The translations under genes were made by a program, and so were the position numbers. From Candidatus Saccharimonadota bacterium (GTDB taxonomy: Bacteria; Patescibacteriota; Saccharimonadia; Saccharimonadales; UBA4665): 64,000 nt of DNA. The stretch lies in contig PDRS01000005.1 of assembly GCA_002746885.1 (NCBI GenBank), positions 62,001-126,000 of the forward strand, read 5' to 3'. The notes below the pieces were generated by a model, which worked only from the letters and a program-made list of their open reading frames with translations, had not been told where the DNA came from and ran no database searches. Positions 1 through 64,000 of this stretch are shown in pieces; the stretch's first letter is position 1, and each line of letters begins with the position of its first letter.

Positions 1-203
1 AGTTGAGTGCGATTCTCGGCTATGTCGAGCAGCTTTCGGCTGTCGACACAAGCGGCCTGGAACCGACCAATCAAGTAACCGGCCTCACAAACGTGATGCG
101 TCCTGACGAAGTGGTTTCGTACGGCTACTCGCCAAAAGAACTGTGCGAAATCGTTCCGGCCAGCGAAAAAAACATGCTCAAAGTCAAAAGGATGATAGCA
201 TGA
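1..203 (+). CDS. gatC: Asp/Glu-tRNA amidotransferase subunit C, 3' part (5' end outside window)
   Basis: GatC is the small linker subunit that wraps around GatA and GatB in the amidotransferase converting Glu-tRNA(Gln) and Asp-tRNA(Asn) to Gln- and Asn-tRNA. The visible 66 codons carry the typical C-terminal half: an ILGYVEQL helix, a VDTSGLEPT segment and a VMRPDE-like motif. The family is usually about 95 residues, so some 30 N-terminal residues lie before base 1; the TTG at base 3 offered by the ORF track is an internal codon. The stop overlaps the gatA start as ATGA, which indicates one operon with translational coupling. Identification rests on motif memory and the gatA neighbour. Confidence 0.88.
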   Translation, partial: LSAILGYVEQLSAVDTSGLEPTNQVTGLTNVMRPDEVVSYGYSPKELCEIVPASEKNMLKVKRMIA

Positions 204-1633
204 GCTGGAAACCCATCGCGCAACTGGCAGACGATGTCCGTACAGGCAAAACAAAAGCCACCGACCTCGTAGAGCAGTCGCTCTCTGCTATGGAAAAACA
301 CCAAGAGTTTCGCGCTATCATAACAAAACTCGCCGAGTCAGCCCGAGCACGAGCCAAGGAAATCGACGAGCAAGCGGCCGCGGGTAAAACACTGGGCGAC
401 CTGGCGGGCGTGCCGTTTATCGCAAAAGACAACCTCCTCGTACGGGGCGCCGAGGCAACCGCCGGCAGCACAATGCTCAAAGGTTTTGTGCCGCCGTATC
501 AATCGACCGTCATCAATCGGCTGGAAGCTGCTGGCGCTATTTGCGTTGCCAAAGCAAACCAGGACGCATTTGGCCACGGCGCAAGTACCGAAAACTCGGA
601 CTTTTTTGTCACCAAAAACCCTCACGACAAAACGCGCGTTCCAGGCGGTTCGTCGGGCGGATCGGCCGCGGCTGTCGTGCTAGAGCTCGCGCCTTTTGCG
701 GTTGGTACTGACACGGGCGGATCTATACGCCAGCCGGCAAGCTATGTCGGGTGCGTTGGCTTACGCCCAACGTATGGTTTGACGTCGCGAAGCGGCGTGG
801 TTGCCATGGCCAGCAGCACCGACACAATCGGTCCGCTCGCTATGACGGTCGAAGACGCGGCCTATGTACTGAATGCTTATGCGGGCAAAGACGAACTCGA
901 CAGTACGACAATCGAGCGCGACGCGCGCGGCTATTGCCTGCCGGCTACCGCAAGCACGCTACCGGCAAAAAAGGTGGGTGTTATCAAAGAATGGATGGGC
1001 GAAGGACTCGATAGCGACGTTCGGTCATCGGTAGAAAGCGCCATCGGTCGGCTCAAGTCGGCGGGTGTTTCGGTCGAAGAAGTCAGCTTGCCGAGTCTGC
1101 CGCTGTCGCTCGCTGTGTACTACATTCTCATTCCTGCCGAAATCAGCAGTAACCTCGCCCGCCATGACGGGCAGCGTTACCTTTTTGCGAGCCCAGAGGG
1201 TAAAGATTTATTCGAAAGCTACACGTTGTCGCGCGCTCAGGGTTTTGGACGCGAGGCGAAACGGCGCATTATGATTGGCACGTATGTTCTGAGCAGCGGC
1301 TATTACGACGCCTACTACAAAAAGGCGCAAACCGTACGCACAAAAATCATCAATGAGTTTAACCAGGTATTTCAGACGTATGATTTTCTGCTCGGTCCGG
1401 TCGCTCCTAGCGCGGCGTTCAAAATAGGCGACAACAGCGATGATCCGCTCAAAATGTATCTCGTCGACATGATGACGGTTGCACCGGCGCTCGCCGGCGT
1501 GCCGGCCATAAGCGTGCCAGCTTCGCCGAGCGAACAAACAGGCATGCCCATAGGTTTGCAGATTATTGCGGCGCAGCGGCAGGATCGCGCCTTGCTCGAG
1601 TTTGCCGCTGCAACAGAAAGGGCGCTGGCATGA
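200..1633 (+). CDS. gatA: Asp/Glu-tRNA amidotransferase subunit A (amidase)
   Basis: GatA is the glutaminase/amidase subunit that releases ammonia from glutamine and passes it to GatB. The 477-residue product has the amidase-signature core: a lysine in FIAKDN, the GGSSGGSAAAVV serine loop, and the TDTGGSIRQPAS segment holding the second serine, so the Ser-cisSer-Lys triad is intact. Length is normal for the family. I chose the ATG at 200 over the track start at 143, because it begins MSWKPIAQL and overlaps the gatC stop as ATGA; the 19 upstream residues look like read-through of gatC in another frame. The 3' end overlaps the next gene by ATGA. Confidence 0.96.
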   Translation: MSWKPIAQLADDVRTGKTKATDLVEQSLSAMEKHQEFRAIITKLAESARARAKEIDEQAAAGKTLGDLAGVPFIAKDNLLVRGAEATAGSTMLKGFVPPYQSTVINRLEAAGAICVAKANQDAFGHGASTENSDFFVTKNPHDKTRVPGGSSGGSAAAVVLELAPFAVGTDTGGSIRQPASYVGCVGLRPTYGLTSRSGVVAMASSTDTIGPLAMTVEDAAYVLNAYAGKDELDSTTIERDARGYCLPATASTLPAKKVGVIKEWMGEGLDSDVRSSVESAIGRLKSAGVSVEEVSLPSLPLSLAVYYILIPAEISSNLARHDGQRYLFASPEGKDLFESYTLSRAQGFGREAKRRIMIGTYVLSSGYYDAYYKKAQTVRTKIINEFNQVFQTYDFLLGPVAPSAAFKIGDNSDDPLKMYLVDMMTVAPALAGVPAISVPASPSEQTGMPIGLQIIAAQRQDRALLEFAAATERALA

Positions 1634-2049
1634 CCGATATTATGAACAACACTTGGCTCGCGGTTGGCATAGGCGCCGTTATGGTGGTGCTGGTGCTCGT
1701 GAGTGTGGTGCTGTCGCGCCGCAAGCCCAAGCTCAACGTAGCGCAATATGAAAAACGCTGGAAAGAGCTACAGCAGCTTTTGAAAGACCGAGCGACTTGG
1801 CCGCTTGCAATCATCGACGCAGACAAGCTGCTTGATGAAGCCCTAAAAGAGCGCCGCTACAAAGGCAAAACTATGGGCGAGCGTCTCGTCGCGGCTCAGC
1901 ATGACATAAAGTACAACGACGACGTTTGGTTTGGCCACAAGCTGCGCAACAAACTCGTTCATGAGAACGACATAAAACTCAAAGAACGCGACGTAAAAGA
2001 AGCGCTGCTCGGTATCAAGGCGGCGCTGAAAGATTTGGGGGCGCTATGA
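1630..2049 (+). CDS. Hypothetical single-pass membrane protein within the gat operon
   Basis: The product has 139 residues and I do not recognise its family. Residues about 8-29 form one hydrophobic helix (LAVGIGAVMVVLVLVSVVL) followed by basic residues, so the rest is probably cytoplasmic. The soluble part is charged and helical, with WKELQQLLKDRATWPLAIIDADKLLDEAL and a C-terminal helix. The start overlaps the gatA stop as ATGA, and gatB begins 91 bp later. The location inside gatCAB implies co-expression with the amidotransferase, but nothing in the sequence shows a shared function. Confidence 0.8.
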   Translation: MTDIMNNTWLAVGIGAVMVVLVLVSVVLSRRKPKLNVAQYEKRWKELQQLLKDRATWPLAIIDADKLLDEALKERRYKGKTMGERLVAAQHDIKYNDDVWFGHKLRNKLVHENDIKLKERDVKEALLGIKAALKDLGAL

Positions 2050-2140
2050 GTGCACAGGCATGCGGCGAGACAAACCGAACTGTCCATGCTTTGCACAGCA
2101 AAGCTGTTTCGCTACCTTTCGCAAAAGAGGAGTTTGTTTC

Positions 2141-3667
2141 ATGATATCCGACGACATTCGACGCCAGTACACAGCAACTATCGGCATAGAATGCCACGTA
2201 CAGTTCAAAACAAAAACAAAACTGTTTAGCGGCGCCGATAATGATGCTCGCGAGGCTGCGCCGAATACGCTCGTCAACCACATTGACTTTGGTTTGCCGG
2301 GCGCGCTGCCCGTGCTTAACGAAAAAGCTGTGGAGCTTGCCAGTCGCGCCGCCTTTGTGCTCGGTACCGAGCCGCAGCGGTTTAGTAAGTTTGACCGCAA
2401 GCACTATTTTTACCCCGATTTGCCCATGGGCTACCAGATAACGCAGTTTTACGACCCCATTATAAAAGACGGTTCCGTGAGTGTCGTGGTAAATGGCGAA
2501 ACGAAGGTAGTACGTATACATGAAGCTCACATGGAGGCTGACGCCGGAAAATCAACTCATCCGGCTGGCGCAGATTACAGCCTTGTCGATCTTAACCGAG
2601 CCGGTACGCCGCTGCTGGAAATCGTCAGTGAGCCAGACATGCACAGCGCAGCCGAGGCAAAGGCGTATGCGCGGGAACTTTGGCTGGGTATGCGCTATGC
2701 CGATGTTTCTGAGGCAAATCTGTATTACGGAAATATGCGCTTTGATGTCAATGTCAGCGTGAGTAAAACGAACGAACTTGGCAAACGCACCGAAACAAAG
2801 AACCTCAACAGCTTCCGCAGCGTCGAACGGGCAATCGAATACGAAATAGCGCGTCAGATAGAGCTGCTTGAAGCCGGCCAAACAGTAGTGCAGGAAACGC
2901 GCGGCTGGGATGACGACGGCCAAAAAACATTCAGCCAGCGCAGCAAAGAAGATAGCTACGAGTACCGCTACATGCCCGATCCCGACATTCCGCCCATTGT
3001 GCTGAGCGACGAGTACGTTGCCGAAATTGCGGCAAGCATGCCAGAGCTACCAGATGCGTACCGTAAAAAAGGTGCTGCTATGGGACTCGACGCCAAGACG
3101 GTTGAAGATATTGTCGCACAGCCGGAAGTGGCACGGCAGGTTGGCCGCGTGTACGATGACGCTGGCGCAGACCATGCGAAACGAGTTGCATTCTGGCTCA
3201 TGCGACCGCTTGCGGAGGACAGTGAACACGCTGCTGGTCTAGGCGAGCAGCCCGCGCACGAAAGCCAGAGCGCGGACGCTACGCAAAGTTCAGGTCCCGC
3301 TGACCAAAAGGCGCGGGACGACGGCGGAGTAGCGGATGAGCATCTTATAGCGCTGTCGCAGATGGTCGCTGACGGCAAACTCAGTTCGACGGCGGCAAAA
3401 GAAGTCCTGGACACCATGTTCAAAACGGGCGAGCACCCCGAAAAGATTGCCGAAGCGAAAAATCTGCTCCAGCTGAGCGATGAATCCGCTATTGCCGACA
3501 TCGTACAGCAGGTTTTGGCTGACAACCCAAAGGCGGCAGGCGATGTTCAAAACGGTGAAATGAAAGCCATTGGGTTTCTCGTCGGCCAAGTGATGAAAGT
3601 CAGCCAGGGCAAAGCAAACCCTGGCCTCGCGACGCAGCTCATAAAGAAACAGCTAGGTATACAATAA
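2141..3667 (+). CDS. gatB: Asp/Glu-tRNA amidotransferase subunit B
   Basis: GatB binds the misacylated tRNA and performs the kinase/transamidation step with ammonia delivered from GatA. The 508-residue product starts YTATIGIECHVQ, then has the cradle motifs DFGLPGALPVLN, RKHYFYPDLPMGYQITQ and the EDSYEYRYMPDPDIPP segment, followed by helical and YqeY-like tail domains. I place the start at 2141, where an AAGAGGAG ribosome site sits 8 nt upstream, rather than at 2060. Unusual: a Ser/Ala/Glu/Asp-rich stretch of about 45 residues (near residues 360-405, EDSEHAAGLGEQPAHESQ and on) is inserted in the linker before the tail domain. Confidence 0.96.
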   Translation: MISDDIRRQYTATIGIECHVQFKTKTKLFSGADNDAREAAPNTLVNHIDFGLPGALPVLNEKAVELASRAAFVLGTEPQRFSKFDRKHYFYPDLPMGYQITQFYDPIIKDGSVSVVVNGETKVVRIHEAHMEADAGKSTHPAGADYSLVDLNRAGTPLLEIVSEPDMHSAAEAKAYARELWLGMRYADVSEANLYYGNMRFDVNVSVSKTNELGKRTETKNLNSFRSVERAIEYEIARQIELLEAGQTVVQETRGWDDDGQKTFSQRSKEDSYEYRYMPDPDIPPIVLSDEYVAEIAASMPELPDAYRKKGAAMGLDAKTVEDIVAQPEVARQVGRVYDDAGADHAKRVAFWLMRPLAEDSEHAAGLGEQPAHESQSADATQSSGPADQKARDDGGVADEHLIALSQMVADGKLSSTAAKEVLDTMFKTGEHPEKIAEAKNLLQLSDESAIADIVQQVLADNPKAAGDVQNGEMKAIGFLVGQVMKVSQGKANPGLATQLIKKQLGIQ

Positions 3668-3691
3668 AGACCATCGAAACGGAGGTTTTTC

Positions 3692-4597
3692 ATGGCGCAG
3701 AAAAAACAAGTGACAAAAGCAGTGATTGCTGCGGCGGGATTTGGGACGCGGTTTTTGCCGCAAACAAAAGCCATGCCGAAAGAAATGATTCCGCTCATTG
3801 ACAAGCCGATCATTCAATATGTCGTAGAAGAGCTGGTGGCTGCGGGCATAAAAGATATCATTATCGTCGGGAGCGGAACGAAGCGCGCCATAGAAGACCA
3901 CTTCGATACGCCCAGCGAAGAGTTGCTGGTCAACCTGCGCGCCGGCGGCGAAAAGAAAAAACATTTGCTTGAGGAGGTGAGTGCCATTGCCGACTTGGCA
4001 AACTTTGTCTATGTGCGCCAAAAAGGGCCGTACGGCAACGCTACGCCGGTGCTTTGCGCGGCTCATCTCATCGGCGACGAACCGTTCATTTATTCGTTTG
4101 CAGATGATTTCTTTGTCGCCAAGCCAGGCCGCACGGCTCAGATGATCGAAACGCACAACCAATACGGCGGATCGGTGCTTGCCTGCAAAACCATAAAGGA
4201 AGACAAAGAATATGATAAGTTTGGCGTCGTCGGCGGCAAACGGCTCGACGACCATACCTTTGAAGTCGAAAAAGTTGTCGAAAAGCCCGGCAAAGCGAAC
4301 GCGCCTTCGGACCTTGCGACCGTGAGCGGTTATTTATTTGAACCAGAAATCGTCGGCTACATAGAAAAAGCGGCGCAGGATCACGCCGAGGACAATGGCG
4401 AGCTCATGGTGCAGCCAGTTATGCAGCAGATGATACACGACGGCTTTACATTTAATGCACGCGCTATTCAGAACGGTACCTTTTACGACACGGGCGACAA
4501 GCTGGAGTACCTGAAAACGGCCATCGACTTTGGGCTTGCTCACCAAGATTTGGGCGAATCGCTTCGCGCGCATTTGCAAAAACGTTTGAGCGAGTAG
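3692..4597 (+). CDS. galU: UTP-glucose-1-phosphate uridylyltransferase
   Basis: GalU makes UDP-glucose from UTP and glucose-1-phosphate for surface glycans. The 301-residue protein has the nucleotidyltransferase signature AAGFGTRFLPQTKAMPKEM near residue 11, the IQYVVEE motif, a YSFADDFFV metal-binding segment and VEKPGKANAPSDLATVSGYLF. Length fits bacterial GalU (about 290-300). A GGAGG site lies just upstream of the ATG, 24 bp after gatB, so it could be read from the gat operon. UDP-glucose could feed the nucleotide-sugar dehydrogenase at 60458-61774, although that enzyme may use another sugar. Confidence 0.96.
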   Translation: MAQKKQVTKAVIAAAGFGTRFLPQTKAMPKEMIPLIDKPIIQYVVEELVAAGIKDIIIVGSGTKRAIEDHFDTPSEELLVNLRAGGEKKKHLLEEVSAIADLANFVYVRQKGPYGNATPVLCAAHLIGDEPFIYSFADDFFVAKPGRTAQMIETHNQYGGSVLACKTIKEDKEYDKFGVVGGKRLDDHTFEVEKVVEKPGKANAPSDLATVSGYLFEPEIVGYIEKAAQDHAEDNGELMVQPVMQQMIHDGFTFNARAIQNGTFYDTGDKLEYLKTAIDFGLAHQDLGESLRAHLQKRLSE

Positions 4598-4698
4598 CGA
4601 ACGTTTTACGCGCCGCAGATGCGTGCGTTTTATCTGAGGACGCTCGCGTGTGCGTATTGCCGTGATGTACCTCACTGTATTTTCTAGAAAAAGCGTGC

Positions 4699-4704
4699 TA
4701 TAGT
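4699..4704 (+). promoter_or_regulatory. -10 box of a probable leaderless promoter for the gene at 4711
   Basis: TATAGT lies 6 bp before the ATG, so a start site about 7 bp downstream would fall on the start codon itself. No convincing -35 or ribosome site is seen. Confidence 0.6.
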
Positions 4705-4710
4705 ACGTTT

Positions 4711-4950
4711 ATGGACGCATTTCAAATACTTGTCATCATACTCAGTGTGTTTTTGGGCATATTCCTTGTGCTGGCCATCGTGGTCTGCGTTATGGCCTAC
4801 AAGCTTATCAAATCACTGCGCGAGATAGCCGATCGAGGGGGCGCGCTGATAGACCGAGCGGAAAAAATTAGCCAAGCTCTTGCGAAGGATGCTGGTGCTG
4901 CTGGGCTAGTGAAGAAGCTTGTCAAATATATAGTAAAGTCACGTAAATAA
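4711..4950 (+). CDS. Small single-helix membrane protein, DUF948-like
   Basis: The 79-residue product has one long N-terminal hydrophobic helix (residues about 4-30) followed by a charged amphipathic tail, IKSLREIADRGGALIDRAEKISQAL, that would lie on the cytoplasmic side. This layout resembles the short DUF948-type proteins that often precede a YtxH protein, and a YtxH-like gene does follow 11 bp downstream. The gene appears to start at its own promoter without a leader. The family assignment is by layout only. Confidence 0.72.
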   Translation: MDAFQILVIILSVFLGIFLVLAIVVCVMAYKLIKSLREIADRGGALIDRAEKISQALAKDAGAAGLVKKLVKYIVKSRK

Positions 4951-4961
4951 GGAGGGGTTAT

Positions 4962-5387
4962 ATGGGTCGGTCAAAGAAAGAAAACAAGGCAAAAGTAGCA
5001 AAGAAGCTCGCCATAGGAGCGGCGCTGAGTGCGGCTGCGGGGTACGTCGCGGGCATACTGACAGCTCCCAAAAGTGGCAAAGAAACGCGCGAAGACATTG
5101 TAGACAAAGCGACTGAAACCTACGGCGCGGCAGAGAAAAAGCTCAAGAAACTCCACGCTGAACTGAACGACGTGCTAAGCGAAGCGAGCGATAAGTTTGG
5201 TGAACTGCGCGGAAAAAGCAAAAAGTCTTTGGATGATGCTGTTGCCAAAGGACAGAAAGCGAAAGACAAAACACGAGCTATTCTTTCGAGTTTGCAGGAC
5301 GGCGAGGTCGAGGACAAAGACCTTAAAAAGGCTATCAACGAAGCCACAAAAGCAGTCGAAAACCTCCGCAACTACCTAAAGAAATAA
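4962..5387 (+). CDS. YtxH-domain (general stress-like) membrane-associated protein
   Basis: The 141-residue protein starts with lysines, then a small-residue-rich hydrophobic segment (AIGAALSAAAGYVAGILTAPKSG) that matches the YtxH/gas-vesicle-like N-terminus, including the typical APKSGKETRE turn. A long Lys/Glu/Ala coiled-coil-like tail follows. Proteins of this family are envelope-associated and often stress-induced; no enzymatic role is known to me. A very strong AAGGAGGGG site sits 8 nt before the ATG, in contrast to the leaderless gene upstream, which fits an internal operon position. Confidence 0.82.
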   Translation: MGRSKKENKAKVAKKLAIGAALSAAAGYVAGILTAPKSGKETREDIVDKATETYGAAEKKLKKLHAELNDVLSEASDKFGELRGKSKKSLDDAVAKGQKAKDKTRAILSSLQDGEVEDKDLKKAINEATKAVENLRNYLKK

Positions 5388-5447
5388 GCTTCCGTCGCAA
5401 ACCCAACTCGCCTGATTTTTCAATATTCTTGACGTATTCAAAAAAAA

Positions 5448-5476
5448 TTGCAATTACCGCAGCCCAGGCGTACACT
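5448..5476 (+). promoter_or_regulatory. Complete promoter, leaderless, for the gene at 5484
   Basis: TTGCAA (5448-5453), a 17-bp spacer and TACACT (5471-5476) are followed by 7 bp and the ATG. This is one of the clearest leaderless arrangements in the window. Confidence 0.7.
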
Positions 5477-5483
5477 AGGCGCT

Positions 5484-6281
5484 ATGTACATAGGTGGTCC
5501 AGAAGACAGGCCTGTTCTGATTAGCCGCACGGATATAGACAGAAACTACGGCTATTCATTGCCTCTTCCCGTTAGGGCTTGGGACGAGCTTGCTCAAGAA
5601 GCGCGTGGTAAGAGCGTTCGTCATGGTGCATATGCGGCTGCCGAGCTGCTGCTTAGCGAGGCTGCAGTTCAGATTGATTTTGTGAATCTTGATGAGCCTG
5701 GTCGGAGCCTTTATCCAGAGGAACCAGATACGCCTTACAAGCACCCAGCGTGTCTGCTTGGCTATAATGATCACGCCGGTGGATCTGAAAGCGACAACAG
5801 AGTGGTGGTGAATCTTTTTGGGGATGACAGTTCTGCGGGTTCTTATGTTCTTTATTCACCTCCGCAGAAGAACGGGGTGCTGCCCACAAGTACAACTTTC
5901 TATCGCGCTGATCCTACGTTTCTAATACGTTCCCCAAGTGGACGATGGGGTCCGTACTTATCAGGCGTGCCAAACGCACTGAAGACTGATGGCGTTGCCA
6001 TGGAGCAAGGTCGGGATTATCAATATTACGTGCTGGGTAAAACCGATCACAGAACATTAGTTGTAGATGTGCTTAGAGCTGCAGGATTCTCATTCCTTCC
6101 AAGGCCGATGAGCGAGGGTGAATTAGATGACATAGGGAAACATGCCAGAAGTGATACGCTAGAACTCAATGCAGCCTACAGAGACCCTACTTGGCCGTAC
6201 GGTGAGTTTGGGGCCGATCCGCCCAAGGGTCAGTTTGCAGAGCAAATTGCAAGGTTGAGAATAGCTGAAGCATCTTTGTAG
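5484..6281 (+). CDS. Hypothetical protein, orphan
   Basis: The 265-residue product is not recognised. It has no signal peptide or membrane helix, is rich in Asp, Pro, Tyr and Gly, and contains segments such as YGYSLPLPVRAWDELAQEA and PSGRWGPYLSGVPNALKTDG. I chose the ATG at 5484 because the upstream promoter places its start site there; the track start at 5448 would lie over the -35 box. The gene sits alone between a YtxH gene and dnaE. Its codon choice (more T-ending codons) differs by eye from its neighbours, which is compatible with recent acquisition but untested. Confidence 0.72.
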   Translation: MYIGGPEDRPVLISRTDIDRNYGYSLPLPVRAWDELAQEARGKSVRHGAYAAAELLLSEAAVQIDFVNLDEPGRSLYPEEPDTPYKHPACLLGYNDHAGGSESDNRVVVNLFGDDSSAGSYVLYSPPQKNGVLPTSTTFYRADPTFLIRSPSGRWGPYLSGVPNALKTDGVAMEQGRDYQYYVLGKTDHRTLVVDVLRAAGFSFLPRPMSEGELDDIGKHARSDTLELNAAYRDPTWPYGEFGADPPKGQFAEQIARLRIAEASL

Positions 6282-6335
6282 GGTTTACATTTGCCCGTTG
6301 TAAAACTGAAGCTGACGGACGGCCAAAGCGTGCGG

Positions 6336-6341
6336 TATAAT
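6336..6341 (+). promoter_or_regulatory. -10 box upstream of dnaE
   Basis: TATAAT occurs with a weak -35 candidate CTGACG 17 bp upstream (6313-6318). The leader to the chosen GTG start would be about 85 nt. Confidence 0.55.
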
Positions 6342-6433
6342 TGAGTAGAGAACAAAGCAGGGTGATTGTGCTATTCCGAGCGAGGTGGACTTGGTTTTGC
6401 AGCAATCGAAACGGCAAAGACAATGGGGGTCGT

Positions 6434-9400
6434 GTGGCAGAAAAGAAGACCAAGACAAAAACAGGCGCTGCGGCTGTAACGGCGGCAGACTATGTGCATC
6501 TGCACAATCATACGCAATACAGTCTGCTCGACGGTCTGACGAAGATCCCCGAGCTGGTAGAATTCGTCAAAGAACAGGGTATGAGCGCCGTGGGTATGAC
6601 AGATCATGGGACGCTCAGCGGCACAGTGGAGTTTTACAAGGAGTGCATTGGTAAAGAAATCAAGCCAATCATAGGTATAGAAACCTATGTTGCTACGCGC
6701 AAACACACCGACAAAGACCCTCAAAAAGACAAAAACCGTTACCACTTGGTGCTTTTAGCCATGAACCAAAAGGGGTACGAAAATCTCATGCGGTTGAGTA
6801 CCATCGCCAACCTCGACGGCTTCTACTACTTTCCGCGCATAGACCATGACTTGCTTGAGCAGTATAACGAAGGACTTATTTGCGGTAGTGCCTGCATGGG
6901 CGGCGAGATAGGCGAAGCGCTGCGAGACGACGACTTCGAAAAAGCCAAAGACATTGCAAGCTGGTACAAAAGCGTGTTTGGCGACCGCTATTACCTAGAA
7001 GTGCAAGATCACGGCCATCCCAAAGCGCCAAGACACAATGCCGAACAAACGAAAGTGAACGAAGGCGTGTTCAAGCTCGGTAAGGCACTCGACATCCCAG
7101 TTATTCTCACCTGCGATGCGCATTATTTAAAACACGAAGACCAAGACGCTCACGAAATCCTGCTTTGTGTCGGCACTGGAGCTTACTTGAGCGACGAAAA
7201 ACGTATGTCGCTCAAAGACTTTGACCTGCATGTTATTCCTCCAGCCGAGCTGGTTGACCGCTGGGGCAAGGATCATCCCGAAGTCATTACAAACACAAAA
7301 GCTGTCGCGGACCGCTGCGAAGTAAACATTGATCTTGGCAAAATCCTTATTCCGAAGTTTCCAGTGCCAAAAGGCGAAGACGAAAAAAGCTATTTGCACA
7401 AACTGGTGTGGCAGGGGCTTGCTTGGCGCTACGGCGGCGTTTCGGCGAAAGAACGCGATAGTTTGAGCGTGGCTGCGGCGAGAAAACATCTGACAAAAAG
7501 CATCATTGAGCGCGCGGAGTACGAGCTCGGCATCATGAATGACATGGGGTACAACGGCTACTTTCTCATTGTGCAAGATTTTATAAACTGGGGGAAAGAC
7601 CAAGGGGTTATCTTTGGTCCAGGGCGAGGTAGCGCGGCCGGCTCCATTGTGTCGTATGCTATCCGTATTACGGAAATCGACCCTTTGAAATACGGCTTGA
7701 TGTTTGAGCGGTTTTTGAACCCAGGCCGCATAAGCATGCCCGACATAGACATAGATATTCAAGACACGCGGCGCGACGAAGTCATTCAGTATTGCGTGGA
7801 AAAATACGGCAAAGACCGCGTGGCAAACATTGTTACGTTTGGCAGAATGTTTGCGCGCAATGCCGTGCGCGATGTCGCGCGTGTTCTGCAGGTGCCTTAT
7901 GGCGAGGCAGATCGCCTTGCAAAAATGATCCCCCAGCCAGTGCAGGGCCGCCATATCCCACTCGCGACTTCCATACGCGAAGATGTGGATCTCAAGCGTG
8001 AGTACGAAACGAACGAAACGAGCAAAACAGTCATTGACTACGCGATAACGCTCGAAAGTACCGTCCGCAGCCATGGCGTTCATGCTGCTGGCGTCGTGAT
8101 TGCGCCCGACGACATAGTGAAATTTGTTCCGCTGGAAATGGCTCAAAAAGGTGTCATATCTACGCAGTATCCAATGGGACCAGTCGATGAACTAGGGTTG
8201 CTGAAAATAGATTTTCTCGGACTTGCCAACCTAACGGTTATAAAAAACGCGCTGCGAATCATCAAAAAAGTATATGCAAACACCATTGAGCTCAGCGCAA
8301 TTTCAAAGGAGGACGACAAAACTTTTCAGCTGTTTCGCGATGGCGACACGACGGGCGTGTTCCAGTTTGAGTCTGCCGGCATGAAGCGCTACATGAAGGA
8401 GCTGAAGCCGACTGAGTTCACCGACCTCGTTGCCATGAATGCACTGTATCGCCCCGGTCCCATGTCGGAAATCCCGCGGTTTATTCAGGGCAAAAACAAT
8501 CCGTCGAGTGTGTCCTATTTGCACGCGTCGCTTGAACCAATATTGCGCGACACGTATGGCGTTATGGTATATCAGGAGCAAATCATTCAGCTGCTGCAAC
8601 TTGTGGCTGGCTATAGCGCCGGCGAGGCCGATCTTGTCCGTAAGGCCATCGGCAAAAAAAAGCGCGAAATCATGAAGGCCGAAGCGCCAAAATTCATCGC
8701 TGGCTGCGTGCGGCAGGGTTTGAGCGAGGCGCAGGCAAACCACCTATGGGATCAAATCCAGCCGTTTGCTGACTATTCGTTCAACAAAGCGCACGCGGTT
8801 TGTTATGCCCAAATAGCGTACTGGACAGCGTACTTAAAAGCGCATTACCCAGACGCTTTCATGGCTGCGCTAATGACCAGCGACTTTGACGACACTGATC
8901 GCCTCGCCATAGAAATAACCGAATGCAAGCACATGGGAATACATGTTCTCCCGCCCGATGTCAACGAGTCGTTCGGTGAATTTGCTGTCGTAAAAGGGAA
9001 AAACGCCATTCGTTTTGGTATGAATGCCATAAAAAATGTCGGCACTGGAGCTGTTGATGAAATACTACGAGCGCGCGAAGCGGGGACGTTTGGCAGCATT
9101 GAAGACTTTGTTGCGGCAGTAAACCTGCGCACCGTCAACCGTAAGGCGCTCGAAAGCCTGACTCGTGCCGGTGCGTTTGACAGCTTTTGCGATCGCTCAA
9201 CGCTTCTACATAACCTTGACACCATTCTCGCCTATGGCCAGCGCCTGCAAAAGGAACGTGCCAGCGGTCAGACAGACCTATTCGGCGGGGCAGCCGACGA
9301 TGTGGTTGCCGCAAAGCCAACACTCAAACTCGAAGCTCCAGAACAGGCGCACAATGCGCGCGAGTTATTGCTGTGGGAGCGCGAGCTACTCGGCTTGTAC

Positions 9401-10096
9401 CTGAGTCAGCAGCCGCTTGAGGCGTTTAGCGCGCTTTTGGCAGAGCAGACGACGCCGCTCAATGCGCTCAAGCCGGAACACGACGGCCGTGCGGTCACGG
9501 TGGGTGGCGGCGTTGTCGACGCGCGCGAAATCACGACAAAAAACGGCCAAAAAATGGCGTTCGTGAAGCTCGAAGACGAACACGGCGAAATTGAACTCAT
9601 CCTTTTCCCCTCGGCTTTTCAGCAAACAGTGGGGCTGTGGGAGCGCGACAGGGTCGTAGTCGCCCGCGGCCGCGTCAGTACGCGCGGGCGCGATGGTCAG
9701 GCTGGTGACGAAGTGAAAATTATGGTCGATGATGCCCGCGAGATCACTCACGACCAAGCAGTCGCCTATCAGGCGACAGGCAAAAAAGCTCGCGTACCGA
9801 AGCCAAACAAACATGCCAAAACTGCCGCAAAAAACACCAGCACTGCGCGCAGCGAAGCCGACGCCCAAAAACCAGCGCGGCTCTACCTGCGTATTGCGAA
9901 AAGCGATGATACTGAACTACTCACCGCTCTGAAGCAGCTCGTCGACGGCACGCCAGGTGAACACGAGATTGTCCTCGTGCTTGGTCCAGAAAACGCCAAG
10001 CAGGCTGTAAAACTGCCCACTCGCGTGCAGGTAGCTGAAGAGCTGTTGAGTTCCTTGGGCGAGCTGCTTGGTGCCGACAACGTGAAGTTCCAGTAG
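6434..10096 (+). CDS. dnaE: DNA polymerase III alpha subunit
   Basis: DnaE is the replicative polymerase. The protein (about 1220 residues) starts with a PHP domain (YVHLHNHTQYSLLDG, then TDHGTLSG), and the catalytic palm carries GRGSAAGS and, near residue 436, the PDIDIDI aspartates. Finger motifs such as YQEQIIQLLQ and FNKAHAVCYAQIAYWTAYLK, the helix-hairpin-helix region and a C-terminal OB fold (VTVGGGVVDAREI) follow. I place the start at the GTG 6434 (VAEKKTK) preceded by GGGGG; the track's TTG at 6341 overlaps the -10 box. A Lys/Thr/Ala-rich low-complexity linker (near residues 1115-1145) separates the OB fold from the last domain. Confidence 0.96.
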   Translation: MAEKKTKTKTGAAAVTAADYVHLHNHTQYSLLDGLTKIPELVEFVKEQGMSAVGMTDHGTLSGTVEFYKECIGKEIKPIIGIETYVATRKHTDKDPQKDKNRYHLVLLAMNQKGYENLMRLSTIANLDGFYYFPRIDHDLLEQYNEGLICGSACMGGEIGEALRDDDFEKAKDIASWYKSVFGDRYYLEVQDHGHPKAPRHNAEQTKVNEGVFKLGKALDIPVILTCDAHYLKHEDQDAHEILLCVGTGAYLSDEKRMSLKDFDLHVIPPAELVDRWGKDHPEVITNTKAVADRCEVNIDLGKILIPKFPVPKGEDEKSYLHKLVWQGLAWRYGGVSAKERDSLSVAAARKHLTKSIIERAEYELGIMNDMGYNGYFLIVQDFINWGKDQGVIFGPGRGSAAGSIVSYAIRITEIDPLKYGLMFERFLNPGRISMPDIDIDIQDTRRDEVIQYCVEKYGKDRVANIVTFGRMFARNAVRDVARVLQVPYGEADRLAKMIPQPVQGRHIPLATSIREDVDLKREYETNETSKTVIDYAITLESTVRSHGVHAAGVVIAPDDIVKFVPLEMAQKGVISTQYPMGPVDELGLLKIDFLGLANLTVIKNALRIIKKVYANTIELSAISKEDDKTFQLFRDGDTTGVFQFESAGMKRYMKELKPTEFTDLVAMNALYRPGPMSEIPRFIQGKNNPSSVSYLHASLEPILRDTYGVMVYQEQIIQLLQLVAGYSAGEADLVRKAIGKKKREIMKAEAPKFIAGCVRQGLSEAQANHLWDQIQPFADYSFNKAHAVCYAQIAYWTAYLKAHYPDAFMAALMTSDFDDTDRLAIEITECKHMGIHVLPPDVNESFGEFAVVKGKNAIRFGMNAIKNVGTGAVDEILRAREAGTFGSIEDFVAAVNLRTVNRKALESLTRAGAFDSFCDRSTLLHNLDTILAYGQRLQKERASGQTDLFGGAADDVVAAKPTLKLEAPEQAHNARELLLWERELLGLYLSQQPLEAFSALLAEQTTPLNALKPEHDGRAVTVGGGVVDAREITTKNGQKMAFVKLEDEHGEIELILFPSAFQQTVGLWERDRVVVARGRVSTRGRDGQAGDEVKIMVDDAREITHDQAVAYQATGKKARVPKPNKHAKTAAKNTSTARSEADAQKPARLYLRIAKSDDTELLTALKQLVDGTPGEHEIVLVLGPENAKQAVKLPTRVQVAEELLSSLGELLGADNVKFQ

Positions 10097-10272
10097 GTTG
10101 CCACAACAAAACCGCAGCGCACGCATTGACGCGACGTAAGAGTAGCTTGAGCCCTCTCCGCAGTTATCTGTAAATAGATGGCACAGGATTTACGCGTTTG
10201 CATGCAGCCCGTGATGAAAAGCTGGCATCAGAACTGACTTTTACTAGAGCTCAGGGAGGGTTTTCGTTCAAA

Positions 10273-10377
10273 ATGCGCCAAACGCGTCAGCCCCGAAACA
10301 GTCAAAACATTGGCTTAGATTGTACGGCCGTACAATCTAAACACAGCATGAAGGTGTATATAAGGTGTTTTTTATGA
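10273..10377 (+). other. Possible 34-codon ORF running through the first palindrome
   Basis: An ATG at 10273, with a GGGAGGG site about 13 nt upstream, opens a frame of 34 codons (MRQTRQPRNSQ...) that reads through the first palindrome and ends at 10377. Its stop overlaps a second tiny frame, 10374-10409 (MKKQRSARSER), as ATGA. Both are too short to support alone; I record them because they lie exactly at and between the two palindromes. Confidence 0.2.
10315..10340. repeat. 26-bp perfect palindrome, copy 1
   Basis: This perfect inverted repeat has the core TTGTACGGCCGTACAA flanked by TTAGA and TCTAA. It matches the copy at 10411-10436 except for one symmetric base pair, where G/C here replaces A/T there, so palindromy is kept by a paired change. 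It could be an operator for a dimeric regulator or an RNA hairpin with an 11-bp stem and a GGCC loop. Confidence 0.85.
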
Positions 10378-10410
10378 AAAAGCAGCGATCAGCAAGAAGT
10401 GAACGATGAA

Positions 10411-10436
10411 TTAAATTGTACGGCCGTACAATTTAA
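10411..10436. repeat. 26-bp perfect palindrome, copy 2
   Basis: It has the same 16-bp core as copy 1, with arms TTAAA and TTTAA. The two copies start 96 bp apart in a region without a recognisable gene. Confidence 0.85.
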
Positions 10437-10764
10437 AACAAAAAGTGTGCGAGAAGTTGGGTTGGTACGGCAATGGGCGGGTTGTTTGGTATCGTGTTTT
10501 GCTCGACAGTGAGTTTGGCTACGAGAAAAATGTTCGATGAGGCTCACTTGGGCTTCTCAAGCCCTCTCCACTATCTCCATATTCAACAGCTATTTCCACA
10601 CTATTGGCTGCACATGTTTGCACCTTTTGTCGAAATAAAAAACCATTATTCCTCCGCAATGCGCAATATACTTCGCCTACAATCTAAAAATTTCGTTACG
10701 AAAGAGAGCTAGTGGACAGGCTCTAAAGCGAAAGGTCAGAAGCTGGTGGCTGAGTGGTGTTGTG

Positions 10765-10882
10765 GTGGTTGCACATCAAAAAACAGGGGTCAGCGGAGCA
10801 GAACTCGGAGTTAACTCTGAGTTAAATCGGAGTTCGAGCGACACATACCGCGCATAGCCGGCAGCGCACAGCAGACCGTTTA
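10765..10882. repeat. Dispersed iteron element, copy 1 (118 bp)
   Basis: This block is repeated at 44535-44663. Both share a left arm (GTGGTTGCACAT), a 26-bp stretch ending CAGCGGAGCAG, a tandem run of 11-bp quasi-palindromes of form AACTCnGAGTT, then CGAGCG and a right arm ending GCAGACCGTTTA. Copy 1 has three 11-bp units (10802-10834), copy 2 has four; the size difference is exactly one unit. The right end of copy 1 supplies the stop codon of the CAP-domain gene on the minus strand. Confidence 0.85.
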
Positions 10883-12004
10883 CCGAATGGTTCCAGATGA
10901 TTGTAAGAGAATAATGCCCACGGTCGCTACGGCCACAAATACGATGTCGAGGAACGGATGATGCAGGATAAATTTCTCGCCTTTCACAAGTACCTTGTGC
11001 CAGGCGAAACTGTGCCGCAGTAAAAATGCCAGCAGCGCAATGCTCGCAATCATGCTGACGGCAAACTGGCTCCAGCCAACGTTTGTTGCGGAAATTGTGT
11101 GAAGGCGCGAAATATCTTGCGAGGCGGCCGCGTCGGCGTTTCGGGCGACAGCTTCTGCGTCGCCTCGTTTTGTCGAGTTGGGCGGCGGTGTTTTTTGCTC
11201 CTGTTTTTGTTCGGCGAGAGCGGGTTCTTCGACAGGCGCTTCAGCGGCCTGTTCGCTGGCATCGTTTTCTGGGGCGGCTGGTTGTTGCTGAGCGACTGGC
11301 GCTGGTGCGGGTGCTGGCGCAGGCGCAGGTGCGGGTGTAGGAGCAGGCGCAGGTGTTGGTGTTGGGTTGGGAGTTGGCGTGGGAGTTGGGGCTGGCGGCG
11401 GGGTAGCGTTTATGGGGAGTGCGTACATAGCGACGACGACAGTTTGCGGGCCGTTGCCGACAAAGTTCGGTGCGTTCGCAATACCAAATCCAACTTCTGT
11501 AAAGCTTTGGCTGAGCATGTTTGCTCGATGCCCAGGACTATTCATCCAGCCAGCGATAGTGGCGGATGAGGTAGTGAAGCCGTAGGCCAAATTTTCTCCT
11601 GCCGTTTGATAGCTGTACCCAGCAGCAGTGATGAATGTCCACGGGGTTTGACCGTCGGGCGTATTGTGCGACCAATAGTTTCGTGCAACCATGTCATTTG
11701 CCTTGTTTTGGGCGGCTTGATTGAGCATTGCGTTGAGCGCAAGACTGCCGAGGCTGTTAGCGGCTCGTTCGGCGTTCGTGGCGCTGGCTAGGCCGCTTAC
11801 TGAAATATTTGTGGCATAGCCCAGCACGCTTCGCCCTGAAGAGCCAAGCCAAATGTGCCACAGCATACCGAAAAACATGATGGCAACAATCGGTATGTAC
11901 GGCCAATATGTCTGCTTGTAGTGGCGGCCGTGGCTGTGGTGCGCCGCGACACGCTTGCGGTGTGCAGTCGACTTTCGGCGTGATTTTGTTTTGTTCAGTG
12001 TCAT
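10880..12004 (-). CDS. CAP/SCP-domain cell-surface protein
   Basis: The 374-residue protein has a basic N-terminus, one membrane helix (residues about 34-52, YIPIVAIMFFGMLWHIWL), then a CAP domain with NAERAANSLGSLALN, YWSHNTPDGQTPWTFI, GENLAYG and WMNSPGHRANMLSQSFTEVGFG. A long Pro/Thr/Ala linker follows, then two C-terminal helices. It is therefore held in the membrane at both ends with the CAP domain outside. CAP proteins are secreted, and their exact activity in bacteria is mostly unknown. The last codons lie within the repeat element, so the C-terminus may have been reshaped by its insertion. Confidence 0.9.
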   Translation of the reverse strand: MTLNKTKSRRKSTAHRKRVAAHHSHGRHYKQTYWPYIPIVAIMFFGMLWHIWLGSSGRSVLGYATNISVSGLASATNAERAANSLGSLALNAMLNQAAQNKANDMVARNYWSHNTPDGQTPWTFITAAGYSYQTAGENLAYGFTTSSATIAGWMNSPGHRANMLSQSFTEVGFGIANAPNFVGNGPQTVVVAMYALPINATPPPAPTPTPTPNPTPTPAPAPTPAPAPAPAPAPAPVAQQQPAAPENDASEQAAEAPVEEPALAEQKQEQKTPPPNSTKRGDAEAVARNADAAASQDISRLHTISATNVGWSQFAVSMIASIALLAFLLRHSFAWHKVLVKGEKFILHHPFLDIVFVAVATVGIILLQSSGTIR

Positions 12005-12039
12005 TTTTGTGATGTTTTAGCAAGAGCATTATATCACGT

Positions 12040-12573
12040 CTATGTGTATGGCACAAAACGCGCCTGATAGAGAGCAATTGCTGCGGCTTGTACAACATTC
12101 AGCGATTCTTTGCTGCCAAACTGCGGAATTTCTACGACAGTATCGCACTGGGCGAGCAGAGCGGGGTCTATACCTTCTACTTCGCGGCCAAGTAAAATCG
12201 CTGCTTTGGGCGGCGGACTCCAGGACGGAAGCGGTTGGCTGCGCGAGTCTTGCTCCAGTCCAATGAGTTCGTAGCCATCTGCGCGCAGTGACTTCAATAC
12301 GGCCTGTACGTCTGCTTCGTAGCGCCAGGACACCAATTTTTCTGCTCCCAGCGCTGTTTTTTCGATTTGCGCTGCTAACTTTCGGCGAATGTGCGGCAAA
12401 CGGCTATCTTCTGGCGTGTCTGGATACGGTGTGTAGCCGCTGAAAAACACCATTGTTACGCCCAAGCACTCCGCTGTCCGCAGCAAACTACCCACGTTGT
12501 GTGTACTCCGTATGTCGTGCACAACAAGTACTATTTCTCGCGGCGGTGGTATTGACGGTGCTTTACGTTCCAT
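12040..12573 (-). CDS. TrmH/SpoU-family RNA 2'-O-methyltransferase
   Basis: This is a SPOUT-class methyltransferase acting on tRNA or rRNA ribose. The 177-residue product has HDIRSTHNVGSLLRTAECLG (motif 1, N...R), AAILLGREVEGIDPALLAQC (motif 2) and VEIPQFGSKESLNVVQAAAIAL (motif 3 with the knot). Length suits a minimal TrmH/TrmL type. I start at 12573 (MERKAPSIPPP) rather than 12744, since the longer frame runs into pilB and its promoter. A TATGAT box (minus strand, 12583-12588) lies 9 bp upstream, so the mRNA is nearly leaderless. The substrate cannot be told from the sequence. Confidence 0.9.
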   Translation of the reverse strand: MERKAPSIPPPREIVLVVHDIRSTHNVGSLLRTAECLGVTMVFFSGYTPYPDTPEDSRLPHIRRKLAAQIEKTALGAEKLVSWRYEADVQAVLKSLRADGYELIGLEQDSRSQPLPSWSPPPKAAILLGREVEGIDPALLAQCDTVVEIPQFGSKESLNVVQAAAIALYQARFVPYT

Positions 12574-12582
12574 GCTGCATGT

Positions 12583-12588
12583 ATCATA
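12583..12588 (-). promoter_or_regulatory. -10 box for the TrmH-type gene
   Basis: TATGAT on the minus strand stands 9 bp before the ATG. It is divergent from the pilB promoter within a 68-bp gap. Confidence 0.5.
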
Positions 12589-12626
12589 CCGCACTCGCCG
12601 CACTTTCATTGCAAAGCACGAGCGGT

Positions 12627-12632
12627 TATAAT
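12627..12632 (+). promoter_or_regulatory. -10 box for pilB, near-leaderless
   Basis: TATAAT lies 9 bp before the chosen ATG at 12642, with no ribosome-binding site between. A weak TTCATT sits 16 bp upstream of it. Confidence 0.55.
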
Positions 12633-12641
12633 GAAACGCAA

Positions 12642-14270
12642 ATGAGTGGGAACCAGCTAGATAACAACGCCCAAGCGCGTTTGAATGAAGAACAAGCAAC
12701 TGCACGGCGGGCAGATATACTGCAGGTGAACTATACCGATACATCGGCTATGACTGAGAAGCCGCTTTTTAAGGACATTCTTGGTCTTGATCAAATGCGC
12801 CAATATCGAGTCATACCCATTCAGGCGGATCGCAGTAATATTTTGTTCGGTATAACCACCACGACATCGCAACAAACGATGAACGCGTTGACAAAACATT
12901 TTACGGACCAAAAGGTTGCGTTTACGCTCATTTCGGACGCTGGTTTTCGTGAATACATGAACCTGTATGATCCGCCAAAGAAGGTTGTGTATCAGGATAT
13001 TGGCATAAATACGGCCGGCACAGAGCAGCTCGTGAAAGATGTTTCGCGCACACTGGAACAGGTGCGAGCAGATGACATGCTTGCGTACCTCGTTGGTCAG
13101 GCGCATGCGCTGAACGCAAGCGATATTCACCTTGAAACGCAGGCAGAAGACGTGCGTATTCGTTTTCGTATAGACGGCGTTCTTCATCCCATTGCACGTT
13201 TGCAACCAGATAAACACCATATATTGATTGGTGCTATTGCGAGCGCAGGCAATGTCAGTACGAGCGCCGACTATGCCCAGCAGGGCCACATTGCGCAAAA
13301 AGTCAAAATGGCTGATGGCAATGAGGTCGATGTCAATGTGCGGCTCGAAACTGTGCCGACTATACACGGCATGGATGTTGTGATGCGCCTGTTCAATATG
13401 GACAGAGCTATGTTTCAGCTGGATCGTCTCGGGCTTTTGCCGGACCAAAGAAGCGTCGTTGATGACATCATCGCAAAACCGAGCGGGCTGGTGCTGATAG
13501 TGGGACCGACGGGCTCTGGAAAAACCACGACGCTGTACTCTATGTTAAATAGCCTTGCAAACGATGAACGCAAAATCATTACCGTGGAAGATCCAGTGGA
13601 ATACCAGTTTGAGGGGATCACGCAAATACCGATCAAAAGCAGTGAGGCAGGCGATGATGGCAAGTTTGCCGACAAACTTCGTGCTATTTTGCGTCTCGAC
13701 CCAGACATCGTCATGGTAGGCGAAATACGCGACAACGATACCGCGCGCACAGCGCTTCAAGCCAGCCTGACGGGTCATCTTGTGCTTGCGACTTTCCATG
13801 CGTCATCGGCTTCAGCGGCGCTCACGCGCCTGAGTGACATCATCGGTAAAAACCCACTATTTATTTCGGCCATACGGCTGGTAATGGCACAGCGGCTCGT
13901 TCGCCGGCTCGACGATAATCTCAAACAGCCCTATACGCCGAGCGAAGCGGAATTGCAAACCATGCAGCGCGTCATAGACACCTTGCCGCCAGGCGCGGAG
14001 CGGCCAAACCTGCAGGGTATACAGCTGTACAAACCCGGTTCGTCAGCCGAAAATCCATACGGGTTTCGAGGGCAAGTAGCCGTACGCGAGCAGTTCATTA
14101 TGACTGGGGAAATCCGCAGATTGCTTGAAACACACGACCATGTGCTCTCGACAGAAGAAATCGAAACTGCCGCCGTCGCAAGCGGCATGCGCACTATGCT
14201 GCAAGATGCTATTCTCCACGTCGTTGCCGGCCACACCACGCTCGACGAAGTGTATCGAGTAGTGGGTTGA
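12642..14270 (+). CDS. pilB: Type IV pilus assembly ATPase PilB (GspE family)
   Basis: This hexameric ATPase drives pilus extension or type II-like secretion. The 542-residue protein has an N-terminal MshEN-like region, an ASDIHLETQAEDVRIRFRIDG segment, Walker A GPTGSGKTTT near residue 288, an Asp box VEDPVEYQ, Walker B LRLDPDIVMVGEIRD and a His box TGHLVLATFHA. I start at 12642, because the longer frame (12453) runs through the divergent gene's coding region. Odd: the zinc-binding tetracysteine segment normal in PilB is absent; RRLDDNLKQPY replaces the usual CPxCK and LYKPGSSAENPYGFRG replaces the second CxxC. No other pilus genes are in the window. Confidence 0.93.
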   Translation: MSGNQLDNNAQARLNEEQATARRADILQVNYTDTSAMTEKPLFKDILGLDQMRQYRVIPIQADRSNILFGITTTTSQQTMNALTKHFTDQKVAFTLISDAGFREYMNLYDPPKKVVYQDIGINTAGTEQLVKDVSRTLEQVRADDMLAYLVGQAHALNASDIHLETQAEDVRIRFRIDGVLHPIARLQPDKHHILIGAIASAGNVSTSADYAQQGHIAQKVKMADGNEVDVNVRLETVPTIHGMDVVMRLFNMDRAMFQLDRLGLLPDQRSVVDDIIAKPSGLVLIVGPTGSGKTTTLYSMLNSLANDERKIITVEDPVEYQFEGITQIPIKSSEAGDDGKFADKLRAILRLDPDIVMVGEIRDNDTARTALQASLTGHLVLATFHASSASAALTRLSDIIGKNPLFISAIRLVMAQRLVRRLDDNLKQPYTPSEAELQTMQRVIDTLPPGAERPNLQGIQLYKPGSSAENPYGFRGQVAVREQFIMTGEIRRLLETHDHVLSTEEIETAAVASGMRTMLQDAILHVVAGHTTLDEVYRVVG

Positions 14271-14352
14271 TTTGCGTGTCGGAGATACTGTTTCTACGCC
14301 AAAGCCAAATCCGATCGAGATAATTGTCATATATTCTGCAATAATTCATAAA

Positions 14353-14371
14353 ACCCCTTGCTGTCAGGGGT
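14353..14371. other. Hairpin overlapping the rplS -35 box
   Basis: ACCCCT and AGGGGT form a 6-bp stem around a 7-nt loop that contains most of TTGCTG. It may be the end of the pilB transcript or an operator for rplS; without a T-tract the terminator reading is weak. Confidence 0.4.
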
Positions 14372-14386
14372 AAATTGCGGTACAAT
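14358..14386 (+). promoter_or_regulatory. Promoter of rplS, near-leaderless
   Basis: TTGCTG (14358-14363), a 17-bp spacer and TACAAT (14381-14386) stand 9 bp before the ATG at 14396. Confidence 0.65.
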
Positions 14387-14395
14387 CTACCGGAT

Positions 14396-14920
14396 ATGGA
14401 ATACATCAAAGAGTTGGAGCAATCCTATAAAAAGGGCGCAGTGGTAGACGTGCGCTCTGGCGACACTGTCAAAGTCCACCAAAAAATTCGCGAAGGCAAC
14501 AAAGAACGTGTGCAGATTTTTCAGGGCCTCGTTATTCGTACCGGCCGTACCGGCAGCCACACGAGCCGTATTACGGTTCGCCGCATTGCCAGCGGTGTGG
14601 GCGTAGAAAAAAGCTTTTTACTGCACAGTCCGCTCGTGCTTAAGGTAGAGGTGACTAAGCGCAGCAAAGTTCGCCGTAACTACCTCAGCTACATGCGCGA
14701 ACGAACAGGTAAATCAGCTCGTCTTACTGGCGTGGATTTTGATCGCCAAGCAGTGAACGATGTTCGCGACGCAGAAGCGGAAAAAGCCGAAGCTGAGGCA
14801 AAAGAAGCAATCGCTCAAGAAGCCGAAGCTAAGGCCGCCGAAAAAGCAGCCGAAGAAGCAGAGCTAAAAGCAAAACAAGACGCCGTTGCCGCTTCTCACG
14901 AAGAAAAAACCGCCGAATAG
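14396..14920 (+). CDS. rplS: 50S ribosomal protein L19 with charged C-terminal extension
   Basis: L19 (bL19) sits at the 30S-50S interface. Residues 1-115 match the family well: VRSGDTVKVHQKIREGNKERVQIFQG, TVRRIASGVGVEKSF, LHSPLVLKVEV and RRNYLSYMRERTGKSARL. The usual length is about 115; here another 55-60 residues follow, almost only Ala, Glu and Lys, a probable long charged helix. The ATG at 14396 (MEYIKELEQ) is preferred over 14375 because of the promoter position. The gene stands alone, not next to trmD/rimM as in many bacteria. Confidence 0.95.
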   Translation: MEYIKELEQSYKKGAVVDVRSGDTVKVHQKIREGNKERVQIFQGLVIRTGRTGSHTSRITVRRIASGVGVEKSFLLHSPLVLKVEVTKRSKVRRNYLSYMRERTGKSARLTGVDFDRQAVNDVRDAEAEKAEAEAKEAIAQEAEAKAAEKAAEEAELKAKQDAVAASHEEKTAE

Positions 14921-14999
14921 CTCCATACTCACGCTGGGGTTAGAGCCGCAGGGGTGCTAAGCCGGTCAGCTTGCCCTTTTGGCGGCAGCTCATTCCTTA

Positions 15000-15005
15000 T
15001 ATACT
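15000..15005 (+). promoter_or_regulatory. -10 box, leaderless, for the gene at 15012
   Basis: TATACT is 6 bp before the ATG; no ribosome site or good -35 is seen. Confidence 0.5.
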
Positions 15006-15011
15006 GACTGT

Positions 15012-15470
15012 ATGCATGTTGTAGGTATTTCTGTGCTTGTTCCGCTGTTGCTCTTTTTTGGTTTGCCGCGTGCTTTAGGTGCGCGCAAGCACCGGCTGCT
15101 ACTTGCGAGCGCGTGTCTACTCTTTGCGATTTCGTGGTACCTTCCTTCGCCGGATATCGATGGCCGCCAAACGGCATTTATGACGCATGTATTCGGGGGC
15201 GGGGTGTTCTGCGGCTTGCTTGCAGTCTACCTAAAGAACGTCCTTGGCTGGCGCACTAGCTGGTGGCGGGAAGCTGCCGCGCTGTTCGCGCTCGTTTCCT
15301 CGCTCGGTGTTATCAACGAACTGTTCGAAGTCGTGCTTTGGCGGTTCAACCTCATGCCTAACGGTATTTCGGATACGTCGTGGGATTTAGTCGCAAACAC
15401 GTTGGGCGCACTGCTATTTTTTCTAGGTTATAAGGCGGGGCAATGGTCGCGGTCGGCCTGGACGAAGTAG
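15012..15470 (+). CDS. Four-helix membrane protein, VanZ/DUF2238-like
   Basis: The 152-residue product has four likely membrane helices. Its second half, VINELFEVVLWRFNLMPNGISDTSWDLVANTLGALLFFLGY, resembles the E..E and D...N motifs of the YjdF/DUF2238 and VanZ-like small membrane families. I start at 15012 on the basis of the -10 box 6 bp upstream. The 3' end overlaps rnhB by 28 bp, so the two are probably co-transcribed. The function is unknown. Confidence 0.75.
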   Translation: MHVVGISVLVPLLLFFGLPRALGARKHRLLLASACLLFAISWYLPSPDIDGRQTAFMTHVFGGGVFCGLLAVYLKNVLGWRTSWWREAAALFALVSSLGVINELFEVVLWRFNLMPNGISDTSWDLVANTLGALLFFLGYKAGQWSRSAWTK

Positions 15471-16069
15471 GCCGCGGCGCGTGGGCTGGCCCTCTTGTGG
15501 CGGCCGCCGTTGCCCTACCATACAATAAAAAACCATTCCAGGAGGACTGTCCTCCCAAAATTGGGGGAACGGTGTTGCGGGACAGTAAGCGGCTGAGCCA
15601 GCGGCAGCGCGAGCGGCTTGACGGTTTTATACGTTTGCAGGCGGATGCGTTTGGAATTGGTTGGGTGAGTGCTGCTGAGGTCGATAGCCTCGGTCTGACA
15701 GCAGCTGTTCGTCTCGCTATGCAGCGCGCCATGCAGGAGCTCGAAAAGAGCGGCGTGTGCTACGACGAAATCATTATAGATGGCAATTACAACTATCTTT
15801 CGGAGGTAAGCGAGCTGTCGGCGTTTGCTGTTTCGACTATGGTTGGTGCGGACGATGTAGTGCCGGCGGTGAGCGCCGCGAGCATCATAGCAAAGGTGGC
15901 GCGGGACAACGCCATGCGCGAGCTAGCGCGCGAGTATACAGGTTATGGCTTCGCAGACAACGTTGGCTATGGCACTAGGCAACATGCGGCGGCACTGGAA
16001 CAGCTGGGTGTGACGGATATGCACAGAAAATCGTTTCGGCCGGTTCGGTCAGTTATCGAACGCGGTTAA
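15443..16069 (+). CDS. rnhB: Ribonuclease HII
   Basis: RNase HII removes ribonucleotides from DNA and RNA in hybrids. The 208-residue protein has the signature GLDEVGRGAWAGPLVAAAV at its very N-terminus (catalytic Asp and Glu), then DSKRLSQRQRERL, DEIIIDGNYNYL and AASIIAKVARDNAMREL, all normal. A short insertion (NKKPFQEDCPPKIGG) lies before the DSK motif. The start lies inside the preceding membrane gene; there is no room for a longer N-terminus because the signature begins at residue 5. Confidence 0.95.
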   Translation: MVAVGLDEVGRGAWAGPLVAAAVALPYNKKPFQEDCPPKIGGTVLRDSKRLSQRQRERLDGFIRLQADAFGIGWVSAAEVDSLGLTAAVRLAMQRAMQELEKSGVCYDEIIIDGNYNYLSEVSELSAFAVSTMVGADDVVPAVSAASIIAKVARDNAMRELAREYTGYGFADNVGYGTRQHAAALEQLGVTDMHRKSFRPVRSVIERG

Positions 16070-16162
16070 AACAGCTGGGCGGCAATTCGTTTGCCCTGTT
16101 CGGCGCATAGTGTTCGGAAAAAACAGTGGTGCTTATGTCGGGCGAAGGTTACTATAGAATGT

Positions 16163-16525
16163 ATGACAAATTACGCGACAGGGCATGCGGCGGAAAAAGT
16201 CGCCGCTCAGTATCTGCAGGCGCAGGGCTACACGATTGTGGCGTTGAACTGGAGACATAGGCGGGCAGAGATTGACATTGTGGCGCAGCGCAGGCCGCGC
16301 TTTCGCCGCCCCGGTGCGCTCATGTTTTTCGAGGTCAAGCACCGCAAGACGGATCGGCAGGGCCGCGGTCTTGACTACATTACGCCCAAGAAACTCCAGC
16401 AAATGCGTTTCGCGGCGGAGCTGTACGTTTCGACAACGGGCTACGCGGGGAACTATGCTCTTGGAGCGATTGAGCTGACTGGTTCAGAATATAGCGTGAC
16501 GCAATGTTTGGAAAATATTAGCTAA
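16163..16525 (+). CDS. yraN: YraN/UPF0102 family putative endonuclease
   Basis: The 120-residue protein has the family pattern TGHAAEKVAAQYLQAQGYTIVALNWRHRRAEIDIVAQR...FFEVKHRK, a restriction-nuclease-like fold with E-ID-EVK residues. The track start at 16091 adds 24 residues with no resemblance to the family, so I use the ATG at 16163. A possible TATAGA box lies 4 bp before it. The usual partner rnhB is directly upstream, a common arrangement. The 3' end overlaps pepN (minus strand) by 8 bp. Confidence 0.9.
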   Translation: MTNYATGHAAEKVAAQYLQAQGYTIVALNWRHRRAEIDIVAQRRPRFRRPGALMFFEVKHRKTDRQGRGLDYITPKKLQQMRFAAELYVSTTGYAGNYALGAIELTGSEYSVTQCLENIS

Positions 16526-19088
16526 AAAACTGTTGTATGGCGGAGAGATCGCGAGACAGCCAGGCAAGGCGAGCGTCAATTTCCTCGTAACCGATGAGTA
16601 TATTGCGCTTGAGCATGGGCTGGTCGAGTTTGTCGTCGAAAAGGGAGTGGTATTTTTTCTCATATTCGCGCGTGTTGACGACGCTCGCAGCGTACCGCGG
16701 AAGGTGGTCGTACGACTTGTCGTTGCTAAACGTTTCTTGCAGCCATTTCCATTCGTCGACCATCCATTGCCAAGCCACATCTCGCACGTAACGGTTCCGT
16801 AGCAGATATACGAGCCAGCGGTCGACGTCTTGCGGTTTGACGAGGGAACTATCCTTGAGCCGAGCCAGCAATGCCGCAGCCAATTTCGGGTCGCGTGTGG
16901 CGGTTAAGCCGTCGCAAACATCGCTCTGAAGTTCGCTGTTTTGCGTATGGTCGTGAAGTTCTAATAGATATTCTGCGGCGGCCGCGTCACCCTCTTTGAC
17001 GGGCACAGACATGACGAGCGAACGTAACTCAGCAGGAACGGTAGCGGCGTCTTTTTGATACGAAGCAAAAAGCGAGCGAGCAGTAGCGAGGGCGGATTGA
17101 TCTTCGCCGTAAATGCTGAGGCCAAGTACGAGCGCGCGCAATTTCGTGTCGGAAGACGGCTCGTCTGGCTTTTCTTCCCATCCAAGCCGCTTGACTTGTG
17201 CGGCGGCAAGGCGGCGGCTCATAGCTCGCAGTGTTGGGTCGAGCGACTCGTCGAGGTCAATAAATCGGCGCACCTCGCTAGCGACGAGCGCCATCACGCC
17301 CCATACTGGTTCGCTTGCTTCGCCGGCATACGCACTGAGCAGCTCGAGCGTTTCAGCGTAGCTTTTGTAGCCGGCCTTTGCCAGCATTGCGCTCCCATTT
17401 AACAGCATCAGTCGATCGGGCTCGTCTAGCTTTTGTTTTCGTATCAGGTCTTTTACGTGTTTGCGCGTTGCTGCGTTTTTGTAATCAACGAGATAATGGC
17501 CGCGTGCGCCAGTGTTGATTAGTGCGATAGCTGCGCTCGGTAGTTCACAGCTGCTATCTCGCGACTCAAGCAGCTCAGGCATAGCTGCAGTTTCGGAGAA
17601 AGTCGGTACTGGCCAGATGCGGCTAGAGTCGGCCTTTTCGGGGCTATCGAGAAAGTGCTCTTGCGTCAGTTGTACTGCAGCGCCATCTTGAGCGACATGT
17701 ACCACTGGAAAGCCTGAGCGAGTTAACCATGGAGTCATGAACGCGTCAACGTCTTTACCGCTCGCGTCTGAAAGAGCGGCCCATAAATCTGCTCCAGAAG
17801 TATTGGCGTATGAGTTTTTTATAAAATACTGGCTCAAACCTTTTCTAAATGCAGTTTCGCCGATGTACTGCTTCATCATGTAGAGCAGCCGACCGCCCTT
17901 GGCGTAAACGATACTGGCGTCAAAAAGCGTGTTAATCTCATCTGGGTGATGGACATCGACGCGGACTGGTTGTACTCCGTGCGTGGCATCGCGACGGAAT
18001 GCAGCGAGGCCTTCGTTGGCGATGAAATCGTGCCATACATGCCAGGCTGGAAACATGCTGTCAACGCATTGATATTCCATCATATTTGCGAATGACTCAT
18101 TGAGCCAGAGATCATCCCACCATTTCATAGTGACAAGGTTTCCGAACCACTGGTGGCTGGTTTCGTGCGCAACGACGAGGGCAATGTACTCGCGAGTGCT
18201 TTGGCTCGTTTCGCCTGGATAGTCGAGCAAGACGCGTTCGCGGTATGTGATGAGCCCCCAGTTCTCCATAGCGCCGCTCGAAAAATCGGGTAACGCAACA
18301 TGGTCAGCCTTGGGTAATGGGTATGGTACGTCAAAATATTCTTCAAAATACTCTATGCTACGGATGGCGGCATCGAGCGCAAAGTTGAGCGATGCTTTGG
18401 GCTGAGCGGTGGTTGCCCAGACGTTCACTGCTACGCCGCTCTGAGTTTTGCCTGATTTTGCGTGCAAATCACCAGTAACAAAAGCCAAAAGGTAGGTTGA
18501 CATACGCGGCGTAGGGGGAAAGCTTACGAGCTGCCTGCCGGCAGAGCTGTCCGTCGTTTTGGCGGGCATATTGCCGAGTACGACTTGACCTGCCTGAACG
18601 TCGAGCGTTAGTTCGAAAACCGCTTTCGCCTCTGGTTCGTCTATACACGGAAACGCTTCGCGCGCATGATGGCTTTCGAATTGCGTTGCGAAAAGTTTTT
18701 GCTGCTTGCCAGCCGCGTCTTTCCAATAGCATGGGTATATGCCAGTCATGCCGTCCGTGATAACGCCCTCAAACTCCATAGTTACGTCATATTGTCCAGG
18801 GTAGGCCATACCCTCGGTGTGCAGCCGCACTTCCTGAAGTGTTTTATGATGATTTATCCGTGCGAGCGGCAGTTCGGCGGCGCCTTTTTTATCGTGCCGC
18901 ACGATTTTTGCGGCGGTGACGGTAATGCCGTTGGCATGAAAAGTCAGCCGTTGACTCGGCCGCCCCACTTTTTTGCCCGCCACAACAACGCGGCCCGAAA
19001 ACCGCATGTTCTTCTCGTCGAGTTGAATGCTGAGATTATAGTTTTCAGGTTGGAATTGGCTGTACAGCCGCGCGACAGTTTTACTCAT
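16518..19088 (-). CDS. pepN: M1-family aminopeptidase N
   Basis: This zinc aminopeptidase trims peptides in the cytoplasm. The 856-residue protein has GAMENWGLITYRE, then VVAHETSHQWFGNLVT (HExxH near residue 310) and LWLNESFANMMEY supplying the third zinc ligand, and a Tyr-containing YAKGGRLLYMM segment. A long helical C-terminal domain follows. Length is normal for the bacterial/eukaryotic M1 type. The ATG is 6 bp from a TAAAAT box, without a ribosome site. The gene is convergent with yraN and divergent from nusA. Catalytic zinc ligands are intact, in contrast to the missing structural zinc sites elsewhere in the window. Confidence 0.95.
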   Translation of the reverse strand: MSKTVARLYSQFQPENYNLSIQLDEKNMRFSGRVVVAGKKVGRPSQRLTFHANGITVTAAKIVRHDKKGAAELPLARINHHKTLQEVRLHTEGMAYPGQYDVTMEFEGVITDGMTGIYPCYWKDAAGKQQKLFATQFESHHAREAFPCIDEPEAKAVFELTLDVQAGQVVLGNMPAKTTDSSAGRQLVSFPPTPRMSTYLLAFVTGDLHAKSGKTQSGVAVNVWATTAQPKASLNFALDAAIRSIEYFEEYFDVPYPLPKADHVALPDFSSGAMENWGLITYRERVLLDYPGETSQSTREYIALVVAHETSHQWFGNLVTMKWWDDLWLNESFANMMEYQCVDSMFPAWHVWHDFIANEGLAAFRRDATHGVQPVRVDVHHPDEINTLFDASIVYAKGGRLLYMMKQYIGETAFRKGLSQYFIKNSYANTSGADLWAALSDASGKDVDAFMTPWLTRSGFPVVHVAQDGAAVQLTQEHFLDSPEKADSSRIWPVPTFSETAAMPELLESRDSSCELPSAAIALINTGARGHYLVDYKNAATRKHVKDLIRKQKLDEPDRLMLLNGSAMLAKAGYKSYAETLELLSAYAGEASEPVWGVMALVASEVRRFIDLDESLDPTLRAMSRRLAAAQVKRLGWEEKPDEPSSDTKLRALVLGLSIYGEDQSALATARSLFASYQKDAATVPAELRSLVMSVPVKEGDAAAAEYLLELHDHTQNSELQSDVCDGLTATRDPKLAAALLARLKDSSLVKPQDVDRWLVYLLRNRYVRDVAWQWMVDEWKWLQETFSNDKSYDHLPRYAASVVNTREYEKKYHSLFDDKLDQPMLKRNILIGYEEIDARLAWLSRDLSAIQQFFS

Positions 19089-19094
19089 CTGGAC

Positions 19095-19100
19095 ATTTTA
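19095..19100 (-). promoter_or_regulatory. -10 box of pepN, leaderless
   Basis: TAAAAT on the minus strand stands 6 bp before the start codon. Confidence 0.5.
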
Positions 19101-19107
19101 CCACGGC

Positions 19108-19136
19108 TTGCATTTCGGCGGCCGCAGGCGTATACT
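19108..19136 (+). promoter_or_regulatory. Promoter P1 upstream of nusA
   Basis: TTGCAT (19108-19113), a 17-bp spacer and TATACT (19131-19136) make a strong promoter. Its transcript would start near 19143 and meet the hairpin at 19151 at once. Confidence 0.65.
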
Positions 19137-19150
19137 CTATACGTGTTCAG

Positions 19151-19176
19151 GTCGGCCAAACGGGTCGGCTTTTTTT
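19151..19176 (+). terminator. Terminator/attenuator-like hairpin in the nusA leader
   Basis: GTCGGCC and GGTCGGC form a 7-bp stem (two G-U pairs) with loop AAACG and are followed by seven T. No plus-strand gene ends nearby, so it appears to act on the P1 transcript itself. Confidence 0.6.
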
Positions 19177-19203
19177 GTACACTTTTTCACACAGGTATAC
19201 ATA
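19175..19203 (+). promoter_or_regulatory. Possible promoter P2 of nusA
   Basis: TTGTAC (19175-19180), 17 bp and TACATA (19198-19203), or TATACA two bases earlier, lie directly after the T-tract. Confidence 0.4.
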
Positions 19204-19277
19204 CGTTCATTCACTAAGTAACAAGTAAGAGCAATCGGCCGCTATACGCTGCCAATTGAGAACAGGAGCAAAGCAAA

Positions 19278-20438
19278 ATGGATATGGATTTCAAGCAACT
19301 GGCAGTAGCTATCCAGGCAATAGCCGAGGAAAAAAACTTGCCCGAAGAAACAGTACAGGAAGTAGTCGAACAGGCATTGGCTGCAGCCTACCGCCGCGAC
19401 TACGGCGACCGCGAACAAGAAGTGCGCGTTAGCATGAACCTGCATACGGGCGAGGTAGACGCGTATGTGAGTAAACTGGTTGTCGAAGAAGTCGAAGACG
19501 ATGCAGTCGAAATGACGGTGGCCGAAGCTAAAAAGCATAAAAAAGACGCTGCAGTTGGCGATACGATTGAGCTGCACGAAAGGGTTACGAGCTTTGGCCG
19601 CGTCGCTGCACAGACAGCCAAGCAAGTGATTTTGCAACGTTTGCGGGAAGCAGAGCGCGAAATCGTCCTGGCTGAGTATGAGGACAAAATTGGCACAATC
19701 GTAAACGCTATGGTAAGCCGCGTCGAAGGCAACATTGTTCGGCTAGAACTCGGCAAAGCTCAAGGCATCATGCCGCGCAGCGAGCAGATTCAGGGTGAGC
19801 GCTATTATCCGAGCCAGCGCCTCAAAGTGTTTCTCAAAGACGTCGAGCGCGGTCCGCGCGGTCCGCAGCTGGTGGTGAGCCGAGGAAATGCCCAGTTTAT
19901 GGAATGGCTATTCCGAGCTGAAGTTCCAGAAATGGATGCTGGTGCGGTCGAAATCAAAACTATCGCGCGCGAAGCTGGTGTCCGCAGCAAAATCGCCGTA
20001 GCGAGTGCGGTGCCAGGCGTTGACCCAGTTGGGACATTTGTCGGCGGTCATGGCACTCGCGTCAATGCTGTTGTGGGTGAAGTTGGCGAGCAGGAGAAGA
20101 TTGATATCATTGTTTGGAGCGAAGATACTCAGGAGTACATCATGAATGCGCTGAGTCCGACAAAAGTCAACCGCGTTGTTATAGACGAAGACGCCAAACG
20201 CGCCAAAGTTTATGTGCCGGAAGATCAGCTCAGCATAGCGATAGGCCGCGGCGGCCAAAACGTCCGGCTCGCCAGTAAGCTGGTAGGTTACGAGCTCGAC
20301 ATTGAAGCGGAACAAGAAACTGCCGTAAGCGGCGAAGCTGAAACGAAAACACAGGAGCTACCGAAACAGCCTAAGCTGAAGAAAAAAGAACAGCTCGAAA
20401 GCTCATTGCTCGAAGCTATAGAAGAGCACGGCGAATAG
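19278..20438 (+). CDS. nusA: Transcription termination/antitermination factor NusA
   Basis: NusA binds RNA polymerase and nascent RNA, modulating pausing, termination and antitermination. The 386-residue protein has the N-terminal RNAP-binding domain (AIAEEKNLPEETVQEVVEQALAAAYRRDY), an S1 domain (IGTIVNAMVSRVEGNIVRLELG), KH1 (REAGVRSKIAVAS, with GGHGTRVNAVVGEVGEQEKIDIIVW) and KH2 (LSIAIGRGGQNVRLASKLVGYELDIE). No C-terminal AR repeats are present, normal outside proteobacteria. AGGAG lies 12 nt before the ATG. Usual neighbours rimP and infB are absent. The leader carries P1, a terminator-like hairpin and P2, suggesting self-regulation. Confidence 0.95.
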   Translation: MDMDFKQLAVAIQAIAEEKNLPEETVQEVVEQALAAAYRRDYGDREQEVRVSMNLHTGEVDAYVSKLVVEEVEDDAVEMTVAEAKKHKKDAAVGDTIELHERVTSFGRVAAQTAKQVILQRLREAEREIVLAEYEDKIGTIVNAMVSRVEGNIVRLELGKAQGIMPRSEQIQGERYYPSQRLKVFLKDVERGPRGPQLVVSRGNAQFMEWLFRAEVPEMDAGAVEIKTIAREAGVRSKIAVASAVPGVDPVGTFVGGHGTRVNAVVGEVGEQEKIDIIVWSEDTQEYIMNALSPTKVNRVVIDEDAKRAKVYVPEDQLSIAIGRGGQNVRLASKLVGYELDIEAEQETAVSGEAETKTQELPKQPKLKKKEQLESSLLEAIEEHGE

Positions 20439-20450
20439 CGGGGAGTGCAC

Positions 20451-20477
20451 TTGGCACTCTTGACGATTGAGTGCTAA
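20451..20477. promoter_or_regulatory. CIRCE operator upstream of clpC
   Basis: TTGGCACTC, nine bases, GAGTGCTAA: eight of nine bases of each arm fit the canonical CIRCE inverted repeat bound by HrcA. The -35 TTGACG (20460-20465) lies in the spacer and a TAGACT -10 at 20484-20489, so the repressor would block polymerase directly. Confidence 0.92.
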
Positions 20478-20489
20478 TTTTGGTAGACT
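20460..20489 (+). promoter_or_regulatory. clpC promoter inside CIRCE
   Basis: TTGACG, an 18-bp spacer and TAGACT. The transcript would begin near 20496, giving a leader of about 145 nt that contains an uncoupled 28-codon frame (20512-20598) of doubtful meaning. Confidence 0.7.
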
Positions 20490-20639
20490 GAAAACTGTCG
20501 GGTTCGCTCAAATGATGCTTTGGCGTCCTGACGAGCGAAGGCGAAAAATACTATGTATTGCCGCTGGAGGCGACCGAGTTTTTGCACTCAAATCATAACG
20601 GGTATTTCATAAACTCCGAACGAAAACGAACGAACGTCT

Positions 20640-23123
20640 ATGCAAGCAGATTACCAAGAATTCTCAAACTACCTGACCGAAAATGCTCGGCGCAGTCTCG
20701 CGCACGCTGGGACGATTGCTCGAGGCGTCGGTGATGCGTATATTGGCACAGAGCATTTGCTGCTTGGTGTACTTGCGCAGGACGGCTCTTTGGGCGGCAA
20801 AATCCTCGAGGATTCAGGCGTTACCTTACGTAAAGCGCAGCTCGTGTTAAAACTGACTCCAAAAACCCTTGTCGCAAATATGGGAGCCAAAGGCTACAGC
20901 GAAACGGCAAAACTGACTTTGCGTATGGCGTATGACATCGCTCAGGGTTACGGTCAAGACTACTGCGGCACCGAGCACATTTTGTACAGCCTGTTGACGC
21001 AGAAAAACTCTCGCGCAAGCGTCCTGCTGCGAGACATGAAAGTCAACACAGAAAGCATCTTAAACGAAGTAGAAAACTTCCTGAACCGTCAGTTCGATGC
21101 AGCCGAAAAAGATTCGGTCGAACCAGGCGGCCGCCGCGCGAGCCGAAAACCGAACCGCGGCGGCAAAAGTATTCTCGATCAGTTTGGCTCTGATATAACG
21201 GCGCTGGCGCGAGGCGGCAAGCTCGATCCTGTGGTCGGTAGGGATGCACAACTCAAACGCGTGATTACCATACTGAACCGCCGTGCCAAAAACAACCCCG
21301 TTCTCATTGGGGAGCCTGGCGTCGGAAAGACGGCCATTGTGGAAGGTCTGGCGCAGCGCATTGTGAGCGAAAATGTTCCCGACAGCTTGCTCGATAAGCG
21401 CATCGTCATGCTTGATTTGGCAGCGATGATCGCGGGCACGAAGTATCGCGGCGAGTTTGAAGAACGGCTTAAAAAAGTCATGCTTGAGCTCGAAAGCGAC
21501 AAACGGACGATTGTATTTATCGACGAGCTGCATCTCATCATTGGTGCTGGTTCTGCCGAAGGTTCGATGGACGCCGGAAATATCCTCAAGCCTGCCCTGG
21601 CGCGCGGGAAAATTCAGGTTATTGGTGCGACAACCACCGCAGAGTACACAAAGCATGTCGAAAAAGATGCCGCCCTTGAACGGCGTTTTCAACCAATACA
21701 GGTTCCAGAAACAACGGTGGCCGAGACCATTGCTATCCTGAAGGGCCTGCGAAGACATTACGAAGATTTCCACAGTGTTCTGATGGGCGATGAAGTCATA
21801 GAAGACACAGTTCATTTCGCAAAACGCTATGTGCAAGATCGCTTCATGCCAGACAAAGCTATCGATTTGCTCGATGAAACTGCCGCTCATTTGCGCGTCG
21901 AAAAGGGAAAAACCAGTCCAGAAATCCGTAAACTTCAAAAAGAACTCAAGCTTCTCGGCGCTCGTATCGACGAAGCGGTTGACCAGGAAGACTACGAGCG
22001 CGCTGCGCGCAGCAAAACGCGCGCCTCGCAAATTCAGCAAGAGCTCGACGCTCAGTACAAGGCAACAAAAACCAGCACGCAGCTCAAAATGACGAGCGAC
22101 GACGTCGCTGAGGTTGTTTCGCGTATTACGGGCATACCCGTGCGCAAAGTTATGAAAAGCGAGGCAAAATATCTTTTACGGCTCGAAAAAAATATATCGC
22201 GCCATGTCATTGGCCAGCCAGAGGCAATCGAAGCAGTCAGCAGGGCAGTGCGGCGAAACAGGAGCGGTATAAGCGCCGCAAACCGTCCAATTGGCTCGTT
22301 TATTTTTCTCGGTCCGACTGGTGTTGGTAAAACAGAGCTTGCGCGAGTGCTGGCGCGCGAGTTTTTTGGCAGCGAAAACGCGCTGGTGAAAATAGACATG
22401 AGCGAATTTGGCGAACACCACAATGTGTCGCGGCTTCTTGGTGCGCCAGCTGGGTATGTCGGCTATGACGACGGCGGCCAGCTGACCGACAAAATTCGCC
22501 GCCAGCCCTACAGTCTTGTGCTGTTTGACGAAATAGAAAAAGCTCATCCCGACGTTTTCAATATGCTCCTGCAGCTGCTCGAGGACGGCTATGTCACGGA
22601 CAGTAAAGGTCGGCGCGTAGATTTTACGAACACCATTGTTATCATGACGAGCAACATCGGTGCGGACAAGCTGCAGAAAGAAGCAGTCTTTGGGTTTCAG
22701 GCGGAGCGCGCAAGCGACATGAGCAGTCTCGACGCCATGCACGAACAAAACAAACAAAACGTCCTCGACCGGCTCAAAAAAGAACTGCGGCCAGAGCTAC
22801 TGAACCGTATCGACAAAACAATTGTATTTCGCGGTCTAACCAAAAAAGATATTTACAAGATCATCAACTTGCAAATAGACGAGCTGCGCAAGCGGCTCCA
22901 AAAACACGGCATAAGCGTGCAGCTGACGACCGCAGCGAAACAGTATTTGCTAACTCATGGGTACGATGCAAAAAATGGCGTTCGTCCACTGCGCCGTCTC
23001 ATTCAGGATACGCTCGAAGATCAGCTGGCGCTAGATTTGCTGGAAGAGAAATACGTCAAAGGCGACATTGTCCACGTCGGTGCGCGCAATGAAGCACTAA
23101 GCTACACGGCGGCCGCAGAATAA
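20640..23123 (+). CDS. clpC: ATP-dependent Clp protease ATP-binding subunit ClpC
   Basis: ClpC is a AAA+ unfoldase that feeds proteins to ClpP. The 827-residue protein has two N-terminal Clp-N repeats ([29 protein letters not shown] and the second at about residue 85), AAA-1 with [19 protein letters not shown] near residue 223, a middle domain with [21 protein letters not shown] (UVR-like) and AAA-2 with [15 protein letters not shown] near residue 558, ending in a ClpB-D2-type small domain. No clear ribosome site precedes the ATG. CIRCE control indicates heat-shock induction together with clpP at 49052. Confidence 0.96.
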
Positions 23124-23154
23124 CAGCGCTGCCGTTCTGCGGTGCTGTATCGCG

Positions 23155-23160
23155 TATAAT
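23155..23160 (+). promoter_or_regulatory. -10 box, leaderless, for the gene at 23167
   Basis: TATAAT stands 6 bp before the ATG. A possible GC-rich stem (ACAGC...GCTGT, 23123-23148) overlaps the expected -35 position. Confidence 0.6.
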
Positions 23161-23166
23161 ACTGTT

Positions 23167-24153
23167 ATGCAAGCAAACCAAAAAACACATCGCCTGAGAC
23201 TGCTTTTTGTATTGCTTCTGTGGGTGGCCGCGCTGCTGCTTGTCTTTTCGAACCAGCAGCGGCTCGTTGATTGGTGGAAGCTACGCGGCTACGAGCCGTC
23301 GGCGCGCATAGCGGCAATCGCCGACCGCGCGAAAATGAATGACTTGGGAGAACGTTTATTCTTCGTCAATAAACCGCAAATTCTCGAAGGCAGCACATTT
23401 ACGCAAACTTGTCCGGTTGGCGCAGAAAAAACCGTTGTCCTCGGCTGTTACAAGGGTGGAGATAACGGAATCTTCCTGAGCAATGTGCAAGACGAGCGTC
23501 TTGACGGAGTCGTCGAGGTTACCGCTGCACACGAAATGTTGCATGCAGCCTATGAGCGGCTGTCGTCGGGCGAAAAGGAGCGGGTTGATGGCATGTTGCA
23601 AGCGTTTTATCGGTCTGGCCTAAATGATGAACGTATCGCAAAAACCATTGACTCCTACCGTCAAACGGAACCGAATGAAATCGTCAACGAAATGCACTCT
23701 ATCTTCGCCACCGAAGTCGTGGAGCTACCAGCCGAGCTTGAAACGTATTACGCCCGCTACTTTACCGACCGCCGCGCGGTGGCGGAGATTGCCGCTCGCT
23801 ATCAAGCCGAGTTTACTTCACGGCGCAAAGCGGTCGCGGATTACGATCAAGAGCTCAGCGTCCTAAAACAGACTATAGAAACGAATCGGGCGCGCCTGGA
23901 AACGGAGCGGGCGTACATAGCAAACTTGCAAGCAGAACTTGACGCGCTCCAAGCGGCGCAAGACATCGCGGCCTATAACAACCTTGTTGCGCCGTACAAC
24001 CAGGCGGTGCGCGCCTACAATAATTTGCTCGGCGAAACGCGCGCTCACATAAACGCATATAACGCCATTGTCGCAGCGCGCAACGCCATTGCTCTCGAAG
24101 AACAGCAGCTCGTCCGCGCGCTTTCCCCAGAATCCCTCCCCGCCCAAGAGTGA
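23167..24153 (+). CDS. Membrane-anchored putative metallopeptidase with HEMLH motif and coiled coil
   Basis: The 328-residue product has one N-terminal membrane helix (residues about 10-27, LRLLFVLLLWVAALLLVF). An extracytoplasmic domain contains VTAAHEMLHAAYERL near residue 122, a gluzincin-type HExxH, followed by EIVNEMHSIFATEV that could give the third ligand. The last 130 residues are a long coiled coil (YDQELSVLKQTIETNRARLETERAYIANLQAELDAL). I recognise no named family. The motif fits zinc peptidases, but only 5-6 residues support this. The coiled coil after a membrane anchor suggests a cell-envelope scaffold. Confidence 0.75.
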   Translation: MQANQKTHRLRLLFVLLLWVAALLLVFSNQQRLVDWWKLRGYEPSARIAAIADRAKMNDLGERLFFVNKPQILEGSTFTQTCPVGAEKTVVLGCYKGGDNGIFLSNVQDERLDGVVEVTAAHEMLHAAYERLSSGEKERVDGMLQAFYRSGLNDERIAKTIDSYRQTEPNEIVNEMHSIFATEVVELPAELETYYARYFTDRRAVAEIAARYQAEFTSRRKAVADYDQELSVLKQTIETNRARLETERAYIANLQAELDALQAAQDIAAYNNLVAPYNQAVRAYNNLLGETRAHINAYNAIVAARNAIALEEQQLVRALSPESLPAQE

Positions 24154-24156
24154 CGT

Positions 24157-25674
24157 TTACTGTTCTGTTCGGGCGAGTACAGCATTTCCGCGAGGATCAG
24201 CAGCTAAAATAAAGGGACCGATTATCGAAGGAGGTAGTCCATCTGCTGTAGCTCCCGCTCTCGCATCTCGCATAAGGCTGTTGTACGTTGATTCTGCTGT
24301 GTCGCTTTGAGTTGTAGCTATGACGAGGTTAACTGCATCCATGTATCCTGTGAAATGAGCCGTTAGGTCTCGGCTGTGCCTGTCAGGCAATTCGCGACGA
24401 CCCTGAATGGCGAAGATCGCTTTGAGGTTTTTGAGGCCGTGAATGTCTATCTGTCTAAAATCCCCAATGTTGCGCGGATGGTAGGCTATGGCGTAGCCAT
24501 GCTGTGCTTCTTTACTGCCGTCAAAACCCCGAAGAGCTGCCTCTGAGCCATTAGTAAAGTCGAAAAGACGGCCGAATGTCGGAGGGCTGCTATAGCCAGC
24601 AACTATCTTCATACCATCGATAACTATATTCTCTGCGCGTATATCTTGCGGTGTTAGGCTGTTCGGATCCGGCCGCGCGAGATCGCCAATTTGCACAATG
24701 TATAACTTTTGGTCGGCGGGGGAGCCGCCTGTGCCAACAAATTCAACGTAGAAAGGAGAATCCTGGCCGTTTCTCTTTCGTTCGGGATCTAGTTGTTCCA
24801 TATACTGTTTCAGCGCGCCTAAGGTCATCATCTCGTCGGGTGTATAAAAATGTGTTCGCCACGGTGCTCTATGTTCACGGTTTACTGCGCTCCATTTCTG
24901 AGTATCTTCGTGAGCCAAGAAATATGAAGGGGTTAATAAATTCGCCTCCGCCATTTGTTGTTCGCGGTAGAGCATACTGTGTAACGTTTTGCCAATGACC
25001 GAATCATCTGGGTCGATAGTTTCGCCAATAGCATCTAGTGGAATAATTGGATGGCGACCGTCGTCGACGGCACCGCCATAGCCCGTTTCAACACGAAAAT
25101 ATCCGTCAGTGTATCGATCTGTACTGCTCACGAAGTGGCCGGAAAAAGGCACTGTGAACGTAGCGGGTTGGTAGTCTTCGGGATATTTGCTGGCGTCTTC
25201 CCTCAAGCCAGGAATAGACTGTATAAACGCAGCAAAGCCAGGTGGCAGCTCTTTTCTCTCGCGAAATATGCGAGCGGTGTCGCTAGAGTAGCTGGCTGTG
25301 ACTTTCTTGAGAGCCTGGGAAAGTGTTTCGTTGTCTGTGCCGTGCGCCCCACTTTCGTATGTACCAGTCCCCAGAGCATCGGCGCGGCCAGAGGAGCGTG
25401 TCATGACTGGACCACCAAAATCGCCCGCAAGATCGGTTGCGATTGCGACGAGATGCTTAAGATAGTTTGAATCGATTTGTAAGGACGACACTACGTCTTC
25501 GGGAGTGCACTGAGAATCGTCGGCCTCTGCAATCGTCGGTAGCCCCGAGGCGCGGAGCTGCTCATCGATTTCTTCCTGAGAAATCGGATACATGCGAGGC
25601 ACATACAGGCCCGAATTCTCGATGACGGACGTTGACCTGCGCAGCTCATCGTATTTTTCACCATAATATGGCAT
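24157..25674 (-). CDS. Orphan protein with degenerate PEP/pyruvate-binding (PPDK-N-like) pattern
   Basis: The 505-residue protein has no membrane segments. Two regions recall the N-terminal ATP-grasp half of PEP synthase/pyruvate phosphate dikinase: PVMTRSSGRADALGTGTYESG (compare VRSS...ED...G in that family) and FTVPFSGHFVSSTDRYTDGYFRVETGYGGAVDDGR (compare the AFSGVAFT...GLGE..V.G run). The rest, including the swivelling His domain and PEP-binding barrel, is missing. The gene lies between the HEMLH gene and radA, reads opposite to both and ends 4 bp from the former. Function unknown; homology at this level needs a profile search. Confidence 0.6.
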   Translation of the reverse strand: MPYYGEKYDELRRSTSVIENSGLYVPRMYPISQEEIDEQLRASGLPTIAEADDSQCTPEDVVSSLQIDSNYLKHLVAIATDLAGDFGGPVMTRSSGRADALGTGTYESGAHGTDNETLSQALKKVTASYSSDTARIFRERKELPPGFAAFIQSIPGLREDASKYPEDYQPATFTVPFSGHFVSSTDRYTDGYFRVETGYGGAVDDGRHPIIPLDAIGETIDPDDSVIGKTLHSMLYREQQMAEANLLTPSYFLAHEDTQKWSAVNREHRAPWRTHFYTPDEMMTLGALKQYMEQLDPERKRNGQDSPFYVEFVGTGGSPADQKLYIVQIGDLARPDPNSLTPQDIRAENIVIDGMKIVAGYSSPPTFGRLFDFTNGSEAALRGFDGSKEAQHGYAIAYHPRNIGDFRQIDIHGLKNLKAIFAIQGRRELPDRHSRDLTAHFTGYMDAVNLVIATTQSDTAESTYNSLMRDARAGATADGLPPSIIGPFILAADPRGNAVLARTEQ

Positions 25675-25682
25675 AGTGTCAG

Positions 25683-25688
25683 TGTATA
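25683..25688 (-). promoter_or_regulatory. -10 box for the orphan gene ending at 25674
   Basis: TATACA on the minus strand lies 8 bp before the ATG; no ribosome site is visible. Confidence 0.45.
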
Positions 25689-25768
25689 AGATTTGCTTGA
25701 CAAATACAAGAAAAAGCGGTTTAGGTGCGATGAGAAACGGCGGTTTCTACTAAGTGTGAAAACTGCGG

Positions 25769-25774
25769 TATACT
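25769..25774 (+). promoter_or_regulatory. -10 box of radA, near-leaderless
   Basis: TATACT lies 9 bp before the ATG. Confidence 0.55.
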
Positions 25775-25783
25775 ACAGGGCAT

Positions 25784-27136
25784 ATGGCGAAACAGAGCGT
25801 GAAATATGTGTGTGGAAGCTGCGGGGCGCACAGTGCAGCGTGGGCGGGCCGATGCAGCCAGTGCGGTGAATGGAACAGTATACAGGAAGAACCGCAGCTC
25901 GTTGCTCCAAACGCGCAGGGCGCCAAACCGGCCGGCAAAAAGCTGTCTTCTCAGGCTGTTGTGACATCAAAGCGAGCCGTCGAACAGCGGATTGCGACAA
26001 CACTTTCCGACATCGACATGGTGCTTGGCGGCGGATTGGTCGCTGGCGGCGTCGTGTTGATTGCCGGCCAGCCAGGTATTGGCAAAAGTACCTTACTCAT
26101 GCAGTTGGCAAATGCCGTGTCGCAAAAAGAGGCCGTTCTTTACGTCAGCGGCGAAGAATCTGAACATCAGGTTGCGATGCGCGCAGGCCGGTTGGGCGCC
26201 GCTAGCAAAAAACTACGCATAGCAAGCAGCAATTCGGCCGATGACACAGCCGCAACCATACTCAGCGGCGAGTACGCCCTTGTCGTCGTCGATTCGGTTC
26301 AGACTATGGCGGTTTCTGGGGTGAGTTCGGCGCCAGGCAGCGTCAGTCAAATCACCAACAGCACCAACTATTTGCTTCAGGCGGCCAAGCAGTCAAACAC
26401 CGCGCTTGTCATTGTCGGTCATGTTACGAAAGAAGGGTCTATTGCCGGACCGAAACTGCTTGAGCACATTGTCGACGTAGTGCTGACGCTGGAAGGCGAA
26501 GCGTACGGCGGCTTTAAGGTGCTGCGGGCAACCAAAAACCGGTTTGGACCGACAACCGAAGCCGCTATTATGGAAATGGACGAAGCGGGGCTGCGTGCAG
26601 TTGCAAACCCATCGCAGGCGTTGCTCGAAGAACGTCAGGCCACCGACGGATCGGTTGTGCTCGCTACCATCGAAGGTACGAGGCCGCTACTAGTTGAAGT
26701 GCAAGCTTTGGTAAACAAAACAAACTATGGTTATCCAAAACGAGCAGCGAGCGGAATCGACCTCAACCGAGTAAATGTGCTCGTGGCCATGCTCGAGCGC
26801 CGTACCAAACTAAACCTGGCTGACCAGGATATTTACGTCAACATTGTCGGCGGTCTCCGGCTGCAAGATCCGGCAGCCGACCTCGCGGTGTGCATGGCAA
26901 TCGGTTCGGCTGCCAAGGGGCTGCAGTTGAAGCAAAATGCGGTTGTATTCGGCGAAGTTGGTCTTTCGGGCGAGGTTCGGCACGTGGCGTATATCGAAAA
27001 GCGGCTAGCCGAAGCAAAGAAGCTCGGTTTCGACTGTGCGATCGGTCCACAGAATCGTGCTGCCAAAAAGACTTCGCCGTTTCTCGTTTCGGTTCCCGAT
27101 GTCCGAACGGCTTTAAACCAATTCCTGCGAAAGTGA
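25784..27136 (+). CDS. radA: DNA repair protein RadA (Sms)
   Basis: RadA is a RecA-like branch-migration ATPase. The 450-residue protein begins with a C4 zinc finger (CGSCGAHSAAWAGRCSQCGEW), then a RecA core with Walker A GQPGIGKSTLLMQ near residue 95, the KNRFG motif near residue 250 and a C-terminal Lon-like domain (GIDLNRVNVLVAMLERR, DIYVNIVGGLRLQDPAADLAV, FGEVGLSGEVR). All landmarks and length are normal. It keeps its zinc cysteines, so zinc-ribbon loss is not general in this genome. Confidence 0.96.
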   Translation: MAKQSVKYVCGSCGAHSAAWAGRCSQCGEWNSIQEEPQLVAPNAQGAKPAGKKLSSQAVVTSKRAVEQRIATTLSDIDMVLGGGLVAGGVVLIAGQPGIGKSTLLMQLANAVSQKEAVLYVSGEESEHQVAMRAGRLGAASKKLRIASSNSADDTAATILSGEYALVVVDSVQTMAVSGVSSAPGSVSQITNSTNYLLQAAKQSNTALVIVGHVTKEGSIAGPKLLEHIVDVVLTLEGEAYGGFKVLRATKNRFGPTTEAAIMEMDEAGLRAVANPSQALLEERQATDGSVVLATIEGTRPLLVEVQALVNKTNYGYPKRAASGIDLNRVNVLVAMLERRTKLNLADQDIYVNIVGGLRLQDPAADLAVCMAIGSAAKGLQLKQNAVVFGEVGLSGEVRHVAYIEKRLAEAKKLGFDCAIGPQNRAAKKTSPFLVSVPDVRTALNQFLRK

Positions 27137-27204
27137 CGCGGTAGCTTTAAACAGCGCTAGCTTGCCTGGTTCTAGCGAGCCGCAAGGGCTATATCTCGCT
27201 CAAC

Positions 27205-30159
27205 TTAAGATTCAGAATCGGACGATCCGACAACTGTCACGCTGGCGTTGTCGCTTGCTTGGTAAAGCACGCTGTCGGTAACTTGGACGGTTATTTGCAC
27301 TGTTTCGTCCTCGTCGCCGCTCGGAACGTACGTAAACTGGTAGTCGCCGCTCGCTCCGACGGCCTGCGATTGCACCGATTGCCCATTTATGAGCAGCGCA
27401 AGCGTACCAGGGAAGTCTGGTCGTGCGCCGCTGCTCAGCGGGTGAGTGCCTTGGTCGACGCGAACCCGAATAGTACAGCCAGCTTGCGGACAGGTGAGCT
27501 CGGCTTGGCTGCTACTGGAAGCGCCGTTGATTGCAGTGATAGCGGCCGTCGGCTTCGTGTCGTTACAGTTGTGAATGTCATCTTTACTGACGGTTGGGGC
27601 GCTTCCGCCAGTACTGCCGCCGGCAAAAACATCGACATTCCAGTTTGCAGCGTTGCTGTTTCTTGCCTTGTACTGGGCGAGCGGCGGTGTGCAGTTGGTG
27701 GCAAGCTTGTTAGATACCTTGTCAAGCGTTTCGTTTGTTGATTTTGACTGTCCGACATACCAAGAGGGGAATAAGTCTGTGCTTCTGCTCGGGACAACCT
27801 GGCCATAGCCGTTGCGCTTGCGGTTTACGAAAGCGGGCAGCGTCTTTATGCCGTTCGGTTGCTCCCAGTTGTCAGCGGGACCTGCTCGGTCATGCGCGCC
27901 CTGCATAAACTGTTTCATGATAGGGGCGGTCATGTTTTCGGGCTGCCCCCAGTACGGTACGGTACGAGTGTGGTTGCCGACCCATATGCCAGCGGAATAT
28001 TTTTTCGACCAGCTAACCATGACGCCGTCTAATAGGTCATTCGTCGTGCCAGTTTTGATGGCGATGCGCCAGCCTTTGTAGCGATGGAATTTCAAGCCGC
28101 TACAACTTTGTTCGCTACACCTGTTGCCGAGGTACGAAGCATTTGGGTCAGACGCCATGTCGCTAACAATGTAGGCCGAATCGGGCTTTACGATTTGTTT
28201 GCCTTCGGGCTGTTCAAACTTCTTCAGCGTTTTGCCGCTGGCATTTTTGACTTCGAGAATGAATGTTTGGGGGATAGACTTGCCCATGCGCGAAATCGAC
28301 GCAATGCCGTTGACGTGATCGTTCAGGTGCAAGTACGCGCCGTCGCCGATGCCGGCTGCGGCATAACACTGTGTCTCGTCGGCTTTTGTGGCGGTGGTGA
28401 CATCGGTGCCGTCTTTAAAGCAGCGGTAGCCGTCGGGATTACTCATCAACCCGTCCACAGTGGAAATAACTTTATTTATGGAGTTAATCCGCCCAGGGCT
28501 GGTGTCGTTTGGCACTGCCGAGACAAAGGCTTTTACTGCCGGCACGTTTCGAGAGCCGCCCAGCGCGTAGCGAAGCGTCATCGGACCAGGATAGCGGCGG
28601 TCGAAGTCAAATAGGCAGTTACCGCCTCTCTCTGGTCGCGCGCGGTTGGTGCAAACATACTGCGCAACTGGTCCTTGTTTGTCGTAGAGGACGCTGCCTG
28701 CGCCAACGTTTTTGTTGTTGTCGATGAAAGTAAGATAGTTGTATGGCTTTATGCTAGAACCAGGCGAAATATACATATCGGTAGCGTAGTTGTTTTCGCC
28801 GTATCCGGGCGTGTCGAAACCCCAGCCGCCGACAAGTGCGACAACTTGGCCAGTTGCGTTATCCTCGGCGATAAACGCGCCGACATCTGCGCGCTGTCGA
28901 GTCATTTGCGCTCGGCCGTCGGCCATAGACTTTTCAGCTAGCGCCTGAAGCTCCATGTCGACCGTGGTTATCACCTTCCAGCCGCCGTTGTCGACGGCTG
29001 CTTTTGGAAACGATCGATAAAGCTCGCTCTTTGCCGCTTTCACAAAATACGGCGCCTTTATATTGACATACTTGTCTTGGCGAGGTTTAACTTGCGCGAG
29101 AATATCAACCTTTTTTGCTTCTTCGGCTTGTTTCTTTGAAATGTATTTTTCATCGACCATAACGTCAATGATGTAGTGCTGTCGTGCTATGAGCCATTCT
29201 TTGTCGAAGTAGTTCGTGCCGAGGCTTTTGTTGAACTCGGGGCTGCTGAAGGGCGAAAGCACCGAAGGCGACTTCGGTATAGCTGCGAGCATAGTTGCCT
29301 GAGCGAGGCTGAGGTCTTTCGCGCTGACGCCAAAATAATCTTGGGCGGCTGTCTCCACTCCGTAATTGACGTTTCCGTACGGAGCCATATTGAGATAGCC
29401 GGTTAGTATTTCTTTTTTGCTGTATTCGCGCTCAAGCTCCACGGCGAGAATAAGCTCCTTGATTTTCCGGCTCACCGTGCGCTCATTTTCCCATCCTTCG
29501 CTGAGTTTCACGAGTTGCTGTGTGATAGTCGATCCGCCTTGGCGTCCGCCGCTACCTCCTTTGATTTCGTTGACTGCGGCGCGCAAAATACCTCGCGTAT
29601 CAAAAGCGCCGTGTTCGAAAAAGTTGCGGTCTTCTATGGCGAGCGTCGCTTGTTTCATAACTTCGGCAATTTGCTCGTCTTTAACGGGGACGCGTTTTTT
29701 AGCATTGTAGTCTTGATAAAGAAGCACAGTGCCTGATCGGTCGTAATATGTGATACTGCCGCCGAAGTTATTGCCGCTGACGTCATTGATTTTCGGTAAA
29801 TCTTTACGAAAATACGCAAACACCCCGACGATGATCAAAAATCCAACCACAAACGTCACACCGGTGATTTTGAGCGCCATGAGCAGACCTTCGCGGCTAA
29901 ACCAATATTTTATGGCGCGCTTTGGGCTCATGCGGTACAAAAGCCGTTTCCATGGTTCGGCAGGCAGGCTGCTCAGGTAGGCGGCTTTACGGCGCGCTTT
30001 GGCTTCGCGGCTGGCCTTGCGGCGTTCGTTCAATGTGCGGTTGAGTTTTACGGTTTTGCCGCTGCGGGTCACAAACGTATTTGACTTTGCTTTGGCTGCT
30101 TTTGATCGCCGCGGTCGGTTTGATGCAGGCTTTTTCATGCGTATCCGTTCATACTCCAT
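27205..30159 (-). CDS. Class A penicillin-binding protein (transglycosylase/transpeptidase)
   Basis: It polymerises and cross-links peptidoglycan. The 984-residue protein has a basic cytoplasmic tail, one membrane helix (residues about 94-113), a GT51 domain (AIEDRNFFEHGAFDTRGILRAAV, then GGSTITQQLVKL) and a transpeptidase domain with SPGSSIKPYNY (active Ser near residue 467), an SRN motif in GGSRNVPAV, and KTGTTND near residue 703. The last 150 residues form an Ig-like C-terminal domain. A minus-strand TATACT (complement of 30174-30179) lies 14 bp before the ATG at 30159; an in-frame ATG 7 codons on (MKKPASNRPRR) is the alternative start. Confidence 0.95.
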   Translation of the reverse strand: MEYERIRMKKPASNRPRRSKAAKAKSNTFVTRSGKTVKLNRTLNERRKASREAKARRKAAYLSSLPAEPWKRLLYRMSPKRAIKYWFSREGLLMALKITGVTFVVGFLIIVGVFAYFRKDLPKINDVSGNNFGGSITYYDRSGTVLLYQDYNAKKRVPVKDEQIAEVMKQATLAIEDRNFFEHGAFDTRGILRAAVNEIKGGSGGRQGGSTITQQLVKLSEGWENERTVSRKIKELILAVELEREYSKKEILTGYLNMAPYGNVNYGVETAAQDYFGVSAKDLSLAQATMLAAIPKSPSVLSPFSSPEFNKSLGTNYFDKEWLIARQHYIIDVMVDEKYISKKQAEEAKKVDILAQVKPRQDKYVNIKAPYFVKAAKSELYRSFPKAAVDNGGWKVITTVDMELQALAEKSMADGRAQMTRQRADVGAFIAEDNATGQVVALVGGWGFDTPGYGENNYATDMYISPGSSIKPYNYLTFIDNNKNVGAGSVLYDKQGPVAQYVCTNRARPERGGNCLFDFDRRYPGPMTLRYALGGSRNVPAVKAFVSAVPNDTSPGRINSINKVISTVDGLMSNPDGYRCFKDGTDVTTATKADETQCYAAAGIGDGAYLHLNDHVNGIASISRMGKSIPQTFILEVKNASGKTLKKFEQPEGKQIVKPDSAYIVSDMASDPNASYLGNRCSEQSCSGLKFHRYKGWRIAIKTGTTNDLLDGVMVSWSKKYSAGIWVGNHTRTVPYWGQPENMTAPIMKQFMQGAHDRAGPADNWEQPNGIKTLPAFVNRKRNGYGQVVPSRSTDLFPSWYVGQSKSTNETLDKVSNKLATNCTPPLAQYKARNSNAANWNVDVFAGGSTGGSAPTVSKDDIHNCNDTKPTAAITAINGASSSSQAELTCPQAGCTIRVRVDQGTHPLSSGARPDFPGTLALLINGQSVQSQAVGASGDYQFTYVPSGDEDETVQITVQVTDSVLYQASDNASVTVVGSSDSES

Positions 30160-30173
30160 TTAGTGCTTGCTCT

Positions 30174-30179
30174 AGTATA
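30174..30179 (-). promoter_or_regulatory. -10 box of the class A PBP gene
   Basis: TATACT on the minus strand, 14 bp before the first ATG, gives a very short leader of about 7 nt with no ribosome site. Confidence 0.5.
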
Positions 30180-30247
30180 GCAAAATTGAGCCAATGAAAC
30201 ACAAGCAAAATGCACTACTCAGAGTAATACGCTGAGCGCACAACCTC

Positions 30248-30276
30248 TTAACTCTTTCTGCTGAAATCTGTATACT
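30248..30276 (+). promoter_or_regulatory. Promoter of tyrS, leaderless
   Basis: TTAACT (30248-30253), a 17-bp spacer and TATACT (30271-30276) stand 7 bp before the ATG. The first ten bases and the -10 are identical to the hisS promoter. Confidence 0.65.
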
Positions 30277-30283
30277 AGCTAGC

Positions 30284-31531
30284 ATGAAACTTTCCGAAGA
30301 ACTCGCATGGCGAGGATTTATGCACCAAACAACCTACAAAGATGCAACGGCGCTCGACGGCGCGCCGATTACGTTTTTCTGCGGCGTCGACCCGAGCGCA
30401 GACAGTATGACTGTCGGCAATCTAGCGACAGCCATGATGATCCGCCGCTTCATAGACCACGGCCACAAGGCGATATTGCTCGTCGGTGGGGCAACTGGTT
30501 TGATCGGCGACCCTGACGGCAAAAAACAAGAGCGCGATTTGCTGTCTGTCGACGATGTCGCGCGCAACAAAGCGGCAATTGTCGCGCAGTATCAGACGCT
30601 TTTCGCCGACCAATCTTTCGAAGTTGTCGACAACTACGACTGGTTTAAGGATTTCAACTATCTCGATTTTCTTCGGGAAGTTGGCAAGCATGTACCGCTG
30701 AGTCAAATGCTCGGCCGCGAGTTCGTGCAAGAACGTCTGGGCGACGACGGCAGCGGAATTTCATACGCTGAGTTTAGTTACACGCTCATTCAGGGCTATG
30801 ATTTTCTCTACCTTTACCGCGAAAAGGGCGTTCGTTTGCAAGTAGCTGGCTCTGACCAGTGGGGTAACTGTATTTCTGGCGTCGAGCTGATTCGCCGCGC
30901 AGAAGGGGGCGAGGCGCACGTCTGGACGACGCCGCTTGTCGTCAATAAATCAACTGGCGTCAAGTTTGGCAAAAGCGAAAGCGGTGCGGTATGGCTTGCG
31001 GCAGACAAAACCTCGCCGACAGCGTTTTACCAGTTCTGGATAAATTGCGATGATCTTGGCGTTGCAGATTACCTGAAAATCTACACTTTGCTCAGCCGCG
31101 AAGAAATTACCGCCATTATGGCCAAGCAGCAAGAGAACCCTGCCGCGCGCTATGCCCAAACGCGGCTGGCCGAAGAAGTAACTCGGCTCGTGCATGGCGA
31201 CGCTGCGTTGCTGAGTGCTCAGCGCGTGACCGCTTGTCTTGTCGGCGATGCGTCTGTCGGTGAGCTCGATGAAGCGGCGCTTACCGTCCTGCGTGCAGAA
31301 ATTCCAGCCGTGCAATCAAGTGAAACTGGTTCGCTTCTCGAAGCGCTCGTTGCGAGTGGACTTGCGCATTCAAAGGGCGACGCCCGTCGGCTTCTAAAAA
31401 ACAATGCCATTGCTGTCAACGGCGTCAAGACGACGCGCGAAACATTTAGCGCTGATTCATTTCAGCATGGGCGCGCGCTCTTGCGCCGCGGCAAAGCATA
31501 CCGCGATGCTGCGCTTGTCGAACGGGTGTAA
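30284..31531 (+). CDS. tyrS: Tyrosyl-tRNA synthetase
   Basis: The enzyme charges tRNA(Tyr). The 415-residue class I protein has FFCGVDPSADSMTVGNL (HIGH-region equivalent), VGGATGLIGDPDGK, EFSYTLIQGYDFLYL, VAGSDQWGNCISGVELIRR (tyrosine recognition) and VKFGKSESGAVWL (KMSKS equivalent) near residue 226. A C-terminal S4-type RNA-binding domain follows (GDARRLLKNNAIAVNGVKT). Length is normal. Confidence 0.96.
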   Translation: MKLSEELAWRGFMHQTTYKDATALDGAPITFFCGVDPSADSMTVGNLATAMMIRRFIDHGHKAILLVGGATGLIGDPDGKKQERDLLSVDDVARNKAAIVAQYQTLFADQSFEVVDNYDWFKDFNYLDFLREVGKHVPLSQMLGREFVQERLGDDGSGISYAEFSYTLIQGYDFLYLYREKGVRLQVAGSDQWGNCISGVELIRRAEGGEAHVWTTPLVVNKSTGVKFGKSESGAVWLAADKTSPTAFYQFWINCDDLGVADYLKIYTLLSREEITAIMAKQQENPAARYAQTRLAEEVTRLVHGDAALLSAQRVTACLVGDASVGELDEAALTVLRAEIPAVQSSETGSLLEALVASGLAHSKGDARRLLKNNAIAVNGVKTTRETFSADSFQHGRALLRRGKAYRDAALVERV

Positions 31532-31644
31532 TGGCTCATGGCAAATACACATCAGCAACATTACCCAGGTTGTTTATGTGCGCACGACGGAGTGTGCGAA
31601 TCAGAGCGCTGCAACATCGGACTGAGCATGAAGCTAATATCTGC

Positions 31645-31650
31645 TAGACT
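31645..31650 (+). promoter_or_regulatory. -10 box of murT, near-leaderless
   Basis: TAGACT lies 9 bp before the ATG, with CTGAGC 17 bp upstream of it as a weak -35. Confidence 0.5.
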
Positions 31651-31659
31651 GGAGCGTGT

Positions 31660-32940
31660 ATGCGATTATTGAGTCTCGTAGCTGGAAAACTGACGCTCGC
31701 GCTTTTGCGGGCAACTGGACGAACTGGGTCGGCCTTGCCTGGGCGTGTTGTTGAGACGCTCAGTCCAAAGTTTTTGCCGCATATGCTGGCGCAGTTACCT
31801 CAAGGAGTGTTGATTGTTTCTGGAACCAACGGCAAAACAACGACAACAAAACTCGTTGCGAAACTACTTGCTTCGCAAGGGCTGCGGGTTCTGACAAACC
31901 CGACGGGAAGCAACTTTGTGCGCGGTATCATTAGCGCGGTTGTGGATAAAGCGTCTTGGCGAGGCAGGCTCGACTACGACATTGCAGTGTTCGAGCAAGA
32001 TGAAGCGCATGCGGTACATTTTGCAAAAATGGTTACACCGCGCGGCGTGCTGGTGCTCAACATCATGCGCGACCAAATGGATCGTTTTGGCGAAATAGAC
32101 ACCACGTTGAAGTTGCTCGAGAAACTGGCGCGCGCTGCCAGCGACTTTGTAGTGCTCAATGCCAACGACGAACGCGTCAGTACCATTCTCGTCGATGATG
32201 CCGTTAAAACGGTGTGGTACGCCCACAGCGAAGACCTGAACGCAGCCTTTCTGAGCGACGACCAGCTGTATCATGGCGCAGCGGCGAACTATGCGCTCGG
32301 CGGTGAACCATCGGTCGTGTTGACCGGCTATGACGAGGCATCGGTTTCGCTTTTGGTGCAAGGCTCGCCGCACCGCTACCAGTATCAACTGATGGGCGGT
32401 CACAACGCGCAAAACTTGGCTGCGGCCATCGCTGTACTGTTTCAGCTTGTGCCTGAGCCAGATACGAGTGAACTTGCAAAAGCAATTCTTACGGTCGAAC
32501 CGGCGTTTGGTCGCGGCGAAATCATCCAACTACCGGAGGGCGGCGAACTCACGCTCCAGCTTGTGAAAAATCCTGGCGGTTTTACGCAGGCCTTACGCAT
32601 GCTTGAGCTGAAAGAATACGCTACGATCGGCATTGCCATAAATGACGATTATCCAGACGGCCGCGATGTGTCTTGGCTGTGGGACGTTGATTTTAGTGCT
32701 ATCAAGCAGCCTGTTCTGTGCGGTGGGGCGCGCGCCGCCGACATGGCAAACCGGCTCAAATATGATGAAGTCAAAACACTGGCTAGCTATAACGACCTCG
32801 ACGCTTATCAAAAAGCATTTCATGAACGTGCGGCTTCCGAGGGCGGCCATGCAATTTTGTTTTGCACCTATACCGCCATGTTGAAGCTGCGTAGTAAGTA
32901 TTTCGGCGTTGCGTCGGGTTTGGCGGAGGAGGGGCAATGA
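31660..32940 (+). CDS. murT: Lipid II isoglutaminyl synthase, Mur ligase-like subunit MurT
   Basis: MurT with GatD amidates the D-glutamate of lipid II. The 426-residue protein has the Mur-ligase ATP site VSGTNGKTTTTKLVAKLL near residue 53, the NPTGSNFVRGI loop and FEQDEAHAVHF, LNIMRDQMDRFGEIDTT and LNANDERVS motifs, and a C-terminal DUF1727-like domain binding GatD. Odd: the zinc ribbon of four cysteines found in characterised MurT enzymes after the NADD region is absent; residues about 190-222 contain no cysteine. The 3' end overlaps gatD as ATGA. Confidence 0.93.
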   Translation: MRLLSLVAGKLTLALLRATGRTGSALPGRVVETLSPKFLPHMLAQLPQGVLIVSGTNGKTTTTKLVAKLLASQGLRVLTNPTGSNFVRGIISAVVDKASWRGRLDYDIAVFEQDEAHAVHFAKMVTPRGVLVLNIMRDQMDRFGEIDTTLKLLEKLARAASDFVVLNANDERVSTILVDDAVKTVWYAHSEDLNAAFLSDDQLYHGAAANYALGGEPSVVLTGYDEASVSLLVQGSPHRYQYQLMGGHNAQNLAAAIAVLFQLVPEPDTSELAKAILTVEPAFGRGEIIQLPEGGELTLQLVKNPGGFTQALRMLELKEYATIGIAINDDYPDGRDVSWLWDVDFSAIKQPVLCGGARAADMANRLKYDEVKTLASYNDLDAYQKAFHERAASEGGHAILFCTYTAMLKLRSKYFGVASGLAEEGQ

Positions 32941-33680
32941 GCATGGACAAACCAGTCAGGAGTAGCGCATATCAGCTAACACTCGTGCACCTGTACCCAA
33001 AAGAAATGAACATTTACGGTGATACTGGCAATCGGCTTGTGTTGCAAAAACGAGCCCAATGGCGCGGCATGGCGGTCGAACTAAAACACGTTGGTGTTGG
33101 CGACGCCATTCCTGCTGACGCCGATATTATCATCGGCGGCGGCGGACAGGATGCCGGACAGGGAATCATACAAGACGATTTGCAGGAGAAAGCAGCACAG
33201 TTAACGAGCATGGCAGAAGACGGCGTGGTCATGCTCATGATATGCGGCTTGTACCAGTTATTTGGTCGCAGTTTTACGACGCACGAAGGCGATGTTATAC
33301 AAGGCATTGGCCTATTACCGCTCGAAACACGCGGCGGCGACACGCGCATGATAGGCAACACTATCTACGACACTCCTTACGGCGAAGTTGTCGGCTACGA
33401 AAATCACAGCGGCATTACTACGCTCGATGATGTGTCGCTGGCTTTTGGAACTGTGAAAAAAGGCGATGGCAACAACGGCCGCGATAAAACCGAAGGCTGC
33501 CGTGTCCACAATGTTTTCGGCACCTACAGCCACGGCCCCGTGCTTGTCAAAAACCCTGCGTTTGCCGATGAGCTTCTCCGCCTCGCGCTTACCCACAAAT
33601 ACGGCGCGGTCAATCTTTCCGAACTAGACAATTCCCTCGAGCAAGCCGCCCAAGCGGTTGCTGCCAGCCGTCCCCGCTAG
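32937..33680 (+). CDS. gatD: Lipid II isoglutaminyl synthase, glutaminase subunit GatD
   Basis: GatD is the class I glutamine amidotransferase that supplies ammonia to MurT. The 247-residue protein has LYPKEMNIYGDTGNRLVL, IIIGGGGQDAGQ, the nucleophile in MICGLYQLFG near residue 102 and the histidine in GTYSHGPVLVKNP near residue 198. A GGAGG site inside the murT 3' end precedes the ATGA overlap. Presence of the pair predicts amidated stem peptides (D-isoglutamine), known for Gram-positive bacteria and Saccharibacteria-like cells. Confidence 0.95.
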   Translation: MSMDKPVRSSAYQLTLVHLYPKEMNIYGDTGNRLVLQKRAQWRGMAVELKHVGVGDAIPADADIIIGGGGQDAGQGIIQDDLQEKAAQLTSMAEDGVVMLMICGLYQLFGRSFTTHEGDVIQGIGLLPLETRGGDTRMIGNTIYDTPYGEVVGYENHSGITTLDDVSLAFGTVKKGDGNNGRDKTEGCRVHNVFGTYSHGPVLVKNPAFADELLRLALTHKYGAVNLSELDNSLEQAAQAVAASRPR

Positions 33681-33689
33681 TGATACCAT

Positions 33690-35738
33690 ATGAGAGTGAA
33701 ACTGACTGATCCTATCGAAAGCGTGAACGGTGTGGGCGCAACGGTCGCAAAAGGGTTGCGAAAACTCGGCATTGCAACCGTGTTTGATCTGGTCGATTAT
33801 TTGCCGTACCGCTACGAGGATTATTCCCAAGTTTTAGCAGTGCGCGACCTACGGCCGGGCGCGGTAACTGTGAGAGCGGTAGTGAAGCACGCAAGCGGAC
33901 GATATGTGCGGCGCGGCATGCACGTCACTGAGGCGTTGTTTTCAGATCAAACGGGCAGCGTGCGTGCGGTTTGGTTCAACCAGCCGTACCGTGCCGCGGC
34001 GCTGAAACCTGGCCAAGAATATTACGTGAGCGGTCAGTATGAACTGAGCCGCCAGCGCTTACAGATCATGAACCCAAGTGCAGAGCTGGTAAAGGACTTT
34101 CCGGTCAATACGGCGCGGATCGTGCCAGTCTACCGACAGTCAAAAACGATCTCGTCAAACCAAATTCGCAAGCTCGTCGCCGAGTGCGTTTCGAGCTTGC
34201 GTACCTTACCAGAAACGCTGCCAAAGTGGACAGTGTCTGACTGCACGCTGCTTCCGCGCGCGCAGGCGATCGAAGCAATGCACTTTCCGCAGTCGAGCGA
34301 GCAACTGGCGGCTGCACGGCGGCGGCTTGGTTTTGAAGAAGTTTTTGAACTCAGCCTTGCCGCGCTTCTAAACAAACAAGAAAGTCTACGAGAACACGCC
34401 CTGTCGATTCCGTTTGATCTTGAACTTGCGCGGACATTTGTGTCGGCGCTGCCTTTCAAGCTCACCGACGACCAGCGTAAGGTCGTTTGGCAGGCTTATC
34501 AGGATATGGAGCACCGATATCCTATGAACCGTCTCGTGGAAGGCGATGTTGGTTCGGGTAAAACTGTCGTGGCTGCCATGGTGGCGCTTATGGCGATAAA
34601 CCAAGGCTATCAGGTGGCGCTCATGGCTCCGACCGAATTGCTCGCGCGCCAGCATTTTGAAACGTTTCAAGCGCACTTTCGGGCGGCGGCGCAGCGGAAG
34701 CAAATCGTTCTGCTCGCTGGCGGATTGAGCGCTCGCGAGAAAAAACGCGCTCAGGAGCGCATAGTTGCCGGAGAAGTCGATATCATCATAGGGACGCATG
34801 CGTTGTTTCAGGAGGCGGTAGATATGCATCGACTCGGGCTGATCATTATCGATGAGCAGCACCGCTTCGGTGTGGAACAGCGCAAGGCGCTCATGGCCAA
34901 AGCTGGACATATGCCGCACGTGCTGAGTTTGACCGCAACGCCCATACCGCGTAGTTTGGCGCTCACGCTGTACGGCGAGTTGGACATATCGGTGCTGCGA
35001 GAAAAACCAGCTGGCAGGCAGCCAATTACGACGCGTATCATTTCTCGCACGAGGCGTAGTACATTGTACGAAAAAGTGCGCAGCGAAATCGCCGCTGGCC
35101 GCCAAGTGTTCGTTGTTTGCCCCTCGATACGCACACAAACAGCCGCCGAAACGAGCAAAGCAGCGGCCGAAAAAGTGTATGCCGAGCTGAGCGGCAAAGA
35201 GCTGGCGGGTTACCGGCTTGCCTTGCTGCACGGCCAGCTGAAACCAGCAGAGAAGGACGCCGTGATGCAGCAATTTGTGCGGGGCGAGCTAGACGCGCTG
35301 GTTGCAACTACTGTCGTTGAGGTCGGCGTGGACGTGCCGAACGCTAGCGTGATGGTGATAGAGTCTGCCGAACAGTTTGGTTTGGCGCAGCTGCACCAAC
35401 TACGCGGCCGCGTCGGTCGGGGCAGTCAGGAGTCGTCTTGCTATCTAGTACTGAGCGACGACAAACCGCCGACAAAACGCCTCAGAGCGATAGAATCAAG
35501 CCAGGACGGGTTTCGGCTGGCTGAATACGACTTGCAGTTGCGCGGTCCGGGTGCGATTTATGGCGCGTTGCAGCACGGCGCGCTTGATTTGCGGGTGGTG
35601 CGTTTGACAGACACCGCGCTGATTGCCGAGGCGCGCGCCGCCGCTCAAACATTTCTGGAACGCAGCGAAAATTTGCTACACTATCCAGAGCTACACGAAC
35701 GCGTCGACCGGCTGCGGCGTGTCACAAATCTCAACTAA
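33690..35738 (+). CDS. recG: ATP-dependent DNA helicase RecG
   Basis: RecG remodels stalled replication forks and branched DNA. The 682-residue protein has the N-terminal wedge/OB domain (INSVNGVGATVAKGL-type start, VRAVWFNQPY), Walker A VEGDVGSGKTVVAAM near residue 285, DEQHRFGVEQRKAL, SLTATPIPRSLALTLYG and the C-terminal helicase motifs TTVVEVGVDVPNASVMVIE and QLRGRVGRG. It starts 9 bp after gatD without a ribosome site, so it is probably co-transcribed. Length is normal. Confidence 0.96.
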   Translation: MRVKLTDPIESVNGVGATVAKGLRKLGIATVFDLVDYLPYRYEDYSQVLAVRDLRPGAVTVRAVVKHASGRYVRRGMHVTEALFSDQTGSVRAVWFNQPYRAAALKPGQEYYVSGQYELSRQRLQIMNPSAELVKDFPVNTARIVPVYRQSKTISSNQIRKLVAECVSSLRTLPETLPKWTVSDCTLLPRAQAIEAMHFPQSSEQLAAARRRLGFEEVFELSLAALLNKQESLREHALSIPFDLELARTFVSALPFKLTDDQRKVVWQAYQDMEHRYPMNRLVEGDVGSGKTVVAAMVALMAINQGYQVALMAPTELLARQHFETFQAHFRAAAQRKQIVLLAGGLSAREKKRAQERIVAGEVDIIIGTHALFQEAVDMHRLGLIIIDEQHRFGVEQRKALMAKAGHMPHVLSLTATPIPRSLALTLYGELDISVLREKPAGRQPITTRIISRTRRSTLYEKVRSEIAAGRQVFVVCPSIRTQTAAETSKAAAEKVYAELSGKELAGYRLALLHGQLKPAEKDAVMQQFVRGELDALVATTVVEVGVDVPNASVMVIESAEQFGLAQLHQLRGRVGRGSQESSCYLVLSDDKPPTKRLRAIESSQDGFRLAEYDLQLRGPGAIYGALQHGALDLRVVRLTDTALIAEARAAAQTFLERSENLLHYPELHERVDRLRRVTNLN

Positions 35739-35750
35739 ACAACAACCATC

Positions 35751-35861
35751 ATGAACAGTAAATCAACCGTTATAAAAAATGCAAAAGCATATTGGGCCGA
35801 GAAGAAACGGCTTGTCGCACGGTGTGAGCGGCTTTGTTTGCAAGCCGCTGGAGACTGCTGA
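35751..35861 (+). CDS. Small ORF (36 aa) coupled to the next gene
   Basis: This frame is below the track's length limit. It runs from ATG at 35751 to a TGA whose last base is the A of the next start codon (TGATG), an arrangement typical for translational re-initiation. The peptide MNSKSTVIKNAKAYWAEKKR... is basic with three cysteines in its second half. I recognise no family. The overlap is the main support. Confidence 0.4.
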   Translation: MNSKSTVIKNAKAYWAEKKRLVARCERLCLQAAGDC

Positions 35862-36685
35862 TGTACTCTGGCTCAACCCTCAAACAGCTGCGCACGCTCG
35901 ACACGTGGTTTGGCGCGCACCAGAAAATCGACCGCCTCGCACACCGCTATCTACAGCTCCTTTCAGACAACCAATCGTTTCCGACCATACGAAGTATTCT
36001 TGAGTTTGAGGGATGCAATGGACCTGACGCGATTAAACGTAAAACACCTGGCCAGGACGAACCGTGGCACTACTATGATCCGTATGACGATGGCGACACC
36101 CAGCTGCTTACTATACTCACCGCGCACCATACCAAGTTGGTTCGCGCGCTTCGGGCTGGCGATCAGACGCGGGCGGCGTTTGAGGCGGCATGGCTCGCCC
36201 ATGCGGTCGTAGACGGTTTGACGCCTGCGCACCACTATCCATACGAAGCGGAGCTAAAGCGTTTGCGAAAAGGCGCGAGCCTCGAAACGCGGACAACAGG
36301 AAAGGACAAACTGGTCATGCCAGGCGACACGGTGCGCGAAAAAATGCGCAACAACTGGCAGATGTGGGGCGATAAAGGCCTGCTCGCAACGCACATTGCT
36401 TTTGAGGCGGGAGTTGCGCTTGTGGTGTTGCCTATGCGCCTAAAAAAACTTGCGTTGCCCGAAACCTGGCCGAGCGTCGTAGGACGAAAACCGTATGTGT
36501 CGTTTTTTGTCGCTCAGGCGAAAAAAATTGCAGCCGGAAAATACTATGAACGTTTTTACACAACCGCTTGGACGCCTCGCCTCGCGCGAGCGGTGCGCCG
36601 CGAACTCATACCAGACATAGTTCTCACGGTGGCCTACGTGTGGCACACGGCTGTAGTGGAGGCGCAGAAGGGGGCGCGATCATGA
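35861..36685 (+). CDS. Hypothetical protein resembling zinc-dependent phospholipase C/S1-P1 nuclease folds
   Basis: The 274-residue product has several metal-type His/Asp clusters in all-helical context: EPWHYYDPYDDGD, ILTAHHTKL and AWLAHAVVDGLTPAHHYPYEAEL. The last recalls the GH..hD...P.H run of zinc-dependent phospholipase C and S1/P1 nucleases. No signal peptide is seen, which is unusual for those enzymes. I start at 35861 (MYSGSTLKQL), which follows GGAG and overlaps the upstream small ORF. The 3' end overlaps rsmD as ATGA. The family call is tentative. Confidence 0.6.
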   Translation: MYSGSTLKQLRTLDTWFGAHQKIDRLAHRYLQLLSDNQSFPTIRSILEFEGCNGPDAIKRKTPGQDEPWHYYDPYDDGDTQLLTILTAHHTKLVRALRAGDQTRAAFEAAWLAHAVVDGLTPAHHYPYEAELKRLRKGASLETRTTGKDKLVMPGDTVREKMRNNWQMWGDKGLLATHIAFEAGVALVVLPMRLKKLALPETWPSVVGRKPYVSFFVAQAKKIAAGKYYERFYTTAWTPRLARAVRRELIPDIVLTVAYVWHTAVVEAQKGARS

Positions 36686-37215
36686 GAGTGATAGCTGGGC
36701 GTCTAGGCGGCAGACTATTTGCAAGTCCGCACGGGCACCGCACGCACCCTATGAGCGAAAAAGCCCGCGGCGCGATTTTTAATGCACTTGGCGATGTCGC
36801 AGGCCTCAGTTTTCTCGATGCCTACGCAGGCAGCGGCGCACTGTCCATAGAAGCGATAAGCCGCGGCGGATCGAGCACGCTGGCGATAGATGTCGACACA
36901 GCGGCAGTCAAAACCATAGCAGAAAACTGCAAAACACTTGGTATAACAAACGTGGTTCAGGTGCTGCGTAAAAACGTGAGCGGCTGGTCGCGCAACAATC
37001 AAACTCAGCAATTCGACATCGTAATGGCCGATCCTCCCTACGACGACATTCGACCAGATGTTTTGGCTCGCTTGACGGCGCATGTTAAGCCGGGCGGCGT
37101 GTATGTTTTGTCTTGGCCCGCAGGCGCCGCGCTGCCCGCCTTGCAGCACATGGAGCAAATCGCTCATAAACCTCTCGGCGACATCCACCTGGTTTTCTAC
37201 CGCAAAAAAACGTAA
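36682..37215 (+). CDS. rsmD: 16S rRNA (guanine966-N2)-methyltransferase RsmD
   Basis: The 177-residue protein has MRVIAGRLGGRLF, HRTHPMSEKARGAIFNAL, the SAM-binding LDAYAGSGALSIEAISRG and the catalytic DPPYDD. It methylates G966 of 16S rRNA in 30S assembly. I start at 36682, where ATGA overlaps the previous stop; the track's 38-residue extension lies in the upstream gene. A hairpin (CGACCC, ACGA, GGGTTG followed by T5) at 37230-37256 is a good terminator. Confidence 0.94.
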   Translation: MRVIAGRLGGRLFASPHGHRTHPMSEKARGAIFNALGDVAGLSFLDAYAGSGALSIEAISRGGSSTLAIDVDTAAVKTIAENCKTLGITNVVQVLRKNVSGWSRNNQTQQFDIVMADPPYDDIRPDVLARLTAHVKPGGVYVLSWPAGAALPALQHMEQIAHKPLGDIHLVFYRKKT

Positions 37216-37228
37216 AATTGCACCAATG

Positions 37229-37257
37229 TAAAAACCGACCCACGAGGGTTGTTTTTA
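37229..37257 (+). terminator. Rho-independent terminator of the recG-rsmD operon
   Basis: The stem CGACCC/GGGTTG with loop ACGA, flanked by A5 and T5, can work in both directions. Confidence 0.6.
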
Positions 37258-37312
37258 CGTTTACATGCCAATGCAAAAACCCAACCACGTTTTATCACGT
37301 TTAGTTTTTTGA

Positions 37313-37318
37313 TAAAAT
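37313..37318 (+). promoter_or_regulatory. -10 box, leaderless, for the gene at 37326
   Basis: TAAAAT stands 7 bp before the ATG; TTTATC 16 bp upstream is a weak -35. Confidence 0.5.
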
Positions 37319-37325
37319 AGGCGCC

Positions 37326-37679
37326 ATGAGTAAACCAACTACAGTCGAAGAATATCTCGCAGCGCTGCCGAATGCTCAAGCCAAGAGCCTTCAAGATTTG
37401 CGCGAAAAAATTTTGCGCAATATTCCAGATGTTGAAGAAAAAATCGCCTTCGGCAAGCCGTTTTATTATCTTGGCGGCAAATACGTTGTGTCGTTTGCAG
37501 CTGCAAAGGCTCACAACAGTTTTCATACTATGAGTTTTGACGTTGCCGCAAAACTTCCCTCTACCGGCAAAGGTTGGAAAGTCGACGGCGGCTCGGTCAA
37601 ATTTGACCTAGATGCTGCACTGCCAGAATCCGTCGTGCAAAATGTCATCGACCTTCGCCTCGCCGAGATGCAGCAGTAA
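37326..37679 (+). CDS. DUF1801 / YdhG-like protein
   Basis: The 117-residue protein matches the YdhG/DUF1801 pattern: TVEEYLAALP near the N-terminus, LQDLREKILRNIPDVEEKIAFGKPFYYLGGKYVVSFAAAK and a C-terminal LPESVVQNVIDLRLAEM. Members are small cytosolic alpha/beta proteins; one has been called an iron chaperone (Fra-like), but the activity is not well established. It has its own leaderless promoter after the terminator. Confidence 0.82.
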   Translation: MSKPTTVEEYLAALPNAQAKSLQDLREKILRNIPDVEEKIAFGKPFYYLGGKYVVSFAAAKAHNSFHTMSFDVAAKLPSTGKGWKVDGGSVKFDLDAALPESVVQNVIDLRLAEMQQ

Positions 37680-37918
37680 ACTGGCGTGGTTTTCTGCTCC
37701 ACCGACTGGCAACGCCTTGACGCTTCCACTATTTTTTCGGTGGGCGAACCGACAAACCTGAGCACCCTTTTCAGCTTCCAAAAAATTGCTCGAAGTAGTT
37801 TTGAGCTTGCGTGTGTAATTTCATCAACGTACGACTCGGTCCACGGGGCTTGTTTTTACTTTTACGTCGGTATCGTTGTAATGCCTGAAAAGTCCTTTCA
37901 TTATTATGTCTTGAACCG

Positions 37919-37924
37919 TACAAT
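37919..37924 (+). promoter_or_regulatory. -10 box for tRNA-Leu
   Basis: TACAAT lies 10 bp before the tRNA, with TTTCAT about 17 bp upstream as a weak -35. Confidence 0.5.
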
Positions 37925-37934
37925 GTAGGTATAC

Positions 37935-38019
37935 GCGGATGTGGTGGAATTGGTAGACACGCTGGTTTTAGGAGCCAGTGCCGCAAGGCGTGAAGGTTCA
38001 AGTCCTTTCATCCGCACCA
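37935..38019 (+). tRNA. tRNA-Leu (anticodon UAG), CCA encoded
   Basis: The acceptor stem GCGGATG/CATCCGC, the D-arm GGTGGAATTGGTAGACAC, the anticodon arm CTGGT-TTTAGGA-GCCAG (anticodon TAG), a long variable arm and the T-arm GGTTCAAGTCC make a class II tRNA of 85 nt with encoded CCA. It reads CUA and probably other CUN codons. The ORF at 37941 in the track runs through this tRNA and is not its true start. Confidence 0.97.
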
Positions 38020-38036
38020 GACCAGTTACGAGAGTC

Positions 38037-38600
38037 ATGACAGACAAATTACTTCTCATATTATCCTCGTTTTCGATGATTTCTGTAAATGCCTGGCATG
38101 GTTTTTTACTTTACAGCCACAAAAACGACCGAAAACAGCACACCATCAGCCAATATGCTGTGTCCTCGGGCGCGTTTTTGCGGCGGCACAGGGCAATACA
38201 CTATCTGACATCGGCAATTTTATTTGTGTTTTCGGCAGGATATCTGCTGCCGCATGGATACGTTTTGGCGGCGGTATTATTGAGCGGTGCCGCGATATTT
38301 GATGCGCTAGAGGTGATGACGCTCAACCAAAAAACAGCATCGCAAATAACTACGGTCAATAGTCATATTATTACTGCTTGGTTGATGGCCTTTTGCTATT
38401 TGTTTTACGCGAGTCATGTTTTAGCTATCGCTAAACTGAGCGAGTGGTTTGTTTGGGCTATATGGGTGTCTTTCGCTGTTTTGCTGGCTCTGTCAGTCAA
38501 CCGAAAATTCAAAGAGTTTTGGCTCATACAACACGCCTATTTTTGCTTCCTGGCTGCACTTATCGTGCTGGCGCACATTACGCTGCTTGTCAGTTCTTAA
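38037..38600 (+). CDS. Hypothetical multi-pass membrane protein
   Basis: The 187-residue product has about five membrane helices (LLLILSSFSMISVNAWHGFLL, YLTSAILFVFSAGYLL, VLAAVLLSGAAIF, IITAWLMAFCYLFYASHVL, FVWAIWVSFAVLLAL, FCFLAALIVLAHITLL). I recognise no family. I choose the ATG at 38037, the first after the tRNA; it starts 18 bp beyond the CCA, so it may share the tRNA transcript. The 3' end overlaps def (minus strand) by 11 bp. Confidence 0.7.
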   Translation: MTDKLLLILSSFSMISVNAWHGFLLYSHKNDRKQHTISQYAVSSGAFLRRHRAIHYLTSAILFVFSAGYLLPHGYVLAAVLLSGAAIFDALEVMTLNQKTASQITTVNSHIITAWLMAFCYLFYASHVLAIAKLSEWFVWAIWVSFAVLLALSVNRKFKEFWLIQHAYFCFLAALIVLAHITLLVSS

Positions 38601-39162
38601 GTGGTCCCCCGTGAAACTCCAAATAGTTTTTGACTGTCGTCAATGAACTCATATCATCCATTCGGTCTACGAACTCGATGCCAGATAAATGATCCAACTC
38701 ATGTTGGACCACTCGGGCCAAGTAACCAGAACACTCCGTAAGTACTTCCTCTCCCGAGTCGGAAACGTAACGAACCTTGACCCAGTTTGCTCGAGAAACT
38801 AGCCCCATCAATCCCGGGACGCTGAAGCAGCCCTCCCAGTCAACAGACTGCTCTTTTGAGCGTTCGACGATTTCTGGATTAATCAGTTTGAGCAAAGGTG
38901 TTTCCGGTCGGTCAGGAAATACATCTGTGCGACGCACTTCAATTACTACTAGATTCAGCGATAATCCGACCTGCGGGGCGGCCAGACCTGCGCCATTAAG
39001 CTTTCGCAGAGTGGCCACCATCGACGCTAGTGTGTCCTGAACCAACGACACGTCTTCTACTCGCTTGCAGGGAGCCTTCAGCTTCGGATGGCCGATCGTA
39101 ACGAGGTTGTCGGACGCCGCCCCCTCGATCCAGCCTCGATTACTCTTGACGACCCCTTTCAT
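38590..39162 (-). CDS. def: Peptide deformylase
   Basis: Def removes the N-formyl group from nascent proteins. The 190-residue protein has the three family motifs: GAGLAAPQVGL (motif 1, GxGxAAxQ), WEGCFSVPGL (EGCxS, with the metal-binding Cys) and VVQHELDHLSG (HExxH-type). Length fits. A GGGAGG site precedes the ATG by 8 nt, so this mRNA has a normal leader. The neighbour is usually fmt or priA; neither is here. Confidence 0.95.
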   Translation of the reverse strand: MKGVVKSNRGWIEGAASDNLVTIGHPKLKAPCKRVEDVSLVQDTLASMVATLRKLNGAGLAAPQVGLSLNLVVIEVRRTDVFPDRPETPLLKLINPEIVERSKEQSVDWEGCFSVPGLMGLVSRANWVKVRYVSDSGEEVLTECSGYLARVVQHELDHLSGIEFVDRMDDMSSLTTVKNYLEFHGGPLKN

Positions 39163-39455
39163 ACTCAGACCTCCCGCTTCAAAAATAATTATTCATGTCT
39201 GAGTAAAAGAGTACTGCGCTTCATCCTGCAGCGCAACACTGGGCGCTCTGCCACGAAGAGTGCCATTTTGGAAAAGACTTGCTATTTCACAAGCTCACTA
39301 AAGGCTTTTTGGAGCTATCGGCAAAAACGTGGATCTAATCTAGTACTTTCTCCTCTGTTGTTGACGAGTAAGTAATGTCTGACGACATTACTTATGTATG
39401 AAGCAAAGAGGTTTTAGGTATTGTTTGATGTGCGTCCAGTTTTTGGTCAGTACGC
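39163..39455. other. Intergenic region with one strong hairpin
   Basis: I see no gene. A palindrome at 39369-39394 (AAGTAATGTC, loop TGAC, GACATTACTT) is followed by TACTTATGTATG, a 12-mer that recurs inside the hairpin repeats at 44393. The track ORF 39088-39375 overlaps the def start and looks spurious. Confidence 0.6.
39369..39394. repeat. Palindrome, 11-bp stem with 4-nt loop
   Basis: TAAGTAATGTC pairs with GACATTACTTA around TGAC. It lies 61 bp beyond the 3' end of the minus-strand orphan gene at 39456 and could end its transcript, but it has no T-tract, so an operator is also possible. Confidence 0.65.
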
Positions 39456-40439
39456 TTACGGAGCGTCCTGGGGGTAGCTATCTTGAGGACCGTCAGATGG
39501 GCGAGGGTCTTCGTGGGTACTGTCTTGTGGTTTGCTGTCTTGTGGGGCTACTAGGCTACCCACTGCTTTGGATCTAACCAGGAGCTTGAAGAAGTAATCT
39601 AGCGTTTCGGCGTGACGATTATAATCGCCTTGGGCAGACTTATATGCTTCTTCGATAGCTTCTCGCGCTGCTTCATCCGGATTCTCGCTTGTCAAAATTT
39701 CACGCTGATCCTCAGGACTGAGCTGTTCCATAGCGGTGCTTACAAGCGTTTCAGCGTATGGCAGTCCATCAGGGGGACTACCGTCGGCAGGTCGCGTTAG
39801 ACGGCATGTACCGCCACTGAGCGAAGCAAACGCTACATTAATTTCTGCAATGTCTGCTATTGGCGCACCCATCTTCTCGGCAGCAATGCACTCTCTAATT
39901 TTCGCGATAAGCTTTTTTTCGTTGGTGGGTGTGAGTTCGCTAGGAGACTCACTCCCAACATCATAAGTGGAAAGCATATGCTCAGATTTGTGGCCACGGA
40001 GAATATCTCGCAAATCCGTGACCATTTCGCTTACGTTCTTGCCTGTTTTGCCGCCGTAGCCCAAAGTTACTATAATTTCTGTTTGGGCTGGTACCTTATC
40101 ATTGCCCACATTGACCATTACGCCCAAAGCACAGCTGCCAATTGCATCAATATAAGGCTCATCGGAGCGTATAAACCGAATACCATCGGGCAGACTCTCG
40201 GGATCGCTGTTTAGGACAGGATGGAATAGCTTTAGCACGCCGTCCTCCCAGTCTTTCCATGTTTGTGCCTGTTCAGCCCTTAAACCTGGTGCAACTTCTG
40301 CTAAAAACAGCGGTGCAGCAACAGTGAGTACTGCTTGCGTTTGTTCTTGTGTCGCCCCATCACGTATCTTTCCAACGAAGCCCTGAAGACCAAGCGGCAC
40401 TTCTTTAACTTCTTTATTTGAGTTCGGATCTATGCTCAT
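39456..40439 (-). CDS. Orphan protein with PQDS-repeat tail
   Basis: The 327-residue product is not recognised. It is acidic and cytosolic by appearance (no signal peptide or helix), with a central region EIIVTLGYGGKTGKNVSEMVTDLRDIL. The C-terminus has PQDS repeated several times with variants (PQDSKPQDSTHEDPRP, GPQDSYPQDAP), a flexible tail. A possible GGAG lies about 15 nt before the ATG. The flanking gap is AT-rich, which suits an accessory gene. Confidence 0.68.
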   Translation of the reverse strand: MSIDPNSNKEVKEVPLGLQGFVGKIRDGATQEQTQAVLTVAAPLFLAEVAPGLRAEQAQTWKDWEDGVLKLFHPVLNSDPESLPDGIRFIRSDEPYIDAIGSCALGVMVNVGNDKVPAQTEIIVTLGYGGKTGKNVSEMVTDLRDILRGHKSEHMLSTYDVGSESPSELTPTNEKKLIAKIRECIAAEKMGAPIADIAEINVAFASLSGGTCRLTRPADGSPPDGLPYAETLVSTAMEQLSPEDQREILTSENPDEAAREAIEEAYKSAQGDYNRHAETLDYFFKLLVRSKAVGSLVAPQDSKPQDSTHEDPRPSDGPQDSYPQDAP

Positions 40440-40753
40440 GTTTCTACTCTACTCCTATTCATACATTACACAATATCATATTTAAATAACAATACAAGTA
40501 TTATCACATATTTTCATACTTTATTTAACTCTCGCGCCCCGACTGGCAGCTCAAGCTACGCGGCCAGCGCCAGCGGCGTTTCTTGATTTTCTGGAAACCC
40601 CAATCTTTTGTGTGTGCAGAGGGTGAAAAGCTGAGGGTGAAAAGCTTGTGCTTTTGTAAAATTTGCTATAAAATCAAACTCTGTATAGAGACAATTTGAT
40701 GTAGAGATTCCAATGATGTGTAAGAGAAAAGAAAAAAAAGGGGGTGAAAAAGT
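40440..40753. other. AT-rich intergenic region with promoter and tandem 14-mer
   Basis: This 314-bp stretch separates divergent genes. It contains GAGGGTGAAAAGCT twice in tandem (40619-40632 and 40633-40646) and a TATAAA box near 40668. The ribosome site of the next gene has the same GGGTGAAAA core. No other gene is seen. Confidence 0.6.
40619..40646 (+). repeat. Tandem 14-bp repeat
   Basis: Two perfect copies of GAGGGTGAAAAGCT stand upstream of the surface-protein gene; a third GGGTGAAAA lies at its ribosome site. Confidence 0.75.
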
Positions 40754-42742
40754 ATGAGATTACCTGCGAATGTGTTTTCTAAAACTAAGCTGGCGGTATT
40801 CGCTTTTGCCTTGCTGGGAGGGGCGCTCTATTACGCGCCGCCAGTTAGCGCCGAGTCATCAATGCCAGACACTAGCGTGCCGCTAACTCGAAGGAACACG
40901 CCGTATTGGGCGAATCAGGATTTTTATGTCTATATAAAAGCTGGCGAGAGGGTTGAATTCAGCCTTGAGCTTCTGAGAGTGCACAATGGCACCCCGGTCG
41001 CCGGTAACGGCGTAGATGTGCAGCTTTTTGGTGAGAATGGCTATACCGGTCCAGTCACCAGAATAGACGAAACTGATGCTATTGGAACCCAGTACGATTT
41101 TCAAGGTCCAGTTGCCACTGAGGACAGCGTTTGGCGATTGCAAATAGACAGGCGCAATGCCACCACCAACGTAAACATGCTTGGTGGTTGGGAAGGCGGC
41201 GCTTACGATGCGAGCGACAATATTATCCCTGGTAGGGTGTTTACGTATACCTACTACCTATCGCAGGTGTCATTGGTCCCTGGCGGTGGTTTTATATCCA
41301 AAGATTTTTCCATATACAACATTACAGATGACGGATATATTTACGAAGCAAGATACCTGGGTTTTATGGGTATAAATTCGGACATAACGGCCAATAATTT
41401 AGGCAGTGTAAGCAACAGTTGCGAACGGCTGCACAAGTCGTATGCGTATCAGCAGCAATATGAGCCCATCACGCAGCCCGCCCATACGACTTCAGCCGCA
41501 TGCAACGACAGAGACCCTATCTTTTTTGAAAATCCTACCGCTGCCGATCTTCCGGCATCTGCCGAATTTGACGACGGCACAGTCAACAGAATATTGCCGC
41601 CTATCAGCAGGATAGAGGTGAATAATCTTGCATACACTCACAATCCAGGCGATGTCACCATGGCCGGTACTATCACGGCTGATGTAAATAACTACACTGG
41701 CTCAGTAAACGTGAGGATAGACGTTGACGGTAATGGCATTTTTTACGACGCGATTGATCGTACTATACCTGTCAACCCAGACGCGAGTGGACGTATTGAA
41801 CTAGACTTTGACGGCTTAGACGGCAACGGTGCGGCTATACCTGCGTATCAGCGCTTGGTGATCAGGGCGGTGCCTAGCCAAATGAACGAGACTCACTTTA
41901 TTCGTAGTGACGTCGAAAGGTCGGCTGGCGGTATCGAGGTCTCTGTTCTAAACGGGCATGAACCAGGCACAGTCAAATTACACTGGGATGACACGCTCCT
42001 AACTACCATAAGATGTGGTACGAGAAACGTATCTCCAGCAGAAAACCTAGAAGGCGTTGACAGCGCTGGCGGAGTCCATTCGTGGGACAACGACAACTGT
42101 GTCAACCCTGATGGCAGCAATTCGCACGGCAATGACTATGCTTCCACTACCAACGAAGAGGTTCAGGCTAGCAGTTCTTGGGGCAATATGAGGCATATCG
42201 ACGACTGGACCTACAGGCCATTCCTTTCGGCGGCAACCGACACCGGCCCAGTGCCAGAACTCCATATAGACATAGCAGCCGACAAAACCGTAGTTGCTGA
42301 CGGCAGTGAAATCAAATACACCCTCACCGTCACCAACACGGGTAGCGCTACCGTGCCGCATATCATAAACAAGCTACCAGAGCAGCTCTCGGTCATAAGC
42401 TCTCAGCTGCCGCCTGACTGCCAGCTAACAGCCAACAATACTGTCGAATGTATACCAGGCCGCTCACTAGAGCCCGGCGAAATACTTAGCTATGAAATAT
42501 ATACGAGATTCTCAGCCAAGTCTGGTGAGTATAGCACCAGAAACATTGCCCATGTCTACGGTCTTGGCGACCTAGCCTGCACGGACGATCAATCCGACAC
42601 TGGTCGTTGCCACTCTGATGTAGAACTCATGCTATCAACGGAACTGGCGGATGCAGGAGATGGATCTGCGACGATATACGCGCTTTCAGGAATACTGTTG
42701 TTGACCAGCTATATTTTGTACAGAGTTCGAGCCAAGGCTTAG
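40754..42742 (+). CDS. Large secreted surface protein with DUF11-type domain and C-terminal anchor
   Basis: The 662-residue protein starts with a signal peptide (KLAVFAFALLGGALYYAPPVSA, cleavage near residue 33). A beta-rich exported part has an EF-hand-like run DVDGNGIFYDAIDR and a cysteine pair pattern. A DUF11-type repeat follows (ADKTVVADGSEIKYTLTVTNTGSATVPHI...LEPGEILSYEI). A hydrophobic helix and RVRAKA end the protein, so it is held in the membrane. No LPXTG is seen. GGGGGTG precedes the ATG by 8 nt. It may mediate contact with a host or with other cells; that is inference from layout only. Confidence 0.82.
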   Translation: MRLPANVFSKTKLAVFAFALLGGALYYAPPVSAESSMPDTSVPLTRRNTPYWANQDFYVYIKAGERVEFSLELLRVHNGTPVAGNGVDVQLFGENGYTGPVTRIDETDAIGTQYDFQGPVATEDSVWRLQIDRRNATTNVNMLGGWEGGAYDASDNIIPGRVFTYTYYLSQVSLVPGGGFISKDFSIYNITDDGYIYEARYLGFMGINSDITANNLGSVSNSCERLHKSYAYQQQYEPITQPAHTTSAACNDRDPIFFENPTAADLPASAEFDDGTVNRILPPISRIEVNNLAYTHNPGDVTMAGTITADVNNYTGSVNVRIDVDGNGIFYDAIDRTIPVNPDASGRIELDFDGLDGNGAAIPAYQRLVIRAVPSQMNETHFIRSDVERSAGGIEVSVLNGHEPGTVKLHWDDTLLTTIRCGTRNVSPAENLEGVDSAGGVHSWDNDNCVNPDGSNSHGNDYASTTNEEVQASSSWGNMRHIDDWTYRPFLSAATDTGPVPELHIDIAADKTVVADGSEIKYTLTVTNTGSATVPHIINKLPEQLSVISSQLPPDCQLTANNTVECIPGRSLEPGEILSYEIYTRFSAKSGEYSTRNIAHVYGLGDLACTDDQSDTGRCHSDVELMLSTELADAGDGSATIYALSGILLLTSYILYRVRAKA

Positions 42743-42866
42743 CATTATAGAAATATGCGAACGTAGTAGAGGAAACGTAGCAGGCGTGATGTTTCGCTAT
42801 AAGCCGAAGTTTTAGCCAGATGCCACCGAAAGCCAAGCAGCAGCTTGCCAAATACGACATTGCCAG

Positions 42867-43538
42867 CTAGGCGCGGCGCGCTTTGCGGTTGACGACGATC
42901 TCGCTTATCTCCATGTTTTTCGGCAGTTCGAGAAGTTGTGCGACGAGATTGGCGATGTCTTCTGGACGCATCCAGTTTTCTGGATCGCTGATGGGCTGAC
43001 CGGTTACTTTTTCGTGCATCGATGTATTGAAACCGCCGAGAATCAAACTGACGACTCTACAGTTTGTAGGTTTTAGCTCCTCGGCAAGATTTTGCGTAAA
43101 TCCACGAAGCGCCCATTTGGTCGTCGAGTAGACCGCTTGCTGGCTGTATCCGGGCTTGAGACCGATAGTCGCTCCGACGTTGATGATGTCGCTGCCGTCG
43201 GCGATCAGCCGATCAAGCAACCGTGATGTCAGCAGCATGGGCGCATTAACGTTGATGCTCATCATTTTGTCGACCTCCGTCGCGGAAAGCGAATCGGCTG
43301 GTTCGTAGCTCGTGATGGCGGCGTTGTTGATCAGCGCTTCAATAGGGCTATCTTGCTTGAGTAGTTGCTGAGCTGCACTGTCGATTGAATCGGGATTAGC
43401 TAGGTCGGTTTCGATCCAGCCGATATCGTCTCGTTTCGGTTTGGTTCGAGACAAACTAACGACGGTTTTGCCTTTTTCGAGCAAGCACTCTGCTAGCGCA
43501 AAACCAAGTCCGTCACTTGCGCCTGTAATGATAATCAA
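42867..43538 (-). CDS. Short-chain dehydrogenase/reductase
   Basis: The 223-residue classical SDR has the cofactor site TGASDGLGFALAECL, the NNAAITS motif, an active YSTTK (Tyr-x-x-x-Lys) with the preceding Ser replaced by GATIGLKPG (position not certain), and VVSLILGGFNTSM. I choose the TTG at 43538: a perfect AGGAGG lies 6 nt upstream and the cofactor motif starts at residue 5, normal for the family. The longer ATG frame (43571) would include the ribosome site. A TACAAT lies about 30 bp upstream. The substrate is unknown. Confidence 0.87.
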   Translation of the reverse strand: MIIITGASDGLGFALAECLLEKGKTVVSLSRTKPKRDDIGWIETDLANPDSIDSAAQQLLKQDSPIEALINNAAITSYEPADSLSATEVDKMMSINVNAPMLLTSRLLDRLIADGSDIINVGATIGLKPGYSQQAVYSTTKWALRGFTQNLAEELKPTNCRVVSLILGGFNTSMHEKVTGQPISDPENWMRPEDIANLVAQLLELPKNMEISEIVVNRKARRA

Positions 43539-43616
43539 TCCATACCTCCTCTTGATAGTTGTTGATAACATTGTACTACGTCTAACCGTGTTTTCTGTGT
43601 TTGTGCGCTATGACAG

Positions 43617-44090
43617 CTACATCGCGCCTCTTGCGCTGCGATCAACCAAGCCGCCGATGATGACCGCCCAATAAATCTCCTCATCACCGTCATAAATATA
43701 TTCTTTGACGGTGTGATTGGCTACATCGCCCTCAGTGGTACACCTATACACAAGGTTGCCGCGCTGGTACTCCGCAGGGCCGCGAAACGGATTGTCATCA
43801 CTCGGGTACTGCAGCGCCTCGCGCAGAAAATCATACACCGGATCAGCCTGGCGAGTCGTTTGCCCATAGTAGACCTCCAGAAACACCGCTTCGTCGTTAT
43901 GAAAAATCACCAAACGCCCGCCGTATGGCTCGCCGCCAAAGAAATTATCATGCATCCGATACGCGCCTTCAGTGTATTCGATAGTCCGAGAGCCATCGCC
44001 CTCCTTGGTTGTACTGGCTGCCCCAGTTGCGTGGGGCATATTTGCCCTCATCAAAAATTGTTTTATTTCGTCGATATTTACATCGCTCAT
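43617..44090 (-). CDS. DUF5680-type protein
   Basis: The 157-residue protein fits the DUF5680 pattern: IDEIKQFLMRANMPH at the N-terminus, SRTIEYTEGAYRMHDNFFGGEPYGGRLVIFHNDEAVFLEVYYGQ in the middle and VYDFLREALQ after. These are small cytosolic proteins of unknown role. A TATAAT box (minus, 44099-44104) lies 8 bp before the ATG, so it is nearly leaderless. Confidence 0.78.
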   Translation of the reverse strand: MSDVNIDEIKQFLMRANMPHATGAASTTKEGDGSRTIEYTEGAYRMHDNFFGGEPYGGRLVIFHNDEAVFLEVYYGQTTRQADPVYDFLREALQYPSDDNPFRGPAEYQRGNLVYRCTTEGDVANHTVKEYIYDGDEEIYWAVIIGGLVDRSARGAM

Positions 44091-44098
44091 GACCTGAT

Positions 44099-44104
44099 AT
44101 TATA
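44099..44104 (-). promoter_or_regulatory. -10 box for the DUF5680 gene
   Basis: TATAAT on the minus strand stands 8 bp before the start codon. Confidence 0.55.
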
Positions 44105-44116
44105 GCAGCGCAAAAC

Positions 44117-44272
44117 ATGCTTTTCAGTGCGTCAACTGGGCGGCTTGTTGTTCGGCGTAGTTTGTTCGGGGGCGTGGGCGACCTAGACGAACGGCTGTAT
44201 CAGGCAAGCGAAGAGGCTAACCTTCCGTCTAGCGAAGCAATCGCGCTGATGTACGGCAGGATAATCGAGTAG
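44117..44272 (+). CDS. Short ORF or gene remnant (51 aa)
   Basis: This frame is too short for the track. It starts with ATG at 44117, 10 bp after a TATAGC, and ends at 44272. The C-terminal part, DLDERLYQASEEANLPSSEAIALMYG, reads like a real amphipathic protein end, while the first 20 residues (MLFSASTGRLVVRRS) look unspecific. It could be a decayed gene end or a small intact gene. Confidence 0.3.
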   Translation: MLFSASTGRLVVRRSLFGGVGDLDERLYQASEEANLPSSEAIALMYGRIIE

Positions 44273-44389
44273 ACCTGGACTGCCAGGTAGACGGTAGCCG
44301 CGGCGAAGCGCTCGGTGCAGCCTGAGCGAGATGTACTGCACTCAGGTTCTCTCCCCACGCACCCCACCTCATACACAGATACGCAAACT

Positions 44390-44424
44390 GTCTACTTATG
44401 TATGCGATAGCATAGAAAAGTAGA
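44390..44424. repeat. 35-bp hairpin direct repeat, copy A
   Basis: The repeat begins GTCTACTTATGTATGC and ends CATAGAAAAGTAGA. Outer arms CTACTT/AAGTAG and inner arms TATGC/GCATA around GATA give a two-step hairpin. It differs from copy B at two positions. Confidence 0.85.
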
Positions 44425-44450
44425 TCTCACCGGAAGAGAGAACGTATTTT

Positions 44451-44485
44451 GTTTACTTATTTATGCGATAGCATAGAAAAGTAGA
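44451..44485. repeat. 35-bp hairpin direct repeat, copy B
   Basis: It is 33 of 35 bases identical to copy A and separated from it by 26 bp. One of the two changes weakens the outer stem to a G-T pair; the inner hairpin is unchanged. Confidence 0.85.
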
Positions 44486-44534
44486 CATGTTGTTGATTGG
44501 TGCGGGTTGGCTTATGTGCTGTCGTGGTGTCACA

Positions 44535-44663
44535 GTGGTTGCACATAAAAAAACAGGGTTCAGCGGAGCAGAACTCGGAGTTAACTCTGAGTTAAATCGG
44601 AGTTAACTCCGATTTCGAGCGGCGCACACCGCGCACAGCCGATAGCTCTCAGCAGACCGTTTA
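44535..44663. repeat. Dispersed iteron element, copy 2 (129 bp)
   Basis: See the copy at 10765. Here four 11-bp units run from 44572 to 44615; the last two form a perfect 22-bp palindrome (AAATCGGAGTT and its complement) and the first two a 22-bp palindrome with one mismatch. The element is in the same orientation as copy 1 and ends 113 bp before the SPFH gene. Confidence 0.87.
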
Positions 44664-44744
44664 TCGACATCGTTTGTCGCTGCGTCCATGATACTTCTGG
44701 CTATGCTTACTCCTTGGCAGTCGTGCGAATGTGTTACCGCGTGG

Positions 44745-44750
44745 TATACT
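44745..44750 (+). promoter_or_regulatory. -10 box of the SPFH gene
   Basis: TATACT; the leader would be about 20 nt and carries AAGGAG. No clear -35. Confidence 0.5.
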
Positions 44751-44776
44751 GTCAGCATAAAGAAAAGGAGAGTGTA

Positions 44777-45691
44777 GTGGTTTGGATATTACTGGGTGTC
44801 GTTATCATACTGTTTTTGTTCGGTTTATTTACCGTCAAACAGCAAACAACAGCTATCATTGAGCGTTTTGGACGGTATCTGAAGTCTTCGCGGGCTGGTC
44901 TGAACTTCAAAATACCGATTATCGACAAAATTGCCGGTCGAGTAAATTTGCGCGTTCAGCAGCTGGACGTTCAGGTCGAAACAAAGACAAAAGACAACGT
45001 GTTCGTGCTGGTCATAGTAAGCGTGCAGTATTTTGTGCCGGCAGAGAAGGTTGTCGATGCGTTTTATAAGCTGCAAAACCCGCAAGAGCAGATTACCTCC
45101 TACGTGTTTGACACGGTGCGTGCCCGCGTGCCGACCGTCAACCTCGACCAGCTGTTTGAAATGAAAGACAATATTGCAACGGCGGTAAAAACAGAGCTTG
45201 ATGCCGTCATGGATGAGTTTGGCTACGCAATCGTTAAAGCGCTCGTTACCGACATCAACCCAGACGAAAAAGTCAAAGCCAGCATGAACGAAATAAATGC
45301 CGCCCAGCGCTTGCGCGAAGCGGCTATCCAGCAAGCCGAGGCCGATAAGATCCGCGTGGTCAAGGCCGCCGAAGGCGAGGCCGAAAGTAAGGCGCTGCAA
45401 GGAAAAGGTATTGCCGACCAGCGCAAAGCTATCATAGAGGGTCTCAGGGATTCGGTAGAAAACTTCAGCTCTGCAGTCAATGGCGTAAACAGTCAGGACG
45501 TTATGAACCTGGTCATGATGACGCAGTATTTTGACACGATCAAAGACCTTGGTTTGAGCGGCAAAAACAGTACCATTTTGATTCCGCACGGCCCTGGCGG
45601 CATGACCGACATGAGCGACCAAATCCGTAACGCCATGATTACCGCCGAGCAGGTCAACAAAGGCCATAAAAAACAACCGCCAACTGCCTAG
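44777..45691 (+). CDS. SPFH/stomatin-like (prohibitin superfamily) membrane protein
   Basis: The 304-residue protein has an N-terminal membrane helix (VVWILLGVVIILFLFGLF), then the SPFH domain: VKQQTTAIIERFGRYLKSSRAGLNFKIPIIDKIAGRVNLRVQQLDV, SVQYFV and SYVFDTVRARVPTVNLDQLFEMKDNI, with the long helical tail MNEINAAQRLREAAIQQAEADKIRVVKAAEGEAESKALQGKG. Such proteins form ring-like membrane scaffolds and can regulate proteases. I choose the GTG at 44777, 6 nt after AAGGAG; the ATG at 44714 in the track lies before the -10 box. No partner NfeD gene is adjacent. Confidence 0.9.
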   Translation: MVWILLGVVIILFLFGLFTVKQQTTAIIERFGRYLKSSRAGLNFKIPIIDKIAGRVNLRVQQLDVQVETKTKDNVFVLVIVSVQYFVPAEKVVDAFYKLQNPQEQITSYVFDTVRARVPTVNLDQLFEMKDNIATAVKTELDAVMDEFGYAIVKALVTDINPDEKVKASMNEINAAQRLREAAIQQAEADKIRVVKAAEGEAESKALQGKGIADQRKAIIEGLRDSVENFSSAVNGVNSQDVMNLVMMTQYFDTIKDLGLSGKNSTILIPHGPGGMTDMSDQIRNAMITAEQVNKGHKKQPPTA

Positions 45692-45781
45692 CGCGGCGCA
45701 AAGCTTTTAACGCATGAAGTGTGAGCGGTGACGCGTGGCATCATTGCGTCTGGGTAGATATTCCGAAAAACGCAGCCATTC

Positions 45782-45810
45782 TTAACTCTTTACGTGAATT
45801 TCAGTATACT
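45782..45810 (+). promoter_or_regulatory. Promoter of hisS, near-leaderless
   Basis: TTAACT, a 17-bp spacer and TATACT stand 9 bp before the ATG; the intervening GGAGG would be mostly outside the mRNA if transcription starts 7 bp after the -10. Confidence 0.6.
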
Positions 45811-45819
45811 GGAGGCGAT

Positions 45820-47184
45820 ATGACACTAAGTACACAACCATACAAGGGTGCGCGGGATTTTTACCCTGAGGACAAGCGCCTGCAAAAGTATATGTTTCAA
45901 ACGATGCGCGAGCATTGTGAGAGCTTTGGCTATGAGGAGTATGATGCGCCAGTTTTGGAGCCAATCGAACTCTATCTTGCAAAAAGCAACGAAGAAATTG
46001 TCAACGAACAAACCTATACGCTCACCGACCGCGGCGGTCGAACAGTGGCCATGCGTCCAGAGATGACGCCGTCGGTGAGTCGTATGGTGGCGGCGCGGCG
46101 ACAGGAACTGGCCTATCCAGCAAGGTTGTTCAATATTGGCGGCCGCTGGCGATATGAACGGCCGCAGCGCGGTCGGACGAGGGAGTTTTTTCAGCTCGAT
46201 TGCGATATTTTTGGCGTAGACGGCGTAGAGGCCGAGCATGAAATCATACAGCTTGCCGACCAGATTATGCGCAGTTTTGGGGCAAAGCCAGACATGTACA
46301 CCATACGCGTGAACAGTCGAAAGCTCATAAACTGGCTGTTTCGCGAGTACCTCGGTCTCACCGAGACGCAAGAAGACACCATGCGTCGACTCATCGACCG
46401 TATGCACAAGATGGTGCCAGAAAACTTTCTGGCGCAGGCTAGCGCCATACTGAGTCCAGGTCAGCGCGAAAGCGGCGTACTCGAAAAACTGACAAAACTC
46501 ATGAGTACACGATACATCAATAACTTACCGGAGGGGGCCGAATCTTTGCCTTCGGTGTTGCTGCTGAAACAACTCAGCGACTTGCTCGAAGAGTCGCATA
46601 TTCACAATGTGAAGTTCGACATAACGCTCATGCGCGGTTTTGACTACTATACCGACATTGTGTTTGAGGTTTTTGACGAGCACCCAGAAAACAACCGCAG
46701 TATGTTTGGCGGCGGCCGTTATGACGGCTTGGTGGGGCTTTTTGGTGTCGAGCCGGTGCCGACAGTGGGGTTTGGCATGGGCGATGTGACGCTGCAAAAC
46801 TTCCTCGAAGGACATGGCATCATTCCGAAGTTTGTGCCCGAAACAGATGCATACGTTATTTTGCTCGGCAGCACCGTGTACGAAAAAGCGCAAAACGTCC
46901 TTGCGCGCTTGCGCGAAGAAGGCTTGAAACTTGCAGTCGATACGACTGCTCGAAAACCGGAAAAGCAAATCAAAACGGCTGTAAAAAAGGGCATACAGCA
47001 CATCATTTTCATAGGCGAAGCAGAACTGGCTGATGATCGCTATAAACTCAAACAGCTCGCGAGCGGCGTAGAAGAAACGCACGGCGTTGAGCGGATTGTT
47101 GCAACGCTGCTGGACTATCGTCGAAGGCATATGTATATGCCGGCGGCCTCAAGTAGCGGTCTGAGCGACGACGAGGAAGAATGA
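45820..47184 (+). CDS. hisS: Histidyl-tRNA synthetase
   Basis: The enzyme charges tRNA(His). The 454-residue class II protein has PYKGARDFYPED at the start, motif 2 MRPEMTPSVSRMVAARRQ and RWRYERPQRGRTREFFQLDCDIFG, the histidine-specific LMRGFDYYTDIVFEVFD and GGGRYDGLVGLFG (motif 3 part), and an anticodon-binding domain (AYVILLGSTVYEKAQNVLARLREEGLKLAVD). Odd: a short acidic tail (AASSSGLSDDEEE) follows. I choose the ATG at 45820, supported by the promoter and the conserved start; the longer frame from 45721 crosses the -10 box. Confidence 0.96.
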   Translation: MTLSTQPYKGARDFYPEDKRLQKYMFQTMREHCESFGYEEYDAPVLEPIELYLAKSNEEIVNEQTYTLTDRGGRTVAMRPEMTPSVSRMVAARRQELAYPARLFNIGGRWRYERPQRGRTREFFQLDCDIFGVDGVEAEHEIIQLADQIMRSFGAKPDMYTIRVNSRKLINWLFREYLGLTETQEDTMRRLIDRMHKMVPENFLAQASAILSPGQRESGVLEKLTKLMSTRYINNLPEGAESLPSVLLLKQLSDLLEESHIHNVKFDITLMRGFDYYTDIVFEVFDEHPENNRSMFGGGRYDGLVGLFGVEPVPTVGFGMGDVTLQNFLEGHGIIPKFVPETDAYVILLGSTVYEKAQNVLARLREEGLKLAVDTTARKPEKQIKTAVKKGIQHIIFIGEAELADDRYKLKQLASGVEETHGVERIVATLLDYRRRHMYMPAASSSGLSDDEEE

Positions 47185-47642
47185 CCGCGACAAACCACGC
47201 GCTTACTGGAGCGGCGCTTGGCTTGACCATCGCAAATCCGTGGCTGGCTGTGCCGGCTGCCTTTCTGTCGCATTTCGTGCTCGACGCCATACCGCATTTT
47301 GGCTTCAAGGGTGCAAAAACAGATGCCGAAGTTTTACCGAAGCGCTGGTTCAAGCGGCTTCTTATGGCAGAAGCATGCATGTGTTTTTTGATTGTCGCAG
47401 TGCTTGCGGCAGTGCAGCCAGAAGGGTGGTTTGTGGCGGCAGGGTGTGCATTCGTCGCGACCTCGCCAGACCTGTATTCGTTGCCGCGGTTTTTATACGA
47501 AAATGGTTGGGCTAGCGCCGCGCCGCGTCAAAATTGGTTTCGGCGCTTTCATCGTGCCATTCAAACGGAACGTGTGTGGGGCGCAAGCGTCGAGCTCGTA
47601 TGGGCTTGCTGTATGCTTTGGGTACTTGCCAACCTGCTGTAG
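47181..47642 (+). CDS. Small membrane protein resembling YdjM/metal-dependent hydrolase family
   Basis: The 153-residue product starts TATNHALTGAALGLTIANPWLAVPAAFLSHFVLDAIPHFGFKG, which has the H...G and H...D..PH spacing of YdjM-like membrane-bound metal-dependent hydrolases. Three to four membrane helices are likely. Its start overlaps the hisS stop as ATGA. Only the N-terminal motif supports the family. Confidence 0.7.
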   Translation: MTATNHALTGAALGLTIANPWLAVPAAFLSHFVLDAIPHFGFKGAKTDAEVLPKRWFKRLLMAEACMCFLIVAVLAAVQPEGWFVAAGCAFVATSPDLYSLPRFLYENGWASAAPRQNWFRRFHRAIQTERVWGASVELVWACCMLWVLANLL

Positions 47643-47668
47643 GGGTAGCCACCAGCTGGGATATCTGG

Positions 47669-47674
47669 TACAGT
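47669..47674 (+). promoter_or_regulatory. -10 box of tig, leaderless
   Basis: TACAGT lies 8 bp before the ATG. Confidence 0.45.
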
Positions 47675-47682
47675 AGGTAGCT

Positions 47683-48966
47683 ATGCAGATAACCAAGAAA
47701 CAACTTGACCCAACTCATATTCAACTAAACATTGCGGCAGGCAGCGAAGAGCTTGAACCTGCCAAAGAGGCTGTTCTCAAAGAGCTTTCCAAAGAAGTGA
47801 AGCTCAGCGGCTTTCGCAAAGGTCATGCGCCAACCGCTATGGTCGAAAAGGTCGTTGACCAGCAGCTGCTAACGAACCGTATCATAGACCGCGTCGTAAA
47901 CGACCTATACGTGGCGGCCGTGCAGCAAGAGCGCGTTCGTGCGGTTGCGCAACCAGAAGTCAACCTCACAAAATTTGTACCTTACACGGCGCTTGAGTTG
48001 ACGGCAAAAATAGAAGCCGTCGGCGATATAACCCTGCCAGACTATAAGAAATTTGCAGTAAAAAAGCAGGTCGAAGCTGTTACCGATAAAGAAGTCGAAC
48101 ATGTCATAGATGAGCTGCTAGAGCGAGGCGCCGAAAAAACTGAGGTGAAGCGAGCGGCGGCAGACGGCGACGAAGTTACTATGAACTTCGCTGGCGTAGA
48201 CGCCAAAACCAAAAAGGAAATAGCCGGCGCAAAGGGCGACGACTATCCGCTCGTACTTGGTAGCGGCGCGTTTATACCAGGTTTTGAGCCAGAGCTCGTT
48301 GGACTCAAAGCAGGCGAAGAAAAAACGTTTACCGTCACTTTCCCGAAAGACTATGGCGTCGCCGACATGCAGGGCAAAAAAGTTGAGTTCACCGTCACGG
48401 TAAAAGCAGTCAAGAAGCGCAAGCTGCCGAAACTAGACAATGCTTTTGCAGCAAAGCTCGGCCCGTTCAAAACCGTCGCAGAACTGCGGGGCGACATTCG
48501 AAAGCAAATTGCCAGCGAAAAAGACAACCAAGCGCAGCAAAAACTAGAGAACAGCATACTTGATAAGCTTGGCGCAAAAACGCAGGTTGCTATACCCGAT
48601 TCGCTCATAGAGCAAGAAATTGACCTCATGGAAGAAGACGAAAAGCGAAATGCATTGTACCGAGGTCAGACCTGGCAAGAACACCTTGCTGCCGAAGGAA
48701 AAACCGAGGAAGAACATCGCGAAGGTCACCGCGAGCAGGCAAGTTTGCGCATCAAAACGGGCATTGCGCTTGGTGAAGTTGCGGAAAAAGAAGGTGTCAG
48801 TGTGAGCGAACAGGAGCGCGCTGATCGTCTCGCTGCACTCAAAAAACAGTACAGCGACAAAAACATGCAAGCCGAACTGGAAAAACCCGAAAATCAACGC
48901 GACGTTTACAACCGCATGCTCACCGAAAAAACCATCGCCGCCCTCGTCAGCTACGCAACCAAATAA
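47683..48966 (+). CDS. tig: Trigger factor (ribosome-associated chaperone and PPIase)
   Basis: Trigger factor binds nascent chains at the exit tunnel. The 427-residue protein has the ribosome-docking signature LSGFRKGHAPTAMVEK near residue 45, an FKBP-type PPIase domain (GDEVTMNFAGVDAKTKKEI, YPLVLGSGAFIPGFEPELVGLKAGEEKTFTVTFPKDYG) and a long helical C-terminal domain. Length is normal. The clpP gene follows 85 bp downstream, the usual tig-clpP order, but clpP has its own CIRCE promoter. Confidence 0.95.
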   Translation: MQITKKQLDPTHIQLNIAAGSEELEPAKEAVLKELSKEVKLSGFRKGHAPTAMVEKVVDQQLLTNRIIDRVVNDLYVAAVQQERVRAVAQPEVNLTKFVPYTALELTAKIEAVGDITLPDYKKFAVKKQVEAVTDKEVEHVIDELLERGAEKTEVKRAAADGDEVTMNFAGVDAKTKKEIAGAKGDDYPLVLGSGAFIPGFEPELVGLKAGEEKTFTVTFPKDYGVADMQGKKVEFTVTVKAVKKRKLPKLDNAFAAKLGPFKTVAELRGDIRKQIASEKDNQAQQKLENSILDKLGAKTQVAIPDSLIEQEIDLMEEDEKRNALYRGQTWQEHLAAEGKTEEEHREGHREQASLRIKTGIALGEVAEKEGVSVSEQERADRLAALKKQYSDKNMQAELEKPENQRDVYNRMLTEKTIAALVSYATK

Positions 48967-49006
48967 GGCAAACGAGTTATCGGCAAAAAAGCATAATTAT
49001 GCAGAA

Positions 49007-49033
49007 TTGGCACTCTTGACTTGGGAGTGCTAG
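49007..49033. promoter_or_regulatory. CIRCE operator upstream of clpP
   Basis: TTGGCACTC, nine bases (TTGACTTGG), GAGTGCTAG. The first 14 bases are identical to the clpC operator. The -35 TTGACT again occupies the spacer. Confidence 0.9.
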
Positions 49034-49044
49034 TTCCATATACT
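49016..49044 (+). promoter_or_regulatory. clpP promoter inside CIRCE, leaderless
   Basis: TTGACT, a 17-bp spacer and TATACT (49039-49044) stand 7 bp before the ATG. Confidence 0.75.
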
Positions 49045-49051
49045 GAAACAC

Positions 49052-49648
49052 ATGAGCGTACTGATTCCAACTGTTATAGAAAGCGAAGGGCGCGTCGAGC
49101 GCGCCTACGACATTTACAGCCGCCTTCTGAAAGACCGGATTATTTTCGTCGGCAGTGAAATAAACGAGCACACCGCAAACCTTATTGTCGCTCAGCTGCT
49201 ATTTTTGCAGGCCGAAGATACGAAAAAAGACATTTATCTTTATATCAACAGCCCAGGCGGCAGCGTATATGACGCGCTCGCCATATACGACACCATGCGC
49301 TACATCGTCAACGATGTGCAAACGTTTGGTATAGGCGTCCAGGCAAGTGCGGCGGCATTTTTGCTAAGCAGCGGCACAAAAGGCAAGCGCTTTTTGCTGC
49401 CAAACGCGACCGTTATGATACATCAGCCGAGCAGCGGGACGCGCGGCAAGGTGACCGACCAGGAAATCGATCTCAAAGAGTCCTTGCGCGTCAAAAAACT
49501 GCTCGAAAAAATCATGGCAGATAACACCGGCCAAAAGCTGGAAAAAGTCCACGAAGACATGGAGCGCGACCGCTGGATGACCGCTGCTGAAGCCGAGCAA
49601 TACGGTTTAGTGGACAAGGTACTTCAGGAATCTGGCAAAGCAGCCTAG
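49052..49648 (+). CDS. clpP: ATP-dependent Clp protease proteolytic subunit
   Basis: ClpP forms the tetradecameric protease chamber used by ClpC. The 198-residue protein has [31 protein letters not shown], the catalytic serine in [19 protein letters not shown], the catalytic histidine in VMIHQPSSG and the aspartate region [20 protein letters not shown]. The usual ASMGA around the serine is changed to ASAAA, but Ser, His and Asp are all present. Its CIRCE operator matches that of clpC. Confidence 0.95.
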
Positions 49649-49966
49649 GTCTTCCTCGCAAAAGCTTGACTTGCCAAGCTGGTTTCTAGTATGATCGTGT
49701 GCAAGAAGTAGTGTAAGTTGGGCTGTGCTGCCTGTGGCGCCAAAGCAGTGAAGCACCCAAAATCTCCCGCTTAGGTAGCTTCCGAAGGATAGTTCGTAGG
49801 TAGTAGTTGGTATATGGGAAGCACCAACGTGTCCTCGCTAGCCAAACACTCATAATGTCGAAAGTACAACATTCCTTTCGATACTTATTATCAACATGTT
49901 GCGTAGCGGTAGCCCCACCTACACGCTACCGACCACTAACTACCATTTCAAGGAGTTCACCCGCGT
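49649..49966 (+). other. rpoBC promoter and structured 5' leader
   Basis: The 318-bp gap contains the promoter (listed separately) and about 265 nt of leader. The leader can form several stems: CTGC...GCAG around GGCGCC (49730-49752), GTTGGT/ACCAAC (49807-49828) and CGGTAGC/GCTACCG (49907-49931). I see no protein gene in it. A regulatory leader is likely for this operon, but I recognise no described RNA family. Confidence 0.5.
49666..49695 (+). promoter_or_regulatory. Promoter of rpoBC
   Basis: TTGACT (49666-49671), an 18-bp spacer and TATGAT (49690-49695), the best sigma-A-like promoter in the window. Confidence 0.8.
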
Positions 49967-52900
49967 ATGGCAAAAGCTTCAGCAGCAAGCAAGGCAACAC
50001 GCGTCTACCTGAGCGACGATAGCCAAGACACTGGTCTTACGCTACCAAACCTCGTAGACCACCAAAACAAATCATTTCAATGGCTCATAGACGAAGGTCT
50101 CGGCGAGCTTTTGGCCGAAATCAGTCCAGTCGATGACTACACCGGCACCAAACTGAGTCTGGTGTTCAAGCAGTACTATTTCGAAGACCCCAAAATGACG
50201 GAAGCTGAGGCCAAAGAAAACAACGTCAGTTATGAAGCGCCGCTCAAAGCGATGGTCGAGCTGACCAATAAAGTCACTGGCGAAGTCAAAGAGCAAGAAA
50301 TCTATCTTGGCGATTATCCGTGGATGACAAAGCGCGGTACGTTCATCATCAATGGCGCCGAACGTGTTGTCGTGAGCCAGCTGATTCGATCAGCTGGTGT
50401 TTTTTATAGTGCTGAGCTGCACGGAACGCACAATCTCTACAGCGCCAAGGTTATCCCTGGCCGCGGTGCTTGGCTTGAGTTTGAAACTGCACCCAATGGC
50501 GCACTGTACGTAAAGATTGACCGCAAACGCAAAATCCCAGTAACGACGCTGTTGCGCGCGCTCGGTATGACCGAAGCGGCTATGAAAGACGCGTTTAAGC
50601 ACGTTGACCGCTCGAAAGACAGCTTTTTGCAAGCGACGCTCGACAAAGACCCGAGCAAGGGGCATGCCGAGGCGCTTATTGAAGTGTATCGCCGTCTGCG
50701 CCCAGGCGACCTTGCTACGGTGGAAAATGCCCGCTCGCAACTGGAAAACATGTTTTATAACTTCAAGCGCTTTGACTTTAGCCGAGTTGGCCGCTACAAG
50801 CTGAACAAGCGTTTGAACCTCGATGTGCCTATTACGACCGAATATCGGATTATGCGGCGCGATGACCTCGTTGCCATTGTCGCTGAGTTGATCCGCATGA
50901 ACGTTTCTCAAGAGCCAGGCGATGACATCGACAGCCTTAGCAACCGCCGCATAAAAATGGTCGGCGAGCTGGTGCAGCGCCAGTTCCGGATTGGACTGTT
51001 GCGCATGGTACGCAACACGCAAGACCGTATGAGTATGTGCGAAATCGAAACTGTACAGCCAGGTCAGCTCATAAACGCGCGCCCAGTCGTGGCTGCCGTG
51101 CGCGAGTTCTTTGCAAGCAGCCAGTTGAGTCAGTTTATGGATCAGATTAACCCGCTGAGCGAGCTGGCGCACAAGCGTCGTCTAAGCTCGATGGGTCCTG
51201 GCGGTCTTAGCCGCGAACGCGCCGGTTTTGAGGTGCGCGACGCTCATGCCACGCACTACGGCCGTATCTGCGCCGTGGAAACGCCCGAAGGCGCCAATGT
51301 CGGCCTCGTCCTTAACCTTGCAAACTTTGCCCGCGTAAACGACTACGGCTTCATAGAAACGCCGTACCGCAAGGTAGTAAACGGCCGAGTAACCGACGAA
51401 GTCGTGTATTTAGACGCTGCCGACGACGAGCAGGCTGTCATTGCTGGGGCTGGAGTCGCACTCGATAAGGACGGCAATATACTGGACGAACGTGTCAGTG
51501 CTCGCGCCAAGCTCAAAGCTGCTACCGTTGACCGCGCCGATGTCACGCACATCGATGCCGCGCAAAACCAAATCATCGGTTCAAGCGCCGGCCTCATTCC
51601 GTTCATAGAAAAGAACTACGTTTATCGTGCGTTGATGGGTAGCAACCAGCAACGCCAAGCAGTACCGCTGATAGCGCCAGAAAGCCCTATCGTGGGAACT
51701 GGTGTTGAATCGGCTGCTGCGCACAACACCGGCCAGCTGATTGTCGCCGAGGCGGCTGGCGAAGTCGTAAAAGCCAATGCCGACCAAGTCGTCGTGAAGT
51801 ACAAAGACGGTACTGTTACGTATAACGCTGAACACTTTGTTCGCAGCAACGAGGGCACAAGCATAAACCAACACGTTGTCGTCAGTGCTGGCGATAAAGT
51901 CAAAGCAGGCGATGCGCTCATAGAGGGCATGAGCATTCAGGGCGGCGAACTTGCACTCGGTAAAGATCTTTTGGTCGCTTTCATGCCGTGGGCAGGCTAT
52001 AACTTTGAGGATGCTATCATCATTAGCCGAAAACTCGTCGAGGACGACACGCTGACCAGTGTGCACATTGTTGACTACATGATCGAAGTGCGCGAAACCA
52101 AGCTTGGTCCAGAAATCGTCACGCGCGATATTCCAAACGTGAGCGAAGAGGCCTTGCGGCATCTGGACGATGACGGCATCGTCAGAATTGGCGCCGAAGT
52201 ACACCCTGGCGACATTCTGGTCGGAAAAATTACTCCGAAAGGCGAACAAGAACTGAGCAGCGAAGAACGCCTGCTCCGCGCCATATTTGGCGAAAAGGCC
52301 AAAGAAGTCCGCGACACATCGCAGCGTATGAGCAACGGCAAACACGGTAAGGTTGTGGGCGTAAAAGTGTTTAGCCGCGAAAACGGCCACGAACTCAAAG
52401 CTGGCGTACTCATGCAAATTCAGGTTTTTGTGGCGCAAATGCGCAAAATCAGCGTCGGCGACAAGCTCGGCGGCCGGCACGGTAACAAAGGCGTGATTGC
52501 CCGAATTTTGCCTGTCGAAGATATGCCGTTTATGGAAGATGGCACGCCTGTCGACATTGTCCTGAACCCGCTCGGTGTGCCTTCGCGCATGAACATCGGC
52601 CAGCTTTTTGAAACGCACCTTGGTATGGCAGCACGAGCGCTTGGCATGAAAGTTGCTAGCCCGAGCTTTAACGGCGTATCGATCGAAAAAATCCAAAGCA
52701 TGCTCAAAGAAGCTGGTTTCCCAGAAGACGGCAAGCAGCAACTGTACGACGGTCGTACTGGCGGCGCTTACAAAGAACGCACCACTGTCGGCAGCATGTA
52801 CATGATAAAACTCAACCACATGGTAGCCGATAAAATCCATGCCCGCAGCACCGGACCATACACCATGGTTACGCAGCAGCCGCTCGGCGGCAAGGCGCAA

Positions 52901-53434
52901 AATGGCGGCCAGCGTTTCGGCGAAATGGAAGTTTGGGCGCTTGAAGCCTATGGCGCTGCCAATACACTGCAGGAAATGCTTACGATCAAGTCCGACGATG
53001 TCTACGGGCGCAGCAAAGCCTACGAAGCCATCATCAAAAAGACTGAAATCGTTGGGCCGAAAGTTCCAGAGAGCTTCAATGTGCTCGTGAAAGAACTGCA
53101 AGGTTTGGGGCTCAAGGTTGATCTCATTACGTCAGACAGCGTCATCGACGCCGAAGATGTCCTTGCGACAAACATTCACGACGAAGCAACGCATCCTGCA
53201 AAAGTAGAAGCGCCAACCTCCGTCGTGTCTGATATAGACGTGACCAGCGAAGAAGCGACTGGGCAGGGGTTTGAGTTCGAAGATAGCGAAGGCAATCCGA
53301 TTGCTGCTGAGTTTGACGAACCTGATGATAGCGGAGCGGTCGCGCCAACAGATGATGACGCGGTCGACGATAGTGCAGGAGCAGCTGTTTCGGCAGATGA
53401 CGATATGACCGATGACGAAGAGGAGGAGGCCTAG
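49967..53434 (+). CDS. rpoB: DNA-directed RNA polymerase subunit beta
   Basis: The 1155-residue beta subunit has its landmarks in order: [19 protein letters not shown] at the N-terminus, the rifampicin region [66 protein letters not shown], KTRxxE-like [18 protein letters not shown] and the C-terminal [28 protein letters not shown]. An acidic tail (about 60 residues, ending [11 protein letters not shown]) follows. AAGGAG lies 11 nt before the ATG. The stop is 1 nt from the rpoC start. rplJ/rplL are not upstream; the gene has its own leader. Confidence 0.97.
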   Translation: [1155 protein letters not shown]

Positions 53435-53435
53435 T

Positions 53436-56400
53436 ATGCGGCGATATTCATACGGCACAAACATTGCTGATTTCGTAGCAGTTAGATTAGCTGTAGCGAA
53501 CGGAAAAGACATAGAGGATTGGAGCTACGGCGAAGTTCTCAAGCCTGAAACTATCAACTACCGTACTCAGAAACCAGAGCGCGATGGTTTGTTCTGCGAG
53601 CGGATTTTTGGTCCGGTCAAAGACATCAATCCGCACGACGCCAAATACAAAGGTGTGCGCTCGCGCGAAGCCGCCGTCGACAAAAACGGCGAGCTCGTCA
53701 CGCGCAGTATTGTGCGCCGCGAACGTATGGGGCATATTCAGTTGGCAGTTCCAGTTGCGCACATTTGGTTCCTGCGCGGAACACCAAGTGCCATGGGTCT
53801 GTTGCTCGGCATGACGGTAAAAAGCTTGGAGCGTGTTGCGTATTTTGCTGCGTACATCGTAAAGTCTGTCGACGAAGTCGCGCGCGACCAATATCGTGCC
53901 GACAAAGAAGCCGAGTGGCAAGCTGCTCAGGAAGCCATAAAACTTCGCTACCAAAAAGAAGCCGAAGCAGAAGACGCTGACGTCAAGGCTTTGGCAGAAG
54001 CGCAGACCAAAGAGCTGGAAGAGCTCGACAAAGAATGGGAAACGCTTCGCAACCAGCTCGACAGCTTAGTCAAGTTTAGTCTCATGAATGAAGGCGATTT
54101 TCGGGCGTTGCCGCGCGAACTGCGCGACATGATTACGGTTGGCATGGGCGGCGCCGCGCTGCGTGAGCTGCTCGAAGAAATCGACCTCAATCAACTCATT
54201 GCAGATCTGACTCAGGAAGCCGAAGAAGCGAAAGGGCAGCGCAAGAAGAAGCTTATGAAGCGTTTGCGCCTGCTCGAAAGCATGGAGCGCGCTGGCATAA
54301 AACCAGAAAGCATTTGTCTGAGCGTTTTGCCGGTTATTCCGCCAGACCTGCGGCCAATGGTTCAGCTGACTGGTGGGCGTTTTGCGACGAGCGATCTCAA
54401 TGATCTCTACCGTCGTGTCATAAACCGAAACAATCGTTTGAAAAAACTCATGGAGCTGAATGCCCCAGAAGTAATTCGGCGCAACGAACAGCGTATGCTG
54501 CAAGAAGCAGTCGATGCACTCATAGACAACAACAACGCTCGTTCTGGCCGCGCCGTCGCTGCAACTGGCCAACGCCGCCGCCTGAAGAGTCTGAGCGATA
54601 TGCTCAAGGGTAAGCAGGGTCGTTTCCGCCAGAACCTGCTGGGTAAGCGCGTTGACTATTCTGGTCGCTCGGTGATTGTTTCTGGTCCTGAGCTAAAGAT
54701 TAACCAATGCGGTCTGCCAAAAATGATGGCTCTCGAGCTTTTCAAGCCGTTTGTTATCGGCGAGCTCATTGCACGAGAGCAGGCGCATAACATTCGCAGC
54801 GCCACTCGCATGATTGAAACTGGCGAAAACGAAGTGTGGGATGCGCTTGACGAAGTGATCAAGGGCAAGTACGTCTTGCTAAACCGCGCGCCATCCTTGC
54901 ACCGCCTCAGTATTCAGGCGTTCCAGCCGGTACTCATTGAAGGCCGCGCCATACAGCTTCATCCGCTGGTATGTAAAGGTTTCAATGCCGACTTTGACGG
55001 CGACCAAATGGCAGTACACTTACCGCTGAGCGATGCCGCTCAGGCGGAAGCGCGCGATATTATGTCGGCAAATCGTAACCTGCTGAAGCCAGCCGACGGT
55101 TCGCCAATATTGCACATTGAGCAAGACATTGTTCTCGGCTGCTACTACCTGACGTACGAGCGCCCGGGTGCAGACACGGCGCCAAAGATCTATTCGAGCT
55201 TGAACGAGGCTTCTATGGCGTTTGATGCTGGCATCATTAGCCTGCAGAGCCGTGTCAAGGTGTTGTTCCGCGGCGAAATGCGCGACACGACGCTCGGTCG
55301 GCTGTACTTCAACGAAATCTTCCCCGAAGATTTCGCGTTCCAGAACGAAGCAATGACGAAAAAACGCCTGCAAAAAGTCATGGCCGCTGTCTATCAGCAG
55401 TATGGCCAGGAAAAAACCGCCGAAATCGCTGACAACCTCAAAGATCTCGGTTTCCGCTACGCCACTATGTCTGGTTTGTCGATGGGTATGGGCGACTTCG
55501 AAGCGATCGACGGTCTCGAAGACATCCTGCGCGAAGGCGAAGAAAAGAGCGCTGGTATATCCGACCAGTTCGAGCAAGGTTTCATAACCGACGAGGAACG
55601 GCATCGTTTGACCATAGAAAACTGGACCAAAATAGACACGCGTGTGCAGGATCTTCTCGCCGAACAAATGAAAGATCAAGATGGTTCTATGGCAGTTGCA
55701 ATCACCTCTGGTGCTCGCGGTAACATTTCCCAGATGAAAATGTCTGTCGGTATGCTGGGTATGTTCCAAGACGCTGCGGGCAACGTCATCGAGCTGCCAG
55801 TAAAGGCTGGGTACATGCAAGGTCTTACTCCGCTTGAGTACTTTACCGGTACGCGTGGTACTCGTAAGGTGATCATCGACATCGCCTTCAAGACGGCTGA
55901 TGCCGGCTACCTCACGCGCCGTTTGGTTGATGTTTCGCAAGACGTCTTCACTATCGACGAAGACAGCGACGATGCGACCGATCCAGGGTTTGCACTGCTT
56001 CGCGCTGACGCGGCTGCTATTGGCGTGAGCTATGGTTCGCGGCTCGAAAACCGTTACGCTGCCGAAGATGTCAAAGGCTATATTGCTGCTGGCGAACTCT
56101 TTACGAAAGAAATCGCCGAAGCTATCGATGCCGACGAATCGCTCGATGGCGTAAAAATCCGCAGCGCCCTCAGCGCTACCTCCGTACACGGCGTTCCGCA
56201 AAAAAGCTATGGTACTGATCCAGCAACGGGTCATCTCGTGACAAGCCATAACCCTATCGGGGTAATTGCCGCACAGAGTATTGGCGAACCTGGCACGCAG
56301 CTGAGCCTCGACAGTAAACACCGCTCTGGAGCGGTTGTCGCTGACGATACGGCACAGGGTTTGAGCCGTGTCGAAGAGTTGTTCGAAGCTCGTTCACCAA

Positions 56401-57293
56401 AAGGTCAAGCGTATCTGTCTGACATCGGTGGTACGGTCAACACTTGGGAGGAAGGGGATAGCTACGTTGTACAGGTCACGGCCAGTGATCGTGAAACGGT
56501 AGAACTTGCTCTCGGGGATCGTTTGCCAAAGATAGCGAGCGGCAGCGATGTAACCATTGGCGATGTGCTCGCAAGCCACGATGACGGCATGGAACCGCTC
56601 ATTGCACCGCTTTCGGGTAAAGCCGAGGTGACTGACAAATCGATCATCATCGTACCGACGAGCAAAAGCGTTATGCGGTACGAGATTCCAGGCTTCAAGC
56701 AGCTGCTCGTCGCCGAGGGCGATACCGTCGTAGCCGGCCAGCGTCTCACGAACGGATCTATCAACCTGCATGATCTCATGAGCTTACAGGGTGTTGAGGC
56801 AACTCAGCGCTACATAATGAATGAGATCCTCGGAATCTTTTCTGGACAAGGTCAAAACATTTCCGACAAGCACCTTGAGATCATTGTGCGTCAAATGTTT
56901 AGCCGCGTACAAATAGAGGACGCCGGCGATAGCGAGTTTGTTACGGGCGATATTGTCAGTAAGCTCGCCGTAGCAGAAACGAACGAAGCGCTTGTAGCGG
57001 CCGGCAAACAGCCAGCCAAAGTCAACCAGCTGCTGCTCGGCATAACCAAAGCCTCTCTGAGCACCGATTCGTTCCTGAGTGCTGCGAGCTTCCAGGACAC
57101 GACCCGCGTATTGATTGGTGCGGCAACTTCTGGCCGTATCGACAAGCTATTCGGCCTGAAGGAAAATGTCATCTTGGGCCGCAAGATTCCAGTTGGAACT
57201 GGCTACGGTGCGAGCAATGCGCTCGACGAAAGCGACGAACCAGAAGTAGTCGAAGAGTACCACAACGACCAGATCTTCCGCGCCGAAGGTTAG
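53436..57293 (+). CDS. rpoC: DNA-directed RNA polymerase subunit beta-prime, both zinc sites lost
   Basis: The 1285-residue beta-prime subunit has [33 protein letters not shown], the lid/rudder region ([23 protein letters not shown]), [16 protein letters not shown] (catalytic Asp triad), the trigger-loop region and [14 protein letters not shown]. The start at 53436 follows GAGGAGG in the rpoB tail. Odd: the four Zn1 cysteines (E. coli 70, 72, 85, 88) are replaced by Pro, Asp, Val and Asn in an alignment without gaps, and the Zn2 cysteines (814, 888, 895, 898) by Ser, Ala, Pro and Ser. The protein keeps a single Cys near residue 54. Confidence 0.97.
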
Positions 57294-57310
57294 GCGCAGC
57301 CAGCGGAAGT

Positions 57311-57349
57311 AAACAGCGTTTGCATGCGATTTATGCGCAAACGCTGTTT
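57311..57349 (+). terminator. Strong hairpin after rpoC
   Basis: AAACAGCGTTTGC and GCAAACGCTGTTT form a perfect 13-bp stem 18 bp after the stop; only a short T run follows inside the arm. Likely end of the rpoBC transcript. Confidence 0.75.
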
Positions 57350-57368
57350 GCTCGTTGCCGCGTACTGG

Positions 57369-57374
57369 TATAAT
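57369..57374 (+). promoter_or_regulatory. -10 box of the ABC transporter operon, leaderless
   Basis: TATAAT stands 6 bp before the ATG at 57381; TTTGCT 16 bp upstream is a weak -35 that overlaps the rpoC terminator. Confidence 0.6.
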
Positions 57375-57380
57375 TGCAGT

Positions 57381-58295
57381 ATGTCACCTGACGAACCGCT
57401 ACTGAGGCTGCAAAATTTGACCAAACGGTATGGTTCGACTGTGGCGGTGGACAATCTGTCGCTGGATATCAATGCGGGCGAAATAGTCGGTTTTCTCGGG
57501 CCGAACGGCGCTGGCAAAAGCACTACCATTCGGACGGTTTTGGGCTTTTTGCGGCCAACGTCGGGGCAAGTGGCGTTGTTTGGCGAAACTGATGTTGCCA
57601 GGCAAGTGTCGCAGCGGCGTTACGTCGGCCATTTGGCTGGCGATCTTGCGCTGTACGGCGCGATGACCGGCCGAAAACTATTCAAATATCTGACCAAGCT
57701 GGGTGTTGATACCGATTGGGAGTATGTCGAAGAACTGGCGGGCGGATTTGAAGCGAATCTTGACGTACCAATCCGCAGTTTGTCAAAAGGTAACCGCCAA
57801 AAAATCGGCCTCATTCAAGCGCTGATGCACCGGCCAAAGCTGGCGATTTTGGACGAGCCGACGTCTGGCCTGGACCCGCTCATGAAAGAACGTTTGTATG
57901 AGTTTTTGCGCGCTGCCGCGGCGCGCGGCGCCAGTGTGTTTTTTAGCTCGCACGACCTTACCGAAGTACAAAAAATCTGCGACCGCGCCGGTATCATTCG
58001 CCAGGGTCGACTGATTGCAGTCGAAGAAATGCACGCCGCCAAACAACTGACGGCGCATTATTACACTGCCACCTTTGCCAAAAAACCAAAACTCGATGGT
58101 TTCAAAAAACTATCGTCGGTCGAGCAGATTGAGGTTCGCGACAAAGACGTCACGTTTACTGTACGCGGCCAAGTGACAGAGTTTATCACCGAGCTTGCTA
58201 AGCAGCAGCCGCAAAACCTGACCGAGCGAGAACTAGAGTTAGAAGAAGTGTTTATGCGCTACTACAAATCAGACAGCACGGGAGATGAGCAATGA
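57381..58295 (+). CDS. ABC transporter ATP-binding protein
   Basis: The 304-residue ATPase has LTKRYGSTVAVDNLSLDINAGEIVGFLGPNGAGKSTTIRTVLG (Walker A), RSLSKGNRQKIGLIQAL (signature), LAILDEPTSGLDPLMKERLY (Walker B) and SSHDLTEVQKICDRAGII (H-loop). The C-terminal 90 residues are a regulatory-like extension ending FMRYYKSDSTGDEQ. It fits the DrrA/CcmA-type exporters. The track start (57324) includes the terminator and the -10 box, so the ATG at 57381 is used. The next gene overlaps by ATGA. Confidence 0.94.
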   Translation: MSPDEPLLRLQNLTKRYGSTVAVDNLSLDINAGEIVGFLGPNGAGKSTTIRTVLGFLRPTSGQVALFGETDVARQVSQRRYVGHLAGDLALYGAMTGRKLFKYLTKLGVDTDWEYVEELAGGFEANLDVPIRSLSKGNRQKIGLIQALMHRPKLAILDEPTSGLDPLMKERLYEFLRAAAARGASVFFSSHDLTEVQKICDRAGIIRQGRLIAVEEMHAAKQLTAHYYTATFAKKPKLDGFKKLSSVEQIEVRDKDVTFTVRGQVTEFITELAKQQPQNLTERELELEEVFMRYYKSDSTGDEQ

Positions 58296-59083
58296 ATGCT
58301 GCAATCGTTTTTCAGTCCATAAAAGCACATGCCAAAAGCGCGTTTTTCGTCGGGTTGGGGCTGTCGGCGGTCGCGCTCATGTTTGCTGGCCTGTACGACA
58401 ACATGAAACATCAGATAGACACGTTTTCGAACATATTGCCAGACGGCATCGAAGCGATCATCGGCAACCTAGCGACTGCCAACACGCCGGAGGGCTGGCT
58501 CAGTATTGAACTATTTGCCATTTTTGTGCCGATTGGTTTGTCGATACTAGGCGTTGTCTACGGTTCGTCGTTGATTGGCCGCGAGGAAGAATCGGGCACA
58601 CTCGAACTACTGCTCGCCGGACCGACGACCCGCATGAAGTTAGTAGCGCAAAAGTTTTTGGCACTGGCGAAACTGCTGGCGATACCAGCGCTGCTGTTGT
58701 GTCTGGCAGTTTATATCGGTACGGTCTGGTTCCCGTTCTCGCCCGACATGGGCCACGTCTTGGCGGCCTGTGCGAGCGGCTGGATGCTGGGACTTGCGTT
58801 CGGCTCGATCACGTTTGCCGCACAAGCTATCACTGGTCGGCGGGGCATTGCCACCGCGGTTGGCGCTGGTTTATTTACGGCACTGTGGCTGCTCAATATC
58901 CTTAGCCGGCTACTCGACGATTGGAAAGATTACGAAGTATTTTCGATATTTTACTATTTCAATAACCCCGGCGTGCTGGTCGACGGCATGGACTGGTCGA
59001 AATTTATGGTGCTCGTCTCGGTTGTATTCGTCGGTTTCGTCCTCGCTCTGTTCGGCCTGCGCAAGCGCGATGTCGGAGTGTAG
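58292..59083 (+). CDS. ABC-2-type transporter permease
   Basis: The 263-residue protein has about six membrane helices (AFFVGLGLSAVALMFAGL, LFAIFVPIGLSILGVVYGSSLI, LLAIPALLLCLAVYIGTVWF, ACASGWMLGLAFGSITFAA, IATAVGAGLFTALWLLNIL, FMVLVSVVFVGFVLALFGL) and the GREEESGTLELLLAGPTTR motif that couples ABC-2 permeases to the ATPase. It forms the membrane half of an exporter with the gene upstream. The substrate cannot be told. Confidence 0.92.
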   Translation: MNAAIVFQSIKAHAKSAFFVGLGLSAVALMFAGLYDNMKHQIDTFSNILPDGIEAIIGNLATANTPEGWLSIELFAIFVPIGLSILGVVYGSSLIGREEESGTLELLLAGPTTRMKLVAQKFLALAKLLAIPALLLCLAVYIGTVWFPFSPDMGHVLAACASGWMLGLAFGSITFAAQAITGRRGIATAVGAGLFTALWLLNILSRLLDDWKDYEVFSIFYYFNNPGVLVDGMDWSKFMVLVSVVFVGFVLALFGLRKRDVGV

Positions 59084-59131
59084 CCGCTATGCGGAAAGCT
59101 ATCTTGGTTCGGGCTGACTTGCTATGAGGTG

Positions 59132-59137
59132 TATAAT
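59132..59137 (+). promoter_or_regulatory. -10 box upstream of the gene at 59221
   Basis: TATAAT with no clear -35; the leader would be about 75 nt and ends in AAGGAGGG. Confidence 0.5.
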
Positions 59138-59220
59138 AAGCATCAACAGACATCTTAGTTCGCGTAGTTGCAAAACAGACACAAAAAGCGCGAGCAGCAA
59201 TATGAAATAAGGAGGGTATC

Positions 59221-60141
59221 ATGAAAAAAAGCCAAACACCGGAACTGGAAAAGGCGAGTGACGCGGAGCCGTCGGCGTCGGCGGAGCCAGCCAAGCTGCC
59301 CCCGCAGCGCGTACCAAAAGAGAGAAAACTACTGTATGTGGCGGTCGGCGTTATCTTCGCCTTGACGCTCGCGCTCGTAGGCACACACGCAGGGTGGTTT
59401 GACAAGTCAGATAGCGAGCAAAAAACAGCGCACAATACCACCCAAACCCAAAAAGCACCGAGCGACCAGCAAGCCCCTCCTAGCACGCAAACTAGCCAAA
59501 AAACAAAAGAGGCCTGCGCCAAGCATTCAAAAATCTGCTTCCCGATTCCAGATAGCTGGAGTTCAAAACTGACAGTCGAAAAAGACGAGGACTATCAACA
59601 AAACAATCCAGACGTGCAGGGTTTCATCACTATCGAACGGTTGAGCTTGTTTGATGACCAGGGGCGCAAAAAGATCACGTTTATGAACCGCTATGGTTCG
59701 CCAGACTTCAGCGGCGGCTGGGGCATGGGTGGTGCATGCGTCGGTACGATGAATCGCACAGTGGTTCATTACAAACGGGTCAATTTCACGAGCTACGACG
59801 CGGCTTTTAAGAATAATAAGGTCGTGCAAGCGGTTGTCGATACGATTGACCCTGCCACTATGGAGACGTTTGGCAAGCCGTTTTCTTACGAAGCCCATAT
59901 TGAGCTTGCTTCGCACCACCCGCAGGCCAACCAGCCTGGCGACTACACCATTGACTGCGACGTAACTGTAATGCGCGGCATGATACCAGGCTTGACGCAG
60001 CCATTTGACAACATCGAAGTGAGCGTCATGCTCAGCGACCGACCAATCACAACCAAGGCGCAGGGCGTTGCCGAACTGGACAAAAACGAAAACGTCGAAG
60101 CGTTCAAGATCATAGCCGGCCTATATCAGAAGACAAACTAA
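59221..60141 (+). CDS. Hypothetical single-pass exported protein
   Basis: The 306-residue product has a charged cytoplasmic start rich in Pro and Ala, one membrane helix (residues about 38-57, LLYVAVGVIFALTLALVGTHAG), a Gln/Thr/Pro/Ser linker and an outside domain with four or more cysteines (KEACAKHSKICFPIP, GGACVGTMN, TIDCDVTV) that could form disulphides. A strong AGGAGGG lies 5 nt before the ATG. I recognise no family; the layout is common for Saccharibacteria-like surface proteins. Confidence 0.75.
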   Translation: MKKSQTPELEKASDAEPSASAEPAKLPPQRVPKERKLLYVAVGVIFALTLALVGTHAGWFDKSDSEQKTAHNTTQTQKAPSDQQAPPSTQTSQKTKEACAKHSKICFPIPDSWSSKLTVEKDEDYQQNNPDVQGFITIERLSLFDDQGRKKITFMNRYGSPDFSGGWGMGGACVGTMNRTVVHYKRVNFTSYDAAFKNNKVVQAVVDTIDPATMETFGKPFSYEAHIELASHHPQANQPGDYTIDCDVTVMRGMIPGLTQPFDNIEVSVMLSDRPITTKAQGVAELDKNENVEAFKIIAGLYQKTN

Positions 60142-60457
60142 CGACGACAGCTCCAGCAAGTAGCGGATAGCATCTTACGCTAGTGCTTATTTTACGCTAC
60201 TCCGTACAAACCGCAAAACCTGTGCAACATCTCAACAGGTGTCCGCATTTGCATACCTAAGCGCATTCTTTCGTTACTGCAGAAGTAAACGTAACGTATG
60301 AGAGATTTGGCTTAGTCAATTGCTCCAGAAACGTACATCTAAGTTTTCTGGTTTGGGCTGCGAAGACAGACTAAGTGATACGTAGTAGCGGAAACTTGAC
60401 TGTATGTTGAGAATGACTGTAGAGCAATAACCTGCTGGCGGTCTGAAAAGCGAGGCG
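60142..60457. other. Intergenic region with several short stems
   Basis: The 316-bp gap lies between convergent genes. I see only small hairpins: ACCTGT/ACAGGT (60218-60240), CGTTAC/GTAACG (60272-60296) and CCAGAAA/TTTCTGG (60325-60351). They could be ends of the two convergent transcripts or parts of an unrecognised RNA; nothing else is seen. Confidence 0.45.
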
Positions 60458-61774
60458 CTATCGTCCGATGCCGCGGTAAGCGATGCCGGCTCTTTCTATG
60501 GCGCTTTTGTTGAGCACATTACGCCCGTCGAGTACGTAGCGAATACCGTGCTTTTTCAGGAATGCGGGAGTTAGCCGCCGCGCAAACTGGCTGTGTGCGG
60601 TGGCGACAAAGACAGCATCGGCTGTTTCGAGCGCTTTGTCTAGCGAGGAAGAAATAGTAAAAGGTACGAGTGTCGGGTCGTCGATGTATGGATCGTAGGC
60701 GACGAGCGAACCGGCGTAGCGGCGCAGCATGTAGCCGGCTTCAATCGCGGCAGACTTACGCGTGTCGCTGATGTCTGGTTTATAGGCAAGTCCCAGAAGC
60801 GCAACGCGAATATTGCGCAGTTCCTCGCCGTGCTCTTTTGCGAGCCGGCTCAGGCGTAAGACGGCGTATTTTGGCATGCGGTCGTTCAGCTCAGACGCAT
60901 CGTCGAGAAAACGGGTATCAATCCCGCTCTCGCGCGCTCGCTTAATGATATAGTGAATGTCTTCTGGTATACAGTGTCCGCCTGGTCCAATCCCTGGCTG
61001 AGCGAGGCTGAGTCCAAACTGATCAACCTTTGACTGCAAACCTTTTTGCACTCGCTCGATGTCCATGCCCACGCCATCGCAAATGATGGCGGCGCTGTTT
61101 GCCATGGCGATCATGACGTTTCGCTGGGTGTTTTCCCACGATTTTACGAACTCAGCCTCTTCGGTCGAGCCGAGCGGTATAATCTGCGCGTCGATAAGGG
61201 CGGTATAAAACGCAAGCGCTTTCTTTGTGCAGGCGGGGGTAATGCCGCCCACCACTCGGTTTAGATTACCGACATAATACTTTGGATTACCTGGGTCGAT
61301 ACGCTCTGGACAATGCGCGAGAAAAAAGTCTTTTCCAACCGCAAAACCAGACGTGCGCTCCAAAATGGGTAAGACCGCATCTCTCGTAACTCCTGGGTTA
61401 ACGGTACTCTCTAGTACAATCAGCTGGCCTTTTTGCAGATGTTGAGCCACATTGGCAGCTGCCAGTTCGACGAGTCCGAGGTCAGGTACATTGTGTTCGG
61501 TTGGCGTGGGTACGCAAATAACGACGGTGTCTGCTTCTTCGAGGGCGGCGTAGTCCGTTGTCGTTGTGAACTGGTCTTTAGGTGTAGCTTTTATGGCGGC
61601 CGCAAAGCGGGCGTCGTTTGCGTAGGGAGAGCGGCGCGCATCGATAGTTTTGAGCAACTCTGTGTTGATATCGACGCCAATAACGGTGTAGCCTTTGGCG
61701 GCGGCTTCAACTGCCAATGGCAGACCAACATAGCCAAGACCCACCACCCCAAGCGTGTTCTTTTGCTTCTTCAT
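60458..61774 (-). CDS. UDP-sugar (nucleotide sugar) 6-dehydrogenase
   Basis: The enzyme oxidises a UDP-sugar twice to its uronic acid. The 438-residue protein has the NAD site VVGLGYVGLPLAVEAAAKGYTVIGVDI, VICVPTPTEHN, LESTVNPGVT, HCPERIDPGN, a central ENTQRNVMIAMAN helix, the catalytic cysteine in GIGPGGHCIPED near residue 262 and a C-terminal domain LLGLAYKPDISDTR. It is closest by pattern to the WecC/UDP-N-acetyl-mannosamine and UDP-glucose types; I cannot choose between them. TACACT (minus) lies 13 bp before the ATG. It belongs to surface-polysaccharide precursor synthesis, with GalU a possible supplier. Confidence 0.92.
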   Translation of the reverse strand: MKKQKNTLGVVGLGYVGLPLAVEAAAKGYTVIGVDINTELLKTIDARRSPYANDARFAAAIKATPKDQFTTTTDYAALEEADTVVICVPTPTEHNVPDLGLVELAAANVAQHLQKGQLIVLESTVNPGVTRDAVLPILERTSGFAVGKDFFLAHCPERIDPGNPKYYVGNLNRVVGGITPACTKKALAFYTALIDAQIIPLGSTEEAEFVKSWENTQRNVMIAMANSAAIICDGVGMDIERVQKGLQSKVDQFGLSLAQPGIGPGGHCIPEDIHYIIKRARESGIDTRFLDDASELNDRMPKYAVLRLSRLAKEHGEELRNIRVALLGLAYKPDISDTRKSAAIEAGYMLRRYAGSLVAYDPYIDDPTLVPFTISSSLDKALETADAVFVATAHSQFARRLTPAFLKKHGIRYVLDGRNVLNKSAIERAGIAYRGIGR

Positions 61775-61842
61775 ACGTTCGCTATTCAGTGTACCACAAG
61801 TGTAAACCGGCTTGATTACAACTGCTCTATCTGTTAGTATAG

Positions 61843-61988
61843 GAACGTTATATCAAATTCGAGCCCTCGACAGTTGTCGAGTTTGGCGGGAGAGGAGATA
61901 TGTTTTACTGCGGAGCGAACGCACGCGCTGTAAAACACTCTTCGTCAGAATGATAATACCGGATGAAGTCCGGAGAAAGGGGCATGTT
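61843..61988 (+). promoter_or_regulatory. str operon leader with two hairpins
   Basis: After a TATAGG box near 61840 the leader has a perfect stem CTCGAC-AGTT-GTCGAG (61866-61881), a short ORF with a strong ribosome site and a second stem CCGGA-TGAAG-TCCGG (61959-61973) that ends just before the rpsL ribosome site AAAGGGG. This layout could allow translational control, but no known element is recognised. Confidence 0.45.
61900..61953 (+). CDS. Possible 17-codon leader peptide of the str operon
   Basis: GGGAGAGGAG is followed at once by an ATG and 17 codons ([17 protein letters not shown]) ending TGA, before the hairpin that precedes rpsL. The ribosome site is better than that of rpsL itself. 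The peptide has no stalling motif I know. Confidence 0.35.
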
Positions 61989-62402
61989 TTGCCTACTATC
62001 AATCAATTGGTGCGCAAACCGCGCAGCAAGGCGACGACGAAAAGCAAATCGCCAGCGTTGCACCGTGTGGTCAACAACCTCAAAACAAAAAACTACGAAA
62101 AGTCAGCGCCGTTTAAACGCGGCGTATGCGTCAAAGTGACGACCAAAACACCAAAGAAACCAAACTCGGCGCTCCGCAAGGTTGCGCGCGTTCGGTTGGG
62201 CAATGGCTACGAAGTGTGGGCATACATTGGCGGCGAAGGCCACAATCTGCAGGAACACGCCGTTGTCATGATTCGCGGGGGGCGCGTCAAGGACCTTCCT
62301 GGTGTGCGCTACCACATTGTGCGCGGTGCACTCGATCTTCAGGGCGTCCAAAACCGCAAACAAGGTCGTTCTAAATACGGCGCCAAGAAGGAGGGCAAAT
62401 AA
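61989..62402 (+). CDS. rpsL: 30S ribosomal protein S12
   Basis: S12 (uS12) acts in decoding at the A site. The 137-residue protein begins [12 protein letters not shown], so the start must be the TTG at 61989, which follows AAAGGGG by 6 nt; there is no in-frame ATG or GTG near. The conserved [58 protein letters not shown] and RKQGRSKYG are present. The Lys residues linked to streptomycin resistance (TPKKPNSA) are the sensitive type. An insertion-like [36 protein letters not shown] precedes the core and is known from Gram-positive type S12. Confidence 0.96.
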
Positions 62403-62590
62403 TGAACCAGCGTATCGCAGCAAGCGTAGCCGTGTTTCTCGGTTCGTTCCTCGCTGTCTGGAGTCAATTATTTTTGCATGATGACATGCGCGTGTTGCGT
62501 GTTGTCCTGTTGATTGTCGGCGTAGCACTGGCCGGAGCGGCACTCGCTGTGGCTGGCAAAGCCAAAAATGAGAAGAAAGGGAAAAAATAA
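62402..62590 (+). CDS. Small two-helix membrane protein inserted between rpsL and rpsG
   Basis: The 62-residue product has two hydrophobic helices (IAASVAVFLGSFLAVWSQLFL and VLRVVLLIVGVALAGAALAVA) with a short loop HDDMR and a strongly basic end (KAKNEKKGKK). Its start shares the A of the rpsL stop (TAATG) and its stop shares the A of the rpsG start (TAATG), so it is translated in line with both. Such a gene is not part of the str operon in model bacteria. I recognise no family. Confidence 0.78.
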   Translation: MNQRIAASVAVFLGSFLAVWSQLFLHDDMRVLRVVLLIVGVALAGAALAVAGKAKNEKKGKK

Positions 62591-63069
62591 TGCCACGTAA
62601 AGTTACCGCATCTTTAGTACGGGACATTCCGGCCGACCGCGTCTACAACAGTGTTGCTGTGCAGCGGCTCATAAACCGCGTTATGCGCGATGGTAAAAAA
62701 CAAGTTGCCGAGCGGCTCGTCTACACCGGTATGGAGACGGCCGCAAAAAAGCTGAAGGTTGATAATCCTTTCGATGTCTTTGAGCAGGCCTTTGGCAACA
62801 TCCGTCCCAGCCTAGAAACTCGCTCTCGTCGCGTAGGCGGCGCCAACTACCAAATACCGTTCGAGGTCAAGGGGCAGCGCCGAAACCACCTGACAACCAT
62901 GTGGTTTGTGCAAGCGGCTCGCGCGCGCAAAGGCATGAGTATGGCTGATCGTATCGCCGCAGAACTCATGGACGCGTACAACAACCAAGGTGCCGCAGTG
63001 AAGAAACGTGAAGACACGCACCGCATGGCCGAAGCTAACCGCGCATTCGCGCATTTTGCACGCGGCTAG
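62590..63069 (+). CDS. rpsG: 30S ribosomal protein S7
   Basis: S7 (uS7) nucleates assembly of the 30S head. The 159-residue protein has MPRKVTASLVRDIPADRVYNSVAVQRLINRVMRDGKKQVAERLVY, NIRPSLETRSRRVGGANYQIPFEV and MADRIAAELMDAYNNQGAAVKKREDTHRMAEANRAFAHF, all standard. It is coupled to the small membrane gene upstream by TAATG. fusA follows after 164 bp with its own promoter. Confidence 0.97.
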   Translation: MPRKVTASLVRDIPADRVYNSVAVQRLINRVMRDGKKQVAERLVYTGMETAAKKLKVDNPFDVFEQAFGNIRPSLETRSRRVGGANYQIPFEVKGQRRNHLTTMWFVQAARARKGMSMADRIAAELMDAYNNQGAAVKKREDTHRMAEANRAFAHFARG

Positions 63070-63164
63070 CGCGCAAAGCCTGTGGTGTTGGCTTCACTGA
63101 GCCAGATGCGTGCGAAAAGTGACATGCTTTAGCGTAGAATGCCATAAAACAGTGACAGGCTTAA

Positions 63165-63193
63165 TTAACAAAACTAATGGTACGAAATAAGAT
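63165..63193 (+). promoter_or_regulatory. Promoter of fusA
   Basis: TTAACA, a 17-bp spacer and TAAGAT (63188-63193). The leader is about 34 nt and carries AAGGAG 5 nt before the ATG, a conventional arrangement. Confidence 0.65.
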
Positions 63194-63233
63194 GATATCT
63201 CTTACTTCTACCTCTCAACTCTAAGGAGTTTAC

Positions 63234-64000
63234 ATGGCAGACAAGAAAGTTTTAATGAAAGATGTGCGCAACATAGGAATCATTGCGCATATTGACGCCG
63301 GTAAAACCACTACTACAGAAGGAATACTGTATAGAACCGGCCTGAAGCACAAGATTGGCGCTGTTCACGAAGGCGAAACCACGACCGACTGGATGGCGCA
63401 GGAACGGGAACGCGGTATTACCATCGTCAGTGCCGCCGTGACGTGCTACTGGAAGGGTAAGCAGATCAACATTATCGATACACCTGGCCACATCGACTTC
63501 ACGGCCGAAGTGGAGCGTTCTCTTCGTGTGCTCGACGGTGCCTGCGTGGTGTTTGACGGTAAAATGGGCGTAGAAAGCCAGTCAGAAACAGTCTGGCGCC
63601 AAGCCGACAAATACGGCGTGCCTCGCATATGTTTCATAAACAAAATCAACCAAACGGGCGGCGACTTTTACAAGAGCCTCGAAAGTATACATCATCGCCT
63701 CAGTAAGCGCGCGTTTCCTGTCCATCTGCCGATTGGTTTTGAACAGTCCATAAACGGCGTTGTTGACCTCGTGAGAATGAAAGCCTACACCTACAAAGAA
63801 TTTCATGATCACGAACTCACGGAAGGCGAAGTTCCTGCCGATATGCTCGATCAGGCGCAAAAATACCGCAGTCTGCTCATAGAAAATGCGGTCGCAGAAG
63901 ACGAAGCTATGCTCGAAAAATATTTCGAGGTCGGCGAAGACGGCTTGAGCGAGCAAGAAATCCAGCAAGCTATCCGAACGGCGGTGCTGACCGGCAAATT
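63234..64000 (+). CDS. fusA: Elongation factor G, 5' part (3' end outside window)
   Basis: EF-G drives translocation with GTP. The visible 255 residues hold the G domain: G1 [14 protein letters not shown]2 region [11 protein letters not shown]3 DTPGHIDF, and [23 protein letters not shown]. Odd: the G4 motif, normally NKxD (NKMD), reads NKIN here (AAC at 63648-63650), losing the Asp that contacts the guanine base. The rest of the frame is intact to the window edge. The start at 63234 is set by AAGGAG and the family N-terminus. Confidence 0.96.

Follow-up and report, generated by a model that had tools for sequence, protein, structure and literature searches.

Two perfect 26-bp palindromes in a 64-kb stretch of Saccharibacterial DNA belong to a dispersed family of intergenic palindromes, and the best-supported reading of the sequences is that the palindrome is the cognate DNA site of a PaaX/Cas2-like protein, whose gene lies between two copies of it in related genomes. 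It is very likely that the copies are bound by some DNA-binding protein. As an explanation of the whole, we tentatively propose that the palindromes may be non-coding members of a family with the PaaX/Cas2-like protein as its cognate protein, and may have spread in the manner of REP sequences.

The palindrome pair and its dispersed family

The window, i.e. the whole stretch of 64 kb analyzed here, corresponds to positions 62001-126000 of contig C15 in a genome of 1.06 Mb and 17 contigs (G000). The two palindromes, TTAGATTGTACGGCCGTACAATCTAA (10315..10340) and TTAAATTGTACGGCCGTACAATTTAA (10411..10436), have their starts 96 bp apart and are identical but for a symmetric exchange of a G/C for an A/T pair, as the first-pass annotation had described; further copies were found elsewhere in the genome. 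The gene-poor setting that it reported was also confirmed, with 784 bp separating two convergent genes. This intergenic stretch (10097..10879) is pieced together from at least three dispersed repeats, and no tRNA or Rfam element was found at the pair. Both flanking genes lie outside the element. The first, dnaE (6341..10096, plus strand), is presumed from its recognised sequence to encode the DNA polymerase III alpha subunit and was used for finding relatives, the best of which were all 'Candidatus Saccharibacteria'. The other is a 374-aa ORF (10880..12004, minus strand), which we take by eye to resemble a CAP/SCP-domain secreted protein. The pair is contained in a module of about 255 bp (10303..10557, plus strand) with 92% identity to C15:42680-42932, 30 kb off. 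Two other repeats touch the same spacer. One (10589-10724) is also present at C4:174396-174531 (90%) and C11:18005-18167 (79%), while the other, shared with 82% identity by 10754-10886 and 44524-44667, carries a second palindrome family, TCGGAGTTAACTCCGA, which forms arrays of 11-bp period and has more copies on C8, C11 and C15.

By expectation, 64 kb would contain a perfect arm of 13 bp about 0.001 times. The window has three perfect palindromes with arms of at least 9 bp, namely the pair and a 22-mer at 44594, and in 100 dinucleotide shuffles of its sequence the core matches never became as many as observed. Word counts agree: the commonest 14-bp palindrome of the whole G000 genome is TGTACGGCCGTACA, and its most over-represented 14-mers of any kind are sub-words of the family palindrome. 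A chance origin of the pair is ruled out by the shuffles, the expectation and the word counts, and the earlier statement that chance cannot easily give such a pair was borne out.

A search of the whole genome for the core TTGTACGGCCGTACAA, allowing one mismatch, found 12 places, all on the 416-kb contig C15 (42695, 42791, 72320, 72416, 300782, 300981, 319731, 319827, 320809, 346650, 349179 and 389756), with eight of them inside 90 kb (300-390 kb). All 12 read as intergenic, though two doubtful small ORFs adjoin two copies, whereas only about 9% of C15 lies outside called ORFs, and this placement favors our proposal. A core scattered at random, or linked to restriction, had been named in the first-pass annotation as the outcome that would speak against a role; the search returned these clustered intergenic copies instead. 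Pairs in G000 are spaced 96, 96 and 199 bp, each unit being self-symmetric. The second 96-bp pair (C15:319731/319827) has a spacer unrelated to that of the window pair, and 96 bp is about 9 helical turns, but as a sign of looping the recurrent spacing is suggestive only. No half-site enrichment was detected in G000, and a reading as uptake sequences or scattered half-sites was dropped because the 10-mer half-site seldom occurs apart from the palindromes. A viral origin was also rejected, as 16-mer matches in viral contigs were about as many as expected by chance and their flanks were not common with those of the family copies. Separately, seven contig ends of G000 have the same sequence, CCGAATTAACACTCAAAACGCAACCCC... 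(C15:415570, C4:78, C4:174762, C16:90725, C6:24531, C10:79 and C14:8233), and the assembly was therefore interrupted at these points by an element present in multiple copies, perhaps an insertion sequence.

Symmetry and conservation of the sites

The consensus over 23 sites is a 24-bp core, TARATTGTMCGGCCGKACAATYTA. Eight of the 12 arm positions (1-3, 5-7, 11 and 12) are invariant, as is the self-complementary centre CGGCCG. At position 4 (A/C) the two arms fail to pair in 7 of 23 sites, and position 10 (G/A) is mostly altered on both sides together, partly within single genomes. Four of the 23 copies extend past the core by at least 7 perfectly complementary bases, the sequence of which is specific to the locus. 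When arms were re-paired between sites, the mean was 0.13 extended copies, and four were reached in 0 of 20000 trials (p < 1/20000). The symmetry is real and two-layered: the core is fixed, as suits protein recognition, and the outer arms vary yet stay self-complementary, as suits hairpin-forming or template-corrected DNA. The first-pass annotation had taken the paired change in the window to show selection for symmetry. The symmetry itself stands over the 23 sites, but a single change is not proof of selection, because symmetric changes could also arise without it, through gene conversion or the template-switch repair of near-palindromes, and position 4 is often unpaired.

It is improbable that the copies act as RNA hairpins, i.e. 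as terminators, mRNA 3' stabilisers or processing sites in which pairing matters and not protein recognition. Such a role would agree with the strong folding of the region (z = -6.1), with outer arms that are locus-specific yet self-complementary, and with the presence of most copies in codirectional or convergent spacers. However, other copies lie in a divergent spacer (C15:300782/300981) or right on start codons, the invariant and self-complementary CGGCCG is needless for a hairpin loop, position 4 is mismatched in those 7 sites, and most copies are without a U-tract after it. In the 12 copies of G000 the stem is followed by CTAAAAC or similar, and an intrinsic terminator was rejected since most have no T-run there; one copy in G017 (L236:4526) carries TTTTATTTAT. 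The hairpin-bearing small RNA suggested earlier was not upheld, having neither an Rfam match nor a U-tract next to the stem.

Among 93 genomes of the taxonomic family, the palindromes are clear only in two congeners, G017 (six copies) and G022 (five), where the commoner form is TTGTCCGGCCGGACAA, and the exact core is absent from the rest of the 393 genomes of the order. Four other family genomes have one two-mismatch match each; a reversed control pattern also matches singly in four, and therefore these single matches are due to chance. By tblastn, copies hold orthologous places 5' of a guanylate-kinase-like gene and of a PIF1-like helicase gene in each of the three species; G000 and G017 also have them around dsbA. 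Identity between orthologues is 59-69% for the kinase and 72-76% for the helicase (about 55-75% for neighbor proteins overall), and the core is kept at these loci though the intergenic flanks have mostly diverged. The kinase and dsbA loci of the remaining congeners showed no such palindrome. Window-type palindromes also stand beside ApbE, a cupin gene and dsbA in G017 (C77, L236) and G022 (C145, L241). The G017 contig additionally encodes cytochrome bd subunit I, in keeping with a redox theme, and no close match to ApbE or cytochrome bd was obtained in G000 with tblastn. DsbA, ApbE and a flavin reductase-like protein are redox genes among those linked to the palindromes.

PaaX/Cas2-like genes between palindromes

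In G017, contig C54 has a 191-aa ORF (L237:2826-3401, minus strand) between two window-type copies, one abutting the ATG and one after the stop codon. The site at the 5' end overlaps a -10-like TACAAT hexamer in its right arm. The same gene is split across two contigs in G022, with a palindrome copy at each outer end. The 191-aa protein contains a PaaX_M Cas2-like domain (7.8e-23), and in six proteins Pfam PaaX_M (PF20803) was matched at 1e-18 to 6e-24, with 67-84 bits against a curated cut-off of 24. The PaaX equivalog TIGR02277 gave only 25-37 bits against a cut-off of 264.55, and matches to NCBIfam Cas2 were weak, the cut-off being passed by one protein only. Judged by these profiles, the product of the linked gene is a PaaX_M-domain protein and not a PaaX equivalog. 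A structure model predicts with confidence a ferredoxin-like fold for the C-terminal domain, which is laid out as beta-alpha-beta-beta-alpha-beta with a conserved Asp in the first strand (FDIPE/YDIPE), while the N-terminal half is modelled with low confidence (mean pLDDT 68.5). The best Foldseek matches were Cas2 and then E. coli PaaX (8a39), all weak with E-values of 0.015 and above, and a sequence-profile search of the PDB gave no match. The predicted protein would have a helical N-terminal part, a PaaX-like helix-turn-helix stretch and a Cas2-like ferredoxin domain.

The subfamily is strong in three of the 93 family genomes (G017, G022 and G024). In G000 the sole relative is a distant one on C11, which has no such flanking palindromes, and the orthologous spot retains one palindrome (C15:389756) beside the helicase gene. 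From this comparison G000 appears to have lost the gene, leaving the window pair as orphan sites, in an assembly about 97% complete of which six small contigs (about 10 kb) were masked. Searches for relatives of the PaaX-like protein in plasmids, phages and viruses found none, and there were neither further PaaX-like genes at 80 dnaE loci of other Saccharibacteria nor a HUH motif near the palindrome copies at the G017 and G022 loci. The operator idea of the first-pass annotation survives in part. The copies are dispersed and explained neither by chance nor by restriction-type scatter, and a protein-binding site is very likely, but the linked regulator was expected to be TetR-like. No TetR match was present among the scanned proteins adjoining palindrome copies, and what is linked to the palindromes in the two congeners is a PaaX/Cas2-like candidate, which was not found in G000.

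Each paralogue is accompanied by a palindrome of its own. In G017, the C37 paralogue lies between copies of TTTGACACGATCGTGTCAAA-type palindromes and the C85 paralogue between ATTCCAATA..CGATCG..TATTGGAAT. In G022, genes lie between inverted copies of TTCTCTTAGATTATGCTATAGCATGAGTTAAGAGAA (C58), between ATTCTAGTT..ATGCTATAGCAT..AACTAGAAT (C104) and between ACACTTTTGTTACGGCCGTAACAAAAGTGT (C108), and in G024, from a third genus, one lies between TTAATTGTGACGACCGTC-type repeats (C7). For an eighth paralogue (G017, C15) the common repeat is present but further from the ORF. The flank-repeat score, which takes 60 bp on each side of a gene and gives the best ungapped match of one to the other, was 14-34 in seven of the eight PaaX-like genes with intact flanks and 5 for the remote relative in G000. 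Equally high scores were obtained for 3 of 668 control genes of G000, which are a tandem gene duplication, a duplicated stretch by a neighboring gene end and the RAYT transposase of this genome. This comparison is supportive of bracketing but is not a formal test, because the threshold was set post hoc and the 60-bp window was picked after several flanks had been seen.

Across the roughly 468 kb of G017 that was searched, the C37-type palindrome has four copies, all within about 9 kb; two of these are perfect palindromes of 38 and 44 bp with outer arms that differ through paired changes. The four (L294 2191, 2896, 4081 and 11456) also have a common upstream motif, (T/C)ACCCC(T/G)(T/G)TT, in one orientation, about 10 bp ahead of the outer arm and on one side only. 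The window-type family is without this motif, and no one-sided 5' tag was detected beside it over background. The syntenic places of three cassettes (L265, L269 and L273) in G000 contain no PaaX-like gene. Convergent ORFs enclose the 3' palindrome of L264, L269 and L273, which leaves an operator without an obvious target.

An operator regulon, though doubtful, is the main rival explanation of these data and a serious one. In it the palindromes would be sites of a PaaX-like repressor that controls itself and its neighbors with no mobility, the gene having been lost or replaced in G000. In its favor, PaaX proteins are known repressors, and the sites lie against the ATG of the PaaX-like gene, where they cover a TACAAT hexamer. 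The eight invariant arm positions against diverging flanks, the orthologous sites 5' of the kinase-like and helicase genes (three species) and of dsbA (two), the redox character of several linked genes and the asymmetric A/C at position 4, which fits half-sites read independently, also speak for it. However, there is no promoter to act on at the convergent-gene sites, which include the window, L236:4526 in a 44-bp gap and the 3' copies of three paralogues, and the distance from palindrome to start codon is not conserved, varying at the kinase gene from 42 to about 168 bp. Locus-specific palindromic outer arms are unexpected for an operator, and the bracketing of every paralogue on both sides is left unexplained. 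The convergent-gene sites and the outer arms speak against an operator regulon as the whole story.

The use of the sites by an unrelated protein, for example a chromosome-organising one, with the PaaX-like cassettes merely adjacent, is very improbable. It would suit the confinement of every G000 copy to one contig, with eight of 12 in 90 kb, and the missing PaaX orthologue in that genome, but not the different palindrome found on both sides of every paralogue. Moreover, neither dnaA (C11, 235 kb) nor the skew maximum, at about 145 kb on C15, is surrounded by copies, and the contig that encodes ParB is a different one. With parAB on C4, family copies are on neither C4 nor C11. Both parS and ter sites were rejected, since the positions are unsuitable.

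Likeness to known systems and meaning

In the explanation that we prefer, the PaaX/Cas2-like protein would recognise the palindrome flanking its own gene and, with the site overlapping the gene's own promoter, would probably repress itself. The palindromes may have spread via this protein as short non-autonomous elements, as REPs do through RAYT. G000 would have lost the gene and kept one palindrome at its place, and the window pair would be orphan copies, one in the 255-bp segment duplicated later. REP-like spread is favored because of the bracketing, the one palindrome type per paralogue, the syntenic presence and absence of cassettes, and the dispersed solo and paired copies; binding by the protein and movement of the palindrome by it are both inferred. 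Several points count against this explanation. G000 is without a clear orthologue yet has kept 12 good copies, those at orthologous loci in diverged species look like selected sites over passing insertions, and the copies are regionally clustered, in contrast to the genome-wide repeat of the RAYT. PaaX repressors, known to contain the Cas2-like domain, are not transposases, and the low model confidence in the N-terminal half is a further point against. A system of mobile palindromes driven by the Cas2-like (PaaX-like) protein in place of a Y1 transposase, with each paralogue moving or copying its own palindromes between genes, is rather unlikely. Repressor regulon and mobility could both be true, the sites being then domesticated ones of a once-mobile system.

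The nearest working likeness is REP/RAYT. In both there is a small single gene flanked by a palindromic repeat that also occurs, alone or in pairs, at scattered intergenic places. Distinct palindromes accompany distinct RAYT paralogues (PMC3116915), as they do the PaaX-like paralogues. In the flank test the RAYT of G000 scores the same as the latter. The window-type family consists of extragenic, palindromic, dispersed repeats beside a gene. However, the family is not a member of REP/RAYT, since its gene encodes a PaaX/Cas2-like protein and no Y1 transposase of the HUH type. REP/RAYT systems are marked by tens to hundreds of copies, mainly inverted doublets; here there are pairs, but of a self-symmetric unit, and the palindromes are near-perfect, low-copy (5-12 per genome), regionally clustered and without a 5' tag, with some loci conserved between species. 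To our knowledge, RAYT is the one known protein-plus-palindrome system of this bracketed design. The sole Y1 gene found in G000 (C11:70992-71609, L092) pairs with another repeat, AGGACWGTCCT, and mobilisation of the window-type family by this RAYT was ruled out on that ground. Its product matches NF047646 below the cut-off and the gene is flanked by inverted copies of TTTTGGGAGGACAG. AGGACWGTCCT has about 22 copies genome-wide, with REPIN-like doublets at C15:153752/153791 and C15:206921/206948, and together they are a probable REP/RAYT system in a Saccharibacterium.

The resemblance to PaaX repressors and their operators lies in the central Cas2-like domain (PF20803), the fold match to 8a39 and the presumed dyad DNA site. 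Unlike them, the proteins have about 190 aa instead of about 300, no C-terminal PaaX domain was matched, no phenylacetate genes were seen, and the sites flank the gene on both sides and are dispersed. Cas2/VapD-like ferredoxin-fold nucleases share the beta-alpha-beta-beta-alpha-beta domain and the first-strand Asp, and Cas2 was matched by Foldseek, but no Cas1 was seen alongside and the NCBIfam Cas2 cut-off was reached by that one protein. A compact ORF between hairpin-forming ends, with shorter paired copies, recalls IS200/IS605-type elements and MITEs; however, the cassette has no Y1 or DDE domain, and target duplication and precise excision were not among the features seen.

A limited search of the open literature gave no paper tying PaaX to Cas2, to Saccharibacteria or to palindromes together with Cas2. 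Among the open papers covered, none described PaaX-like genes bracketed by their own palindromes. The data suggest that the palindrome and the PaaX-like protein form an undescribed protein-and-palindrome system resembling REP/RAYT. If the pairing is true, each PaaX/Cas2-like cassette displays at either end the DNA that it targets. This would provide a large natural set of proteins and sites for a family with little-known DNA recognition, and the role of non-CRISPR Cas2-like proteins on mobile DNA would become testable. If the palindromes and their gene prove to be only a repressor regulon, there would still be a concrete candidate regulator with a predicted binding motif in Saccharibacteria. 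If the mobile reading is true, these ultra-small bacteria would harbor a counterpart of REP/RAYT that relies on a different family of proteins.
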